Positions 1 to 64,000 of a stretch of 64,000 nucleotides of DNA are shown piece after piece (position 1 is the stretch's first letter; each line of letters begins with the position of its first letter). The stretch lies in the NCBI GenBank assembly GCA_008330645.1, contig VLTN01000023.1, positions 413,793 to 477,792 of the forward strand, read 5' to 3'. The notes under the pieces are model-generated. The model was not told where the DNA came from. It ran no database searches and saw nothing but the letters and a program-made list of their open reading frames with translations. The translations under genes and the position numbers were made by a program. This DNA comes from Cafeteria roenbergensis (taxonomy: Eukaryota; Sar; Bigyra; Bicosoecida; Cafeteriaceae).

Positions 1-810
1 GGCCTGCTTCCCGCCACCGCTGCGCTGAACGTGCGCGGGGCGCTGGCGGCCCGTGGCGGTGCCAAGATGCGATCGTCCTTCCCAGAGTGGTTCGCGAAGA
101 ACTCCACCTCGAACAAGCGGCGCAGACTGCTGGCAGAGCTGAGCACCCACATGTCGGCGCGCGTGTGGGGCCTGCCTGGCAGGTCGGGGCTGGTTATGGA
201 CCACCTGAGCGTGCTCCGCGAGCGGGTGTTCCGGCCGCTGTTCGCTGCCTCGGCAGTGAGCAAGGGCGCGGTTTCCGACGAACAGGCCGAGCAAATGCTG
301 GCAGCCTGGTCCGACCCGCCGGCTCCCGAGCTGTGGCAGGCGGGAGAGGAGGACGAGACGGACATGCCGCCCGTGCGAAAGCTGGTGCGGGCGGGCGTAG
401 GCGTGATGGGCGAGTACGGGCTGAGCAAGGACGACGCGATGGAGTCGCTCTGCGAGCTCCGTCTGGGGGCGGTAGTGGACCCCCGCACGGACATCAACAC
501 AAAGACGAAGCTCGCCATCACGCGCGAGTACGGCAACCTCAGGATCAGGTCGCAGGCCCTGGTGGAGGAGCAGGGCGTCACAGCTGCGGCACGCAAGCGC
601 AAGGCGGCGAGGAGCATGGCTGCGGCTGCAGCGGAGGGCGGCGGCAGCGACGACGAGGACGACGGTGCTGGCGTCGACGACGACGACGAGGACGACGCGG
701 GGGACGGCGACATCGACCTCGAAGCCTTCCGGGCCAAGGGCAAGTCCAAGGCCAGGTCAGGCTCTGCGAAGAAGAAGGGCCGCGCTGGCTCTGCCAAGGC
801 CAAGCGGTGA
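1..810 (+). CDS. RFC1: Replication factor C large subunit, C-terminal part (5' end outside window)
   Basis: Reading frame 1 is open from the first base to a TGA at 808-810, so this is the 3' part of a longer gene. The first ~120 residues match the C-terminal collar region of eukaryotic RFC1: a run around FPEWFAKNSTSNK, then an LL.EL..HMSAR helix and a MDHLSVLRERVFRPL segment, in the order found in the human protein. RFC1 is the large subunit of the clamp loader that opens PCNA and places it on primed DNA in the nucleus. The tail is the usual low-complexity RFC1 end: an Asp/Glu run at about 650-715, then a Lys/Ser/Arg-rich stretch probably used for nuclear import or DNA contact. The AAA+ and BRCT parts must lie upstream of the window. 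No intron is seen in this segment. Confidence 0.85.
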   Translation, partial: GLLPATAALNVRGALAARGGAKMRSSFPEWFAKNSTSNKRRRLLAELSTHMSARVWGLPGRSGLVMDHLSVLRERVFRPLFAASAVSKGAVSDEQAEQMLAAWSDPPAPELWQAGEEDETDMPPVRKLVRAGVGVMGEYGLSKDDAMESLCELRLGAVVDPRTDINTKTKLAITREYGNLRIRSQALVEEQGVTAAARKRKAARSMAAAAAEGGGSDDEDDGAGVDDDDEDDAGDGDIDLEAFRAKGKSKARSGSAKKKGRAGSAKAKR

Positions 811-1194
811 GGGCTCTGCCTCTGCCACACCTCTCCCGGCAGAGCACTGCTTCGTGCGGGCCGCGGGCCTGCCAACGGCTCGCTCAGCGCCCTTGCGAGG
901 ACGACCTGAAGAGCGGGGGCCCAAGGGCTGAGTTCAAGTGCGTGTGCGTGTGCGTGTGCGGGGCGAAGGCCCCCGGTGAGTGCGAGCGGTGCGAGAAGGT
1001 GCAGTGTGCCTCGCGTCGCGTCAGTTGCGGCAGCGCGCACTCAGAGCGGCGCAGCGAGCAAACCGAGCGATGCGGGTGACGGAGGCACGCGCGCCGGAGG
1101 CCCGAGGGGGAAGCGGAGACAAAGGTGCCTGTCGACGGCGGGCGCGCATCGTCCGATGCAGCCGATGGGACGGAGGAGGGGCGGGCTGGTGCGC
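811..1194. other. Intergenic region between convergent genes
   Basis: This stretch separates the 3' ends of RFC1 (+) and the EGF-repeat gene (-). It contains a short GTGTGC microsatellite at about 938-960. I see no further gene; the open frames here are shadows caused by high GC. Confidence 0.6.
938..960. repeat. GTGTGC microsatellite
   Basis: About four copies of a 6-base GTGTGC unit lie just downstream of the RFC1 stop codon, presumably in the 3' UTR. Confidence 0.8.
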
Positions 1195-2478
1195 TCAGAC
1201 CAGCGCGCTCTGGAGGGAGCAGTCCTCGCCGTATGCGCCGCGGAAGCAGTTGCAGAGGCCAGTAGAGTAGGAGCAGAGGCCGCGGCCGGAGCAGTCGCGG
1301 TATTCCTTCTTGCCGACGCCAAAGCCGAAGCCAACGCCGTCGGGGCCGCCCTGGGGGTCAGCGCCGGACGGGCACTCCATGAGCGAGCAATCGGGGCCGC
1401 GGAAGCCGTCCTCGCACTTGCAGCCGTGCATCTTGCGGGCGTCCCAGGCGCGGGAATAGGTGACGGTAACGGGGGAGCCCTCGACGTCCTCGCCGGCCTC
1501 ATCCTGATCGGTAGCGAACTGCTTGGCGCTCTGGCACGTGCCGTGGCCGGAGCACTCGTTGGGGCACTTGGAGCGGGCGCAGGCCTTGCCCTCGAAGCCG
1601 GGGAAGCACAGGCACTGGCCGGAAGAGCGGTCGCAGGTGCCGGCGTTGGAGCACTCGGCCATGCGGTGGGCCTGGTTCACGGCGAAGGGCTCGTCGATCC
1701 AGGCGTTGCCGTACGGGCAGGTGCCTGCGGAGCCAGGAGAGACAGGGCGAGGGCGGGGGAGAGCGGCAGCGGGCGGGTGGCCGCGGGATCGGCAGCAGCG
1801 CGCGAGGTTGAGGCCCGGCGGCCGCCTCGGCACGACAGGCCGACATGCCAGCCGAAAGCGAGCATGTGCTACACGGCGCGACCGGGGTGCGCGCGGCATG
1901 CGCGGCGGGGGCGGGCCCGGAATGCCCAGGGCGCGCCCGCCAGCGACGCTTCGCGGCCCAACGCTCAGGCAGAGGCAACGGCTCACGCTGAGAGCAGTCG
2001 GGGCCGGTCCAGGCCGGGATCAGGTTGTTCTCGGCGTCGCGGAGGGCGTCCTTGCGGGCGTAGCAGGCGCACTGCGGGCACGGGGGGAGGCGGCGCAGTG
2101 CAAGGGAGGGGAGGGGAGGGAGGCAAGCGCGTGGCAAAGGCGGCGGACCCTTGTCAAAACGCAACGAGCTGCTTCCGTTGCCCCGCCGCGGCGCGCGCCT
2201 GCCGCGCTCCCAGCGCCGCCGCGCCGCGCCGCGCCCCACCAGCCAGACCCAGACTCGGATCGGAGCCTGGTTCGCGGGCGCTGGGCGGGCGGGAGGCGCT
2301 GGGCGGGGCGGGGGCGACGCAGTCGGCGTGAGCGACAACGAGGCGCGCCCTCGCCAACGCGCCGGCTCGCGCGGCTGACCTTGTCGTTGCCGCTGCAGGT
2401 GCCGTGGCCGGAGCAGGAGTTGCTGCAGCCCGCGAAGGCGGTGGCTGCCAGAAGGAGCACGCAGGCGATGATGCGCAT
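1195..2478 (-). CDS. Secreted EGF-like repeat protein (mastigoneme/SIG1-type)
   Basis: Three exons on the minus strand, 2478-2380, 2071-1987 and 1724-1195, join in phase to give 237 residues. Donors are GTCAGC and GTGAGC; acceptors end in GCAG. The first 16 residues (MRIIACVLLLAATAFA) are a classic signal peptide, so the protein is secreted. The mature part is almost entirely EGF-like cysteine repeats: CSNSCSGHGTC, then a GPDCSQRTCPYGNAW linker, AECSNAGTC...CLCFPGFEG, CPNECSGHGTC, CKCEDGFRGPDC and a last DCSGRGLC..CNC unit. Strings of this type with the CPYG.AW.DE signature are common in extracellular proteins of stramenopiles and haptophytes, including flagellar-hair (mastigoneme) and SIG1-like proteins. 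That specific role is inference. No transmembrane segment follows the signal peptide. Confidence 0.8.
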
Positions 2479-2765
2479 GGTGTCAAGCGGTGAGCTCGAG
2501 TGGGAGGGGCGGGGCCGCCACGCGCCGCGCCGGACAACGCCCCTCGGCGGGCTCTGCCGGCCAGCGCCCAGCAGAGCAACTCGGCGCGTGCGAGCCGTGG
2601 CCCGCAGGCCGGGCCGGCACGCAGGCAGCGTGCTTCGCGGCTTGTGGCGCGAGTGGGGCGGAGGCTCCAGCCGTGCGGGCCGGGCGCGCGGGCGGCGCCA
2701 GGGGGCGCAGCTATAGCAGCCGCACTGAATGATGCAGTTTCGCATGCGGCTGCGCGCGCTGCCCC

Positions 2766-3987
2766 TCACTCAAAGCTGACAACATGGTAGCTCTCCTTGA
2801 GCTCGCGGTTGATGAAGATCCAGCGGTCCAGCGAGTGGCCGGGCATGTCTGCCTGGTAGAGGTATGAGAGCAAGCGCGGAGTTGCGGCCCGCTTCTCGAG
2901 CAAGACCAGTGTGACGAGCTTGTAGCCCTCCTTCACCGGGCAGTCGACGGGCGGGCTCACGAGGAGCTGGTTGACCTGCGGGCGGGCGAGGCAGCGCAGC
3001 GCGCAAAGGGAAGCGGGGCAGCGCGAAGGTCGTGTGGCGCTGGGCCGACAGCTGCCGGCCGCGTTTTCACGCGCGGGCCCGCGGCCAGGGCACGTGCCGC
3101 CGCACGTCCCCCGGTCCGTCAGGAGGCACCAGCACTCGGGCCCGCGCGCGCGCGGTGCCATTCTCACGAGGTCAAAGTCGAACGTTGCGTCGACCTCGAG
3201 CCTGTTCACAAGGCGGCTCGGGCCGGCCGGAGCAGCGACCTCCGCCTCCTCGTCCGCCGGCTCCTCGTCCGCCGGCTCCTCGTCCGCCGCCTCTGCCCCC
3301 TCCGCCCCACCACCCGCCGCCCCGACCTCAGCAGCATCGTCCTTGTCCCCCGCTCCAGCCGAAGCCTCTTCCGTGCCCTCGGCGGCGGTTTCGCCAGCGG
3401 CGGCCGCGCCATCGCCGGACGCCGGCGCCGGCGCCAAAGCAGCAGCCTCGGCTGCTGCCGCCGCCTCCTCGTCGGCCTTGGCAAGCGCAGCCTTTGCAGC
3501 TGCGCCCTTGCGGCGCCTGCCTCCCCTGCGGCGCTTGGACTTGCCGGCTGGCTTGGTCGCTGCCGCGCCGCCATCCGCGCCCGCTCCCGAACTGGCGGCC
3601 GCCGCCTCCGCCGCGATTTCTGCCTCCGTGAGCTCCTCCCTCACAACGCAGCAGTTCTTCACCTGCATGGTGATCACTTTGGCACCCAGCTTTGCGAGAC
3701 GCCCAACCTGCGAGACGCGCACACCAAAGCCGGCCGAGCCCGCTTGAGGCCTCTGGCACCCGCACCATCTCTCGCTCCGCCCCCCCCCCCCACCCCCGAG
3801 GGGACCCACTTCGTGTGCAAACCTCGGCTCGCCCGGCCCATCGCACCTCCGTCGCGAGCTGCTCGCGCATCCAGTTGGCCACGTCGGTCTCTGCCAGGCC
3901 TTCGCCCTCCGGGGTGCCGAGCGTGGGTGTCCCTGCGTCCGCAGCCGAGCCAGAGGCCGGATCCCTCTCCGCCGAAGAGTCTGCCAT
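2766..3987 (-). CDS. Hypothetical acidic/basic-patch protein, three exons
   Basis: Exons 3987-3847, 3707-3168 and 2975-2766 join in phase 0 to give 296 residues. Donors are GTGCGA and GTGAGA; acceptors are GCAG. I do not recognise the family. The N-terminal third ends in a helix-like WMREQLATEVGRLAKLGAK segment. The middle has a Lys/Arg-rich patch (KSKRRRGGRRRKG, possible nuclear localisation or RNA contact), then a long Ala/Glu low-complexity stretch with repeated ADEEP units. The C-terminal ~85 residues (LEVDATFDFDL ... LKESYHVVSFE) are well ordered with a globular composition, so this conserved-looking piece is probably the functional domain. The gene is divergent from the one starting at 4158, with 170 bases between the two start codons, so they may share a promoter. 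Confidence 0.55.
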
Positions 3988-4157
3988 CGCCACCGGTCCA
4001 GTGCGCGGCTCGCCCAGGCCCGGCGCGAGGCCCGGTTGCCGGTTTACCTTCGCACTCCGACCGGCAGAGCAGCGGCCGTGATATTTGCGCGTCGTGAGCA
4101 TTCCTGGCAAGTGGGGGAGAAATTGCTTGCGACACCGCGTGCCCCTCGCGGCTCACC

Positions 4158-7100
4158 ATGGCGGCTGTGATCGGCGCGTCCATCTTGGAGGGAGCCAGCA
4201 AGGTGGGTCAAGCCGCCGGCCGGCGCGCGAGCGCGCGCCCGTGGCGGGAAAGAGGGGCCTGCCGGCAGTTCGAAGGCCGGATCCCCAGAGATTGCACCGC
4301 GCCGCCCTCGCTGCCCACCCGCAGGTCTCGGCGGTTGCCACCCATGCCGGGAAGTGGATGGCAGTGGCCACCGACGCGACTGGAGTGGCAATTTTCCTGC
4401 GCGAGGAGGACCAAGACGTGAGGCTGGGCCGGGAGTGGCAGTCGCTCCAGTGTGGTGCTCCCGCACTGCGCTGCGCTCAGGTCGCCGTGGCCACCGCAAT
4501 GCCCCCCCCCCCCGCCCCCCGTCCACGACCCCGCCTGTTCACCGTCCCCCACCCGGTGTGGCTCGCAGGCGCCTGTTCGCGCGCCCGGGGAGCCGTTCGT
4601 CCCGGGGCCCCGCCGGTGCGTGCGGGAGCTGCTGGGGCTCCCGAGCGACACTTTTGCGGCGCTCGGGCACGACCAGCCCGCCTTCCTGGCCCTGGACGAG
4701 GCCGGCATCCTCACCTGCCTCTCCAGGTCGGGAGCGCCGCTGTGCTCGTGCGTGCTGCTCCCCCCCGGCAAGGGCAGCACGGGCCTCTCAGCGGGCGGCA
4801 TCGCCTCGCTGGCCCTCGTCCGCGCCAGCCCCCCCGGTTCTGCGCACGCCTTCCCCAGTGTTGTTGTGGCAGGGTCGACCCAGTCCGGGCGCGTGGCGGC
4901 GGCCCGCCTCACCCTCGCCCCCGACGCTGTCGGCGGCTCTTCCGCTGCTGCTGCCAGCGGCACCCCTCCGCGCTGCGTCCTGTTCCGCCTCCCGCCCTCG
5001 GCCGTCATGCCCCTGGAGCGAACCTCACCAGAGGCGCTATCGGAGGTGCCCGCGGTCGGCCACCCTGTCGTCACAATCGCCGGCCAGAACGCCCCAGACG
5101 ACCCGTGGGCCGTATCCACCGCGTTCTCGGCCGACTCGTCGACCCCTCTCGCCGGAACGCCGGTGCGGGTGGTGGCGGACCCGGCGGCCGGCAATGCCTC
5201 CTTGATCGTCACCTGCCACACGACCAGGAGCACTGGGCTCGTGCGGGACACGGAGCCGGGCTCTCTGCACACCACGGCAGCGGTGCCGTTCCGGCCCCTC
5301 CCTGGCTGTGACGTGGCGGCACTGCCGCCCCCCCGCGTCGCCGCAGCCCCCGCTGGCGCCGAGGAGCCCGAGCCGATGCCGTTCCGGTCGGCGAGCGGCG
5401 TGGGCGTGGCGCTGGGGTCCGCCACTGCGGCGACGGTGCTCCGGCTCCCGGCGCGGCTGCGGGCGGCGGGGTCCGGCGCAGCGGACGCCCCCGCCGCCCC
5501 TGCTGCCGGGGCGGCATCCGCGGCCGGTGCCGCCTCGCCGGCCGCCGCATGGCGCTGCGTCACCGCCTTCGCAACCCGCACTGGCGACATCACCGTCTGC
5601 GAGGGCGACGTGGGCTTGGCCCAGGTCGCCATCGACACGGTGAGCGACGCGCTCTCCGTGCGTGTCGAGCACCTGTCCAAGCAGGGAAGCGCGATGGCGG
5701 CGGTGGTGACGGCCACATGCATCGCAGCCCTGCCGTCAGCCGACGAGGCAGGCTGTGTCGTGGCCGTGGGGTGCAGCGACCGCACGCTCCGTCTGTACGG
5801 GGTGGACTGGGCCCAGCTAGAGGCCTCCCGCGCCAGCCCTGCCAGCGAGCGCAAGGACGGGCTGTACCCGCTAGGCCGAGTCTCGCTGCCCGGCCGCCCC
5901 ACCACTGTGAGCGCCAACGCGGAGCAGGGGGTCTTTGTCGTGGGCTGCGGCGTGATCGGGGTCCCCACCGGCGGCGTGGTGCTCGTAGTCCGCCCGCCCG
6001 CTGACGCGAGCGAGGCGGCTGCCGACGGCTCGGCCGCGTACGCCAGGCGGGCGGCCAGGCCCGGCGTCGGGTCGCAGGCCGGGACTGCGGCTGCGGCTGC
6101 GACGAGCGGCGTCGGCAGCGCGTCCGTGGGGGTCGCTGCAGCGGCTGCGGCTGCAGGCGGGGTGCTTTCGGGCGGAGGCAGCGCTGTTGGGAGGGCGGCA
6201 CGGCTGCTGGCGGGAGCCTGCATGCAGAGCAAGGCGGCCGCTCTGGCCAAGTCGCAGGCCGCCATGGAGTCCCTCCAGGCGCTAGACAAGGCTGTCAAGT
6301 CGCTCCCTGCGGCGGGATCAGGCAGCCCCGAGGTGGATGTCCTGATCAAGCGCAGGGAGGCGCTGCGCGCGCAGATTGAGACGGAGGCCGAGGCGGCGGG
6401 GCTGCGGCACCTTGACCCCAAGGAGAAGGCGGCCGTGGACTTGCTGGAGCGGGGCATGGGGCTGCAGTCCGTGCCGTGCGTGCCGGCAGACTGCGTCCCG
6501 GTGCACGCGCTGTGGGCAGAGCGGGCGCGCTTCGGGCCCGCCCCTGCGCTGGCAAGGCAGATCGCCCGCGAGCGCGAGGCCGCCAGCAGCACCTCGGGCA
6601 GCGTGGCAGACGCGTACGACGCGTCGGCGCAGACAGCCGGGGAGCGGGAGGCCGACGAGGACGCGGCAGCGCGCGACGCGGCCGAGGTTGCGTCGTCGGC
6701 ATGGGCGGACCGCGTGGCGCTGTTCCGCGACACGCACGCGGAGACGGGGCGCACCGTGGTGGTGGTGGCCCGCTGGCTGCCCCACCGCGGCGGGTGGGTG
6801 GAGGTGGCCCGCTACGCCGCGGCCGAGGGGTCCACCCTCGGCCTCTCCGCCGCCGAGGACGAGGTCGCCGCCTACGTGGCTGTGCGCTACGAGTCCCGCC
6901 TCAGCCCCGGCGAGCGCTTCCAGATCCACACCCTGCACCACCTGGACATGGCCTCCTCGAACCAGGCGTGCTTCGACCAGATCATCAAGGAGTTCGGGCT
7001 CAAGGACACGCCGGCGACGCGCCAGGCCGTCATGGGCCAGGTGACAATGGCCAAGATGGACTGCGGCGCCGACAGCGGGCACATTGCAAGCCGCCCCATC

Positions 7101-8348
7101 CGCGTGCTGGAGCAGGCCGGCGCCACCCTCGCCGGTGACGACAAGGAGGCCATCGATGCGCTGGAGGACGAGCGGCAGGCAGCGCGCACCATCGCACGCC
7201 GCCGCCAGAACGCGCGGATGGCGGTGGGGCTGCGCGACCGCATGGTGGGGGAGCACTCGCGCCAGTCCGTCTACCGCCAGGAGCTCTGGCAGCCGACCAA
7301 CCCCTCCTTCCCAGCCGCGCGACTGGCGGTGCCCGACGGCACGCTCGTGCCGGGGGACTTCTCGGGAGAGGTCGGGGACGCCGGGCCCGTGGCCGGGAGC
7401 GAGTGGGAGCTCGGCTGGGCGACGCGCCCGAGCGCCGCCGGGGCTTGGGCCCAGCTTGGCAAGTGGAGCGCCTGCGTGCGGACAACGAACAGGCTCTCCC
7501 CCATGCAGGGCGGGGCGGTCGAGCGCAAGGCGGGGGCCGGCCACCCTAGCGCGGCCCGTCTGCAGCAGCTTGCCGCCACGCTTCAGAGCAACTGGATGCT
7601 GCCCCAGCTAGCGTTCACGGACTCGGAGGTGGACGCCGTCATGAAGGGCCTCCGGCACGGGGGGGCGGCGCTCAGCATGGTGCTGGCTCTTGCGCGGGCC
7701 TCCATGCACTTCGCTGGCTTCCGCGACAAGCTCGCCTGCGAGCTGCCGGGCGGGGGGTGCCATGGCCACGCCCTGGTCGATGCGACAGCTGCGGTGCTGG
7801 GCGACGAAGCCGCCACCTTTGCATGCAAAGCGCAGGCGGCGATGCTGCTGCAGGAGGCCGGGTCGTATCCGGACGCCGTGGCCATCCTCGTGCCCCGCCT
7901 CGTCCGCGTTGGCGCCGCGCTCGCTGCCTCCGAGGCGGGCCTGAAGCCGGAGCATGCGTCCAAGCTCCGGGCTGTCAACGGCGACGTCCTCCTCAACGCG
8001 TCCATCTGCTGCCTGGGCGCCGCTGTGGACGGCAGAGCGGGCGCCGCCGAGGGCGCAGCGTCGCTGCTGCCGATCGCGCTCAAGGCCGCCCAGGACGCCG
8101 TGGCCGAGGCCAAGGCGGCACTGGCCGCTGCACCTGCGGCCTCCGCCGCGCCGCCAGCCGCCTCGGGGGATTTTCTGGGCCGTATCCTCCACGCGCTGGC
8201 GGCCGTCACCGTGGCCTCGACCGCAGCGCCTGGAGGGTCTCCTCCCGACCGAAGCGCGGCCGTGGACGTGTTCCGCTCTTGCCTTGGCGAGCTCAGGGAC
8301 AAGGTCCTCACGTCGACCGCGGCAACCGTCCTGCGCTGCGTGGCCTGA
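4158..8348 (+). CDS. Large hypothetical protein, possible beta-propeller N-terminal half
   Basis: Exons 4158-4202, 4325-4417 and 4569-8348 join in phase 0 to give 1305 residues. Donors are GTGGGT and GTGAGG. Both introns lie in the first 46 codons. The N-terminal half has recurring short hydrophobic strands of the WD/propeller kind (KWMAVATDATGVAIFL; VVAVGCSDRTLRLYGVDW), which suggests a beta-propeller, but no clean WD40 series is visible. The second half, from about residue 690, is mostly helical and charged, and includes a conserved-looking stretch around DQIIKEFGLKDTPATRQA. A propeller followed by a helical solenoid would suit a scaffold such as a nucleoporin or trafficking-coat protein. 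I could not match it to a named family, so this stays a guess. Confidence 0.5.
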
Positions 8349-8667
8349 GCTGGGGGACGTGAGTGTGTGACTCGCTTGCGGTGTGTGTGTGGGGGGTCGC
8401 GGCACGAGCTCTCGAAGGTGCCGTCACGGGTCCATGCCAAAAGAATGCGCGGCTGGCCTAGAGTGATGGGGCGATCGGAAGCGAGGTGGTGGTGAAAACG
8501 AGTCCCTTTGGCGTGTGCGTGGGGGCGAAGCCGCAGAGAGCCGCAACGACGATTGAGCCAGCGCTGCGAACCAACCAAATGTTTGCCGCAAAGGCAAATA
8601 CTGTCTGCCGATCCACGGCAAGACAAGGAAGCGCCCACGTTTGCCCTTGGCCGACAAGCGCGGCAGG
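8349..8667. other. Intergenic region
   Basis: This is the 3' flank of the large protein gene and the presumed promoter of the thioredoxin-PUB gene. It has a short GT-rich run at about 8378-8390. No gene is seen. An in-frame ATG further upstream (around 8580) could belong to the 5' leader of the next gene. Confidence 0.5.
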
Positions 8668-10099
8668 ATGGCGAAGCGCTTCCGGCAGGTCGAGGCGGAT
8701 GTTGCAAAGCTCGAGGCGATGGCGGGGGCTTCCGTGAGGCCCTCGGCCGAAGAGGCTCGGGTGGTGCTCAAGGATGTGACGGCGCTGCGGGAGGCGCTCG
8801 CCAGGTTCGTGGCACGCGCCAAGGAGACCGACAAGGAGAAGCAGGTCTACGGCCCGAAGATGTGTGCCAAGGTGAGGCCGGGCTCGCGCGGGCGGGCGCG
8901 CCACAGCAGGCGGGAGGGAGCTGAGTCGGCGCGCTCCTCTGTTCCGTGCCGAGGCTTGCTTTTTCTCCTGGGCGCCAGCGCTGGACCGTGCGCCCTGGGC
9001 GGTCCGAGCGCGGCCCCGCCACGCCTGGCTACCCCGCTCTTCCCTCTTTTGTCCGGACCGCGCAGATCATGGACGCGAACTCCCGGTTCGAAGCCGTGGA
9101 GGCGAAGCTCGAGGAGCTCGCCAGAGGCTCCATCGCCGAGGCCAAGGCCAAGGCCGAGGAGGAGGCAGCGGCTGCCGCAGCTGAAGAGGCTGCCGCGCAG
9201 GAGAAGCTGCGCCGCGATGCCGAGGCGGAGGCCCAGGCGCGCGAAGAGGAGGCGGCGCGGCACGCAGCCGAGCAGGCCGAGCAGGCGGCGCGCGAGCAGG
9301 AGCTTGCCGCTCTCGCCGAGAAGCAGCGCGCCGAGGCCGCCGCCCGCGCCGATGCGAAGAAGCACGAAGTGGAGGAGGCCGAGGCCAAGGCCCGCCGCAG
9401 CGCCCTGGAGCTGCGCGCAAAGCGGGCCAAGGACGCGGAGGCGGAGGCCGCGCGCCTGAGGGCCACCCGCCGCGAGAAGCAGGCTGAGGTGCTGGCCTCG
9501 CGCAAGGCCGGCGGCGCTGCAGCTGCGCCTGCGTCCTCTGACGGCGCCGCGGCGCCCCGCGCGGCCTGGCTTCAGCGCGGAAAGCCGTCGGAGCTGCCCT
9601 CGTACGAGGGCTGGGTGGAGCACGTCAAGCACGTGACGACGTCTCCTGAGCCGCTGGTCACGCTGGTGGATGTGACCGCGACGTGGTGCGGGCCCTGCCG
9701 CATGATCGCCCCCGCTGTGGACGCCGTGGCGGCCAGCAACCCCGACATGGCCGTGGTGAAGATCGACGGCGACAAGCACGCCCAGCTCATCGGCTCCTTC
9801 GGCGTGAGGGGCTTCCCCACCTTCATTGTCTACTGCCGCGCCAACGAGGTGACCCGCTTCAGCGGCAGCAGCGCCGCGCAGCTCCAGAGCGCTGTCGCCA
9901 AGGGCGCCGCGGCCGCCGAGGAGATGCTGATGGAGGAGACCATTGCCCGGAGCTCGCAGGACCCGGGGGCCGAGGCAGCGGCCGAGCCGGCGCCAGCGGC
10001 TCCTGCCGCAGCCGCAGCCGCGGCCGCGGCCACTGCCACGACGGAGGGGCAAGGTGAGCGCGCGGCGGCCCCCAGCGAGCCCTCCGCTGTTGAGACGGG

Positions 10100-10141
<42 letters not shown>

Positions 10142-11729
10142 TTCGTCGTCATCCTCGTCGGCTGCGGCAGCTGGGTCGGGCGGCTCGAGCAGCTCGGCCG
10201 CAGACGCTGCGGCGGACTCCGCCGTCGTGGCGGTCAAGGCCACCGACCCGGAGTCCATTGCTGTGGACAAGGACACCATGGCCCCCGCCGCAAGCGTGTC
10301 CGGGGCCTTTGCCACCGCCCTGCGCTCCCTCCGCAGCGATGTGCGGCGCGTGGAGTACCTTGCAGCCGTGGACACTCTGCACAAGGCTGCCAAGCGCGCG
10401 CTCGACGCCCCAGAGGACGACAGCTGCCAGCGCATTCGCGCAGACAACCCCGCCTTCCGCTCTCGCGTGACCCGCTTCGGCCGCGGCGAGGCCTGCGTCG
10501 AGGCGCTGGGATTCAAGCGTGCGGAGGAGCCCGCCTCCCCGGACGCCCCCGGCGCCGCTCCCGCGGACTCCACTTCCGCGTCCTCCTCGTCGGCAACGTC
10601 ATCCTCGTCGGCAACGTCCTCCTCCCCGTCCGACGCGGCCGGAGCAAGCGCTGCAACGCCCACTGCTGCGGGCGCGGAGGCCGCCGCCGGGGAAGACGAG
10701 CAGCAGCAGCAGCTGGTCCAGGTGTTCCGCTTCCCGCGCAAAGACGAGACGGCGGTTTCGCGCCTCGAGCTGGCTGTGAAGCTGATGGCAGCCATCCTGG
10801 ACGCTGACGCGGCCGCCAACGCCGACGAGGACCAGGCTGCCCCGTCTTCGGGCGCAGCTGCACAGACCCCCGCCCCCCGCTCCGGGCAGTCGGCCGACCG
10901 CACCCCCGGCCCGATCCACGCGGCCATCCATGCCGCGCGCGCCGGCATTGCGCCCGCCGGCTCCCCCACCTCCGGCTTTGGAAGCCACGGAATGTTCGGT
11001 GTCACGCCCAGCCCTCCCGGCGCCGGCGCGCCGGGCGCTCCCACCCGCCCCTCGGCGTCTTCGCGCGCCACCCCTCCTACCGCAAGCCCGGGAGGGCCCC
11101 GCACAATTGCCGTGACCCCCGAGACAATGCTCAAGATCCGTCTCATCATCTCCAACCCGGCCCTTCGCCACTGCCTCCAGGAGGTCCTGACCATGGGGCA
11201 GCCGTCCGCGGAGACGGTGCAGGCCCTCTCAGCCATGCCCCGTGGCCTGGAGATCATGGAGGAGCTGATGACCAACCACGACCTCGTCTCTGTGTCAGCC
11301 ATCGTGCTGGGGCAAGTGATGCGCGGCGGCGGCGTGAGCATGACCGAGCAGGACGCCGCCGCGCTCGACGGCATGCACTTTGACGGCGAGGACGACGGCG
11401 AGGACGACGGCGAGGACGACGGCGGCCACGGCGGGGCGTACGGTGGAGGCGGCGGTGGGTTCGGCGGAGGTGGCGGTGGGTATGACGACATGGACGAGGA
11501 GGAGATGATGCAGCGAGCGCTGCTCGCGTCCATGGAGGAGCCGGCGGCGGCACCCGCACCCACGCCTGCGCCAGCACCGGCCCCGGCGCCCGCTGCCGCC
11601 CCGGCGTCCGGCTCCGCGCCCGCGCCCGCGCCTACGCCGGCCCCGGAGGGCGGCGACGGTGAGGCTGACGGCGCTGCCGACTCCAGCGCAGACGCGCCGG
11701 CGCCTGCTGACGACGAGGCCTCAGGCTGA
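8668..11729 (+). CDS. Thioredoxin - PUB - UIM multidomain protein
   Basis: Exons 8668-8871 and 9066-11729 (donor GTGAGG, acceptor GCAG, phase 0) give 955 residues. The N-terminus to about residue 200 is an Ala/Glu/Arg coiled coil. Residues ~240-345 form a thioredoxin fold with the intact active site WCGPC at 275-279, the following VVKIDGDKH strand and the cis-Pro loop GFPTF. A 20-plus-residue Ser tract follows. A PUB-type domain (binds p97/VCP tails) starts near residue 480 (LRSDVRRVEYLAAVDTLHK) and resumes after a low-complexity insert at the FRFPRKDE segment. Residues ~750-810 resemble an STI1/UBA-like helical repeat, and EEEMMQRALLASMEE (~880) is a good ubiquitin-interacting motif. The likely role is redox or chaperone work on ubiquitinated p97 clients in the cytosol; that is inference from the domains. 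Confidence 0.75.
10101..10160 (+). repeat. TCCTCG microsatellite encoding poly-Ser
   Basis: Near-perfect TCCTCG/TCG units encode an uninterrupted Ser run of over 15 residues. They separate the thioredoxin domain from the PUB region of the surrounding gene. Confidence 0.9.
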
Positions 11730-11882
11730 GTTGCGTTCCCCCTGCGCCCTCGCTGCCAGCGGCTCGGCCCATTTGCTTGCGTGAGTCTGTGCGAGTGAGT
11801 GGGCAAGTGTGTGCGTTTCGAATCGACTCAGGGCTTCCTCACCCCCAACCTCGGCCGCTGACAGCACCAGCGCAATACTCTG

Positions 11883-12497
11883 TTATGCTTCACAGCGGCT
11901 TGCCCCTGCCCCGCTGGGAGGCACACGGCCCAGCACCGAAACGCCGTACACGGTCACTCGGCCAAAAAAGTCCGACGACGAGGAAAACACGACTTTGAGC
12001 CTCCTGGCCACGACAGCGAGGGCCCCGTCCTCACCCCGCACGAGAACGCCAGCCTTCTCGGCGGCGCCGCGATCAGGCTCGGGCAAGGCAGCTGCGAGCG
12101 CGCGCAAGTCCACGCTCTGTTCTCCGGTCGCGTCGGCGAACCGCGTGCGCCCCACCAACGCCCACTCCGCCCCCTTGCGCTTCACCGCGGTACTAGCATG
12201 CACTTCGGTGTCCAGGCCGGCAAACCCGCCCTGGAAGCTCGCGGCGACTGCCTCGAGGGCGCGCGGCGTCCAGGCCTCTTCCCCGTCGCGCTCCGCGTCG
12301 CTGCCGAGCTCCAGCTCCAGCCACTGCGGCACCCCCTGGTCGGAGTTCCAGCAAGTGCTAGCGTCGCCGTCAATTGCTCGCGCTGGGCCGTACTCGCGCT
12401 TCTTTCCGCCTAGAACGGTGGATGCCCTCGCTCGGCAGCCAAGCGCCACAAGGTCCAAAGCGGCCTCCGCTGCATGCGACCCTGCAGCGGCTGCCAT
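11883..12497 (-). CDS. NR2C2AP: NR2C2AP/TRA16-like discoidin-fold protein
   Basis: A single exon of 204 residues. It matches the small nuclear-receptor-2C2-associated protein family, a one-domain relative of the F5/8 type C (discoidin) fold. The signatures TCWNSDQGVPQW, SFQGGFAG and the C-terminal LKVVFSSSSDFFGRVTVYG appear in the same order as in animal homologs. It is longer than the ~140-residue animal protein because of an Ala-rich N-terminus and an insert between the QGGF and DFFGR blocks. The animal protein was described as a repressor of TR4-driven transcription. Protists lack that receptor, so the ancestral role is unknown. The gene is followed head-to-head, after ~815 bases, by the MscS-type channel gene. 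Confidence 0.8.
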   Translation of the reverse strand: MAAAAGSHAAEAALDLVALGCRARASTVLGGKKREYGPARAIDGDASTCWNSDQGVPQWLELELGSDAERDGEEAWTPRALEAVAASFQGGFAGLDTEVHASTAVKRKGAEWALVGRTRFADATGEQSVDLRALAAALPEPDRGAAEKAGVLVRGEDGALAVVARRLKVVFSSSSDFFGRVTVYGVSVLGRVPPSGAGASRCEA

Positions 12498-13312
12498 GGG
12501 AAGAGGGAGGGGGGGTCGATTGCCCCGCCCGACGGCGCCTTTGGCTGCGGCGCGGGACCCGGGGACTCGTCAAGCGGGGCGCAGGGTGCCTCTCGCTCAC
12601 TCCCGAAGCTGCAGTCAGCGCGCTCTGTCGAATCCTCAATGGACACGCGCCCGTTCACCAGGTTCGCTGCGCCAACGGGAGAGCGCGCGTGCGGCATGTC
12701 ACTCGGCCACCACGCTGCGTCGTTCGGCGTCACCCCGCTGCCGAGGCCGCGGGTGGGGGGCTTGTGCCAGGCATCAGCGCGCAGTGACTCCGCGGGGGGT
12801 GACCCAGCCAGGACGCACAGGCCGCGGCTCGATGCGTGCGTGGCTATGCCGCCGCGCCACGACAGCGTCGCTTGTCACCGAGCCGCCCACAGGAGGTTGC
12901 GGTCGCGTGAGAAAGCGGAGGCCGGCGGACGTCAGAGCAGAGCAACGCCGTCGGCCGGCAGCGGCCGGCTGCCCCTTTGCGCGCGCGCCCACTCGCCGCC
13001 GACTGCAGCCGCGGCCCTTTCTGGCGCCAGGGTCCCGACGACAGCTGCCTGACCATCGCCGTGTTGGTGGTCCGTCTGGCGGCCTCGTGTTGCAAGCAGC
13101 CAGACTCTTTGTTCCAGCAGCTCCGCTAGTCTCCGCCCTGAAGGCGGAATCTCGCGGCAGGACAGGAGCCCCCGCGCTCCCCCGCAGGCCAGGCTGCGCA
13201 GGCAGTGTGGCAAGCTAGCGAAGGACAGGGAGGCAGCCCTGCTCAGAGGGCAGGCTTCCGCGAATCTCGGCCCCGAGTCTCCAGCAACGCTTGCGACGTG
13301 CGTGGCCGTGGG
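12498..13312. other. Divergent intergenic region
   Basis: This 815-base region lies between the start codons of the NR2C2AP homolog (-) and the MscS-like channel (+). Several GC-driven open frames cross it, but none has a recognisable domain or intron logic. It presumably holds both promoters and 5' leaders. The exact start of the channel gene is uncertain and its leader may reach into this region. Confidence 0.45.
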
Positions 13313-16300
13313 ATGGCCGAGGGCACGACAGCGCGAGGCTCGAGCTCGCGGGCGGCTCGGGGAATCACCCCCCGCTCCATTGTACGTGCAGCGGTTCAGG
13401 CCCGCGACAGGCAACAGCGATTGCGATGGATCCCGAGCTGCAGGTGGTGCTGCCGCAAATGCGCCTCGTGTTCCTGCCGATGCGCACGGGTTTCGTGCAC
13501 CCGTGTGACACGCGAGCTGCGCGCAACGGAGGACGGCACCGACCCTGCTGGCGCCCCGGGTGGCAAGACGGGCGCCACCAGCGATGACGAGCAAGCCCCG
13601 AGCTCGTTCGGGTCAGGCAGCGCCTCCAGCGCGAACGGGGCCGTGACGGACGGGGACGACGACGACAGCTCCTCCTCGGGCGGCGACCACGACCCGCGAG
13701 ACGACGACGAGGGCGGCTGCTTGACCTGCTGCGGCAAGCCGTGCTGCGCCTGTTGGCCCTGCTGCGGCAGCTGCTGCGCTGGCCCCAGCGGCGGCGGCGG
13801 CGGCGGCGGCGGCGGAGGCCGCCACAGGCACGGCCGACCCACCTGCTCGGGCCGCTGCCGCCGCCGCTGCCGCCGTCTGGGAAGGACCGTGCACCGCCAC
13901 AGCCGCAGCCTCTTGACTCGCGCCCTGGAACAGCTCAAGGCGGACGCCCTGTGGTTCGTCGTGGCCGCGCTCTGCGTGGCGCTGGCGGCCGCTGTAAGCT
14001 CCACCGCGTCCATCGCGGCGTCGTCGGGGGCGTCCACCGGCACTGCAGCCACGGGCGAGGCCAACGCCGCTGCCGCAGAGTACCTCAATCTCGCGTCCAT
14101 CACCCTGGCCGCCGACCCGGTCTGCCGCTACGCCGCGCACCTCGCCCTCAGCATCCTCATGGCCCCCGTTCCAGACTCCCTCATCCTCGTCCGCTACTAC
14201 GTGCGCTCGCTGGGAGACCCCATAGGCCACGTGCTGGCAGCGCTGGGGTTCAGCGTGGTCTTCTGGGACTGGGCCGTCCAGGATCGGCCCAACGACAGCG
14301 TGGCAGCCCTCCGCCCGCAGCTGTCCGCGCAACTGCTGCTCGCCGCGGCGCTGCTGCTGCCCGCCGCCGTCGTCATGCGGGCGCTGCAGCAGAACATATC
14401 GCTGGCCGCCTTCTCCAAGCGCGCCGCAGCGGTGCGGAAGCGGCTTCGCGCGCTGCAAGCGTTCACGCTGCTGGGCGGCCTCGCAGGCGTCGTGCGCCGC
14501 CGCATGACCGGAAGGATCAAGAGGGCGCACAGGGCCGGCAAGCCGCTGCCGTGGGTGCCCCCCAGCGGCGCGAGGCCCTGGGGGCCCGCCGTCGACGGCC
14601 ACAGGAGCGCAGCCATCTACGGGCCGGAGGACCCAGCGGCGGCGGCGGCGGCGGCGGCGGCGGGGGGGGCGGGGGCAAGGCTTGCGCCAGGAGGCACCCA
14701 TATGCCCGCCACGGGGCGCGGCGGAGCGCAGCCGCTGCAGCACAGACAGTGGCACCACTCGCAGCAGCCGTACCCGCACGGCGCCGGCTCTGACCCGCAC
14801 CAGCGATACTACGAAGGGACGTTCGACGCGCCCCGCAACCAGCCGTTCGGCGACCACCTGACCCGTCACGGCGAGGGCAAGGTGTCGCCCCTGTCCGCGG
14901 GACGCTTCCCGGCCGACGACGCAGGCAGCTTCTCTGGCCACGACGCGACCTCGCAGCCCTTCGGACGCGGGGCCGCCGGCGTGTTTGGCTCGCACGCCCG
15001 GCGAGGGGGCGGCGGCGACTTTGCCGCTGGCAGGGGCGCCGTTGCGGGAGCTGCCGGCGGCGGCGCCGCCGGGGCTGGCCTGGCGTACGAACTTGGCCGC
15101 GGAGCTGCGGCTGCGCCCCACTACAGCCACCACCACCACCACCACCACCACTCGGCGGGGCTGTCGGGGAGCGCTGGCTGGGACGGCAGCGACGTCTCGC
15201 ATCTTGGGGACAGACACTCGCAAGGCACCCAGCCCCACGAGGCGTGGCCCCACCGGGGCGCCGGGGACTCTCACAGGTCCTCACAGGCCACGGGCCACCC
15301 GGCCCACGGCCACGCCGTGGCCTCGGCACGCCCCGGCTCGCGCCCCGCCGCGCCCGCGGAGGGAGCCCACGCCTTTGCCTCCTCGGCGCCAGCCGCCCTC
15401 GCGCCCGCACAGGCCTCCGCCCGGTCCACCCCGGCCACACCGGACCCCTTCGCGGCAGCGGCCGTGCCGCTCTCCATGGGCCTGGCGATGTCGCCGCTCG
15501 GCCACATGCAGCCGCCACCGGCGGCCGTGCCGGTGCCCTACGTGGTGGAGCACGCCCCCGACGGCCCGGCTGCGGCCAGGGTCCCCTTCTCTGGGCGCCC
15601 GTCGCTCAACACCGTCGCCGGCCCCACGACCACCGGCCAGCTTCCGGCCCTCCTCAGCCCGGTGCTGGAGGCTGTGTCGGAGGAGGACCGCCTCATGACC
15701 CCGCTCCATCGCTCGCGCGCTCCCTCCAGCGCCGCCGTCACGCCCCTCCAGGTCGGCAGAGCCGCGGCACCGTTCCGCGCCTCCCCGGGCGCGTCGCCGT
15801 TGCCCAGCCACGCCGCGGCGCTGGCGCCGCCCGTCGCCGTCCTCTCTCCGCAGGTGCTGCCCCATCCAGTGGAGATGGCGGTCAGACAGCCTGCCCCTCC
15901 TCCCATGGCGGCCCCGGGGGAGGTCGACACGGCGGCGCACAACCTCGGATACTCCCTCGCCGGCATGCCAAACATCCCCATCGGGACGGCGGCCACGCCG
16001 GTCATGCCGGATCCGCCCCTCAGCGCAGGCCAGGGCACGCCCATGACCAGCCCCGTCGCCCCCCAGCACGCTCCCGCGGTGCAGCACCCCTCTCCCAGGC
16101 GCGACCCGACGCCTCCCGAGTCGCCTGGCGACCGGCGCCGCCGCCTGGGCGGGAGGGGCCCTGCCCCCGCCTCCCCGAGAGCCTACGGCCAGCCGCCGAA
16201 GCAAGCCACCCCCCCGCGCAGCCACGAGGCCCGCTCCGTCGGCTCGGCGCGCGGCCGCCGCCGGTCGCACAGCGGAGGGCTGCACCACGACATGGCCGCC

Positions 16301-17312
16301 GCGCCCAACCCCGTGCTGCTCGCTGAGGAGGGGGTGCCGCCCCCGCTCGAGGCCGTGGGCGCGCGGCTGACGGCGCCCGGGCCCTCGCTCCTGCCCCTCC
16401 CCGGCACGATGGGCGGCACGGAGTGGAGCGGGCCGGGCCAGGCCGTGGCCGCGGGCGGGGTGGCTATCGATTTTCTCCCCCCCGGAGTGCCCGGCGACGC
16501 GCGGCCGGCGGGGCGAGACCTGGCCTTCGGCACGCGCCACCGCGCAGACCACCCGGACGCAAGGGCCGGAGCTGGGGCCACAAATGGGAGCGGCAGTGCT
16601 GCCAGCGCGGAGCGGGCGCCAAGCAAGCAGTCCGCTGGCAGCGGGCATGCCGCCGGCGCGACGCCGGCCGGCCGCAACCACCGGCGCGGCGCGTCGGACC
16701 CGAGCGGCGTGCTGCTTGATTTCTCCCCGACGACTGCAGCCATGGCTGTCGTCGGGTCTGGGCCCGGCCTGGCTCCAGCAGGGGCAGGGGCCCCCGCTGG
16801 GCCCGCCAGCGACGGCGCGCCAGGCGACGGGCTGGCCTCACCGAGGATCGACTGGCGGCTGCAGTGGGCAGCCGCGTCCAAGGCTCGGCGCGCCTCGATG
16901 GCCGGGGCAGATGCCACGCGGGCGGGCAGCGAGGGCGACGCGGAGGCGCTGACGTCGGCTGACGACGCCGCCTCGTCGTTGCCCGCCAGGCGGCCGGGCG
17001 GCTCCGGCCTTCGCTCGGCGCTGCGGCGCGGGCCTCGGTCCGAGTACGGTGGCTTCGGCCGGGGCGCTGGCCCCGCAGTGACTATGCCCAGCAGCAGCAG
17101 CAGCGTCGGGGCCTTCATGCCCGAGGCTGTCCGCCGCTCGCTGGCGAGCGGGGCGCCGGCCCCGCCCATGCGCCGGACCAACCCCGCAATCCTTCGCGCC
17201 AGGGCCACGTGGCGCGAGATCGCGGACGGCATGAACAAGGGTGACGGCGAAGGGACCCACCACCGGCGAGGCTCCGCGCGCTCGCGCTCGTCAGGCCGCG
17301 CCGCTGGCATGC

Positions 17313-17346
<34 letters not shown>

Positions 17347-20323
17347 GGCTGGGGGCGGCTCTGCCGGAAAATCGGGCCACAGCCGGGGCATGGCCAAGGG
17401 CGGCAGCGCCGGCGATCTCCGCGCTCTGGCTGAGGCCTCCTCTGCTCCCGGGAGGCCGGAGTCTGTTGTTGGGTCGGCCCCGGCCCCTGCGTCGCACGGC
17501 CGCTCCGGCGGGATCGTGCACATCCGGTCTCGAAGGCAGCTGCTGCAGCAGCAGCAGCAGGGCCTCGGAGCGGCGCACCCGTCGAGCGCCGACTTTCAGG
17601 CCCAGCAGCGGCAGCTCCAGCAGCGCCAGGCGCACCAGCGACAGGTCGACTACATGCGCCAGTACGGCGGCACGGGGCCCTCCGAGCCCGGGCCGGTGCG
17701 TGGTGCTCACCATCACGGCAGGCACAGCAGCGGCCGGGGGTCGGGGCCGGACCACGAAGCCGCCAACGCGGTCACGTTCGCCGGAGTTGACGGTGGCGCT
17801 CGGTGGCCGGGGGCCGCAACGAGCGGGGCGGGGACGTCGAGCCTCGGCGCGTGGCCTTCCCACCCAAGCGGGGGGCACGGTGGCCACGGGGGGCCGCACC
17901 CGCACGGACCCAGCTCCGTGGTCGCCAGGACGACGCCGCGCGCCCCCCGGTGGCTTGTGGCCCCGCGTCTCGACGACGTGTGGGTGCTTCCGGAGGAGGC
18001 TGAGGTGCTGTCCCTCGTCAGCGCCGTGCTTGACGACGACAACCGCGGGGACAACGCCCTCCCGCTGTCCTCCCGGCACGGCGGCCCTGGCTCCATCTCC
18101 GCGCTCGGGAGCGACAGCGCCAGGGGTAAGGGCAAGATTCTGAGCGGGGACTCCGTCGCTGGCTCCCTCACCTCCGGCATCACAAAGGGCCTGGTCGGGC
18201 AGGCGCAGCGCTTTGCCCTCTACGTCCTCCCGCAGGCTTCCCACCGCAAGCGGTACGGCCTCCCCCCCAAGCCTGCTGCTTCTGGCGCAGGCCCGGCCCC
18301 GCAGCCCAAAACCCCGGCCTCCGCCGCCGCGGCGACGCCCGACCCGCAGCTCAAGTCAGCGCCTCCCACAAGCACGGGGCTAGACTCTGGCGCCAAGGCG
18401 AGCGCCAGCGGCGACGCCGGTGACGCCGACGACGACTCCAGCACGGACAACAGCAACGGAAGCGACAGCGTCGCCGGGAGCGAGGGGGGCGACGAAGTGG
18501 CCCCGGAAGAGGAGGACCCGTCGCGCCTGCCCGCCAGGAAGCGCGTTTTCGTCGGGACGGACAGACACCCGCTGCCCTTCCTCGCCTCGGTGGGGTCGAC
18601 AGGCGTGGCTCGGCGCCTGGCCATGGAGGCCTTCGACCGCCTCGACTGGCAGCGGCACGGCGTGGTGTCGTACGACTCCCTCACGTCGGAGCTGCACCTC
18701 GACGAGGACGTTGCGGAGAAACTCTTCGAGCGCCTCGAGTTCTCGGTGACAAAATCGCTCACCCGCCGGGAGCTGGCTCTCCTCGTCTCGCAGGTGCTCC
18801 GAGACTGGACAAACTTGGGCAAGACTCTGGAGAACTACTCATCCGTGACGCAGGCACTGCGCATCGCCGTCTACAGCGTGTGGGGCGTGGCCGTGGCGAT
18901 GAGCGCCCTCCTGATTTTCAACCTGTCCATTCTGGAGATCATTGTGCCCATCTCAACCGTGGTGGTGGCGCTCTCGTTTGCGTTGGGTGAGCCGACGAGG
19001 CAGCTGGTGCTCAGCGTGCTGCTTCTGGCTGTGTACCAGCCGTTTGAAATCGGGGACCGCGTCTACATCCAGGGGGAGTCCCAGTACGTTCACCGCATCA
19101 CGCTCCTTGGCACGTGGTTCAGGACATTCCACAACAAGCTCAAGTGGATCGTGAGAGCGGCAAGTTGACTGCGCGCGCGACGGGTCGATCCATCGATCGT
19201 CTGAGCGCGCCGTGCGGCGCTGCGCGCGACTGCCCAAGCGCGCGAACGCCCCTCGTCGTTTCCGATGAGTTTCCGCGCTCGCTTTCCTCCCCCCCCCCTC
19301 CCACTTTCCCGCTTCTGCTCGCCCCGTCCCTCGCTTGTCGCAGCCAAACCACTTGCTCGCAAACCTGGTCATCGAGAACCACCGGCGATCCAAGGACGCC
19401 GTTGTGGAGCTTCACTTCCCCGTGGGCTACCGCACCACGGCGGAGCAGATCGACAAGCTCACCACGGCGCTCACCCATTGGATCCGCGCGCACCCGGCGC
19501 AGTGGCGGCCCGAGACTGTGGAGGTGAGAGGCTCGAATCCGCGCGGCGCCCCTGCCCGGTGTGCCCCGATTCCTCGTGCAACCGCGCGGCACCGCGCATC
19601 CGCGCGCTGCTGCGACGTCTGAAGCACGCGCACGCTTCCGGTGAGCGACTGCTGCGGATGTCGCCATTCCGTTTCCTTGCCTTTTCGCCCTCATCGCAGC
19701 TCTACGTCTACACGGCGTCGCCAGGCAGCGCCGAGATGAAGATTGCAGTGTGGCTGCAGCACCGACTCGCGTGGCAGGACGGCCTGAGCGTGTACTCGGA
19801 CATCGGCAAGGTGAACGTGTTCATGATGCAGGCCATGGTGCGGCTGGGCATCGAGTTTATCAAGCCCGTGCAGCCGGTCACGATGGCCCCCCCAGCGGTC
19901 CTTGCGCCGTCCATGCGGGCAACGGCGGGAACTACTCCGGACTTCGAGCGAATGTGGCACAACGGGGCGCCGGCCTCGGGCATGGGCTCGAGTGCAGGCA
20001 TGCCGCCGCCAGCTGGGGGCGCCGCGCAAGCGCCCTCGCAGCCGCAGGGAATCGGCCCGTCAGGGCGCCCCACCGGCGTCGACCAGGCCGCCGCTGAGTG
20101 GGTGCCGCTGCCGTATGACGAGTGCCTGATGCGCACGGACCCGGGGCGCGAGGCGTCCATCCAGCGATTCGACGCCAAGCGCTTCGGCTCCGACTTTGTG
20201 GACATCCGCACCGGACCGGTGGCCTCTACGTGGACCTGGCGGCTGAACTACGCGGACAGGGCTCGCCAGGCGCTCCGAAAGCGGTATGCGGAGGGCGTCG
20301 GCCACGGCGAAATTGTGGCATGA
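13313..20323 (+). CDS. Giant MscS-family mechanosensitive channel with EF-hand
   Basis: Exons 13313-19150, 19344-19523 and 19700-20323 join in phase 0 (donors GTGAGA, acceptors GCAG) to give about 2213 residues. After a Cys- and Gly-rich start, a first membrane block spans residues ~213-400. Then come about 1350 residues of disordered Pro/Ser/Gly/His-rich sequence, including an eight-His run near 15124-15150 and poly-Gly tracts. An EF-hand-like pair lies at ~1765-1835. The pore-lining MscS helices start at ~1847 (SALLIFNLSILEIIVPIS, then ALSFALGEPTRQLVLSVLLL). The beta domain PFEIGDRVYI continues across intron 1 into W-IPNHLLANLVIENHRRS, the canonical MscS block. The EF-hand/MscS pairing is as in fungal Msy and plant MSL10-type channels, so it is probably a Ca2+-modulated osmotic release channel. 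The start codon is the least certain part. Confidence 0.85.
17308..17350 (+). repeat. GGC repeat encoding poly-Gly
   Basis: An uninterrupted GGC run inside the disordered region of the MscS-like gene encodes more than ten consecutive Gly. A shorter GCG-type run encoding poly-Ala lies at about 14637-14665 in the same gene. Confidence 0.85.
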
Positions 20324-20594
20324 GTGCTGGTCTTGGTTGAGTCAAGGCCGCTTCAGCATTGGAAACTCGAAAGAGCACCACGCACGAGCAGGCGCAACGC
20401 GCGTGCGGCAGCGCCATTCAGGTCATTCGGGGTGCCTTGCACAGAGGCGGCCCCTGCGGCCGCGCGTGACCGGCGCTTGATGCGCAGCAGCGCGCGGCGC
20501 CGGCAGAGGCTGCGTGGTTGGGCAGCGCAGCAGCCGAGAGTCTTCGCGGCCGGCGGCACTTGCTTCCGCGAGGGAGACAGGCCGGGAGGCTGCC

Positions 20595-21932
20595 ATGGAC
20601 GAGATGTGGCTGGTAGTGCTTGCAGTCTGCGTCGCGGGGCTCGTGAGTGCACCGGCGCCGGCCTGTCGCCTCGCGCAGCCTTGCCTCGAAAACGCTGCCC
20701 AACGCTTGCGCCTGCTACGTTCCCACGTGTCGCCCCACCGCGCAGGGTGCCGTGGCCGCGTGGGTCAGCACGCCCATCATGTCGGCGTCTGCATCGCTGG
20801 CGATGGTGGACGATGCGACGGAGGGCGTGTCCCCGCACGACGAGGCTGGGTGAGCGCCGTGCGTCCTGGCCGCCCTGCGGCGGCTGCAGCTGGTGTTGCG
20901 CGCTGGCCGCATGCGCCATTTTTGGTCCCGCCTAGCGAGCGCGCGGCCAGCCACTTGGGCCCTGCGTGGGGGGGCGTGCCCTCGACTTGGCGTGCGTGCT
21001 TCCCGTGGCCGCCCCGCGTCCGCAGGGTGAAGGAGCTGCGCGCCGGAATTGTGGACAAGGCGAAAACCACCGCGTTTCCGAGCCTGATGCACGACGAGGC
21101 GACGGTGGACCTCACCCTTGTCGTTCCGGCCTACAAGGAGGAGACGCGCTTGCCCAAGATGATGGAAGAGACCTTGCCGGCGCTTCGCCAGCTGGAGCGC
21201 GAGGATGGCGTGCAATGGGAGATCTTGATCGTGGACGACGGCTCCTCCGACCGCACCAGCGAGGTTGCGGCCAGGCTAGTGGCCGAGCACCGCTCCGGGG
21301 ATAACCTCCCCGTGCGACTGTGCCGCCTCAAGCAGAACCGCGGCAAGGGCGGCGCGGTGCGCATGGGAATGATGCGCAGCCGCGGCCGCTTCCTGCTCAT
21401 GATCGACGCCGACGGCGCGACTGCCGCGCCCGAGATCATTCGCATCTACCGCAGCGGCAAGAAGCTCGTGGACGACAAGGGCCACGCCATGGTTGTGGGC
21501 AGCCGCGCCGACGCAGAGGACGGGACCGGGTCCAAGGCCAAGCGCCACGGCCTGCGCGCGCTGACGCAGTGGGGCATGCGAATGGCCGTGCGCGTCATCG
21601 GCGGCGTCTACGGCATCAGGGACACGCAGTGCGGCTTCAAGCTCTTCGCCCGCAACACAGCCCGCGTGGTGTTTCCCCCGCTGCACATCGAGCGCTGGGC
21701 GTTCGACGTCGAGGTGCTGTACCTTGCCACGCTGCAACCCGGCGGCGTCCCCACGCTGGAGCTGCCCGTCGAGTGGAACGAAATCGAGGGCAGCCACCTC
21801 GAGGTCGTGTCCGCCTCGCTGCAGATGATCCGCGACATGCTGGCCACCCGGCTTTGCTACACGCTGGGCATTTGGTCCAAAGCCGACGGCGCGCGTCGCT
21901 CTGGCTCCTGCGGAACCTCCAGCTCCGTGTGA
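20595..21932 (+). CDS. ALG5: Dolichyl-phosphate beta-glucosyltransferase
   Basis: Exons 20595-20642, 20746-20849 and 21026-21932 (donors GTGAGT and GTGAGC, acceptors GCAG) join in phase to give 352 residues. The N-terminus (MWLVVLAVCVAGLGAVAAW) is a membrane anchor. The rest is a GT2 glycosyltransferase with the ALG5 order of motifs: LTLVVPAYKEETRLPKMM, EILIVDDGSSD, KQNRGKGGAVRMGM, the metal-binding MIDADGAT, VVGSRA, RDTQCGFKLF and WAFDVEVLY. It transfers glucose from UDP-glucose to dolichyl phosphate on the cytosolic face of the ER, making Dol-P-Glc for N-glycan completion. Length is normal for the family (~330). All key residues are present. DPM2, from the parallel Dol-P-Man branch, lies ~24 kb away in this window. 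Confidence 0.93.
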   Translation: MDEMWLVVLAVCVAGLVSAPAPACRLAQPCLENAAQRLRLLRSHVSPHRAGCRGRVGQHAHHVGVCIAGDGGRCDGGRVPARRGWVSAVRPGRPAAAAAGVARWPHAPFLVPPSERAASHLGPAWGGVPSTWRACFPWPPRVRRVKELRAGIVDKAKTTAFPSLMHDEATVDLTLVVPAYKEETRLPKMMEETLPALRQLEREDGVQWEILIVDDGSSDRTSEVAARLVAEHRSGDNLPVRLCRLKQNRGKGGAVRMGMMRSRGRFLLMIDADGATAAPEIIRIYRSGKKLVDDKGHAMVVGSRADAEDGTGSKAKRHGLRALTQWGMRMAVRVIGGVYGIRDTQCGFKLFARNTARVVFPPLHIERWAFDVEVLYLATLQPGGVPTLELPVEWNEIEGSHLEVVSASLQMIRDMLATRLCYTLGIWSKADGARRSGSCGTSSSV

Positions 21933-22156
21933 CCCAGGCATGCCCCGCGCGTTGCGAAAGCCCCTCGGCCGGTGTCCGTGTGCGTGCGGCTGGAGGTGGT
22001 GCCCCAATCGTTGCCAGACTTTGGCTGCGGCCAGCGCGCTGCGCGGAGTGGCCACTTGCCCGCGCTCTGCCGCGGCGGCGAACGCTCCACACACGCTGCG
22101 GACCCCTCGCGGCTGGCACCGCGTCTCCAGCCAGCGCGCGCGCACGCGCTGCCGGA

Positions 22157-25107
22157 ATGGCAGACCTCTCGATCAGCGTGGACAACCCGATCCACTCCTC
22201 CCCGCTCGGGGTCGCCTCGTCGTCGTCCATGACCGGGCCGGCTCGGGCCAAGATGGATGAGCTGTTTTGCAGGTGGCTTGCCCTCCCCGAGACGGCAGGC
22301 CTCGTGAACGGCTGGATCTCGGACCTCAAGGCGGGCAAGCCCCTGGTGCCTCCCAAGATCTCGACCCCGAGCCTGCGCGTCTCTCCGGTCCGGCATGCGC
22401 CGCCGGGATCGCCCACGCGCGTCGGCCCGGCGGCCGCAGGCTTTTCCCCGCCCTTGTCGCCCAGCCGCTTTGGCCAGCGGCCCAGCCCCACCATCGGGCG
22501 TTTCGGATTCGGTGAGCCGGCCTCTCGAGCCCACGGCTCGCGCGAGCGGAGCACGCGGCGCGCGCGCCTGGCGATGGGCCGGCGCGGAAGCGCAGCCTGG
22601 TGTTCGGCCGCTGCCTGCCGTTGCCAGCACAAAGCGTTCTGAACCGGCGCTCTGGGCCGCCGCCCGCGCCCTCGCCTCGTGCGTGCGCTCGGCGCTGCAA
22701 CGCGCGCGTTCCGCTGCGGGCGGCCAGGGACTCGCAGACGCCGCTGCCCTCGCCCGCGGCCCGCGGCGACCAGGTGGCTCCGGGCGCTGTGCTGGCCGCC
22801 CGAGCGTTGGACCGCCCCGCCCAGCCCCCAATCGCTCGCTGTCCACTCGCCTGCCCGCGTCCGCTGCAACGGCCCGCTCCCTTGGGGCTCGCAGGCGATG
22901 ACTCTGCGCCGGGCCCCATGTCGTCTCCGGGCAGCACCGGGCTGTCAGCAAAACTCGAAGGAGTCGCCGAGCCCTTCCCCTCGCTTGCCGCCGCCGCGGC
23001 CGCCGGCGGATCCTCGCGCGCGCGCGCCCCATCGTCGCCTTCCTCTGGCGCCGGCATCACAGCTTCCCACGCGCGCCAGGCGGTGTCCCCTGGCAGCCCC
23101 GCGTCGGAGGGAGCTGCGCCGCGCTCGCCCGCCTCGGCACGCCACAACAGCCCCGCAACCGCCTCCAGCCCGGCGCCAGCGCGGAGCGTGTCCTCCGACT
23201 CGGTCCTCTCCCCCGCCCTGTCCTTCACGTCCACGTCGTCCGCACGAGCTGCGGCCGAGGCGGCGCAAGCCTCGGGCCAGTCCGCGACAGCTCCCGCGTC
23301 GCAGCTGATCCCGCGCTTCTTCCGGCCAGGAGAGGGAGGGCGCGGACGGGGGCGGCCCCTGGCGGAGGACCAGCTGGAGGCCAGGCTGGCCAGTGTTGTC
23401 GCGACGTGGCGCACGCACTGGCTGGAGGCGCGCAAGCAGGCGGCCGCGGCAGCCAAGGAGGAGGGAGGCGCCAACAGCGCGGCCGCAAAGCAGCTCGAGG
23501 CAATCGTGGCGGCGCCCAGCACGGACGGATCCCCCATGGAGCGCGTGGCGGGGGTTGAGGTCGCGGAGGTGGACGCCTCCCTCGGGCTGCCCGTGGAGCA
23601 GTTTGCGGCCGTGGCCAAGACCCTCTGCGGCTTCCCCAGCTTCTTCGCAGCCCCGCTCTTCCGCCGCATCCGCCGCCTCTTCGGCCGGGCCAGCAAGGGC
23701 GTTGCTCCTGGCATGGCCCCCTACCGCAAGCCGGAGGGCGGGTCGTCATCCTCATCCTCATCGTCATCGTCGTCGTCGTCTTCCTCCTCCGCGTCCGAGT
23801 CCAAGGACTCGGATGCGGACGCCAGCGGGCCTGGCTCCCCCGGGCGGGCCGGCGCCCCCGTGATTCCTCCTTTCGCCGCCTCCCCGTCGCTGGGCTGCCC
23901 CACGAGCGTCATCGACGTGGTCTCAGGCGACCCTGACGCCAAGGACGACAGCGCAGACACGGACATCGCCGCGTCTGGCTACGACGAGGAGACTGGGGGC
24001 GTGGTTCGCCTCCGCACCTTCCTCCGCTTCTGGCGCACGGAGATCGAGCCGCTCGACCACGCTGGCCGCTTCTTCAACCTGGTAGCACAGCGTGAGCCCT
24101 TGACGGCTGGCCCCTTCGCGGGCCGCCGCGCCATCGTCACCGCGGACTTCATGCCCTACCTGGAGGAGCTGCTCGCCTTCCACCCCGGCCTGGCCTTCCT
24201 CGAGTCCACCCCCGAGTTCCAGGAAAAGTACGCCCGCACCGTGGTCGGCCGCATCATGTTCGAGCTGGACCCGCAGGGCTCCGGCGCCATCTCCGAACGG
24301 GCCCTGCGCCGCTCCGACCTGCTCCGTGCCTTCCACACCGTTGACATGGAGGAGGACATCAACATGGTGACGCGCTTCTTCTCCTACGAGCACTTCTACG
24401 TGCTCTACTGCAAGTTCTGGGAGCTCGACGCCGACCACGACTTTCTCCTCGCCCGGGAGGACCTCTCCAAGCTCCCGGACCTCACCCACGTCGTGCTGGA
24501 CCGCGTATTCTCGGGCGCCGGGAGGCGCATCACCTGCGGAGAGCCAGGCCGCATGGGCTACGAGGACTTCGTCTGCTTCTTCCTCGCTGAGGAGGACAAG
24601 ACCTCCGAGACGGCCATTCGCTACTGGTTCTCCGTGTGCGACGTCGACGGGGACAGGGTCATCTCGCCGCCTGACATTGCCTACTTTTACAAGCAGCAGT
24701 ACGCCCGCATGCTCGAGCTCACGATGGAGCCGGTTCGGATGGATGACGTCATCACCCAAATGACGGACCTGCTCAAGCCGGACATTCCCGGCCACTTCAC
24801 GCTCAAGGACTTCCTGGACCCGACCCGCGTCAAGCTCACGGGCGTCTTCTTCTCCACGCTCTTCAACCTGAACAAGTTCCAGCTCTTCGAGTCCAAGGAG
24901 CCCGTGCTGGTGAAGCAGGAGCTCAACCAGACTGGCATCACCCAGTGGGACCGGTACGCCAGCGTGGAGTACATGCGGCTTGCCGAGGAGGAGGAGGAGG
25001 ACGAGGCCGCGGGTGCCGCTGTGCTGGGGGGCAGGGGCGGCCAGGGCGCCCAAGGCGGCATGGGCGCTGCAGTGGAGCTGGGCGAGCCAGGGCCATGGCA
25101 GTCGTGA
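22157..25107 (+). CDS. PP2A regulatory subunit B'' (PPP2R3-type)
   Basis: Exons 22157-22511 and 22895-25107 (donor GTGAGC, acceptor GCAG, phase 1) give 855 residues. The N-terminal ~390 residues are Ser/Pro-rich and poorly conserved, with a poly-Ser tract at about 23743-23795. The C-terminal ~450 residues follow PP2A B'' closely: FMPYLEELLAFHPGLAFLE, KYARTVVGRIMF, FFSYEHFYVLYCKFWELDADHD, then a second EF-hand loop around DVDGDRVISPPD and the FTLKDF..P motif. Both Ca2+-binding EF-hands keep their acidic loop residues. The subunit binds the PP2A scaffold/catalytic core and makes substrate choice calcium-sensitive. The protein ends in an acidic and Gly-rich tail that is not part of the fold. The intron lies in the disordered N-terminus. 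Confidence 0.92.
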
Positions 25108-25607
25108 GGCCCGCCGCCCGCTTGTCAATCATCCATGGGCAGATGACCTGGCCTCGCTGCGCGTCGCGCGTGCTGTCCCGTTGTGTCCGGCCCCTGCGAG
25201 AGCGTATTTGGCCATGTTCGTGCGGCAGCCGCGTCTTGCTTCCTCGCATTCACAGCCGCTGCCACAAATTCGCACTCGCGCGCGCTGGTGCACGCGAGCG
25301 CCCGACCTCCGGAACGCGCGGATCGGTCGCGCTCGCGACGGCGGGGTCAGGCGGCTGCCCGAGGAACGGCAATGTCGCGCGCACGTGCGGTGCGGTGCGG
25401 TGCGGTGCCCTGAGCCGACGGTCGGGCGCGAGTTGTGAAGCCTCGCTTGCGAATTCGCGTTCCGGCGAGCAGCGGGCTGTGGCAAAACAGGCGACAGTTT
25501 GGTGTCGAGAGGAAGCTCGCGGCGCCGCGGCAGTGCCTGGACGGGCACCGACCACACAACGAGAGGGGGAGCACGCAGAGCCAGGGATGAGCGCGGGTGA
25601 GCGAGGC
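25108..25607. other. Intergenic region between convergent genes
   Basis: This 500-base region holds the 3' flanks of PP2A B'' (+) and the hypothetical gene ending at 25608 (-). It includes a short GTGCG tandem run at about 25385-25408. No gene or RNA is recognised. Confidence 0.5.
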
Positions 25608-26828
25608 TCAAGCGCGCACGCCAGCCTCGGCAACGCGCACGGACCAGCGCTTGGTCCAGCTGGCCACGGCCTCCGCCGCGGCGTCAACGTCGACCTCTGC
25701 CGTGCGAACGGGCGCAGACGTGCCGGTGCGGGTGATGGAGGCGCGCAGCTCATCGATCTCGGCCGCGGCCTCGCGCTGCATCGTCTCGTCGCTCATGAGG
25801 CGCACCTCGGCGGCCTCCACGGCGGCGGCCTGGGCCCGGCGCAGGGAGGCGGCAAGCTTAGGGTCGCCGCGGGCGTCAGCCACCTGGATGGCCTTGGAGG
25901 AGAGCTTGCGGATGGACGCGATGCGCGCGTTGAGGCGGGCACGGATGGCGTCCTTGCGGGCCAGGAGCACCTCCGCGGCAGCCTCCGGGTCGGAGGCGGG
26001 GTCGACCACTGCGAAGAAGCGGCGAGTCTCGGCGGTGAGCGCGTCGGCGAAGACGGCCGCCTTGGCAGCGAGGTCGTCAGCGTCGATGGCGGGGAGCGGG
26101 GTGCCCGCGGCCCGGCGAGCCGCGATGGCCTCGGCAACGAGGGTGCGCATCTTGGCGGAGAGCTGCGACGCCTCGAGGGAGAAGGACGAGGAGCTGTCGG
26201 CCACAGACGAGAGGGCCGTTGCCGTGACGGCGTCGTCTGCGGGGGTGGATGCGTCAGCATCTCCAGAGTCCTTGGCGGCCGCTGCGACGGCGGCGATGCC
26301 GGCGGCGACACCGGCGCGCAGGGCGATGGCGGCGAGGAGCTCAGCGGGCACCTCCCTGTCCTGGGTGGAGGTCGCGGTGGGGAGGGCGTGAGGCCTGAGT
26401 GCCTTGGCGAGCTCGGCGCGGGCAGCCGGGCCGGCGATGGCGAGGAGGTTGCCGACAGAGGCGGCGGAGGCGTCGCCGAGCGCAGCCAGCACGGTGCTGA
26501 CAACGGCGTCGTCGGGGTGGGAGAGCACCTCGCGGGCCGTGGTGCCGTCGCCGCCGGTGCGGGAGACGAGACCAGCCAGGAAGGCGTCGACCTCGGAGGC
26601 GGGCATGCCCTGGGCGAGGAACTCGGCCTCGTCGGCGGCAACAATGGCCTGGCGGAGGCGGTTGAGGCGCGCCATCTGCAGGGAGCCGTCGCTGATGCTC
26701 TCCCCGGCATCGTCCACGACCTGGGCCCACATGGGCAGCCGGGACACTGCGTCCCTCTGCCGCTGCAGCCAGGTGGAAGTGTCGCGGCTCCACTCTCCGT
26801 ACGAGGAGCCGAAGCTGTAGCCGGCCAT
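25608..26828 (-). CDS. Hypothetical Ala-rich helical protein
   Basis: A single exon of 406 residues from the ATG at 26828. I do not recognise it. The first ~90 residues (MAGYSFGSSYGEWSRDTSTW, later PMWAQVVDDAGESISDGSLQ) look like a conserved globular start. The rest is Ala-rich and almost certainly all helical, with a charged coiled-coil-like last third (KDAIRARLNARIASIRKLSS). There is no obvious signal peptide; a hydrophobic Ala-rich stretch near residues 195-215 (ALRAGVAAGIAAVAAAA) could be a membrane helix. Strong codon bias towards G/C at third positions over the whole frame, with a clean start and stop, supports a real gene. Confidence 0.6.
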   Translation of the reverse strand: MAGYSFGSSYGEWSRDTSTWLQRQRDAVSRLPMWAQVVDDAGESISDGSLQMARLNRLRQAIVAADEAEFLAQGMPASEVDAFLAGLVSRTGGDGTTAREVLSHPDDAVVSTVLAALGDASAASVGNLLAIAGPAARAELAKALRPHALPTATSTQDREVPAELLAAIALRAGVAAGIAAVAAAAKDSGDADASTPADDAVTATALSSVADSSSSFSLEASQLSAKMRTLVAEAIAARRAAGTPLPAIDADDLAAKAAVFADALTAETRRFFAVVDPASDPEAAAEVLLARKDAIRARLNARIASIRKLSSKAIQVADARGDPKLAASLRRAQAAAVEAAEVRLMSDETMQREAAAEIDELRASITRTGTSAPVRTAEVDVDAAAEAVASWTKRWSVRVAEAGVRA

Positions 26829-27369
26829 GGTCACCAGAGCGTGAATCCAAGGCCCTGCGAGCACAGTTTGTTTGCGGGAGGGCGGGACGCACGGGGGGAC
26901 GGAGGGAGACATAAACTTTAGTCGGGGGCTCGGAGGCGCATGCGGATGCCAACCACGGAGGGCCGGCGGCAGCGCGCGCCCGCAGCGGAGTGCCAGCAAA
27001 ACCGATGGGCCAGCTCCTCTCGCCCACGCCCGAGACCGGCCGGGCGCCCCTGGACAAGCCGCCTGGCAGCGCGCGACGGCAGGTGCACCATGCTGCCACA
27101 AGCGCGCCGGGCGGCAACGGCGCCGGTGGCCGGGCCGCGCACGAGCCGCGCGCAGCAGATGCGCGGTGACGGCAGCCCCCCGCCTGCCTGGAGAGAGCTC
27201 GAAAGGCCGCGAGCCACGGGCCTGCCCAGACCCGCTCGGGAGAGGGCTGCCGCGCATGCTGCCGGGCCACGGCATTGCCAGCGCAAGGCAGCCCAGCCGC
27301 AGCGGCGCGCGCAAGCGATCCCCCGCAGCAGCCAAACCCCGCGACCAGCTTGCGCGCCGCCAGCGGCGG
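26829..27369. other. Intergenic region
   Basis: This 541-base region lies upstream of the hypothetical gene at 25608-26828 (-) and downstream of the small membrane protein gene (-). A less GC-rich patch next to 26828 (around 26895-26920, with CATAAACTTT) may be the core promoter. A possible second exon of the small gene could lie here, but I cannot place it. Confidence 0.4.
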
Positions 27370-27603
27370 CTACGCGGACGCCGCCGGCCGGCCCGCCCTG
27401 CCCAGAACGCGGAGCTGCAGTGCGGGCTGCTCACAGGTCATGGCGCGGCGGTTCATGAGGCGGTTCGCGGCAGCGCAGGACACAAAGCCCGTGACCGCCC
27501 AAAACGCGCCGTGGAAGAGCGCCCCCTTGCCGCCGTTGACGGCGTCTCCGTAGAGGGAGAACTTGCGCCCCGTGGGCAAATACGGCTCGTCCTGGCGCTG
27601 CAT
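27370..27603 (-). CDS. Small single-pass membrane protein
   Basis: An ATG at 27603 opens a 77-residue frame. Its first 57 residues look genuine: a polar start (MQRQDEPYLPTGRKFSLYGD), then one hydrophobic helix around GALFHGAFWAVTGFVSCAAA, then basic RLMNRRAM. That layout suits a small organellar or ER membrane subunit, but I cannot name it. A GTGAGC directly after the ACC codon of RAMT could be a splice donor, in which case the last ~20 residues given here are intron and a further exon lies downstream. The gene is divergent from the transporter gene, with 433 bases between their start codons. Confidence 0.45.
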   Translation of the reverse strand: MQRQDEPYLPTGRKFSLYGDAVNGGKGALFHGAFWAVTGFVSCAAANRLMNRRAMTCEQPALQLRVLGRAGRPAASA

Positions 27604-28036
27604 GATCGGACCCCTCAGCGCACGCCAGAGGTGGGGCGCCCCGTCTCGCCCAGTCGGACGCTGCTGGACGACGTCGAGCAGAGGCGATCGGGCGAGGCGC
27701 GGCGGCAATATTTGCAGTCTTCGAACATGGCCGCCAGTTCAACTTCAACGCGTGCGCTTGCGGGCGGGTCAGGCCGCTTGGCGGCCTGCCAACCGCGCTG
27801 CAAGCTGTGCATTCATGTTGCACTTGGAGCGATCGCGCGAACGCAGCACTTCCCCCGCCTGGGCAGCCCCGGGTGGCCGCTCCGCGCGCAGGAACCCGCC
27901 AAACAAGGTGGAATCCCTTTTGCGGCCCAGAGCAAGTCCCAGCACTCCGCGCCACCGCGCCCAGCCGCTCGCCCCTGCCTGGGAGGACCCAGTCAGCGAG
28001 GCCCGCAGGAGATCGTCCTCGTTTGGTTTCGACAGA
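27604..28036. other. Divergent intergenic region
   Basis: This presumed two-way promoter region lies between the small membrane protein gene (-) and the amino-acid transporter gene (+). No recognisable gene is inside; the open frames crossing it lack start context and domain content. Confidence 0.5.
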
Positions 28037-30773
28037 ATGCCCTCCCAACGCGAGGCTCGCTCGACGAGCGAAGCCACTGCGTTGCTGGATGCCGCTGACG
28101 GGGCGGCGCATGACGCCGGGAAGCGCGACTTGTACGCCGAGGACCGGCCGGGCGCCCACAACAGCATGTCCTTTTGGGTGGCGGCGTGCTTTTGCATCAA
28201 CTACGTCATGGGGAGCGGCTTCCTGGGGCTCCCAGCCGTCTTCCACGACGCTGGGCTGTTGTTGAGCCCTGTGACGCTTTTGTTCTTCATGTGGCTCAGC
28301 GACGGCACCAAAGACCTGCTTGTCGAGGCGATGGCCCGAAGGGAAGCCCTGGCCCGGCTGGACGAGCGCCACGCGGCAAAGCTGCAAGCCTCTGCGGAGG
28401 TGCGGCGCCTGACGCGGGCGGGCCAGCACGTTCCCCCCGACGTGGCGGCGCTGGCGTCCAACCCCGTGCGGTGGCGCCGCCGCGACTTCGTCGTCTCGCA
28501 CGTCCGCACATTCCAGGTGAACGAGCTGATGCTGGGACTGTGGGGCCGCACCGCGGAGATCCTGTACATGGTCGGCGTGGCGCTTTACCGTGAGCGACCC
28601 GATGGCCCTTGGCTGCCTGCTGCCAGTGTTGCGTGGCACGGCCTGTGCCCGCCCGCCCTCCGCTGCAAAAGCGTTGCCGCGCGACTGCAGGCTCGCGCGG
28701 CGAGCGCTTCCCGTTGCGCCGGCGCGAGTTCGCTCGGCGGCTGCCCTGGCAACTCCGCGCGCGCGACTCGGCCTCGGCCGGGTTTTGGCTGGTTGCCGCT
28801 CCAACCCCATGCCACGCCCCACCACGCCCTGCCCTGCCCTGCCCTGCTGCGCCCCCCCCCCCCCCTACCCCTGCCGGCTTCGCGCAGTGACCGGCGCCAT
28901 GTGGGGCTACTCGTCCGTGTTCTCCACCTCCTTCGCCGCAAACATCCCCCTCCCCTTTCTCGACGAGGCGGGCCGCACCTCGCACGTGTGCGACGCCGAG
29001 AAGGACTGGGCCAACTGCGCCTCGCACTACCACATCTGCCTCCTCCTCTTCGCCCTCATGGCCATCCCCCTCGCGTGCATGGAATTCCGCGAGCAGGCGG
29101 CGGTGCAAGTCACCATGACCGCTGCGCGCATCGTCGTCCTCTTCCTCCTCGTCGGAACCGCGCTCGGAGCGCTCGGCTGCGACGGCGTTGCCTTCACCGA
29201 GGCACCCACGGACCCCGAGGAGCGCACTGCAGAGACCAAGCTCGCCTCCGGCCTCGGCTTCCTCCGCCTCCTGCCCGTCTGCCTCTTCGCCTTCATCTTT
29301 CACCACTCTGCGCCCGGCGTGGCAGAGCCGGTCCGCGACAAGGCGGCTCTGCCTGGAGTCTTCTCGACTGGCTTCGTCGTCACCGGGCTCGGGTACCTCG
29401 TGCTGGCAACCACCACCGCCTACTACTTTGCCGGATCTGTGAAGCAGCAGGCGTCGCTCTCGTGGGAGGGGTACGTGGGCTGCATGCCGTACGGCATCGC
29501 TGAGGCCACGGCCATCTCGGAGCGCAGCTGGCTCTCCGGCTTTGTGTCGATTTTCGTCCTCATCTTCCCAGCTCTGGATGTGCTTTCGGCCTTCCCGCTC
29601 AACGCTGTCACGCTTGCCAACAGCCTCGCGACCGCTTTCCTCCCAGAGGAGGAGCTGCATGAGATGCACAGCGCCATCGAGGACGCCGCCACGGCCTCTG
29701 CCGCGGCCAAGGCCGCCAACGCCGGCCGCTCGTGGGTGGGCTGCCTCGTCGACACCGTGACCTGCGCCGGCCCGCGGGCCGCTGCGACCAACATCCGCGC
29801 CCGCGTCGCAGGGGACGCCAGCGCTGGCCCTGCCCACACCAAGCGCAGCAGCAGCGGCGTGGCCGCCGCCTACTCGATGCTCTCCGACACGCCTGCCGAG
29901 GGCGCCGCGGACTCGGCCCCCGCGGCAACGGTGGCGGCCGCAGCGGGCGCGGGCAGTGCGCTCGCACCCGAGGAGGCTGCTGCCCGGCCCATGGTGTGCT
30001 TCAACCTGATGCGGCGCGGCACCGCGGTGAAGCTGGCCTTCCGCATCGTGGCGTCTTCCATCCCCGTGATCGGCGCAGCCTTTGTGACTGACCTCGGCAC
30101 CATCCTGGCTTGGACTGGCGTTGTGGGGGTGTTCATCGGCCTCACGGTGCCGGCCCTGCTTCAGATCAGGTCCAAGCAGCGCTGTGAGGAGGGCTGCGTT
30201 CGCCTCTGGCGCGAGCGGGAGGGGGCTCACCGCCCCGGCAGCGGGGCCTCCCCCATGCCCGAGATGGCATCGCCGGCGCTGGGAGGCGCTCTGGAAGGTG
30301 TTGCGGGGGCCAAGTCCGCGGACGCGACGGGGCTGGAGATGGAGTCCTCTCGGCCCGGCCGCGGCGCAATCAACCCGACGGACCGCGTTCCCGCAGCTGC
30401 AGCGGGCAGCCGCAGCAGCGGGGCAGGCGCGGGCGCCGCAGAGGATGGCGAGGACGACGACAGCGTTGACGTGCACCTTCCGGGCGAGGCATCGACCGCG
30501 GTGGCCATGGTCGAGGTGGAAGAGGACGACGTCGTGGCGCTGCTGCTTGCCCAGCGGGCGTCAGCGACGATCAGCGCTGCCGACGTCGGCGCGGCCGCTC
30601 CAGGCGTCGGGGACCCCGACCCGGAGGCGGTGCGTGCCGTCCTCAAGACCCCCTTCGACCACAGCGTTCTGTCCAGGCCGGGAGCGCCCTGGATCGTGGT
30701 GGCCTTCTCGGCGGCCATGGTGATCGTTGTGGTGGTCGGCCTCATCGCCTTTGGGCAGACGGCCTCGGGATGA
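28037..30773 (+). CDS. Amino-acid/auxin permease-family transporter (AAAP)
   Basis: Exons 28037-28589 and 28888-30773 (donor GTGAGC, acceptor GCAG, phase 1) give 812 residues. The first helix carries SFWVAACFCINYVMGSGFLG, the unwound G-S-G site typical of AAAP/SLC38-type secondary transporters. Further helices include MWGYSSVFSTSFAANIPL, HICLLLFALMAIPLACMEF, ARIVVLFLLVGTALGALG, LPVCLFAFIFHHSAPGV, GLGYLVLATTTAYYFAG, and a last pair before the C-terminus at VVAFSAAMVIVVVVGLIAFG. It should move amino acids across the plasma or a vacuolar membrane by ion coupling; the substrate cannot be told. It is long for the family (~450-500) because of an insert between helices 1-2 and two large disordered, acidic cytosolic loops at ~29640-30000 and ~30170-30660. 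Confidence 0.8.
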
Positions 30774-31077
30774 GGCCGGCAGCGGGCTGACGGCACGCGT
30801 GTCGCTGCAGTGGCTGCGTGTGGTGTGTTCGGGGGTTGCGACTTGCCTCAGCGAGTCGGTGACCCCTCAGCAATGGCGTCTGGCCGCAGCGGAATCGGCT
30901 CGAGCTCAGCTATGGCAGGCCATCGCAGCGCCAACTCCCTGCCGCGGGGCTCCCCCGAGCCGCCGCCCCCCCCCCCACACACACACACGCACACACACTC
31001 ACCCACATGCACAGACATACGCAATAGCCAACACAACTGCAAACGGCTGCGCACAGCCGGCGCGCACTTGAGCGGCC
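30774..31077. other. Intergenic region between convergent genes, with CA repeat
   Basis: A 304-base spacer between the 3' ends of the transporter and thymidylate kinase genes. It contains a C-run followed by an imperfect CA microsatellite at about 30967-31012. No gene is seen. Confidence 0.6.
30967..31012. repeat. CA microsatellite
   Basis: An imperfect ACAC run of about 45 bases in the 3' spacer, broken by a few G/T changes. Confidence 0.85.
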
Positions 31078-32019
31078 CTAGGCTCGCTCCGTCGAGTTGC
31101 TGTTGGCTGACCCATCGTCTGCCCAGAGCTCGCGGAGAGGGGCCCCGTCCGCCGCCCACTTCACAGCCGGCATCGCGGCGCCCATGACTCGAGCTGCGAC
31201 CTCCTCGATGGACCCCACGGCGTCGATGTCCTCCCAGATCCCGCCCTCTGCCCCATCGGCGCGGATGCCCGCCGCGATGCCCGTCCGGAGCGACCCGAAC
31301 GCGCTCCGCACGCGGTCTTGGAAGGCCGCCTTCTCGTAGCGCTCCTCGCCGAAGCCCCCCCGACTCGTGGCGGCCGCCTCGGGGATGCGCATGAACAGCA
31401 CCTTGTCTGGCTGGGGCAGGCCTGCGTCCGGCGCGGCGCACCACTCGAGGCCCATGCCCGGGCGCCCCTTGGCAACGCTGAAGGCGATGCCAGAGTATGC
31501 ATACCGGTCCACAACAACTGTCTCCCCGTTCTTCAGGGCGGCGGTCAGAGCGGCGGCGGCCTCCCACCGGTTGGCGCTGAAAAGCAGGTGGATGCAGCGG
31601 TCATCCAGCTCCTTGGCGTTGGTCAGGTACGCGTTGATCACCTTCCCGATCGCGGTGGACCGGTCTGCGAGGCTTTACAGCGCCAGAGCGGGCAATGGGG
31701 CTCGCGGGGGCGAAGGCTCAAGCAGATGCGCACCGGCACCGTTCAAACGAGGCAAATGCTCACCAGGGAAGCAGATGAACTTGGCTTTGACGCCGTTCTG
31801 GGACAGCCTCTCCGCCAAGAGGCGCGCCTGGGTCGTTTTACCGGATCGGTCCACGCCTTCGAACACGATCAGCGCCCCGCGGCTCGCGGACTCCGGCGGC
31901 ACCGCGGCTCCAGACGCCGCCGCCTTTGGCACGCACCACACGGGCAGTGCTGCGGGAGACAGGGACGCTGCCCCGATCGCCAGCGAGCGCGCGATCCGCA
32001 TGACCGCCGTTCGGAACAT
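31078..32019 (-). CDS. Thymidylate kinase, probable mitochondrial presequence
   Basis: Exons 32019-31764 and 31664-31078 (donor GTGAGC, acceptor GCAG, phase 1) give 280 residues. The P-loop is at 54-62 (GVDRSGKTT). The [16 protein letters not shown] block is rebuilt exactly across the intron, and [10 protein letters not shown] and [14 protein letters not shown] (DRY motif) follow, all as in dTMP kinases. The enzyme phosphorylates dTMP to dTDP. The first ~45 residues ([20 protein letters not shown] and on) are extra compared with cytosolic homologs. They are Arg/Ala/Ser-rich without acidic residues, like a mitochondrial targeting peptide, so this may be a mitochondrial form. The gene is divergent from SPOUT1, with 161 bases between starts. 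Confidence 0.88.
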
Positions 32020-32180
32020 GGCTGGGGGCGCGCGCACTTTCGCAGAGTGTCGCCGGCGCTCGCAAGGCGCCTCCGCCAAGGCCGCGACGCACACATTCGC
32101 ACTGCGGCAGAGCCGCGACGCAACGAGGGGAAACACGAAGCTGCTGCCACCGGCGACCTCTCGGGAGTCAGGAGCGCGCC

Positions 32181-33762
32181 ATGCCCGTTGCCCAGGCCAG
32201 AACGAAGCGGCCTCGTGACGCTGATGAGGCGGTTGGAATGCCAGACGCGGTGCGCGCCAAGACAGAGGCGGCCCGCGGGGAATCAGGGGACGCAGCGGAC
32301 GCTGGCCTCCCTGCGTCAGCAAGCTCGGGGGTGGCCGATGATGCCGCTGCGGCTGCGGGCAAGGCTGCAGCAGCGGCTGCTCCCGCTGCGCCGGCCGAGG
32401 GGGGGGCGCCATCCCACAAGCGCAAGCGCGGACGCCGCTACACAGTGTCGATTGCACTTCCGGGCTCCATCCTCGCCAACGCGCAGTCCGCCGAGCTGCA
32501 GACCTACCTTGCGGGCCAGATCGCGCGCGCAGTGACTGTCTTCTGCGTGGACGAAGTGATTGTGTTCGATGACCACACGGTCAAGGCTGGAGTCACCACC
32601 AGCGCCTCCGTTGCAGGCGCAGCAGGCGGCGGTGCTGGAGCTGCGGCCTCCCTAGGCGGCGGCGACGTGTGCGCCCTCATGGCACGCCTGCTGCAGTACG
32701 CGGAGACACCCCAGTGAGCCTGCCCGCCTCGCTCGCCCCGCCCCCTGCTGCTGCTGCTGCTGCTGCTGCTACTGCCTCCCCCCGAGCCAGCCGCCCCGGC
32801 TGCACTTGCAGCCTTGCCAGGCGACTCACCCGCCGCCTGGTCCCCACCCTTTCCCTGCGCCTTGCCCAACCACCGCTGATGCCTGCGCAGGTACATGCGC
32901 AAGGCCTTGTTCCCGCGGCACCGCGACCTGCGCCTTGCCGGCCTTCTGGCCCCGCTGGACGCGCCGCACCACGTGAAGAAGGGCGAGTGGTCGCGCTTTC
33001 GGGAGGGCGTGGTGCTGACCAAGAACGCGGGCTCCGTGAAGGGCGCAAAGTCGCGCGGGGCCCTGGTGAACTGCGGGCTTGTCCGCGAGGTGCGCATTTC
33101 GCAGCCCGTGATGCAGGGCGTGCGGGTAACGGTGCGCTTGGACGAGACCAAGGAGGAGTGCGAGGCCATCGACCGCTTTGCCAAGGGGGCGCCCAAGTGT
33201 CACAAGGGCTCGGCAGTGCCCCCTAGCGCGCCTCGGGAGGAGGACGGCACCTACTGGGGGTACTCTGTGCGCATGGCCGGGGGGCTGGCGGATGTCATCA
33301 CCAAGTCGCCGTACAAGGGCGGGTACGACCTCACGATTGGCACTTCCGAGCGAGGCACTAGCACCGTGGACGACCCTGCCAGCCTTGAAATGAAGCCCTT
33401 CAAGCATGCCCTGATCGTGCTGGGCGGTGTGGAGGGTCTGGAGGAGGCGCTCGCAGCAGAGGAAGCAGAAACAGCCACGGGGTTGGGACTGGCCGGGGAT
33501 GAAGTGTCGGAGCTGTTCGACTTTTGGGTCAACGTCCTCCCGGAGCAGGGGTCCGGGACGATTCGTACGGAGGTGAGTTGACAAGCAACCGCGCACGCGC
33601 GCTGCGTCGCGTCGTGCAGCCCCATGCCTGCCCCAATCTTGCTTTGGCTGTTGCCCTGCCCGCCCTTGCTGTGCTTCGCAGGAGGCTCTGATCTTGTCGT
33701 TGGCCTCGCTCCGCCCGTTCTTGCGCGCTGCCAACGCTCCCAAGCCCCCCAAGGTTGAGTGA
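32181..33762 (+). CDS. SPOUT1: SPOUT-domain RNA methyltransferase (C9orf114/CENP-32 family)
   Basis: Exons 32181-32713, 32891-33572 and 33682-33762 (donors GTGAGC and GTGAGT, acceptors GCAG) join in phase to give 431 residues. After an Ala-rich, Lys/Arg-tagged start (KRKRGRR), the protein follows the SPOUT1 family: [95 protein letters not shown] and [14 protein letters not shown]. The last spans intron 2. The trefoil-knot SAM site is intact. The family methylates RNA and has been linked to microRNA maturation and centromere/spindle function in animals. Intron 1 contains a CTG microsatellite. Confidence 0.93.
32745..32770 (+). repeat. CTG microsatellite in intron 1 of SPOUT1
   Basis: About eight CTG units inside the first intron, some 30 bases after the donor. 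Confidence 0.85.
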
Positions 33763-34022
33763 TGATTGGGGCGCTTGCGGGCATCAACGCAAAGTCGCGC
33801 GTGGCCGAGGTCACAGCCCGCATGCTGACAACCCCCCCTGCACAGCTATCACTCGAGAAGGCGCTTGCGCGGGGCAGAGGAACCGTCGGGCACGGCTCGT
33901 TGCGCATCCCGGACCGACGGGTCGACCTAGAACACCGCTAGCATAGTCCGAGCAGAGCAGTTTCGAGCCGCGCCACCCTGCTGCAAACCTCCGCCCCCAC
34001 TCGGCGCCATCGCCTGAGCGCG

Positions 34023-37000
34023 ATGATGCAGGCGCCTGTTCGGCTGCTCTTGCTGCTGGTTGGACTTGGCATTGTCCTGGGAGAGGCATGCCAGAACGGC
34101 AAGCCCAGTTGCGCCGTTTGCCAGGAAGGCGCCTCGGCTGCTGGCGTGAGAAGTCGCGACGGTGCCGAACGCCCCATGCTTGGCTTGCAGCCGGGACGCT
34201 GAGCCCCTTCGCAGAGCGCGAGTGTCCTGGTCGTGGCGAGGGTGCACACGATTCAGGCTCGGTCGGCGCTGGAGCTGCTTGCCCCTCCTCCTGCAAGGCT
34301 CTCGCCGCCGAAGTTTTTGGAGCGTTGAGCAGCTCCCGCCCCAAGCTGCTGCAATCTCAACCAGCGCCTCCCAGGCGCACGTCTGCGCTTGGTCCAAGTG
34401 GTGCCTTGCCTTTGCCGCTAGCGAAAGTTTGCGCCCGCCCTGCTCGTCTGGTCCCCACGCAGTCGTTCGACCTTCCGCGCGTTTCCTTGGCTGGTCCAGT
34501 TTCGCGGGACCTTTCCGAGTACCGGCTCTTCACTGTGACGGCGGCGGGGGACATTGAGGCCCCGGACCTGGGTGCTTTACCCAATGAGGTGACGAGCCCG
34601 CCACCTGACTCATTGGCGGCGTATGCGTCGGTGAGCACTCGCACCTCGTGTCGCCCGGAACTGTCGCAGCCCCGGCGCACCGCTCGTCGGGGGTCACTCG
34701 CTGATCACGCCCTGCCGTTCACCTTGACTTCCGCCGCAGGGAATTGCATTCTACCCCGCCGCATTTGTGCTTGTCATGATTCTGATGCCTCTTTACGGCT
34801 GTTGCCTGATGATCTGCCGCAATTGTACCTGCTGCTGCTGCCTGCGCGAGAAGTGCGTCTGCATCAAGTGCGGGGGAGGCGACCCAACCTATGCAGAGTG
34901 CTCCAACTGCTACCTGGGCTACCACAGCACGTCTGTGATTGCCGATGATGGGGTGGCAGAGCCAGACTACGCCTACCCGTCGTGCTCCCGGTGGTCCGTT
35001 CGCGCTTGCCTTGTGATGGTTGCGGGGTCCATTGCAGGGCTGGGCGCCATGTACCAGCTTCGCGGGAACCAGGGCATGACGGGGGCCCTGGCTGATGTCG
35101 CGAGCGGCTCCGCCGATGGCGCGGCGGCGATGGTGTACGGTCTTCAAGGCCCTATGGAGGAGCTGGTCCTCGCAACGGCGTCAGGACCGGTCGCAGCCCT
35201 GCTAAACCAGACGGCCTTCGTTGTGCGCGATGCGGTCGACTTGCAAGCGCTTGCCGGTGACCTGGCCTGCGTTGCAGAGGTGAAGACTCTGCTCCCCAAC
35301 ACGACCGCAATCCGAGCTTTCCTGACGTCGACGAGCGGTGCTCTGGGCGCTGTGGATGCATCACTGGTCAGCACCTCAACGGTGGTAACCTCGCTTGTCG
35401 GCAGAAAGCAGAACGTCTCCGGCGCTCTCGATGGCCTTGCTGGCGTGCTCAACACCTTCGCCACCTCCACAGCTGACCTCCAGGTGGCATTTGTCCCGAT
35501 GGTCGCTGCAGTGAACAACGTCAGCGGGCCAGTTAACAGCCTCGTGGACGCAAATTACGGTTTCATGCCTCGGATTCTGCGCGAAATCGACGAGTTCGCC
35601 TCAAACGTGCCCAGCTCAGGCAATCTCACCAACGCCAGCGCCGGCGTTGAGGCTCTCCGGGACGATGCGATGGCGGGCTCCGGAGCGGCAGCCAGAAACA
35701 ACCGCACCCAACTGCTCGGCAACCTCGCAGCTATTTCGGCGGGCCTTGCCGCTTCGGGCAACCAAACGAGGACAGCTGAGCTCATGATCGAATTCAACAA
35801 CGCAACCACGGCACTGCAAGACGCCAAGCTGCTGACGGCCCTTGCAGTCGCCGTAAACAACACAGTGAATGTTGGGCTCCTTGTCCCCCCCCTCTCCTCC
35901 GTGGAGACGGGTCTAGAGAGAGTCACCAACGCCACGTCGGCTCTCGGTCTCCAGCTCGTGCAAGACGCTCTGGTTCGCCTCGAAGCGTCCATCAACGCCA
36001 TCCCAAGCTTCGAGGTGCTCGTCGACGAGCTCAACACGGTCACTAGGGTCACGCAAGTGTACCCTTGCCTCGACGGATTGACCACGGCCGTGCAGCAGCT
36101 GAACGCGTCGCTGTTCGAGCTGCCACCTTCGTTTTCTTTCGTGTCATCGGTGAAGGACACAGTCCAGGCCTCGGTCGACCCTGTCATCTCGAAGCTTCCG
36201 AACACCACGGCAGACATTCGGGCCGCCGAGTCGAGCATCCGCTCGGTGAACGTGTCGGGATATACTGCCGACGTGGCCCGCCTTGGAGTGCAAGTAGACG
36301 AGGCCACGTCCGCGATCAACATCAGCTCCCTCGTTGGGGACGTCGGAGCTGTCAATGGTGCCACCCCGGACAGGGCGATGGTCGACAATGTCATCGACCT
36401 CGAAAGCCAACTCACCACCGTCTCAGACGGCCTCATTTCGGATATGTTCAGGTTTCAGGCGGCCAAAGAGGGCCTTCTGACTGCGCTTGCGGCCCAGCAG
36501 GCGCTTATCAACAACTACGACGGTGGCTACTGCAGCGGCAGCATGTCCGCTTGCAAGAATGGCGCCGACTGCGGGCTGGGGCAATCGTGCACTAGCATTG
36601 GCACCCGGCGCTGCATCGCGGTTCCCACGGCCCCTTGTGGAAGCTGCGCTGCAAACGACAGGTGCAACTTGGACAACACGGAGCTGACGGCGCTTGCGAC
36701 CGGCCTTACCAGCCTCTCCACCGGAATGCCTGACACAGGGGAAGCCGTGACAGCCCTTTCCGACGCCCTCGACGCTGCGGACATCGATTTTGGGGGCTGG
36801 CTGGCCGATCTGGCCACCGCCAACGCCTCCATCGCATCCTTGCCCCTTCCGCAACTTCGCGGCCAGCTGGCGACCGTGCAAGCAAACCTCAACACAAGTT
36901 TCGACGTGTCCACAGTCAACGCCACCCTTTCCGACGCGAGGGCACAGCTGACCACCGTCGACTTCGCGTCGTTCGAGGCTGAGACGCGGGCCATTGATGA

Positions 37001-38618
37001 CATGGTCAGCAACAACCTGGACAGCCAGCTGCCCCTGGTCCGCAGTTTGCGAACATCAGTGCTCGGCCTTGACCACTTCACCAGGTTTGACGCTCCCCGA
37101 TTCGTGAGCAGGCTTGCGCGGCAGACCCTGCGTGAGGCACAGGGCATCGACGGCCTCCTTGGCCTGCTGAGGGCTGTGGCTGCGGTGCTCGACGAAGCAG
37201 CAGCCTCCGTTGGCGGCAACGAAACGGCAGCGCCTGGCGAAACTGTACTGATTCCGCAAGTTCACCTGAATTTGACGGGCTCAGTGAACTCGCTGAGCTC
37301 TCAGCTGGGCTCCCTCGGCGACGAATCCGCGTATGCTGCTGGGGCGGCGTACTACCTCGCCTCGCTGGTCCCAGACTCGCCGCTCAAGCTGGTTCCTGCC
37401 TCAGACGTGGCAGGCCGCGTGTTCGTTGACGCAAACGGAGTGCTCTACCCTGACGGGGCAGTTTGCGTCAGCGACGCTTGTTTGCGCCGCGAAGCCATGG
37501 CACTGAGCCAAGATCCGCTGAGCGACGCACTGGCTGGCATTCCAGGCGCTCCCACCATCCCGGCTCCAGTGTCTCGCGAACTTCTCTTCCTTGCGCCACT
37601 GGCAGTGGTGCTCCTCTTGCTCCTGGGTGCTCTATTTGCGGTCGTCGGGCCGTGCTGCTGCACTTCTTGGCAGTTCCAAGTCTGCCCCCCCGCCACGATG
37701 GCGTGCTGCTCGTTCATCTGCACGCCATGCATGCTCCTGTTCGCGGCCGTCTTGCTGCCTCTGGTGATGGTGTACTCGGACGTTTGCTACGCGGCCCCCA
37801 ATGCCGGGGCGATGCTGGCACGTGCGTCGCCGACGGCTCTGTGCGAATTGGCTGGAGGCAACGGGACGTCCCAAGCATGCGCCCTGTCCTTCCCGATCCA
37901 GATGGAGGGAGCGAGCGCGACAGTGGCAGGAACTGTGAACTTCGAAGCGTTGCTAGACGGAGCCCTTGGGGGCTGCGGAGGGCCGGATCCGTTCGCCGCA
38001 AGTGTGGACAGCCTGGGCAGCAGCGTGGCCAGCGCGCTCGGCAACGTCACGGACCACTTGATCAACAACCAGATCAGCTCCGTTCTGCCGCTCAGGCCGG
38101 CGCTCCGGGACGCCATTGGTGCAGCTGCCATGCTGGTGCCTGTTGCTGCGACGAGCACGTTTTCGGAACTGGAGACGGCCCTGTCCTGCAACAGGGTGCA
38201 CACGGTGTTCAGCTCCGTTTTGAACCCCATTTGCTGCGGACTGTACGACTCGGTCTTCTGGCTGGTCATCCCCTGGGCGCTCATTCCTCTGATTCTGTGC
38301 ACAGCTGGTTGCACTTGCTCCATCATGGCGATGAAGCGGCTTGCGAGCACGCCTTGGGGGCCGGTGTTTGATGAAATGCGAAGGGAGGCCGCCAACGCAG
38401 ACTCGGACCACTTCGACGACAAGTACGCCGACCACCCGACTGCTGATGCCGGCCCTGAGGGGGCCATCGAAATGCACCGAGTGAGCAAGGCCACGCACGC
38501 TGACGCTGCTGTGCAGGACTTCTCCACCCACTCCCCGCGGCCGAGCAGCACGAGCGGGCCGAGGGTGCAGCCCTCGAGAGCAGCAAACCGAAGGGCCTCG
38601 CCACGGGTGCTTGTGTGA
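34023..38618 (+). CDS. Prominin-like multi-pass membrane protein
   Basis: Exons 34023-34145, 34463-34630 and 34740-38618 (donors GTGAGA and GTGAGC, acceptors GCAG, phase 0) give 1389 residues. A signal peptide (MMQAPVRLLLLLVGLGIVLG) is followed by a short ectodomain. A membrane helix leads into a Cys cluster (CCLMICRNCTCCCCLREKC), as in prominins. A second helix near SVRACLVMVAGSIAGLGAM precedes a ~900-residue helical ectodomain rich in Asn-x-Ser/Thr sites and containing a small Cys-rich knot (GADCGLGQSCTSIGTRRC). A helix pair at ~37580-37780 with another Cys-rich turn, a second ectodomain and a final helix (VIPWALIPLILCTAGCTC) with a cytosolic tail follow. The five-helix, two-loop layout and Cys motif resemble prominin, which organises membrane protrusions. 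The match is by topology, so the family call is moderate. The exon 2 acceptor is the weakest choice. Confidence 0.6.
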
Positions 38619-38691
38619 TTCGTGCTGGCGACGCGCGATGCAGCTGTGGCATGCTCAGCCACAAAATCAGCGCATTTCTCGTGCACGCGCT

Positions 38692-40104
38692 TCAGCGCAT
38701 CCACTCGGCAGGCACATACGCGCGGATGACCCTGGCCAGCGCCCTGTATGCCTCTGCCATAGCAACCTGGAGGCTGCTGTCGTGCACAGACAGGTCGTCG
38801 TCTGCCTCACCAATCTCGCGTTTGCTGGCTCGCCTGGCCTTGAGCGTTTCAAGCAGGGCCTCGGCAGCATTGACCGCTTGGGACGCGTCCGCCAGCTGGG
38901 CCTCCAGCGCGGGCATCGGCAGGAAGACAACGGTCACCCCACCAAGCTGGCCCCACTCTTGCCGCACCGCCCGGAGACGGGTGGCCACTTCGACGAGGCG
39001 GTTGGCAACCGGCCCACACGCCTTGCCGACGACGAAAAGCACGGTCCGCGCGTACTTTGTGGCCCCGTGCACCGCGTGGCAGCTGCCCCGGAGGAACGGG
39101 GCTGCGTAAAGCGTCGCGGACGCCATTTCCCGGACGGCACGCCGAGCCGCCACAACCGCAGCGAGCGTGCTGCGCGGCGCCACTGTGGGGGACGCAGCCG
39201 CCGTTGCGCGGCGGTCCGCGTCGGCGCAGAGCAACGGTCCAATGGAAGCACGGTCAGCCAGCTGCTGGCCGGCGCGGGGCATGGTTCCCCTCCCGAAGAC
39301 AGCGGCGAAGTTGGCTGCCAGCGATGCGAACTCCGATTCCGGCGCAAAGTCCAGCAGTCGCGCCTCCGCGCACAAGGCCTCTTTGCTCATCCGCTCAACG
39401 GCTTGAATGTACGCTGTGACACGCGAGCCGGTCGAGTCGTCGTCCACGGGCGGAAAGTCAAGCTCATGGTCGGCGAGAGCGTCCTCGGCCGGCCCCGACG
39501 GAGCGGCTGCAGCCAGGGCGCCGCCCGCCGCACGAGCATCGGCATGGGCGGCTGCGAGCGAGCCTGGCGAGTCAAAGCCCCGCAAAGCCCCGTGAGGCAG
39601 CCCAACGCGGACAAGCCTTCCAGCTGGCAACTCGCACCGCCTCAGCCTGCAAGCGGCGGCGGTGCGCCAGTTTGCCTCCCTTGCCACATCGGATAGCACA
39701 ACGTGCAGGATCTGAGACATGCCGAGCCCGGTCTCGCACACGGGAATGACGACATCCTCTGGCCAGATGTGCAGCTGCAGGCCTGCGGCATCGCCTGCGC
39801 CCGGGTCCCTTGGCACCTCCAGCGCCTCGGGGGCTACGGCTACGACGGTAGCCCCTTTGGCGCGCAGGGATTCCACAGACTTGAGGAGTTCCTCTGTGCC
39901 CATTCCCTCGGGAGCCAGCGAGTGGCCATGGGTGGCCAGAATGCCATCGGTCGCGGTGATCAGAGTTTGCCGCGCGTGATCCTCTGAGCCTCCTTGGGAC
40001 AGCCAGTCAAGCGATGAGCAAGTCGCAGCGTAAGCATCCGCGCCCGAGACCATGGCATCCTCCAGGGTCGCCCAAGTGGGCGGCGGCGCGCGGCGGGCAG
40101 CCAT
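38692..40104 (-). CDS. Hypothetical protein with vWA-like segment
   Basis: An open frame from the ATG at 40104 to the stop at 38692 gives 470 residues without introns. Near the start, TLITATDGILATHG followed by EELLKSVESLRAKGATVVAV looks like strand 4, the T-D-G turn and the next helix of a von Willebrand A fold. The upstream MIDAS strand is not visible, so the domain may be degenerate or may begin in an unrecognised upstream exon (the frame stays open beyond the ATG). The rest is mixed helical sequence with no family I recognise; the C-terminal ~120 residues (TVVFLPMPALEAQLADASQ to AYVPAEWMR) look ordered. The gene is divergent from EIPR1, with 311 bases between start codons. Confidence 0.5.
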   Translation of the reverse strand: MAARRAPPPTWATLEDAMVSGADAYAATCSSLDWLSQGGSEDHARQTLITATDGILATHGHSLAPEGMGTEELLKSVESLRAKGATVVAVAPEALEVPRDPGAGDAAGLQLHIWPEDVVIPVCETGLGMSQILHVVLSDVAREANWRTAAACRLRRCELPAGRLVRVGLPHGALRGFDSPGSLAAAHADARAAGGALAAAAPSGPAEDALADHELDFPPVDDDSTGSRVTAYIQAVERMSKEALCAEARLLDFAPESEFASLAANFAAVFGRGTMPRAGQQLADRASIGPLLCADADRRATAAASPTVAPRSTLAAVVAARRAVREMASATLYAAPFLRGSCHAVHGATKYARTVLFVVGKACGPVANRLVEVATRLRAVRQEWGQLGGVTVVFLPMPALEAQLADASQAVNAAEALLETLKARRASKREIGEADDDLSVHDSSLQVAMAEAYRALARVIRAYVPAEWMR

Positions 40105-40415
40105 TCCAGCGCGTTGACGAGCAACACTCTGGAGCGTCCGGGCTGGGACGTCCCAGCGGAGCCGCCAGACAGACCGCGTGGGCCTGGGGGCGAGCGTGGG
40201 GTGACGGGCAAAGGCGGCTCGGCCCGCGGGTCCCGCTCTCGCCGGCCGGGGGTTGAGTGGGAATTGGCCGCAGATCCCTGGGTTTTTTCCTTCGCGCTCG
40301 ATCGTGTGGCCTGCAGAGCCCCGCACAAGGACTTGCAGCACCACCGCCGATCGAGTTGGCGCGCAGCACCGCGGCAGGCGGCGACCTCGGGCGAGCCTTG
40401 GCCTGCTGCCGCAAA
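40105..40415. other. Divergent promoter region
   Basis: This 311-base region separates the vWA-like gene (-) from EIPR1 (+). No other gene is recognised. It may include an unplaced upstream exon of the minus-strand gene. Confidence 0.45.
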
Positions 40416-41931
40416 ATGGAGTGCGCTCGCGACGTTGAAGCCCGGATCGGGGCAATCTGCGCGCTTCCCGTTCGAGGATCGTCCCATCTGTTCGCAGTGG
40501 CTGGCGGGAACCCGCGCGGGGGCAACCAGGTGAGGCGCTCGCAGCCGCAACCCCGCGAAGGGCCGCGTGCGACTGCACGTTGGGAGGCAGGGGTGGATCT
40601 TTGCTGGGAAAGAGGCGCGCCGCGCCGCTGCCCAGCGGCTCGGCGATGGCAGGCTGAGCGGAAACTTGTGCCATCTGCTTGCTTCTCCCCCCCCCTGGGT
40701 GCAGATAAGAGTGCTTGAGTACCTTCCGTCCACGTCGGAGATTCTTCCTGCGAGCGTGGTTTCGTGCCCCGGGGCGGGTGCGGTCGCCTACCGCTGCATG
40801 GCGCCGGCGGGAGGCAAGGCCGGCATTGTTGCCGCGGTGGAGGACCCGCTGACGAGCGAGGCAGACGAGGACGGCGGGAACGTGGTACTGCTGCGGCTGC
40901 CCACGCTGTCGGCCGGGGAGGGAGGCGACGAGGACGGCTCCGAGGAGGCCGCGCTCGTGCTGCGACTGCCTGCAAGCGGCTGCTTTGGCGAGGACAGCGA
41001 GCGGAGGGCGGCTGTGCGCGTGGTGCGCTGGAAGCCCCGCCTGGACGACGAGGACGACGAGGACGACGAGGACGATCACGACGGGGAGGACGGGGGGGGT
41101 AGCGCGGACGGCAGGCCCACGGGCGCTGGCCCCGGGGCGCCGGCCGAGCCAGCCGCGGCTGCCGAGCCGCAGCTGCTCGTCACCGTGGCCCCGGGCTGCG
41201 TGACCGTGTGGCGTGTGACGTCGGGATCCGACCCTGCGGCGGAGGCGCTGCGGTCCTGGCGCCCGCCCGCGGGAGAGGCAGCCGCCTCGGCCGCGTTCGA
41301 CCCCACAGCTGCATGCAGGGTTGTGGTGGCCGCGGGCGGCAGCATCTACGTATGGGACGGTGCGGCGACCGAGGGAACGTCCCCTGTGCTGGCGGCGCGG
41401 GCGGCCCACGACGGCGCCCGCGTGCTCGACGTCAGCTGCAACCCGAACCGTCCCTGGGTGGTGGCCTCGGCGGGAGAAGACGGCTGCGTCCGGGTGTGGG
41501 ACATGCGTCACTGCTCGGCCGATGGCAGCGAGGCGGCGGAGGGCGGGGGCGCGTCCCAGCTCTGCCTGCGCGGGCACAGCCACTGGTGCGGCGGCGTTCG
41601 CTTCAACCCGTTCCACGATCAGCTCCTGCTGAGTTCAGGGACGGACGGCGCGGTGTGCCTGTGGTCGGCGCCCAGCGTGTCGTCGGCGCCTCTGGACCCG
41701 GAGGCGTCGGATGACGCGGATGGGGCTGGGGCAGGGAGCCGGGCGCGGCCGGGCAAGCGCGCGGCAGATGCTGCGCTGCGGCGCTGGGCGACGCACGGGG
41801 ACGCCGTTCCGGCTTCGTGCTTGACCTGGAGCGCGGGCTCTGCGTGGGTCGTCGCCTCCGCGTCAGTGGAGGGCCACTTCGCTGTGCGCGAGGTGCCGCA
41901 CGAGGCCAAGTACAAAATCCTGCTCCACTGA
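40416..41931 (+). CDS. EIPR1: EARP/GARP-interacting WD40 protein
   Basis: Exons 40416-40529 and 40705-41931 (donor GTGAGG, acceptor GCAG, phase 0) give 446 residues. It follows the EIPR1/TSSC1 family: exon 1 supplies the first strand (SHLFAVAGGNPRGGNQ-IRVLEYL across the intron). The WD repeats are clear from HDGARVLDVSCNPNRPWVVA SAGEDGCVRVWDMR, through the diagnostic HSHWCGGVRFNPFHDQLLLS, to a final HGDAVPASCLTWS repeat. It ends in HEAKYKILLH, matching the KYHILL end of animal homologs. The seven-bladed propeller recruits the EARP and GARP tethering complexes in endosome-to-Golgi recycling and dense-core vesicle sorting. An Asp/Glu tract at about 41046-41085 and an acidic, Ala-rich insert between the last two blades are local expansions. 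Confidence 0.88.
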
Positions 41932-42284
41932 CTGCAGGGCGCAGTGAGGCGCGCGTGCCGGCGGAGCCTGAGCTGTGCGAGCGGTGCTGCCGACGGCTGC
42001 TGAATTCCGATGGCGGAGGCTCTCGGCCTTGCCACAGGCGCACCCTCGCCAATCCCGCACACGCCGCGCGCCCACACACGTCGCGCACTGCATTAGGGGG
42101 CGAACCGGACCGCTGGCCATTCGCCCCTGCGGGGAGGCGGGGGCAGCCCGCACTCAACAGAGGTCGCGCGCGGCTCTGCCGGGCGGCGGCAAGTAGCAGC
42201 GGGACGGCCAAGGTGAACCTGGGCCGGCCTGGCGCGCACCGCGTGGGAACCGACACGCGCCCCACAGGGGAGTGGCAGACTGCC
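41932..42284. other. Intergenic region
   Basis: This 353-base region holds the EIPR1 3' flank and the presumed promoter of the TBC/TLDc gene. No gene is recognised. Confidence 0.5.
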
Positions 42285-43896
42285 ATGGCCTTCCCTTCCT
42301 CTGACGACATCACGGTGCCGAGCACGGACGAGGAGCTCAAGGCCGCTTGCCGCCTGGGACTGCACCCGGCGCTGCGACGCTCCCTGTGGCGCCGCCTGGT
42401 CAAGGCCGAGCCGCGCGCTGACTTTTACAGCGCTGCCTGTGTTCGCGTGTTCGGCAGCGCGCAGCCCAAGCCCAGCCGGCTCTTCCGTGTGAGTGGAGCC
42501 TGTCCGGTTTGTTGCCCTTGCACGCTGGGCCAGTTTCGCGCCGCCTGTTGGCAGGCGCCCGCGTGATGTGCGGCGCGCGGCGCCCGATCGCGAATGGAGG
42601 TGCCCGGCCTTTGTTTTTGACGCTGTCGCGCCCCGCGGTCCGTCAACTTGCGTGCGAGTGCGCAGGTTCCCTTCCTGGGCAACACGCCGTGGGCCGCACC
42701 TCCCGACATCGTGCCCCTCCTCTCGCAACCCAGCGTGAGCACGTCTTCTGCGCACGATCGCATCGTCTGTGTCTTGGCTCAGCTGTACGGGCTGGTTCAC
42801 TGCCCCATGGCGGCAAACCTGGCGCTCCTGCTGCTGGCGCATGCCTCGGAAGCCGAATCGTTTGCGGTTCTTGAATCGCTGCTCAGCCCAGCTGCGGGCG
42901 AGAGGCGGCTCTTCCAGACCCCCTCGGACGACGCCGCGTTTGCCAGGTGAGACCGGCAGCGCGTGCTCGCCGCACCATGTTTCGCACCCGGCGGCGAGGA
43001 GCGCAGTTGCCGTGCCAGGCTTGCTCGCGCGAGGCCGGTTGCCGCCAATCTCCCGACCGCGCCTCCCCCTCCCCACGCCACTCCCCTGCTCCATGCGGCG
43101 CCCCCGCCTTCCCTCTCTCACCCACGCTCCCACCCGCCCCCCTTCCCCTCCCCCTCCCCCAAACAACGCACGCTCGTGCGGCCGTCTGCCGCAGGGCCTT
43201 CATGGAGGTCACTCGCGAGCGGCACCCCCAGCTGATCCGCCACCTCGAGACCTGCGGGCGTGACGCCGCACTGCGCATGTTCGAGTCTTGGTTCCGCACC
43301 CTCTTCTATGGGTGGCTGCCGTTCGCTGACGTCCTCTGCATCGTCGACGTGTTTCTCTCAGAGGGCCCCAAGGCCCTAATCAGGCTGGGGATGGCGTGGC
43401 TGCGGGCGCGGAAGCGCGCGCTCAAGCGCTGCTCTACCATTGACGAGGTGGAGGCGTCCTTGCGAGGCTGGGTGGCCGGCGCAGCTGAGCCGGACGACGC
43501 CTTCGCGTACACCTATCCGGCGATGGCGGAGCACGGCTTTGCGCTGCGCAGGCTCGGCCGCGACGTCATCGCCGGCTACATGACGCAGGCGCTGAGGAGA
43601 GCGGGCGGCAGCGGCGGGGGCGGCAGCGGCGGGGGCGGCATCGGCGGGGGCGGCAGCGGAGGCAGCGTGGCGGGGCTCATCGCCGGAGCGGTTTCGGGGA
43701 GCATCCGGAGGGGAATCTCGGGCTCTGCGGCCGGCGCGGACGATGACGACGACGATGATGACGACGGAGGCATGGTCCTGCTCTCCCGGGGTGGCGACAC
43801 CGGCAGCAGCGGTGCCGCGGCAACACGCGGAGGCCTGGCTCGAGCCAACAGCAGCCCCGCCGTCGAATCCGCTGGGCCTTCCGCGTCGGCGGCGGG

Positions 43897-43946
<50 letters not shown>

Positions 43947-45268
43947 GCACCACGGCGGCGGCGGCGGCCGATGCTGGCCGCTGGTACAACCCGCTCGTGG
44001 TCGGGCGCCCCCCCGCCCTGCTGCCGCTGAGACCGCTCCCTCGTGACCTGGCCACGGAGGCCGAGCACCTGGCCGCGCAGCGCGAGGCCCTGGCGACCGT
44101 GGCGGGACACAAGGCCGCCGCAGCCCTCGACGCCGGCGGCGACCCCGCCGCGATTCTGGCTTCCCTCCCGGCCGACGCAGCCGCGGCCGTCGCCGCCGCT
44201 GTGGCCCGCCGCCTCACCCTGCCCCCCTCCGTGCTGGCGCAGCCGCCCTCCTTCTCCACGGCTTCCTCGCCTTCGCTGGCCGCCCTCGTCGCCCTGCTGC
44301 CGCCCCGATCCCGCAGCAGCGACTGGCGCTGCCTGTACACCACCGCAGCGCACGGCTGGACCAGGGCAGAGCTCCTTCGCCACACTTCGGGAATCGCTCC
44401 CCTCCTCCTCGTGATGCGGATGGCTCTGCCGCCAGGCAAGGCAAGGGCCTCCACGGCGCCCGGCGCCGGCGCCTCGCCCGTCTTTGGAGTCTTCCTCAAC
44501 GACGGGCTGGCCCTGCCTTCGCCGGCCTCCGCGGCGCAGGGGGCCGCGCGGTGGCAGGGTCACCCGACGGACTTCCTGTTCCAGCTGCAGCCCCACGTCA
44601 CGCTCTTCCCCGCCCACCCCCCCTCGGCCGTCGCCGCACGGGCCCACTCTGTGCCGCCAGCGGGCGCGCACGAGCACGGCCTGGCCGCTTCAGCCGCTCC
44701 CGCCGCGGCCGGAGCCGGCGCCCCCGCTCACCGCCACGCCCCCCGCCTGCACCTCTCAAGCGACCGCATGACGCTCTCCACCTCGGACTTCACCGCCTTC
44801 GGTGGCGCCCGCTCCTCCACCGCCGTCGCCCTCCGCCTGCCAGACACCTTCTCTCGCTGCACCGCGTCGGCAGAGCTGCTGTTCGAGCTCGGCCTCATTT
44901 CCGCCAGGGACCTTCACGACGCTGCCTTCGGTGTGGAGCCGGAGGTGGAGCTGCACGGCCTGGAGGCCTTTGGCCTGGTCGACGGCTCTGCCAGCGTGAG
45001 CTTCTCCAGGAGCGCTGCAGGACGGCTTGGGCCAGCGTCGCTGGCCAGGGTCGACGCGGCGGAGAAGAAGGAGCGGGCTGAGGCGGCAGAGCTCGCGGAG
45101 CAGCAGGCGCACGCCTTCGGAGGCGAGGCCGCAGTCGCGGACCTCAAGGCGCGCGTGAGCAGGTTGGTCGGCGACGAGCGAGGCGCCGCTGAGGCAAACC
45201 GCGTGGCCGCGGAGTTTGAGGCCCGCCAGCGGGACGCGGCCGCGCGCGCCACCGCGTTTCGTGGATGA
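42285..45268 (+). CDS. TBC - TLDc domain protein (TBC1D24-like)
   Basis: Exons 42285-42488, 42666-42946 and 43195-45268 (donors GTGAGT and GTGAGA, acceptors GCAG) join in phase to give 852 residues. Exon 1 has the TBC entry LHPALRRSLWRRLVK. Exons 2 and 3 carry the Rab-GAP-like helical core (DRIVCVLAQLYGLVHCPMAA; HLETCGRDAALRMFESWFRTLFYGWLPFADVLCIVDVFL). The usual arginine-finger motif is not obvious, as in TBC1D24, which is a weak or inactive GAP. After a disordered Gly/Ala linker with a GCA repeat, residues ~490-720 form a TLDc domain (SSDWRCLYTTAAHGWTRAEL, VFGVFLNDGL, FLFQL, LSTSDFTAFGG). TBC plus TLDc is the TBC1D24/Skywalker plan, tied to ARF6/Rab membrane traffic and oxidative-stress resistance. 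A Glu/Ala coiled coil ends the protein. Confidence 0.82.
43898..43944 (+). repeat. GCA (CAG-type) repeat encoding poly-Ala
   Basis: About 15 uninterrupted GCA units encode Ala in the linker between the TBC and TLDc domains. They are the longest pure triplet run I see in the window. Confidence 0.95.
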
Positions 45269-45603
45269 GTGCGTGATGTCTTCGTGTGCTCTAAATCGTG
45301 CTGCGACACGGACGCGCCAGCCTTTCGCTTTCAGGGCGAGCCTGGCGGCCCGCCCGCTCGCCGAGCTCTGCCGAGACTGCAAGCGCGCCCTCGATCACAC
45401 TGCACGAAGCCAGCACGAAGACATGGTGAGGCACTGAGCGCGGCCGCTTGCAGGCAAGCCGACGCCGTGCGCTGGGCGTGGGCGGGTGGGATGGGTGCGC
45501 GCTGCCCGGTGCGCCTCGCTGCACCGAAAGCAATCGTGCGGCCCCCATGTGTCGCTGCCCTCCGTCCTCCACGCTCCTGGCCTGCGCTGCCTCGCAGGGT
45601 GCC
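45269..45603. other. Intergenic region / DPM2 5' leader
   Basis: This 335-base region lies between the TBC/TLDc stop and the DPM2 start. At 45423 there is an ATG followed directly by GTGAGG. At 45595-45597 a CAG acceptor precedes an in-frame Gly-Ala-Met, so a first exon contributing only the start codon is possible. Confidence 0.4.
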
Positions 45604-46046
45604 ATGGACAAGGTGCTTGGAATGGCCCTGATCGGTGCTGGGGCGGCCATCTTCGTGTACTACACGCTGTGGGTGCTGGTGATGGTGAGTTTGGCAGCGA
45701 GTTGCCACGTGCTGCGTGCGCTTTTCGCGGCTCACTCTCTGGCGCGGGCAAGCCTGGGGCCTGCGCGCCCATCGGAGCGTCGCATGCTGTGGACTACCCG
45801 TTCTTTGGATCCCTCGTTGCCCGACTGGCATGCTCGCAGCCATTCCTTGCGGAGGGCCACTGGCTTGCGCCCTTCTTCCCCCTCAGCCACTGGGCCGGCG
45901 TGCTCCTTCCCGCGGTGCTGCTTGTCGTCGGGCTCAGCCTGGCCGCCACATTCATTGGAGTCGTTATGATGCGCTCAGGGAAGAAGAAGAGCGCCGGGGG
46001 CGGCGCGCCAGCGGCCAAGGGCCCGAAGGCGAAAAAGGACGACTGA
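45604..46046 (+). CDS. DPM2: Dolichol-phosphate mannose synthase subunit 2
   Basis: Exons 45604-45684 and 45840-46046 (donor GTGAGT, acceptor GCAG, phase 0) give 95 residues, close to the ~84 of animal DPM2. Two membrane helices (GMALIGAGAAIFVYYTLWVLVM and a second, AGVLLPAVLLVVGLSLAA continuing to VVMM) flank the luminal PF...H...FFPLSHWA loop, as in the family, and a Lys-rich cytosolic tail follows. DPM2 is the non-catalytic ER subunit that stabilises DPM1/DPM3 in making Dol-P-Man for N-glycans, GPI anchors and O-mannosylation. The start could lie upstream as a one-codon exon (ATG at 45423 spliced to 45598), which would add two residues. Confidence 0.85.
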
Positions 46047-46388
46047 GGCTGCTTGCCCGCATCGACGGGCACGTGGGCGGGGCCGGGCCGGGCCTTTTGC
46101 CGCCTCCGGCTTGGACGTTACGCTGCGTGTCTGTGCTTGCCCTCAGAGTGCGTGTTGGGCGGCCCGAATGGGGTTCTCCAGCTGGTGCAAACAAGTGCGC
46201 GCCCGGCGACTGGCAGTTGCCATCGCGCGGGCGCGCACTGGCTCCCGCCGTCTCCCTTCCCCCCCACACACATACGCGTCCGCAACCATTCCTACACAAG
46301 CCATCGCAGAGATCGCAATCGCTCAGGGGTGGCGAACGGCGCGCTCTCTGCCGACCGGGGGACAGAGCGCGTGCCACCCGCACATGCC
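46047..46388. other. Intergenic region between convergent genes
   Basis: This 342-base region holds the 3' flanks of DPM2 (+) and the CDKL-type kinase (-). It has a C/A-rich run at about 46259-46275. No gene is recognised. Confidence 0.55.
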
Positions 46389-46879
46389 TCAGAGCCGCAG
46401 CCGGCCGCCTGGCTCGCCCAGCGGACGCAGGGTGGAGGGAACGCGCCCTTGCCTCGAGTGCCCCGGCGCGCCTCCCCCCACGCCGCCACCGCCGCCGCCG
46501 CCGCCGACTGGCGGCTGTCCGACCCCGTACGACTGCTGTCTCGCCTGCCCCATGGCGAAGAGCCGTGACGCTCCCCGCGACAGGCTCTGCCTGGCGGCCG
46601 CGTCGAGCGCGCTGGCCTCTGCAGCTGCGGATGCGCGCAGGCCGCTGAGCGGGCGGTAGACCAGGGAGCCGTCGGTGCCGCCCACGCCCGCACCCGCCCC
46701 TGAGACGCCTCCGCTTGAAATCCCGGCAGGGGCCCTGGGAAGGCCGCCCCCGCGGGCGGATGGCATGTCTGAGCCGCTGTGCATGCCAGCTGCCATCTCC
46801 CTGGCCAGAGCGCGCGCTGCCACGCCGCTGCCGGTGGGAGCGCCGAGCATTGGGTCAGCGCTGCCGCCACCGCCAATGC

Positions 46880-46928
<49 letters not shown>

Positions 46929-49279
46929 GCCCGGTCCTCTCCTATGCCCCCCGCCACCTCCTCCTCCTCCTCCTCCCCCTCCCATGTGACGCTTACTGCC
47001 CCCTCGCGACTTGGACGCTGCCGCCCCGCCGGCTTGCCGCGAGCGTGCCCTCCTGCGCCCCGCCGCCTGCGACGGCTGCCCGTACAGCGCCTCCGCAGCG
47101 TCCAGGGGAGTGGAGCCCCCGCCGCCTCCTCCGCCCCGGGCGGCCCCCCTTGGTCCCCGCAGCCCCCCACGGCTCCGCGCCCTCGCCGCGCCTGCTGTGG
47201 GGGTGACGCCGCTCCGGCCGTCGTCAGTGTCCGCAGCCGCTGCGGACTCGTCGTCGTCGTCGTCGTCGTCCTTGCCTCCGCCCCCGCCGCCGCCGCCGCC
47301 AGCTGCATGGGCGCGGCCAGAGGGGCGAAGCCCTATGCCGGTCCGGCGGCGACCCCGCCTGGCGGTGCTGCCACTGGCCGCGCCCCCGTCGGCGGACGAG
47401 TGCGGTGACTGGGAGCCGCTGTCCCCGCCTGCATGCCTGCCCCCCGTGGCCTGCGCGACCGCGGCGCGCGCAGCGGCCGCCCCTACGCCCTCTGTGGACA
47501 GCCTGCGGCCCGCTCTGCTGCGGCGGCCCACGGGCCCGGCCGGAGCTGGCCCGCGCGGGGAGGCCCTTCCGGTGTCGCCGGTTCCCCCGCTGTGCCCGGA
47601 GCTATGCGTCGGCCGCGCATCCCCCGGGGGGACGGCTGAGGGCGCGTGGCCGCCCGTGCCGCCCGAGCCTGCCAGCCCTCCTGCGCCGCTGGCGGGCTCC
47701 TCGGCGGGGAAGCCAGGATCCGCGCGGCGGCCAGTGGCGGCACTGCCCGTGGAGGAGGCTAGGGACGACGTGCGGGGCACAGCGTGCGGGCCGGGCGCTG
47801 TGGGGGTGAGGTCGGAGGGCGAGGGAGGTGGCGACGTCGGCCCCTTGGCTCTGCCGTGAGACCTGCTGCTGCCAGCAACCAGCGCGCCAGCGGCATCGCT
47901 GGCCGAGGGCGAGGCGGCGTCGTGGTCGGGCGGGCTCCGGGCCGGCTTGGGCGCCGCAGCGTCCGCCTTGCGACTCTTGGACTTGCGATGCCTGGCTGAG
48001 CGTGGGGGGTTGCCGCTGGCGCCCGAAGCCGCCCCGGCGGTGGTGCCGGCCGCCGCTGCAGCAGCTGCAGCGGCGGCGGCACGAGGGGACACCGGCGGGG
48101 CCCACCCGTGCTCCTCGGGGAGCCCGGCGAACCAGGGGTGCGTGACGCAGCCGACGGCTGACAGCCGCTTCGCGGGATCCATCTTGAGGCAGGCTTGCTG
48201 GAAGTCGATGGCCTCCCGGGGAAGGAGGCGGGCGTACCGGGACATGAGGTGGTCGAGCCCCCTGGAGGCCATGGTGGGGAAGGTAAGTCCCTGGAAGCGC
48301 GGGTTGCGCAGGAACAGCTGCTTGTGCGCTGGAATGAGCGCGCCCATTGCCTTCTGGATCACGTACAGCTGGTCGACCTCGTTCTGGCCCGGGAACAGCG
48401 GCTGGCCGTCGGCAAGCTCGCCCATGATGCAGCCGATGGCCCAAATGTCCACGGAAAAGTCGTACCTCGTGGACCCCAGCAGCAGCTCAGGCGCGCGGTA
48501 CCACCTGGTGGCGACGTAGTCGGTCAGGTCGGTCGGCTTGGAGCTCACCGTCCGCGCAAAGCCGAAGTCGCACAGCTTCAGGCTCTTGTCAGCTGGGTTG
48601 ACGAGCAGGTTTTCCGGCTTGATGTCTCGGTGGATCACCCTGTTCCGGTGGCACCACTCGATGGCAACGCACAATTGGAACACAAGGCGCCGAACCATCT
48701 CCGCGCCCAGGCCGTCCGGGTGCTCCTCCAATACCTCCAGCAGGTTCCTTTCGACATATTCGAACACCAGGTACAGCTTGCCCCGCCGGCGAAACGCGTC
48801 GTGCAGGTGCACGATGTTTGGCTGGCTGCGCAGCATTCGCAACAGTTTGACCTCCCTGAGCGTCGTCTTCTTCACGATGTCATCGTCTGCGGACGCGCGA
48901 GGCCAGCACGCGAAGAAACAACGGTGGCTGCCTCTCGCCTTCCGCCGCGTGCCCGGCTGCGCGCTGGCTGGGCGGTGCTGCGGCCTGGGAACCGAACGGC
49001 CAAGGCAGCGGCTGGCCTGCAAATGTTCGTTGTCCGCGGCACGCGCTCGGCTCACCCTCGCCTTCCTTGAACTTCTTGATGGCCACAATGTCATCCGTTT
49101 CCTGCGGTGCGGACGAGGGCGAGCGCGGCGCGACTCGGACGCTGCTCGCCGGCGCGCGCGGTTGACCTGGAGGCGCGCGACGTGCCCTGTCCCGCTCGCG
49201 CGCTCACCCTGTTGCGACACCGCAGCACCACGCCGTAGGCGCCCTCCCCGACGATTCCCAGAACCTCGTACTTGTTCAT
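46389..49279 (-). CDS. CDKL-type serine/threonine kinase with long Gly-rich tail
   Basis: Exons 49279-49208, 49101-49056 and 48886-46389 (donors GTGAGC, acceptors GCAG) join in phase to give 871 residues. The kinase domain (1 to ~290) is complete: glycine loop GEGAYG 11-16, VAIKKF with Lys33, Glu51 in LREVKLL, HRDIKPEN 125-132, DFG 146-148, and the T-x-Y activation motif TDY at 161-163 in TDYVATRWYRAPELLLG. This TDY sequence and the KEGEDDDIVKKTTLREVKLL block (rebuilt across intron 2) point to the CDK-like (CDKL) group rather than MAPKs or CDKs. CDKL kinases control cilium or flagellum length and transport. The remaining ~580 residues are disordered, Ser/Gly/Pro/Arg-rich, with Gly runs from CCG/GCC repeats at about 46870-46990 and an Asp run near 47250. 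Confidence 0.88.
46870..46990 (-). repeat. GGC/GGA repeats encoding poly-Gly
   Basis: Two successive trinucleotide runs encode almost pure Gly in the tail of the CDKL-type kinase. On the plus strand they read as CCG and CCT units. Confidence 0.85.
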
Positions 49280-49625
49280 CCCGCCCGCGGCTGCGCGGCG
49301 AGGCGCAGCCGCTGCGAGTGCTTGCGGGCCCTGCCGCGGTGGAGCGTTGAGGTGCACAATGCTTGCACAGCATCGCGCTTGTGACTCGCAGAGCCCGAGA
49401 AATCCCACAATTCGGCGGCACGACGGGCCCCACGCCGGCTCGGCGGGTGCAGCCACATTCGTGCGGCGTGCTGCCCCGCTCGAGCAGCGCGGCACGCGCA
49501 GTGCGCGGCACGCTGCCACGAAGATGCCCGGCCATCGCAAACCGCACTTGCTTGACGAGATGCGCACACAACCTCGCACAGCGCCCACACTCGTCGCAAC
49601 GGCGGGACTGCACTGAGCCGCAGGC
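49280..49625. other. Intergenic region
   Basis: This 346-base region lies upstream of the CDKL kinase (-) and downstream of the EF-hand gene (-), and presumably holds the kinase promoter. No gene is recognised. Confidence 0.5.
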
Positions 49626-52046
49626 TCACAGGCGACGGGTAGCCAGTCGCAGGTGCGATCCGGTCGACGACGGCTCCCAGCCCCCGGACAGCTCGTGGCC
49701 GCTCGGGAGTCGCGTCAGCGACGGCGGCGAGGCCTGGGAGCCCCTCCCCACGTCACGGACGGACAGCCGCTGCGTCCCGGGGGGAGAGGCCGCGAGGGAG
49801 GCCGCAAATGGATGGCTCCGTATCGACGTGCTCTTGCCCGACGATGCCGGGCGCGAGCTGCTGGCCAGCGCAGCCTCGAGCTTCGTCCCGCGATGGCTCG
49901 AGGCATCGCACCTGTAGCCGATGTGCGAAGAGACGCTGTCGGCACTCTGCAGGGTCGCCCCTGCGCTGGGTGGCCGCCCAGGAGGCTCGAGCACGGTTCG
50001 GTGCAGCAGCGACTTGGCGAAGTAAGAGGACGTTGCTGGGCTTTCGGGCGGGATGTCCGCCAGGCCAGCGGTGATGCTGCTGCGGCGCTGCCGTCGAGGG
50101 CGCCTTGCTGGTTGCATCGACCCGGCGGGACCCGGGGCGTGCCGCTGCGAGCGCTCAGGCGGCGGGGCCCCAGGCAAAATGTCGCCAGCTGCGCTGTTAA
50201 GGACAACGGAACCGCGGCGACCACGGCGAGTGTCGCGCATTCGGCGTGCCTTTGCGATGGCAGCCACCACGTTGGCCCTCCGCTGCGCCGCGTCGAAAAG
50301 GTCGCGCCTCGCTGCCATCGCCGACCTCGCAGGCGCGTCCGCTCGCGAAGCCGGGAGGCCAGTCCTCAGCACCGCAGCAATGGGCTTGACGCGCGTGCGC
50401 TGCCGGGATTCCTCGTAGTCGTCAAGGCTGGTTCGCTGTGCCATCTGGATGCTAGTTGCACCAGCCTCGGCGCGCAGAGTGGTCTCCGCGGCCTTTCGCA
50501 GGGCTGCTCGCCTGTCCCTCAAGTGCCGGTCAAGGATCACCAGAGTGGGCTCCGCTGCGGGCGGCCGAAGCGCCTCTGGTTCGGCTCCGATGCTCATGCG
50601 GCGGAGGCGTGCGTGCTTCGACGGCCTCGGCGGGGACCCTGGGGACGCAGCTCGTGGGTCTCCGCCCCCGACAGCTGCTCGAGGCCCGGGCGTTTGGCCG
50701 GCACCGCCAGCGTCTGGACTCGCCGGGCTCGTTTGGGGACGGACGGCAACGCCGGGCGAGGCCTCCAGACTGCCAGCCTGCTCGGACTGCGCGCTGTCGC
50801 CTCGCCTGCCGGGCGGCTGGGCTGAAGAGAGCGAGGGGCGCCCCGCTGACGTCCGCACGGGGGTTGCGGCGAAAGACTGCTCCGACCCGGACGCAACCGA
50901 GCTCGAGTCGCCGTGTCGCACAATGCCAGCTCGCTGGGCCTCCTCGAATGACATTGGGGGCTTGCGGCGCGACCCGTCGTCGTCCAGCAAGGCCCCTTGT
51001 GGCCTTTTGGGAGGGGACGCCAAACGAGCTCGGCGGCGAATGAGTCGGCGAGCCTTTGCAGCCGCTGCGGACTTGGCCTCGGCTTGCGCATGCTCCTCGG
51101 CAGCGTTGAGGGCCTCAAGCGCGATGACAGTGCGAACCCTATGCGGGGGTGGCTTGTGCGGCCGCGCCACGGCGATTCGCTGCTGCTTGATCCCCTCGAG
51201 GAGCAGCTTTCTGCGGTAGGAGCTGAGCAACGTCTCCAGGTCCAGAAGCTCCGGGTCGCCCATCGCGCCACTCTGGATTGTGTTGATGAACCTGCCGATC
51301 AGCATGGACGACGTGCCTTCGTCCTTGAGCGCCTCTTCTTCTGCCTTGGCCCGGGCGGCAGCGGCCAGCTCGTCGCTGGTCTCGAAGGTTTTGCCTCGTG
51401 GCCTGGCCGCCGCGGGCGACTGCACATCGAAGCCTCCATGCTGGGGAGAAGAAGGGGAGGGTGACGCCAAAACCCCCCCGGGGCCCAGCGCAGGCATCCC
51501 AAACCTTGCAACGGATCGGGAAGGGCTCAGCGGCGCTCGATCGCTTCGCTTGACCCCCGCGGCCGCTCCTCCGCGCTCTGGCTTGCGCTCTTCAGAGAGG
51601 CCGGACTCAATCACTGTGAAGAGCTCATCAACGTCAATCTCCCCACTCCCGTCTGCGTCAACGGCGGACACCATGGCCTCGAGCTGCGCGCGGCTGAAGA
51701 CAAGGCCTGCCGACGTGAGCGGCCCCTCGAGCTCGTCCATGTCCAGAAACCCGCCCTGGTCCTTGTCTAGCAGCTTGAACCACCTGTGCACGATTTTCAT
51801 GAGCTCCTGCTTGCGCCTGTACGCCTGCACCGCGTCCATGCGCCCATGCTTTGCGAAGTACTGCGCCTCCAGCTCCTGCTGGTGAGCCGACCGCGCATTC
51901 CGCCACTGGCTCCCCGTGAGCTTCCTCTCCGACGCCCGGGCTCGGGCTTGCTGCAGAAGCATGCCCATTTCGGCCGAAGCGAGAGTTGCCTTCACCCCCG
52001 CCGACGAAACCAGGTGCTCCGCCTCATTGCGGCTGGAGACGCTCAT
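49626..52046 (-). CDS. EF-hand protein with long disordered tail
   Basis: A single exon of 806 residues. A helical N-terminus (AEMGMLLQQARARASERKL) is followed by two consecutive EF-hands at ~115-185. The first, DKDQGGFLDMDEL, keeps the acidic loop positions. The second, DADGSGEIDVDEL, is canonical, so calcium binding is likely. The remaining ~600 residues are Arg/Ser/Pro/Ala-rich and mostly disordered, with short basic helices (KARRLIRRRARLASPPKRP; RRANVVAAIAKARRMRDTRR). No transmembrane segment or enzyme domain is seen. A calcium sensor tied to cytoskeleton or flagellum would fit, but that is inference. The gene is divergent from the coiled-coil protein gene, with 384 bases between start codons. 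Confidence 0.7.
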   Translation of the reverse strand: MSVSSRNEAEHLVSSAGVKATLASAEMGMLLQQARARASERKLTGSQWRNARSAHQQELEAQYFAKHGRMDAVQAYRRKQELMKIVHRWFKLLDKDQGGFLDMDELEGPLTSAGLVFSRAQLEAMVSAVDADGSGEIDVDELFTVIESGLSEERKPERGGAAAGVKRSDRAPLSPSRSVARFGMPALGPGGVLASPSPSSPQHGGFDVQSPAAARPRGKTFETSDELAAAARAKAEEEALKDEGTSSMLIGRFINTIQSGAMGDPELLDLETLLSSYRRKLLLEGIKQQRIAVARPHKPPPHRVRTVIALEALNAAEEHAQAEAKSAAAAKARRLIRRRARLASPPKRPQGALLDDDGSRRKPPMSFEEAQRAGIVRHGDSSSVASGSEQSFAATPVRTSAGRPSLSSAQPPGRRGDSAQSEQAGSLEASPGVAVRPQTSPASPDAGGAGQTPGPRAAVGGGDPRAASPGSPPRPSKHARLRRMSIGAEPEALRPPAAEPTLVILDRHLRDRRAALRKAAETTLRAEAGATSIQMAQRTSLDDYEESRQRTRVKPIAAVLRTGLPASRADAPARSAMAARRDLFDAAQRRANVVAAIAKARRMRDTRRGRRGSVVLNSAAGDILPGAPPPERSQRHAPGPAGSMQPARRPRRQRRSSITAGLADIPPESPATSSYFAKSLLHRTVLEPPGRPPSAGATLQSADSVSSHIGYRCDASSHRGTKLEAALASSSRPASSGKSTSIRSHPFAASLAASPPGTQRLSVRDVGRGSQASPPSLTRLPSGHELSGGWEPSSTGSHLRLATRRL

Positions 52047-52430
52047 CGGCGCAACCGCCGTGTGCCTTCCAAGGCAAACGGAGCACCAGATTGGCTAGCC
52101 CTCGCCTGGGGGTCACAAGATCCTTCGCGGATCGCGGAGTCGCGGCGCCGCCGCTGTCGCACGAGCGAGGGGAGTGTGGGCAGCGTGCAGCCAGAGCCGC
52201 CAAGGCCTGTAGGACCAAGCTGGCTCCGCCTGCAGGCCCCAAGCCACGTGCGCGGGCCAAAGGACAGCTGTCGCCCGTTGGTCGATCCGCCAGGTGGCCA
52301 CTGTGCTGCGCCGCCCCTCCACATCCCGGTCGCCAGAGAGCGCCCTCTGGCAGAGCCGCGCTGCAGCGGTTGCCCATGCGCAAACGGCTGCTGGCAAGCT
52401 GCTCGCGCGCATTCGGTGTGGGCGGCAGCC
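52047..52430. other. Divergent promoter region
   Basis: This 384-base region separates the EF-hand gene (-) from the coiled-coil gene (+). The plus-strand frame is open upstream of 52431, so an earlier start is possible, but this stretch lacks the composition of the protein that follows. Confidence 0.45.
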
Positions 52431-53097
52431 ATGGCATCGAGCGTGCTGTCCCGGTCCTCCGCGTCGCTGAACGAGCTGCGGCGGTTCCGGACCCTGCTCG
52501 ACAGCCGCCGCGACGGCGAGATGTCTGCGTCCAGGCTGCATAACGGCAGCCGGGCGACGGCGGCATCAGGGCACGGCTACAGGAGGTCAGCAGACCCAGA
52601 CGTGCTTGGAGAGCTGAGCCACGCGGATGCAAGTGGCGTTAGCACGCCGTCGCAGTCTCTAGGCTGGACTCACGAGCAGCCTTGGCACGCAACGGCCGTG
52701 CCGACGAGCAGGCCCGGCCAGGCTGTGCTCGCCTCGGGTCGCCACTCTGACGGCTCAAGTGCAGCGTTCAACAGTGGCGATCGCTACCCGGGGCAGGGTT
52801 TGGCGTTTGAGGCCGGTCTACGCACTGGGCAAGCCGCACCGCAGCTCCCCCGGCCGTCAGCGCAGCAGTCACCGTGGGCACAGCCTCCTCGCACCCACGG
52901 GGACCATGGCCGCCCAGGCACGCCCTCTCGCGGGCGCATGGCGGGGCCAGGCCCCGCTGCCAGTGGCCCCGTCGTGAGCGCGCCCTCGGATGCGCCCGCT
53001 GCAGCTGCTTGGCAGCCCGCCTCGCGCGGCGCCCAAGCTGGCACAGGTCCCGCACCGCTCGCGGCACCGGCCCAGCGGGCGCAGCCAGGCGTTGCTG

Positions 53098-53128
<31 letters not shown>

Positions 53129-56100
53129 ACCCCCGCCCTCGGCGTCGTGGTCCCAAGGCGGCCCGGCCGGCTCCGTGGCCGCCCGGGGCATTGCCACGCA
53201 CAGTGGCCCGACGCACGCCCAAGCCCCGCCCTGGCCCCTCGCTGCAGATGTCTCCGCGGTTTCGGGGCAAGGCAACCACTCTGGAGTCTACGGCCAGTCC
53301 TTCGCCTATCAGCAACGCCTCGCGTCGCTGTCACCCCCTCGCGCCTCCTCCTTCGCGGCCACAGCAGCCACCGCGGCTGAGGCGCCGGTCGGGCACTCAT
53401 CGACCGGCCATCCGGCGACGTCATGGCCCGGTCGTGCTCCCGCCACCCTCGCAACATCGCTCCACCATCCAGAGCCCTGGCCGCACCGCCACCCGCATCA
53501 CGCCCAGCTGCCACAACAGCAGCAGCCCTTCCAGCAGTCGCCGCACCAGCAGCAGCAGCAGCAGCCCCCCCAGCAGTCGTACCATCAGGCGAGACCAACT
53601 CTGGCCACGTCTGCAGCAGGGCGCGGCGGCAGCAGCGGGGTGAGTGAGATGCTGCGTGCGCTGCCGCCAGGCAGCGCCGTGGCGGTCGCTGCGTCGGCCG
53701 CGGTTGCCGAGGCCCGGGCCGAGGGCAGGGCTGCAGTGGATGCAGCAGCGGCCGAGGCGGAGGCCAGGGCGCTCGCCGAGCACCGCAGGGAGGCGGCGGA
53801 GGCGCGGGCGGAGGCGGCGGAGGCGGCGGCCGCAGAGGCAGAGCAGGCTGCAGCCGCCGCAAAAGCGACTGCAAGCGAAGCACAGGCGGCTGCCGAAGAG
53901 GCCTCGGCCGCGCGTGCCAAGGCAGAGTCTCTCGTGCGGAGTCTGGAGGAGCAGATCCGAACAATGACGGCGGAGTTTCATGCAGAGACGGCCAAGACCA
54001 AGGCAGAGGCCGCTCGTTCCGTCGCTGATGCCGAGAGAGCGCTGGGTAGAGCCCAGGCCGAAGCCAAGGCGGAAGCGAGGGCGGCTGCGGCCCGGCTAGC
54101 CGAGTCCAAGGCGGCGGCCGAGGAGGCGGCGGCAGAGGCCGGGAAGCGGCTGAAGGAGGCGCTGGCATCGGAGGAGGCCTTGCGAAACCGCTGCCTGGCA
54201 AAGGAGAGCGACGCAGAGTCGCTCAGGCAGCTCATGCGGAGCGTGGAGGCGGAGATGGAGGCAGACGATCACAAGGCAGTCTTGGCTCTGTCCGAAGAGC
54301 AGAAGCGCACTGCGGCAATGGCGCGGTCGCTTCAGCGCGAAACCTCGGAGCGGGCTGCAGCCATGCGACGGGTGAGCGCGCTGGAGGAGACAGCTCGGCT
54401 TGCCACAGCCCGTGCGGAGGCGGCGGAGGCAGCTGCCAGCCGGTGCGCGCTCCTGCGCCGTGAGGAACGGACTAGGACTGACAGGCTCGAGGCGGAGCTG
54501 CACAGCGCGGCCGTCAGGGCGACACAGGCCGAGGCGGCCGCGGCAGGTCGGGCGGGGAGGCGAGAAGGAGGCGGCAGAGGCCTTGGAAGTGACAACTACG
54601 ACGCCAACTATGACGACGAGGTTCGGGACTACGGCGATTCTGAGTCGCCTCGACTCACGGGCTCTCCCCGCCCAGAGGACGGCTCCTGGCTCCCCAGCCG
54701 CGGCCGCTCGGCCCTGCGGCACACTTCCGCGGACGACTGGCAGAGCCGTGGGTCCGCATCACCACCGCGGGCCTCGTCCTACGGTGCGGGGCGCAGAACC
54801 GCTCCCCTGTCCGCCAGGTCTGTCAGGTCTGTCAAGTCTGTCAGGTCTGTTAGGTCTGTCAGGTCGGCCAAGTCCGCGCGATCGGCCAAGTCCGCGCGGT
54901 CAGTGTCCCCATCCCGCCGTGGCTCGCCAGCCAGGCAGCGCCGCCCTGCAAACGCTGCGGCTGCGCCCGCGCGAGGTGTTGCTCACTCGCCCGCAAGGTC
55001 GGTGGGCAGGAGGACAGCGCCTGTGGCGGGATCCTCCCCCTCCAAGAAGTCTGCAACGGCCCGCCCGCAGTCTGCGCGAAGCCGCCCGCGGTCGGCACGC
55101 GGCCCCTCCCGCTCCCGCAGCGTAGCCAGCGGCAGGGCCAGCGGGGTCGGGTCGCCGCGAGGGTTCGCCAGCGGAAGGGCCAGCGGGGTCGGGTCGCCGC
55201 GAGGGTTCGCCAGCACGAGCATGACGGCGTCCCCGCGCCTGGCTCGCGACGGGTCGGAGATGCAGCGCTCGGTCGCGCCGACCTACGCCCGCCGGCGCAC
55301 CTCCTCGCCCTCGCGCGTCTCCCGGCCCGCCTCCGCGCGACAGCGGGACTCCACAGCTCCCCGCCCGTCGCGTGGTCCAGCCGCCACGGCGCACGCTGAC
55401 GCACCGTATCCCCGCTATCCTGGCCCCGACCCTCAGGACGTCACAGGAGCCCGCCCTGGCGGTGCCGCCTCACCGGCGGCGCCTTCCTCCCCGTCCGGGC
55501 AGCGAATCGGGCTGGGCATCGTGCGCCGGCCCGCCACTCCGCCGTACGGGCAGCGCGCGGCGCCGCAAGCAGAGCCTGGGTGGCAGAGCGGCAGAGCGGC
55601 CTCCATGGCCCGTTCGTCGCTTTGCTCCTCTGTGGCAGAGCTTGACGCGGCAGAACGCGTCCTGGACGTGCAATGGCCGGACCGCGCGGCAACCAGCTCG
55701 CGCCGCCCGTCTGCGTCGGCCCCGCAGCTGGAGGGACTATCTCCCAGCAGCGGGGGGCGGAGGAGCAGAGCAGGCACGGTGCAGGTCCGCAGCGCGATTG
55801 CGGACGCAGCAGGCACTCCGCCCCCGCCGTCGTCCCCGCCGCCCCGCGCTCGACGCAGCTTCCTTGGCGCGGGGGCGGGCGCCGGGGGCAGCGGCGTGGG
55901 TGGTCTCAGCGGCACAGGCGGCCGCAGCGGCGGTAGCGGCGACCCCAAGCGGAGAGACGCCCCAGGCAGCGAGGCTTCGGAGGCGACAGCTGCGCACTCC
56001 AGCGTCGTCTCCGCTCCCGCACAGGTTCGCCCGCCCGCCCCGGTCGCTCATCAGGGGCCTGCGGCAGAGACCCTTCCGGTTCGCGGCTCTGCCAGTGGCA

Positions 56101-56397
56101 GGGGCCGGACCCCGTCCACGGCAAGCTCCTCTCCCCGACTCGGCATCGGCGTGGTCACGTTCCAAGCGCATGCGGGCCAGGCCATGGCTCGCAGCGGTGG
56201 CGCGGCGCCGCAGCGCGTCGCGGTTTCGCGCCTCGAGAGCGCGCCTGCGCGGCGGCCGGCTGGCCCTGCCGCTGGAAGCAGCGGGCGGCGCCAGGTTACC
56301 GGGGGAGCAGACAGGGCTCCGCCGAGCGCTGAGGCCGAAGACGAGCTCCAAGGCGAGGACGAGGACGAGGACGAGGACGCTGAGGGGGTCGCGACCC

Positions 56398-56432
<35 letters not shown>

Positions 56433-57995
56433 TTTATTGGCCGCAGGTTGGAGGCCGGGCAGCGGAGCGGCACGGGCTCAGACGGAGAGCTCGCTCTGCG
56501 CTCGCGCAGCCAGGCGAGCGCCCACCGCTCCTGGCAGCATGCGGACGGAGACGCCGGGCCCTCAGGGTGGAGCCGCCTCGACGCGGCGGAGGAGGCCGAC
56601 GCTCTTCCAGGGGCTCGCGCCCGGAGCGAAGCCACGTCGACCCGCACCACCGGGTCGGCTGGTTTCCAATCGCCTGCCGTCCGTGGTGCCGCCAGTCCGG
56701 CAGAGCAAAGCCACGAGACGCCGGAAGCACTTCGGCGGATCGCGGCGCTGGCTCGAGGTGCGCCACAAGCAACCGCCTCGTCCGGCAGCGCCGCTGAGGA
56801 GAGCGGGTGGGTGACGCTTCCGCGCAGCCCCGCCAAGAACGAGCCTCGCCAAGCTTCCCACGGTGAAGGCGATGCGCAGCCAGCATCTATCCACCGTGAG
56901 GGGCCGGGGCCTGGGCTCCCCCAGGCCGCCAGCCCCCTCAGCTCGCGGCTTCGCACTGCCGTGGGGAGGAACGGGGCAGGTGTGTCTGGGCAGGCAAGCG
57001 GGGCGCCATGGTCGGGGCTCCAGCCCGCCGACGCGGGGCCGGCAGGCATTTCCGCCGAGGCGGCCACGCTCCTCCGCACGCTGGCGCGCCGGCACGGCCT
57101 GCCTGCCGGTGAGGCCGCCGCCATTGAGACCCTGCTGGGCGGCGCTGGCTCTGCTGCGCCGGAGGCTGTCGATGCTGCTCGCCGTGTCGCCGTCACCCCG
57201 GGCAGCGATTTGTCGGGCTCGTTCGTTGTGTCGCCTCTCACCCCCAAGGCCGAGCCAGTGAGCCGCGTGGGGGGGTCTGGCAGAGCCATGGGGCAGGCTG
57301 ACACGGAGGGCTCTGCCAGAAGCAAACTTCGTGAGTTGCTCCGCTTGCACGGGTCGGCCAGCCAGAATGTCCGCACGGAGACGCGGGGCGAGGTCAGGGA
57401 CCATGCGGGCGCAGACGTGGCAGCGAGGGGCGACAGCGCGGGCTGGGGCGGCGGAGGCGTAGTTGATCGGGGGCCGTCGCCGTCGCGACCTGCGGTTCCG
57501 CGCCTCAACCTTGGGATGCCCTCAACCGGCCCCGCGGAGGAGTCCAGGCGAACCACGTCTCCCAGCCGTGGCGTGGGCGTGGGCGTGGGCGTGGGCATAA
57601 ACGCGGGAGTGAACCGCTCGGCGCGGGGCGGCGGGGCAGGCGCTGTGAGCCCTGACGGCAGGCTCGGCCTCCTGCGCGGCGCGCTGGCGACGCAGCAGCA
57701 GCGGCAGCTGCGGGGCGGAGGGGGAGAGGGGGGCCGCGACGCGAGGCCTGGAGGAGCAAGCCGGGCGACCGGGTCCACGTGGGTTGTGCGCGCCTCAGGC
57801 ACCAGCATCGCGTCGACCACACGCGCGGTGAGCGGCAAGCCTCCTGGCACAGCCGGCGGCAAGACGTCACCCGCCGGCTCGGCGGGCGCAGGCCTGCGGG
57901 CCAAGGCAACGAAGCGCAAGGCTGGCCGGCTCGCCAAGGCGGGGAGGACACCATCTTCCCAGAAGGCGAGCAGTGCCAAGCCAAGGCGCCGCTAG
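52431..57995 (+). CDS. Large coiled-coil protein with Ser/Arg-rich repeats
   Basis: One uninterrupted frame of 1854 residues from the ATG at 52431. The first ~400 residues are disordered and Gln/His/Pro-rich. A long heptad-rich Ala/Glu/Arg coiled coil follows (about residues 410-730), with AEARAEAAEAAAAEAEQAAA-type sequence and then LEEQIRTMTAEFHAETAKTK. The next part is Ser/Arg/Lys-rich with short repeats: SVRSVKSVRS-type units (about 54815-54903) and a duplicated 14-residue unit (55125-55208). Acidic DEDEDE runs occur near 56355-56435, and the C-terminus is Lys/Arg-rich. No catalytic domain is seen. The coiled coil plus basic SR-like repeats suit a cytoskeletal or basal-body scaffold, which is inference. 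It is one of the longest intron-free frames in the window. Confidence 0.65.
54815..54903 (+). repeat. Short tandem repeat encoding S-V-R/S-V-K units
   Basis: Repeated GTCTGTCAGG-type units of 9-15 bases encode alternating SVR/SVK and then SAK/SAR triplets in the coiled-coil protein. The basic tripeptides could be phosphorylation-regulated microtubule or nucleic-acid contacts. Confidence 0.8.
55125..55208 (+). repeat. 42-bp tandem duplication in coding sequence
   Basis: Two adjacent 42-base copies (55125-55166 and 55167-55208) differ at one base. They encode the 14-residue unit ASGRASGVGSPRGF twice; the first 9 bases or so of a third copy follow. Near-identity suggests a recent duplication. 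Confidence 0.9.
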
Positions 57996-58127
57996 CTTTG
58001 CGGTCCGCGACGTGAAAGCTGTCGCATTCATTGCGCCTCTCGAGCACAGGGCCAGCGCTTCGGCTTGCATTTGCGTGCGTGCTTTGGACTCGACGATACA
58101 AATGTGCGTCTGGCAGCAACAACACCC

Positions 58128-58577
58128 TCACGCAGCGTGCGGCTTCGGAGAAAGAGGGGCAGCCAACGAGGCTCCAAGGCATGCGAGCCCCGCCACGCCA
58201 GCGATGCCCGCAACCACCACAAAGTCTGGCTTCGCATGTGGCCCCGCCGCTAGAAAGTCTGTGACGAAGAACGCCACCTCGCACGCGTACGAGGCGGCGG
58301 CAACGCGCAGCGACCACTGACGGCTGGACACCAAGCAGGGCAGCACACGGCACACGCCCCACAGCCCGGCGAGCAGCCCAAAGGACCGCAAGACTCCGCT
58401 TTCCAGCAGCTGCGCCCCCTCGCTGGCTCCTGCCTCACGAGCAGCCTCCACAATCGAGGGCGTGAGCTGGGCTGGCATGCTCGCAGCGGGCATGGCCAGC
58501 AACATCGCCATCAGGACGAAGTCCCCGACACCGTTCAACGTGACGCCGTACCGCAGCATGTCTATGACCCAAGTCAT
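58128..58577 (-). CDS. Small four-helix membrane protein
   Basis: A single exon of 149 residues. Hydropathy by eye gives four membrane helices: VGDFVLMAMLLAMPAASM, LRSFGLLAGLWGVCRVLPC, VAAASYACEVAFFVTDFL and FVVVAGIAGVAGLACLGASL. The middle pair, with the R-x-F-G start and an acidic residue in helix 3, is loosely reminiscent of the ERG28 sterol scaffold, but the match is too weak to name it. No signal sequence is apparent beyond the first helix. It is the last host gene before the AT-rich element. Confidence 0.55.
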   Translation of the reverse strand: MTWVIDMLRYGVTLNGVGDFVLMAMLLAMPAASMPAQLTPSIVEAAREAGASEGAQLLESGVLRSFGLLAGLWGVCRVLPCLVSSRQWSLRVAAASYACEVAFFVTDFLAAGPHAKPDFVVVAGIAGVAGLACLGASLAAPLSPKPHAA

Positions 58578-59402
58578 TTTGGTCGGGGCCGGGGCTGCCA
58601 GTGTGCGGCGAGCCGCTGCGGACGAGCTGCGCAGCGGTCAAAAGTACACATCTGCAAATTTTGCTAGAATCAGTTATGATCGTGAACCTGTATCGGTCGT
58701 ATCTCTACGCTGCCTTTTACCGCGTAGAGCCGCGTACAGCGTTCAATTCGCGATCCTTTCGAATATTTGGAACCACCCGGTTTAGGGCTCAACTTCTTTT
58801 TTGCTTCGATGTGCACGTTCTGCGGGGGTCCGGGGAGGCCAGGGGCGTGTCGTGCGGGCCAAGCAGGGCCACAGCGTGCCAACAGCCGCCGGGATCACTG
58901 CTCTGCCCGCTCAGTCTTGTGCCCGCTCCAGCGCAGTCGCAGGCTTTAGTCGTCCTCCGCGCGCTTGTCGCTTTGTGTTGTCACGCTGGGCGGCTCGAGC
59001 GTGGCCTTGGTTGGGCAAAGGACTCGTCAAGCAAAGGGCAAGGGCCCCATCAAGCGCGCCAAGCATTAACCACCCGAGCTCTGGCCTGCCGGACGTTGGG
59101 AGAGTCCGCGTGTGAGTGAAAGCACGAAAAGCTCTCACGTGGCCACAGTTTGGCGCGGTGGGGAGCGCACGGGGCCAGTCGACCCAATCATACAATACAC
59201 GGGGTGAGTTGCTTCAGCGGATGGGAGATGCGGCCGGCGAGTCTAGCGAAAACTGGAACCGGAGTGCGGTCAGGCACGATAGCTCGCATTTGCCACAGGG
59301 CTGGCTAGACCCTGGCCTCAATCTCCTTATCAAGCTGTTGGCGGCCGCTCAGCCCGTAGGACGGGAGAAGCACCAACTTCGCCCCCGCATTTAGGCCTGG
59401 CA
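58578..59402. other. Host flank of the element, mixed composition
   Basis: This 825-base region has no recognisable gene. GC falls well below the host norm at about 58640-58800 (for example GCAAATTTTGCTAGAATCAG), rises again, and then drops permanently at about 59400. The dip could be the promoter of the small membrane protein gene or a remnant of an older AT-rich insertion. Confidence 0.45.
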
Positions 59403-59532
59403 TGTTATAGTTTAATATATTTCTGGATATGATGATATTTCAGCGCGGCCAAAAATGTGTGTATAGTACTATACACACATTTTTGGCCGCGCTGAAATAT
59501 CATCATATCCAGAAATATATTAAACTATAACA
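59403..59532. repeat. Perfect 130-bp palindrome at element edge
   Basis: The arms 59403-59467 and 59468-59532 (65 bases each) are exact reverse complements with no spacer, base by base. The outer ends read TGTTATAGTTTAAT and, on the right, its complement ending in CA. The region could fold as one 65-bp hairpin. It marks the exact composition boundary. Confidence 0.97.
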
Positions 59533-59581
59533 GTGATTTTTCTCTGAATATATTGAAAACAGTGAAATATATTTGCCAAAA

Positions 59582-59808
59582 TATGTGTATAGTACTTATC
59601 GACGTCGATAAGTACCTATAAGTACCTGAAAATTCCCAGCAAGCATTACGGGATAAAAATTATCCAATGTTGCCAAAAAAGTCAGCGGGTAAACAAAATG
59701 TATGTATAGTACTTATCGACGTCGATAAGTACCTGGGAAATTCTCAGCAAGCATTGCCTGCTAAAAATTATCCAATGTTGCCAAAAAAGTCAACGGGTAA
59801 TTATCCCC
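59582..59808 (+). repeat. Imperfect ~115-bp tandem repeat with 24-bp palindromes
   Basis: Two consecutive copies, each starting with TATAGTACTTATCGACG, share CAGCAAGCATT and then AATTATCCAATGTTGCCAAA with a few differences. Each copy carries the same perfect 24-bp palindrome, at 59592-59615 and 59709-59732, centred on GACGTC. The TATAGTACT start also occurs at the centre of the 130-bp palindrome. Confidence 0.9.
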
Positions 59809-59925
59809 CATGCTGTACAGCGATTTTTGCAATAATTGGTTGAAAGCCATGGGGTACCCCCCATGGGTTCAGTGCAATTTCGGGTATTATTGCTCTGTGG
59901 GAGCATTTTGAGGATTAGCGGGAGT

Positions 59926-59974
59926 TGTCTCGGTTAATCCTTTTTCTCTATAGTAAAATGTATAAACCAAGACA
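59926..59974 (+). repeat. TCTA hairpin module, copy 1
   Basis: Arms TGTCTCGGTT (59926-59935) and AACCAAGACA (59965-59974) pair with one mismatch. The loop contains CTCTATAGTAAAATGTATA, shared with copies 2 and 3. The sequence GGGCTCTTATC follows, as in copy 2. Confidence 0.85.
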
Positions 59975-60101
59975 GGGCTCTTATCGTTTTGCACATGTTC
60001 TTTTAACTATGGGCAGTGTCAGGGAATCAGGGGTATAGTTGAGGTATCTGGGGAATTTGGGAGGTATTCTGGGGATTTTGTGTGTATAGCGTTAGTGGAG
60101 C

Positions 60102-60150
60102 TGTCCCGGTTTATCGGTTTTCTCTATAGTAAAATGTATAATCCGGGACA
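60102..60150 (+). repeat. TCTA hairpin module, copy 2
   Basis: Arms TGTCCCGGTT and ATCCGGGACA pair with one mismatch. The stem differs from copies 1 and 3 by changes on both arms that keep the pairing, while the loop core TCTATAGTAAAATGTATA is identical. Confidence 0.85.
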
Positions 60151-60217
60151 GGGCTCTTATCATTTTGTACACCATTTCAGACTATGGGGTATTCTGTGTG
60201 TATAGCGTTAGTGGAGG

Positions 60218-60266
60218 TGTCTCGGTTAATACTTTTTCTCTATAGTAAAATGTATAAACCAAGACA
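60218..60266 (+). repeat. TCTA hairpin module, copy 3
   Basis: The arms are the same as in copy 1 (TGTCTCGGTT/AACCAAGACA) around the identical loop core. A 22-base direct repeat containing TATAGCGTTAGTGGAG precedes both copy 2 (from 60079) and copy 3 (from 60195), so the unit was duplicated together with its upstream flank. Confidence 0.85.
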
Positions 60267-60450
60267 GCGTACAAAACACAACTGCAGTTTTTGGGGAAAG
60301 TCGTCGAAACTTTAGCGGGTACTGCGGGTTGGGGAATTACCAGGGTGGGGAAAAGGGGGAGTTTTGGTGGGTTTGTGTGTATACTAAAAATTCCTGTTAT
60401 CATCTTGTACAGGTGTGATAACGTTTTGGGGCGTTTGATGTCCTAAACGT

Positions 60451-60470
60451 TTTTTACTCTATTATAACAG
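60451..60470 (+). promoter_or_regulatory. TCTA promoter-like motif upstream of the HNH gene
   Basis: TTTTTACTCTATTATAACAG directly precedes the ATG at 60471, with TCTA at 60458-60461 inside AT-rich flanks. A TCTA core in an AT-rich context just upstream of start codons is the described late-promoter signature of Cafeteria roenbergensis virus, shared by mavirus genes. One instance is suggestive only. Confidence 0.5.
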
Positions 60471-61079
60471 ATGCCAGGACAGAGAGCACTTACTAAGGAC
60501 TATAACCGTCGTATTCGTGAACATGGTGAAACCCTGGACATTGAGATTAGTGACCCAGTGCTTTACCGAGACTTGATGACCATTGTGAAGAATCACCATG
60601 AATGGGAGGAGAGGAAAGAGGGAGTTGTTGGTCTCTCAATCCAAAGACATTCTATTTCGCATCAACTATGTTTGCATCTGAACTATAAAGATGGTCGATA
60701 CGATACAATCTCAGTTGCATCGTGTGTCTCTGGACGTGGGTGGACACCACTCCGGACAATCGCAGTGTCAATGCGCCATGAGGTTCATGAACAGAGAACT
60801 GAGTATCTTGATGCTAACCCGGTATGTTGTGCGTGTGGGAATTACTTTAATTTGGAAGTTGACCACACCGGGGGAATGGAATTTAAGGACTTGCGTGACG
60901 CATTTGTAAAAGAGCATGGGATTACGGACAAGCATTTTCACAAGAACGCTGACGGAAACCCTGCTTTCATTGACCGCGAACTGGCGACACTGTGGCGCAC
61001 GTATCACCTTGAGAACGCGAAACTCCAGACCCTCTGCAAGACATGTCACAAAGCGAAGACTTTTGGGTGGTCTGTGTGA
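60471..61079 (+). CDS. HNH-type endonuclease-like protein
   Basis: An intronless frame of 202 residues, unlike host genes in composition and codon use. The C-terminal half has a treble-clef/HNH layout: CCACG (Cys119, Cys122) and a following DH (131-132), then a ~55-residue helical insert with FIDRELATLWRTYHLENAKL, and a second zinc knuckle LCKTCHKAK (Cys189, Cys192, His193). Such domains usually bind one structural zinc and cut DNA with the D-H pair. The N-terminal half shows no known domain. In viral elements these proteins act as nicking or homing-type nucleases, or help genome processing; which applies here is unknown. The gene converges on the integrase gene with only one base between the two stop codons. 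Confidence 0.65.
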   Translation: MPGQRALTKDYNRRIREHGETLDIEISDPVLYRDLMTIVKNHHEWEERKEGVVGLSIQRHSISHQLCLHLNYKDGRYDTISVASCVSGRGWTPLRTIAVSMRHEVHEQRTEYLDANPVCCACGNYFNLEVDHTGGMEFKDLRDAFVKEHGITDKHFHKNADGNPAFIDRELATLWRTYHLENAKLQTLCKTCHKAKTFGWSV

Positions 61080-61080
61080 A

Positions 61081-62241
61081 TCATCGCTTCTCAGCATCTT
61101 TCAGCATCTTGGGGACGTCGCGTTTCAGATTCTCGACGGGTTCCCATGTTGTTTCTCCAGTCGTCCATTTGACCATCCATCCTGGTTCTCCATCCCTTGA
61201 TTGTTTCTTTAACAATCGGGAGATGTCCCACCGTGGCGCAGAGTCGCGGGTATTCTCCACACGTTCAACGAGTTGGAGGTCTTCTTCGTACTTGTTTCCA
61301 ACCCAGTCAGGACGAGGTTGTCCACGCTTTGCTACATATGGCGCACCACTGAGTCTGTAGACCGTTGATCCGAATGGCGTCGATGGTCTGAGAATCTTTT
61401 CAACACGATGAAGCGTCTTCGACCACTTCTCGCCGTCATTTGCAACTGCAGATTTGACGACCCGCACAGTATCTCCGACGCGGAAAGTGGGAGGTGTGGC
61501 CAATGCTGTCGCGCGCTTCTTTGTCCTTGCAACAACTCCCTCACGCTTTCCATCTTCGAGTGCATGGGCTTCGTTGGGTGTCATGTCGATGGTAATCTGG
61601 TAGGAGTTGTTGTAGACGTCAACGAGTTCCTGGAGATAGGATGGCCAATCGCGCGTACCCTTTGCGCGCATGCTCTTCCGAATCATTTCCTTCAGAATAC
61701 CGTTAAAGCGCTCTACTTGTCCGTTGCTCTGTGGCTTCCCAGGTAACGAGAGAATTTGTTTCACGTTGTGCCGTTTTAGCACAGCCTTGAACTTTTGGTT
61801 AATGAACTCCGTTCCCTTGTCACTGCGCACTGACCGAATGCCGTGAGCCTCAGACAAAAGGTTGTCCATTGCTTCCGCGACAGTGTCTGCTTTCTTGTTG
61901 AGCAGTGCGCGAGCATATCCTTTCTTCGAGAACAGGTCGATGCCCGTGAGGATGTACTGAATACCGTCCCAGCCAATAAGGCGGACATCTGCGAGGTCGA
62001 TTCCCATGACTCGTTGGGGCGCTCGAACAATTGTACTCCGCACAACGCGAGGCCTCTTTGGTCGTAGATACATTTGATACGTTTCTTGTTTCCGGAGCCA
62101 CTCTGTTACTTGGCGCTGTGAGACGCCGAGACCCTCTTCGTTGGCCTTGCGCCATACCTTGTCTCTGCCAAATGTGAACCCGCGTGTATACCAGAGGTCA
62201 TACAGTCCGTCTTCTTGTGTTTTAGTCAGCGGTGGTACCAT
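61081..62241 (-). CDS. Retroviral-type integrase with C-terminal chromodomain
   Basis: An intact 386-residue frame. An N-terminal helical region (residues 1-60) is followed by an rve core with all three catalytic acids: Asp82 in GIDLADV, Asp141 in RSDKGTEF and Glu177 in NGQVERFN. Asp141 and Glu177 are separated by 35 residues, the classic D,D35E spacing. After a basic linker, residues ~250-300 resemble the integrase C-terminal SH3-like domain (FRVGDTVRVVK). Residues ~335-380 form a chromodomain (WDISRLLKKQ, WMVKWTTGETTWEPVENL). This is the integrase type of Polintons/Mavericks and mavirus-like virophages; the chromodomain may steer insertion by reading histone marks. No disabling change is visible, so it could still be active. 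Confidence 0.93.
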   Translation of the reverse strand: MVPPLTKTQEDGLYDLWYTRGFTFGRDKVWRKANEEGLGVSQRQVTEWLRKQETYQMYLRPKRPRVVRSTIVRAPQRVMGIDLADVRLIGWDGIQYILTGIDLFSKKGYARALLNKKADTVAEAMDNLLSEAHGIRSVRSDKGTEFINQKFKAVLKRHNVKQILSLPGKPQSNGQVERFNGILKEMIRKSMRAKGTRDWPSYLQELVDVYNNSYQITIDMTPNEAHALEDGKREGVVARTKKRATALATPPTFRVGDTVRVVKSAVANDGEKWSKTLHRVEKILRPSTPFGSTVYRLSGAPYVAKRGQPRPDWVGNKYEEDLQLVERVENTRDSAPRWDISRLLKKQSRDGEPGWMVKWTTGETTWEPVENLKRDVPKMLKDAEKR

Positions 62242-62242
62242 T

Positions 62243-62289
62243 GTGTTCTATAAAGGGGCTCCGCCAAAGGGGCTTCGCCCCTTTAGAAC
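62243..62289 (-). terminator. Competing GC hairpins between capsid and integrase genes
   Basis: AAAGGGGC and GCCCCTTT (62266-62284) form a stem with a 3-base loop. The same GCCCCTTTAGAAC arm can pair instead with GTTCTATAAAGGGGC upstream (from about 62243). It lies in the ~165-base spacer downstream of the capsid stop and just before the integrase start. A 3'-end/polyadenylation hairpin, as used by mimivirus-like viruses, is a reasonable reading. Confidence 0.5.
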
Positions 62290-62405
62290 CCCGACCAAGG
62301 AAGTCTGAATGTGTGTTTACACGCCTTTAATGTAAAGACTTGTGAACATTAATGAGTCCAAATACCGTCGTGTGGGGGCATGACCCCACTTTGCGTCAAA
62401 AGCGC

Positions 62406-64000
62406 CTAAGACGAAATCATGGCCATCAACTGCTTCTTGGTCAACTTCCCGAGACCCTTCTTCGATGGCTTCCCACCAGCAGTCCGCAGAACATCACCAC
62501 CGGATACGTCTCCGTAGCCCATGCTCTTAGCAAATCCACCTGGCAGACTTGAATCACCAACGTAGGCTGAAGCGACAGGATGGTTGCGCGCCTGTCGGAT
62601 TGCCTTCCTCACGCGTGGAGTCTTGAGCCAGGATGTGAAGGATGTCCATGCGTTTTGGATGGGTCGAGGAATAGACCAACCTCCCATGATGGCATTCATC
62701 TGAGAGGAATCGTCCGTAAAGACGAACTCTGAATCCAGGAGAGTTCCTGGAGAATAGCGAGGGCGCCACTCTGTGAATACATCACCCTCCTCGTACACAA
62801 AGACGTCATAGAGGAGGAAGACCCGGAGATAGCAGACCTCATCCGTGGATGCACCCTTGACAGTGACAACGGACAATTCCATCAATCGTCTCACCAGACC
62901 CGTTCATGATCTCGTCTGTGAGTCCGAGGTCAGAGGGGCGTACGTAGAAGATGGAACCGGCGCCGCGCTGCGTACTGCCAATTCCCGAGGGAATGCCTGC
63001 AAACGTTGCCTCGCGCTTGGAGTACCCGTTTCCGGTGGAAATCTTGTATAGTTCCGTGGGGGTTACGCGGGCACCGAGAAGGTCAGTTTTGTTCCCGATG
63101 TCAATGGACACGCTCTGAATCGGACAGAACCGATTAGGGGAATGCCCACTCAGTACCAGGGATGTCAACACCAGCGTCCGTCTTGAGGAGGCGGGGACGC
63201 TCAACGTAGATAGCAAGCATGTTCGGTACACCGGTCATCGTGAACGTCTTCGATTCCAGAGGAGGCTGATTACATTCGCAGAGACGACATGGCGGTCGTT
63301 GCTGATACGCTGGATGCGCGGACTGCCCCATGCAAGAGACTCAGGAATCTCGAGGGGCGGTGGACGGGTTCCACGAGCGGACAGTGAGAGTATGAACCGC
63401 AGAAATACAGTCAACGACCAGACCCTTACCGAGAGCCGCAGCGCCGGCGGCAGGAACGATTTCCGGGTTGAGGTTTGCGCACCGCGCAGCAATGTCCCCA
63501 AGTTGGAGAGTAACCTTGACGGTGTTCAAATCCTTGAAGGGCTGCGCAAGGCGCGGGTTGTTGTACTGAAGAGGGTTGGCCATGAGAAGGTCGTTTACGA
63601 AGAACCGGACACGAATCTGGTAGTCAGTGTCCGTTGCTACGTTAGGCACAATCTCATAGTTGTAGGCACCGCCGACACCCCGAGTCTTTCCGACGCTGGT
63701 AGAACTTGCGCCTGCCTTGAGAGGATCATTGAGTACATTAGCGGCAAAGATATCGTAGTCATCTGTCTCAGGAGTGCTGGTTGCCATCGCAAGTTTCTCG
63801 TACGACGTCGAGTTGAGGTGGATTTGTGGTAGCATGTCGTGAACACGCGTGGTCGTGGAGAACTCGTTCAGTTGAACTTCAGCTACATCAATGCAGTTGT
63901 TTCCGGCTGCGGCCTGGAGCCCAATCTTGTCCCTTGAACAGGGCAAGCATTGAAGCCCGCCTTGCAGCCCGGTCAGCACCAGCAAAACGCCCGCGGGGAA
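62406..64000 (-). pseudogene. Major capsid protein gene (double jelly roll), broken by frameshifts, 5' end outside window
   Basis: The gene runs leftwards from the window end to a stop at 62406, and its reading frame changes several times. Capsid-like sequence is found in order in five frame segments: about 63985-63345 (VRFFVNDLLMANPLQYNNPR, then DLNTVKVTLQLGD), a short piece to ~63270 (IPESLAWGSPRIQ), ~63270-63140 (TMTGVPNMLAIYVERPR), ~63135-62885 (VSIDIGNKTDLLGARV, then ELYKISTGNGY and GAGSIFYVRPSDLG) and ~62880-62406 (VCYLRVFLLYDVFVYEEGDV and a Gly/Lys-rich tail). The order matches double-jelly-roll capsid proteins of Polinton-like viruses and adintoviruses. The breaks near 63345, 63270, 63138 and 62883 have no splice signals. 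Host frames nearby are clean over many kilobases, so decay is likelier than sequencing error, though homopolymer errors cannot be excluded. Confidence 0.75.

Follow-up and report, generated by a model that had tools for sequence, protein, structure and literature searches.

Perfect terminal palindromes of integrated mid-GC EMALE virophages in Cafeteria suggest a free genome with hairpin ends

What kind of element occupies the right-hand end of the window (the whole 64,000-nucleotide stretch of Cafeteria roenbergensis DNA analysed here), and why does it begin with a long perfect palindrome? A sharp switch in composition had been reported here in an earlier note, and the GC content does fall from 0.707 (positions 1-59402) to 0.492 (59403-64000). 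Composition alone cannot set the border, because the optimal statistical split, at 58637, falls in an AT-richer host stretch with a U5 snRNA gene. We placed the border at 59403 because a perfect palindrome of 65+65 nt starts there. The second-longest perfect palindromes in the 64-kb window have arms of 12 nt, and the terminal one is far beyond chance. The provirus starts exactly at this base and continues off the contig end at 64000. As the window ends with the contig, the remainder of the element could be read solely in other copies. All sequences come from one assembly, and counts from searches of this genome are lower bounds.

An HNH-like ORF, an integrase gene and a capsid gene follow in the order that the earlier note had given (Table 1). 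The C-terminus of the integrase is presumably chromodomain-like, judged by eye and without a profile match. Within the terminal repeat, a near-copy of the centre of the terminal palindrome (AAAATGTGTGTATAGTACT) precedes each of two 24-bp palindromes. The 81-nt repeat farther in has complementary ends by eye, as in a stem-loop, and its core has one match in the C5 element, there also as a stem-loop. The capsid gene is in pieces in the window, with 95.1% DNA identity and 13 gap openings relative to the copy on contig C1. Its frame is open in 10 other copies (98-100% identity), over the whole length in 8 and from residue 19 in 2, where the first residues lie in another frame. Contig-end errors and decay both fit the broken frame of the window.

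Table 1. Features of the element at the right-hand end of the window
Feature	Position	Strand	Remarks
Terminal perfect palindrome of 130 bp (65-nt arms that abut directly)	59403..59532		starts TG, finishes CA; centre GTATAGT/ACTATAC
Left inverted terminal repeat	59403..60411		by match to right end of C1 copy
Two motif copies, each with a 24-bp perfect palindrome	59577..59734		palindromes at 59592-59615 and 59709-59732
81-nt repeat, three copies	59895..60267	+	
202-aa protein, DUF3223 and HNH-like C-terminus	60471..61079	+	
386-aa rve (DDE) integrase	61081..62241	-	
Major capsid protein gene	62406..64000	-	broken frames; truncated by contig end

The C1 copy is 18,957 bp long (GC 49.3%), with inverted terminal repeats of 833 bp that are 99.2% identical between the two ends. 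It carries genes for capsid, penton, an ATPase-like protein, a long primase-helicase, an rve integrase near one end and a tyrosine recombinase. Its capsid matched PDB 6g45 (E 9e-40, over 12-602) and its penton PDB 6g41 (E 4.5e-33, over 60-328), both of which we take to be mavirus proteins. Judged from sequence, capsid and penton place the element among mavirus-group virophages, not Polinton-like viruses. The earlier note had proposed the left end of a Polinton-like virus or virophage in a high-GC protist; the integrated double-jelly-roll virus stands, and the Polinton-like option was set aside, capsid and penton being mavirus-like (Polinton-like capsid profiles entered only via Pfam). Of the features that the note had expected farther to the right, the C1 copy supplied the penton, an ATPase-like protein and the matching terminal repeat, along with capsid and primase-helicase genes, and the note's own check comes out in its favour in this copy. 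The ATPase-like protein has a P-loop and a weak, below-cut-off match to Pox_A32, and a putative protease was assigned from position and appearance only, with no Pfam match and no meaningful PDB match. A protein-primed polymerase (pPolB) was not recognised in Pfam scans of the 14 C1 proteins, and the same profiles also miss a pPolB-looking ORF on C55. The PF03175 profile was silent in this genome and in all control genomes.

Mid-GC EMALEs (types 5-8) were published in 2021 from Cafeteria burkhardae, with a GC content of 47-53%, an integrase near the 3' end, a tyrosine recombinase and no pPolB, and EMALEs are described as intron-free (PMC8547959). The present element shares with them the GC content, the rve integrase and its position, the tyrosine recombinase, a long primase-helicase, a penton gene before the capsid gene and short target duplications, and no difference from them was seen in the genes. 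Since capsid and penton matches, GC content, and gene content and order agree, the feature in the window is, on sequence grounds, the end nearest the integrase of a mid-GC EMALE provirus. The order of genes is indeed unlike that of mavirus, as had been remarked, but the suggestion of a distinct element type gives way to the 2021 description (PMC8547959). Mavirus and the low-GC EMALEs have related capsids and pentons, inverted terminal repeats and an rve integrase, but are reported to differ from the mid-GC EMALEs in integrase clade, integrase gene position and a pPolB (PMC8547959). Searches of viral contigs by capsid, recombinase, integrase, primase-helicase or palindrome centre yielded no relatives, and phage records yielded nothing for recombinase or capsid. 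The element and its gene order are already known, and the unusual part is the terminal palindrome, on which the earlier note is silent. No description of an EMALE terminal palindrome was found in the literature searched, and the main text of PMC8547959 has no word beginning palindrom or hairpin.

The C1 copy has a 130-bp palindrome at both ends, within a 5-bp target duplication, and the 130-bp sequence of the window occurs at 15 ends in the genome, its own included. Across three mid-GC families we examined 33 ends, and 26 of them carry perfect palindromes (21 of 28 in family I, 3 of 3 in family II and 2 of 2 in family III). These 26 ends represent nine different sequences with edges TG..CA and arms of 45-69 nt (90-138 bp in all), and there is not one mismatch within any of them. 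The seven other ends, all of family I (C29:7076, C110, C76, C58:30363, C108, C135 and C31:109253), look decayed, collapsed or cut in assembly. Arms thus vary from end to end while remaining identical within each perfect end. The ends of the C5 element share ~82% identity, with 8 substitutions and 1 gap between left and right arms, yet each end is perfect; the element at C23:18774-38373 likewise has two unlike ends. Conservation is seen at the outer edges (TGTTATAG or near variants of it) and, within a family, at the centre. Changes in mid-arm include replaced segments and single-base gaps, alike in both arms in all nine perfect versions.

Target duplications of 5 bp were present in all four elements readable at both ends with direct flanks, namely AGAGC (C1), AGACC (C58), AGCTC (C23:18774-38373) and GGCCC (C5); C29 was excluded from this count, its two host flanks being inverted copies of each other. 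This length suits virophages and Polintons alike, because 5-6 bp is given for both mavirus and Polintons (PMC8547959).

An assembly artefact from inverted reads was rejected as the general explanation: the 130-bp sequence stops at the same base at 15 ends whose flanks differ, and the palindromes of the two further families are different ones. A subtelomeric location, which the many copies close to contig ends might suggest, was set aside: C1:229814 is internal, and repeats break assemblies (PMC8547959). A preference for small RNA genes was also dismissed, as U5 adjoins the window copy only; Rfam matches numbered 0 of 14 at the other family-I loci with the type-A palindrome, and tRNA matches 0 of 15. 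Conversion of arms in place on the chromosome is unlikely as the sole cause, given the unlike arms of the old-looking copies C76 and C31:109253.

From these sequences, we think it probable, with considerable room for doubt, that the free genome of mid-GC EMALEs is linear with ends closed as hairpins, each remade from one arm in every cycle. Replication through a hairpin would produce a duplex palindrome. A cut in the middle of that palindrome, followed by closure of each half onto itself in the manner of bacterial telomere resolvases, would make one arm the ancestor of both arms in the following palindrome, and arms would therefore stay identical while ends diverge. Integration would begin with a nick by the rve integrase at the CA edge, made at the base of the hairpin or else in the palindrome once opened, and the nicked 3' end would be joined to host DNA. 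Copying of the open hairpin during gap repair would leave a full palindrome and a 5-bp duplication.

Arm equality could also come from mismatch repair of the hairpin stem, without cutting at the centre. Parvovirus ends are branched, and two variants, C58:11506 and C23:18774, resemble them in having an inverted repeat inside each arm. Rolling-hairpin replication of the parvovirus kind, with a nick at the base and copying but no cut at the centre, would leave the recombinase another role, and the integrated copies do hold a fully opened palindrome. We regard it as rather unlikely, as hairpins folded from one strand can retain mismatches, and 26 of 33 ends have none; in addition, no nickase of the Rep kind appeared in the Pfam scans of the 14 C1 proteins, which is weak evidence of absence.

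Tyrosine recombinases act on inverted-repeat sites, but these need short arms around a core. The palindrome might be such a site, used for circularising or excising the provirus or for entering giant-virus genomes, with no hairpin-ended free genome. The Cre/Xer-like fold of the recombinase agrees with this, as does the proposed role of virophage tyrosine recombinases in integration into giant-virus genomes (PMC8547959). It seems quite improbable to us, however, in view of perfect arms of 45-69 nt that reach the integrase edges exactly, and it leaves unexplained why new sequence in one arm is also present in the other. The conserved outer edges, for their part, are what would be expected of integrase sites in ordinary inverted-repeat transposon ends, where the palindrome would be no more than a pair of binding sites, for integrase or for replication proteins, maintained by selection. 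Selection for binding does not predict mid-arm changes that are identical in both arms in all nine perfect versions, and this explanation we find very hard to credit.

If hairpin ends are remade by cutting at the centre, the element's own tyrosine recombinase is a tentative candidate for that step, with a giant-virus or host enzyme as the alternative. Its gene is present with every palindrome family, in family I on C1, C23, C29, C58, C86 and C88, in family II on C149 (plus fragments on C137) and in family III on C5. The same search found none on the eight contigs whose low-GC EMALE ends were read (C55, C2, C96, C112, C122, C74, C50 and C16). The gene was found on only 6 of 20 contigs with the family-I palindrome and was not found on C35 (family II), while C34 has the gene and no palindrome match; most palindrome elements lacking it seem to be cut by contig ends. 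The predicted structure has a fold like Cre, Xer and lambda integrase, and its listed matches are mostly recombinases and topoisomerases IB, with no protelomerase among the 50 listed. A match to TelA (E 1.3) came from an earlier, poor model, and PDB sequences searched with the recombinase alignment gave no match. Its box II has Gln, a position filled by Tyr in TelA and ResT and as a rule by His in recombinases (PMC3558466).

The hairpin telomeres of N15, Borrelia and Agrobacterium likewise combine a palindrome at the replicated end, found perfect here at 26 of 33 ends, with an enzyme of the tyrosine recombinase type. The present system differs from them in its Cre/Xer/lambda fold matches, the Gln in box II and the additional rve integrase, and is known from integrated copies. 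It is unlike the poxvirus type, whose hairpins keep mismatches (PMC8956199), since mismatches are absent from those 26 ends and the remaining 7 seem to have decayed, collapsed or been cut. Ectocarpus phaeoviruses are also eukaryotic proviruses with a palindrome, theirs being telRL-like with reads turning back there, but they are giant viruses with an internal palindrome, integration by a tyrosine recombinase and a separate N15-like resolvase (PMC13236599). For the virophage DSLV3 a review mentions palindromic repeats that lie asymmetrically at the two genome ends, a likeness by description only (PMC10301787).

Low-GC EMALE ends differ from the mid-GC ones: the 11 read here, out of 21 end matches (with a third low-GC class, at C8:151630 and C69, outside this set), start with a run of 7-9 C followed by a bulged stem-loop, with no terminal palindrome. 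Short stem-loops near the tip occur there too, behind the C-run, which counts somewhat against the hairpin reading of the mid-GC ends. With hairpin ends, the protein-primed polymerase reported for these low-GC relatives would not be required. It is possible, though we would not lean on it, that mid-GC EMALEs are hairpin-telomere virophages in which a Cre/Xer-like recombinase cuts the centre and closes the hairpins and the rve integrase reopens the base; hairpin opening would then be coupled to retroviral-type integration. One host species would then harbour a pair of related virophage lineages, each copying its linear ends in a different way. The concertedly changing palindromes offer a concrete, testable account of end copying in virophages that lack a protein-primed polymerase, and they bear also on the presence of a second recombinase in mid-GC EMALEs.

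GC content changes from 0.707 left of window position 59403 to 0.492 right of it, confirming the composition switch described in an earlier note. The element starts at that position with TG, the opening bases of a perfect 130-bp palindrome. Past the palindrome come an HNH-like gene, an integrase gene and a capsid gene, arranged as the note states. The window covers C23:413793-477792, and its right edge is the end of that contig (assembly of 36,303,456 bp, 167 contigs). A U5 spliceosomal RNA gene is located at window 58677-58792 (+), approximately 610 bp from the element end; Rfam gave no matches at the other 14 loci with the same palindrome version (type A).

The gene content was established on another copy with both ends inside the assembly, C1:229814-248770. 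This copy is 18,957 bp long, with 49.3% GC and 833-bp inverted repeats showing 99.2% identity between ends. The Peptidase_S74 chaperone domain of the fibre-like protein is typical of trimeric fibres. A capsid protein search returned five matches, three from Cafeteria roenbergensis at 80-90% identity, one at 99% and one at 33%; further capsid types, at 26-33% identity, are present in the same genome. According to PMC8547959, mid-GC EMALEs (endogenous mavirus-like elements, which are virophages) have an integrase near the 3' end, an additional recombinase, a long primase-helicase and no protein-primed polymerase (pPolB). The C1 copy resembles that description in both gene content and gene order, and therefore the element and its gene order were already known. 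The presence of the element is real, and the distinct element type that the note had considered possible gives way to a published one.

Genes and target duplications of mid-GC elements
Feature	Location	Remarks
HNH/DUF3223 protein	C1 copy	also in window
rve (DDE-type) integrase	C1 copy	
Capsid	C1 copy	vs solved capsid protein 6g45, E 9e-40
Penton	C1 copy	vs solved capsid protein 6g41, E 4.5e-33
Protease	C1 copy	named by position
ATPase	C1 copy	P-loop
272-aa protein	C1 copy	at MV14 position
Coiled-looking protein	C1 copy	
P-loop protein	C1 copy	besides P-loop ATPase
Peptidase_S74 fibre-like protein, 441 aa	C1 copy, L013:752-2074	Peptidase_S74 chaperone domain at residues 311-366
255-aa protein	C1 copy	
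Tyrosine recombinase	C1 copy	
Primase-helicase, 1073 aa	C1 copy	PriCT_2, Herpes_ori_bp; CyRepA1 152 bits, under cut-off of 200
Ankyrin-like protein, weakly so	C1 copy	
Target duplication AGAGC	C1	
Target duplication AGACC	C58	
Target duplication AGCTC	C23:18774-38373	
Target duplication GGCCC	C5	

The window palindrome was found unchanged at 15 ends with differing flanks, including both ends of the C1 copy. In the family defined by this type of palindrome (family I), a genome search, whose counts are lower bounds, identified 28 ends, 21 of them with perfect palindromes in six versions (arms of 45, 65, 66, 66, 67 and 69 nt). The seven imperfect ends have small gaps (C29:7076), arms unlike each other (C76), no middle (C58:30363), no middle and an outer arm from one version with an inner arm from another (C108), one extra half and two mismatches (C110, L050), only a half (C135, L057) or a degenerate sequence (C31:109253). 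The half palindromes at C110 and C135 terminate at the palindrome centre or at most 1 base from it, as a central cut would leave them. Families II and III, also mid-GC and reached via recombinase genes of 42% and 36% identity, have palindromes of other sequence. Those of family II measure 90 bp and lie at C149, C35 and C137; in family III, the C5 element (about 182.3-197.9 kb) carries one of 94 bp at its left end and one of 92 bp at its right end. The nine perfect versions begin with TGTTATAG, TGTTGTAG or TGTCATAG, and single-strand folding yielded gap-free hairpins from six of them. Near one end of the C5 element lies a stem-loop array (L065:313-1531). In five of its copies the inner part is constant and the outer stems vary in a paired way; two further stem-loops are of another kind.

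The strongest observation concerns the arms: wherever palindromes differ from one another, they do so in both arms, with no within-end mismatch among the nine sequences. The two ends of one element can nevertheless be unlike: in the C5 element, 8 substitutions and one gap in 47 positions separate left from right, and the element at C23:18774-38373 has two unlike palindromes inside one target duplication. At each of these ends the arms are thus kept equal, independently of the opposite end. This probably takes place during the viral cycle, since old-looking copies (C76) have unequal arms. A hairpin intermediate would make the arms equal: if a replicated palindrome were cut at its centre and each half closed, equalisation would be immediate. 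Protelomerases act in this manner, as described in PMC3558466. Poxvirus hairpins (PMC8956199) are resolved differently and retain mismatches, in contrast with the nine EMALE versions. Arms could also become equal if hairpin stems were repaired, and so centre cutting is favoured as the equalising step but not proven.

The 5 bp outside the element are repeated in all four elements with both ends readable and direct flanks. C29 was left out of this count because one of its flanks is an inverted copy of the other; the host flanks outside its palindromes at C29:7076 (L049) and C29:32762 (L046) indicate a misassembly or a real inversion. At C88, an EMALE ends within the penton gene of another copy, a virophage inside a virophage (L023:1639 onward vs L012:5848-5238, 95% over 612 columns). 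We infer a model in which the rve integrase opens the hairpin. In a closed family I hairpin, the junction between outer arm and repeat would read CA|GT, and cleavage after CA would generate the 3' end required by the integrase. Once this end has been joined to host DNA, gap repair would copy the opened hairpin, with the predicted product host, 5 bp, TG-palindrome-CA, repeat, which is the arrangement found in the genome.

No terminal palindrome was present at any of the eleven low-GC EMALE ends read, out of 21 terminal-repeat matches. They comprise both ends at C55 and at C2, two at C96 and one each at C112, C122, C74, C50 and C16; low GC was measured at C55 and C2, and the other ends were classed by terminal-repeat similarity. 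These ends have seven to nine C, then GAAGAATG, then a bulged stem-loop (one end folded). The first stem-loop has one bulged base and a second follows (L060, L061, L062, L071-L078), and by eye the bulged stem shows paired differences between two terminal-repeat types. In the C55 copy, a 615-aa ORF adjoining the integrase looks pPolB-like by eye, with no confirming profile or PDB match; the presence of pPolB in low-GC EMALEs is taken from PMC8547959.

Words beginning with palindrom or hairpin occur neither in the main texts of two EMALE papers, including PMC8547959, nor in a virophage taxonomy paper. Palindromic repeats at the ends of the virophage DSLV3 are mentioned in a review (PMC10301787), and a telRL-like palindrome in a phaeovirus provirus in PMC13236599. 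Among the matches listed in our literature search, we recognised no report of hairpin ends in a virophage. As far as searched, the terminal palindromes are the novel part, and they supply a testable hairpin-end model.
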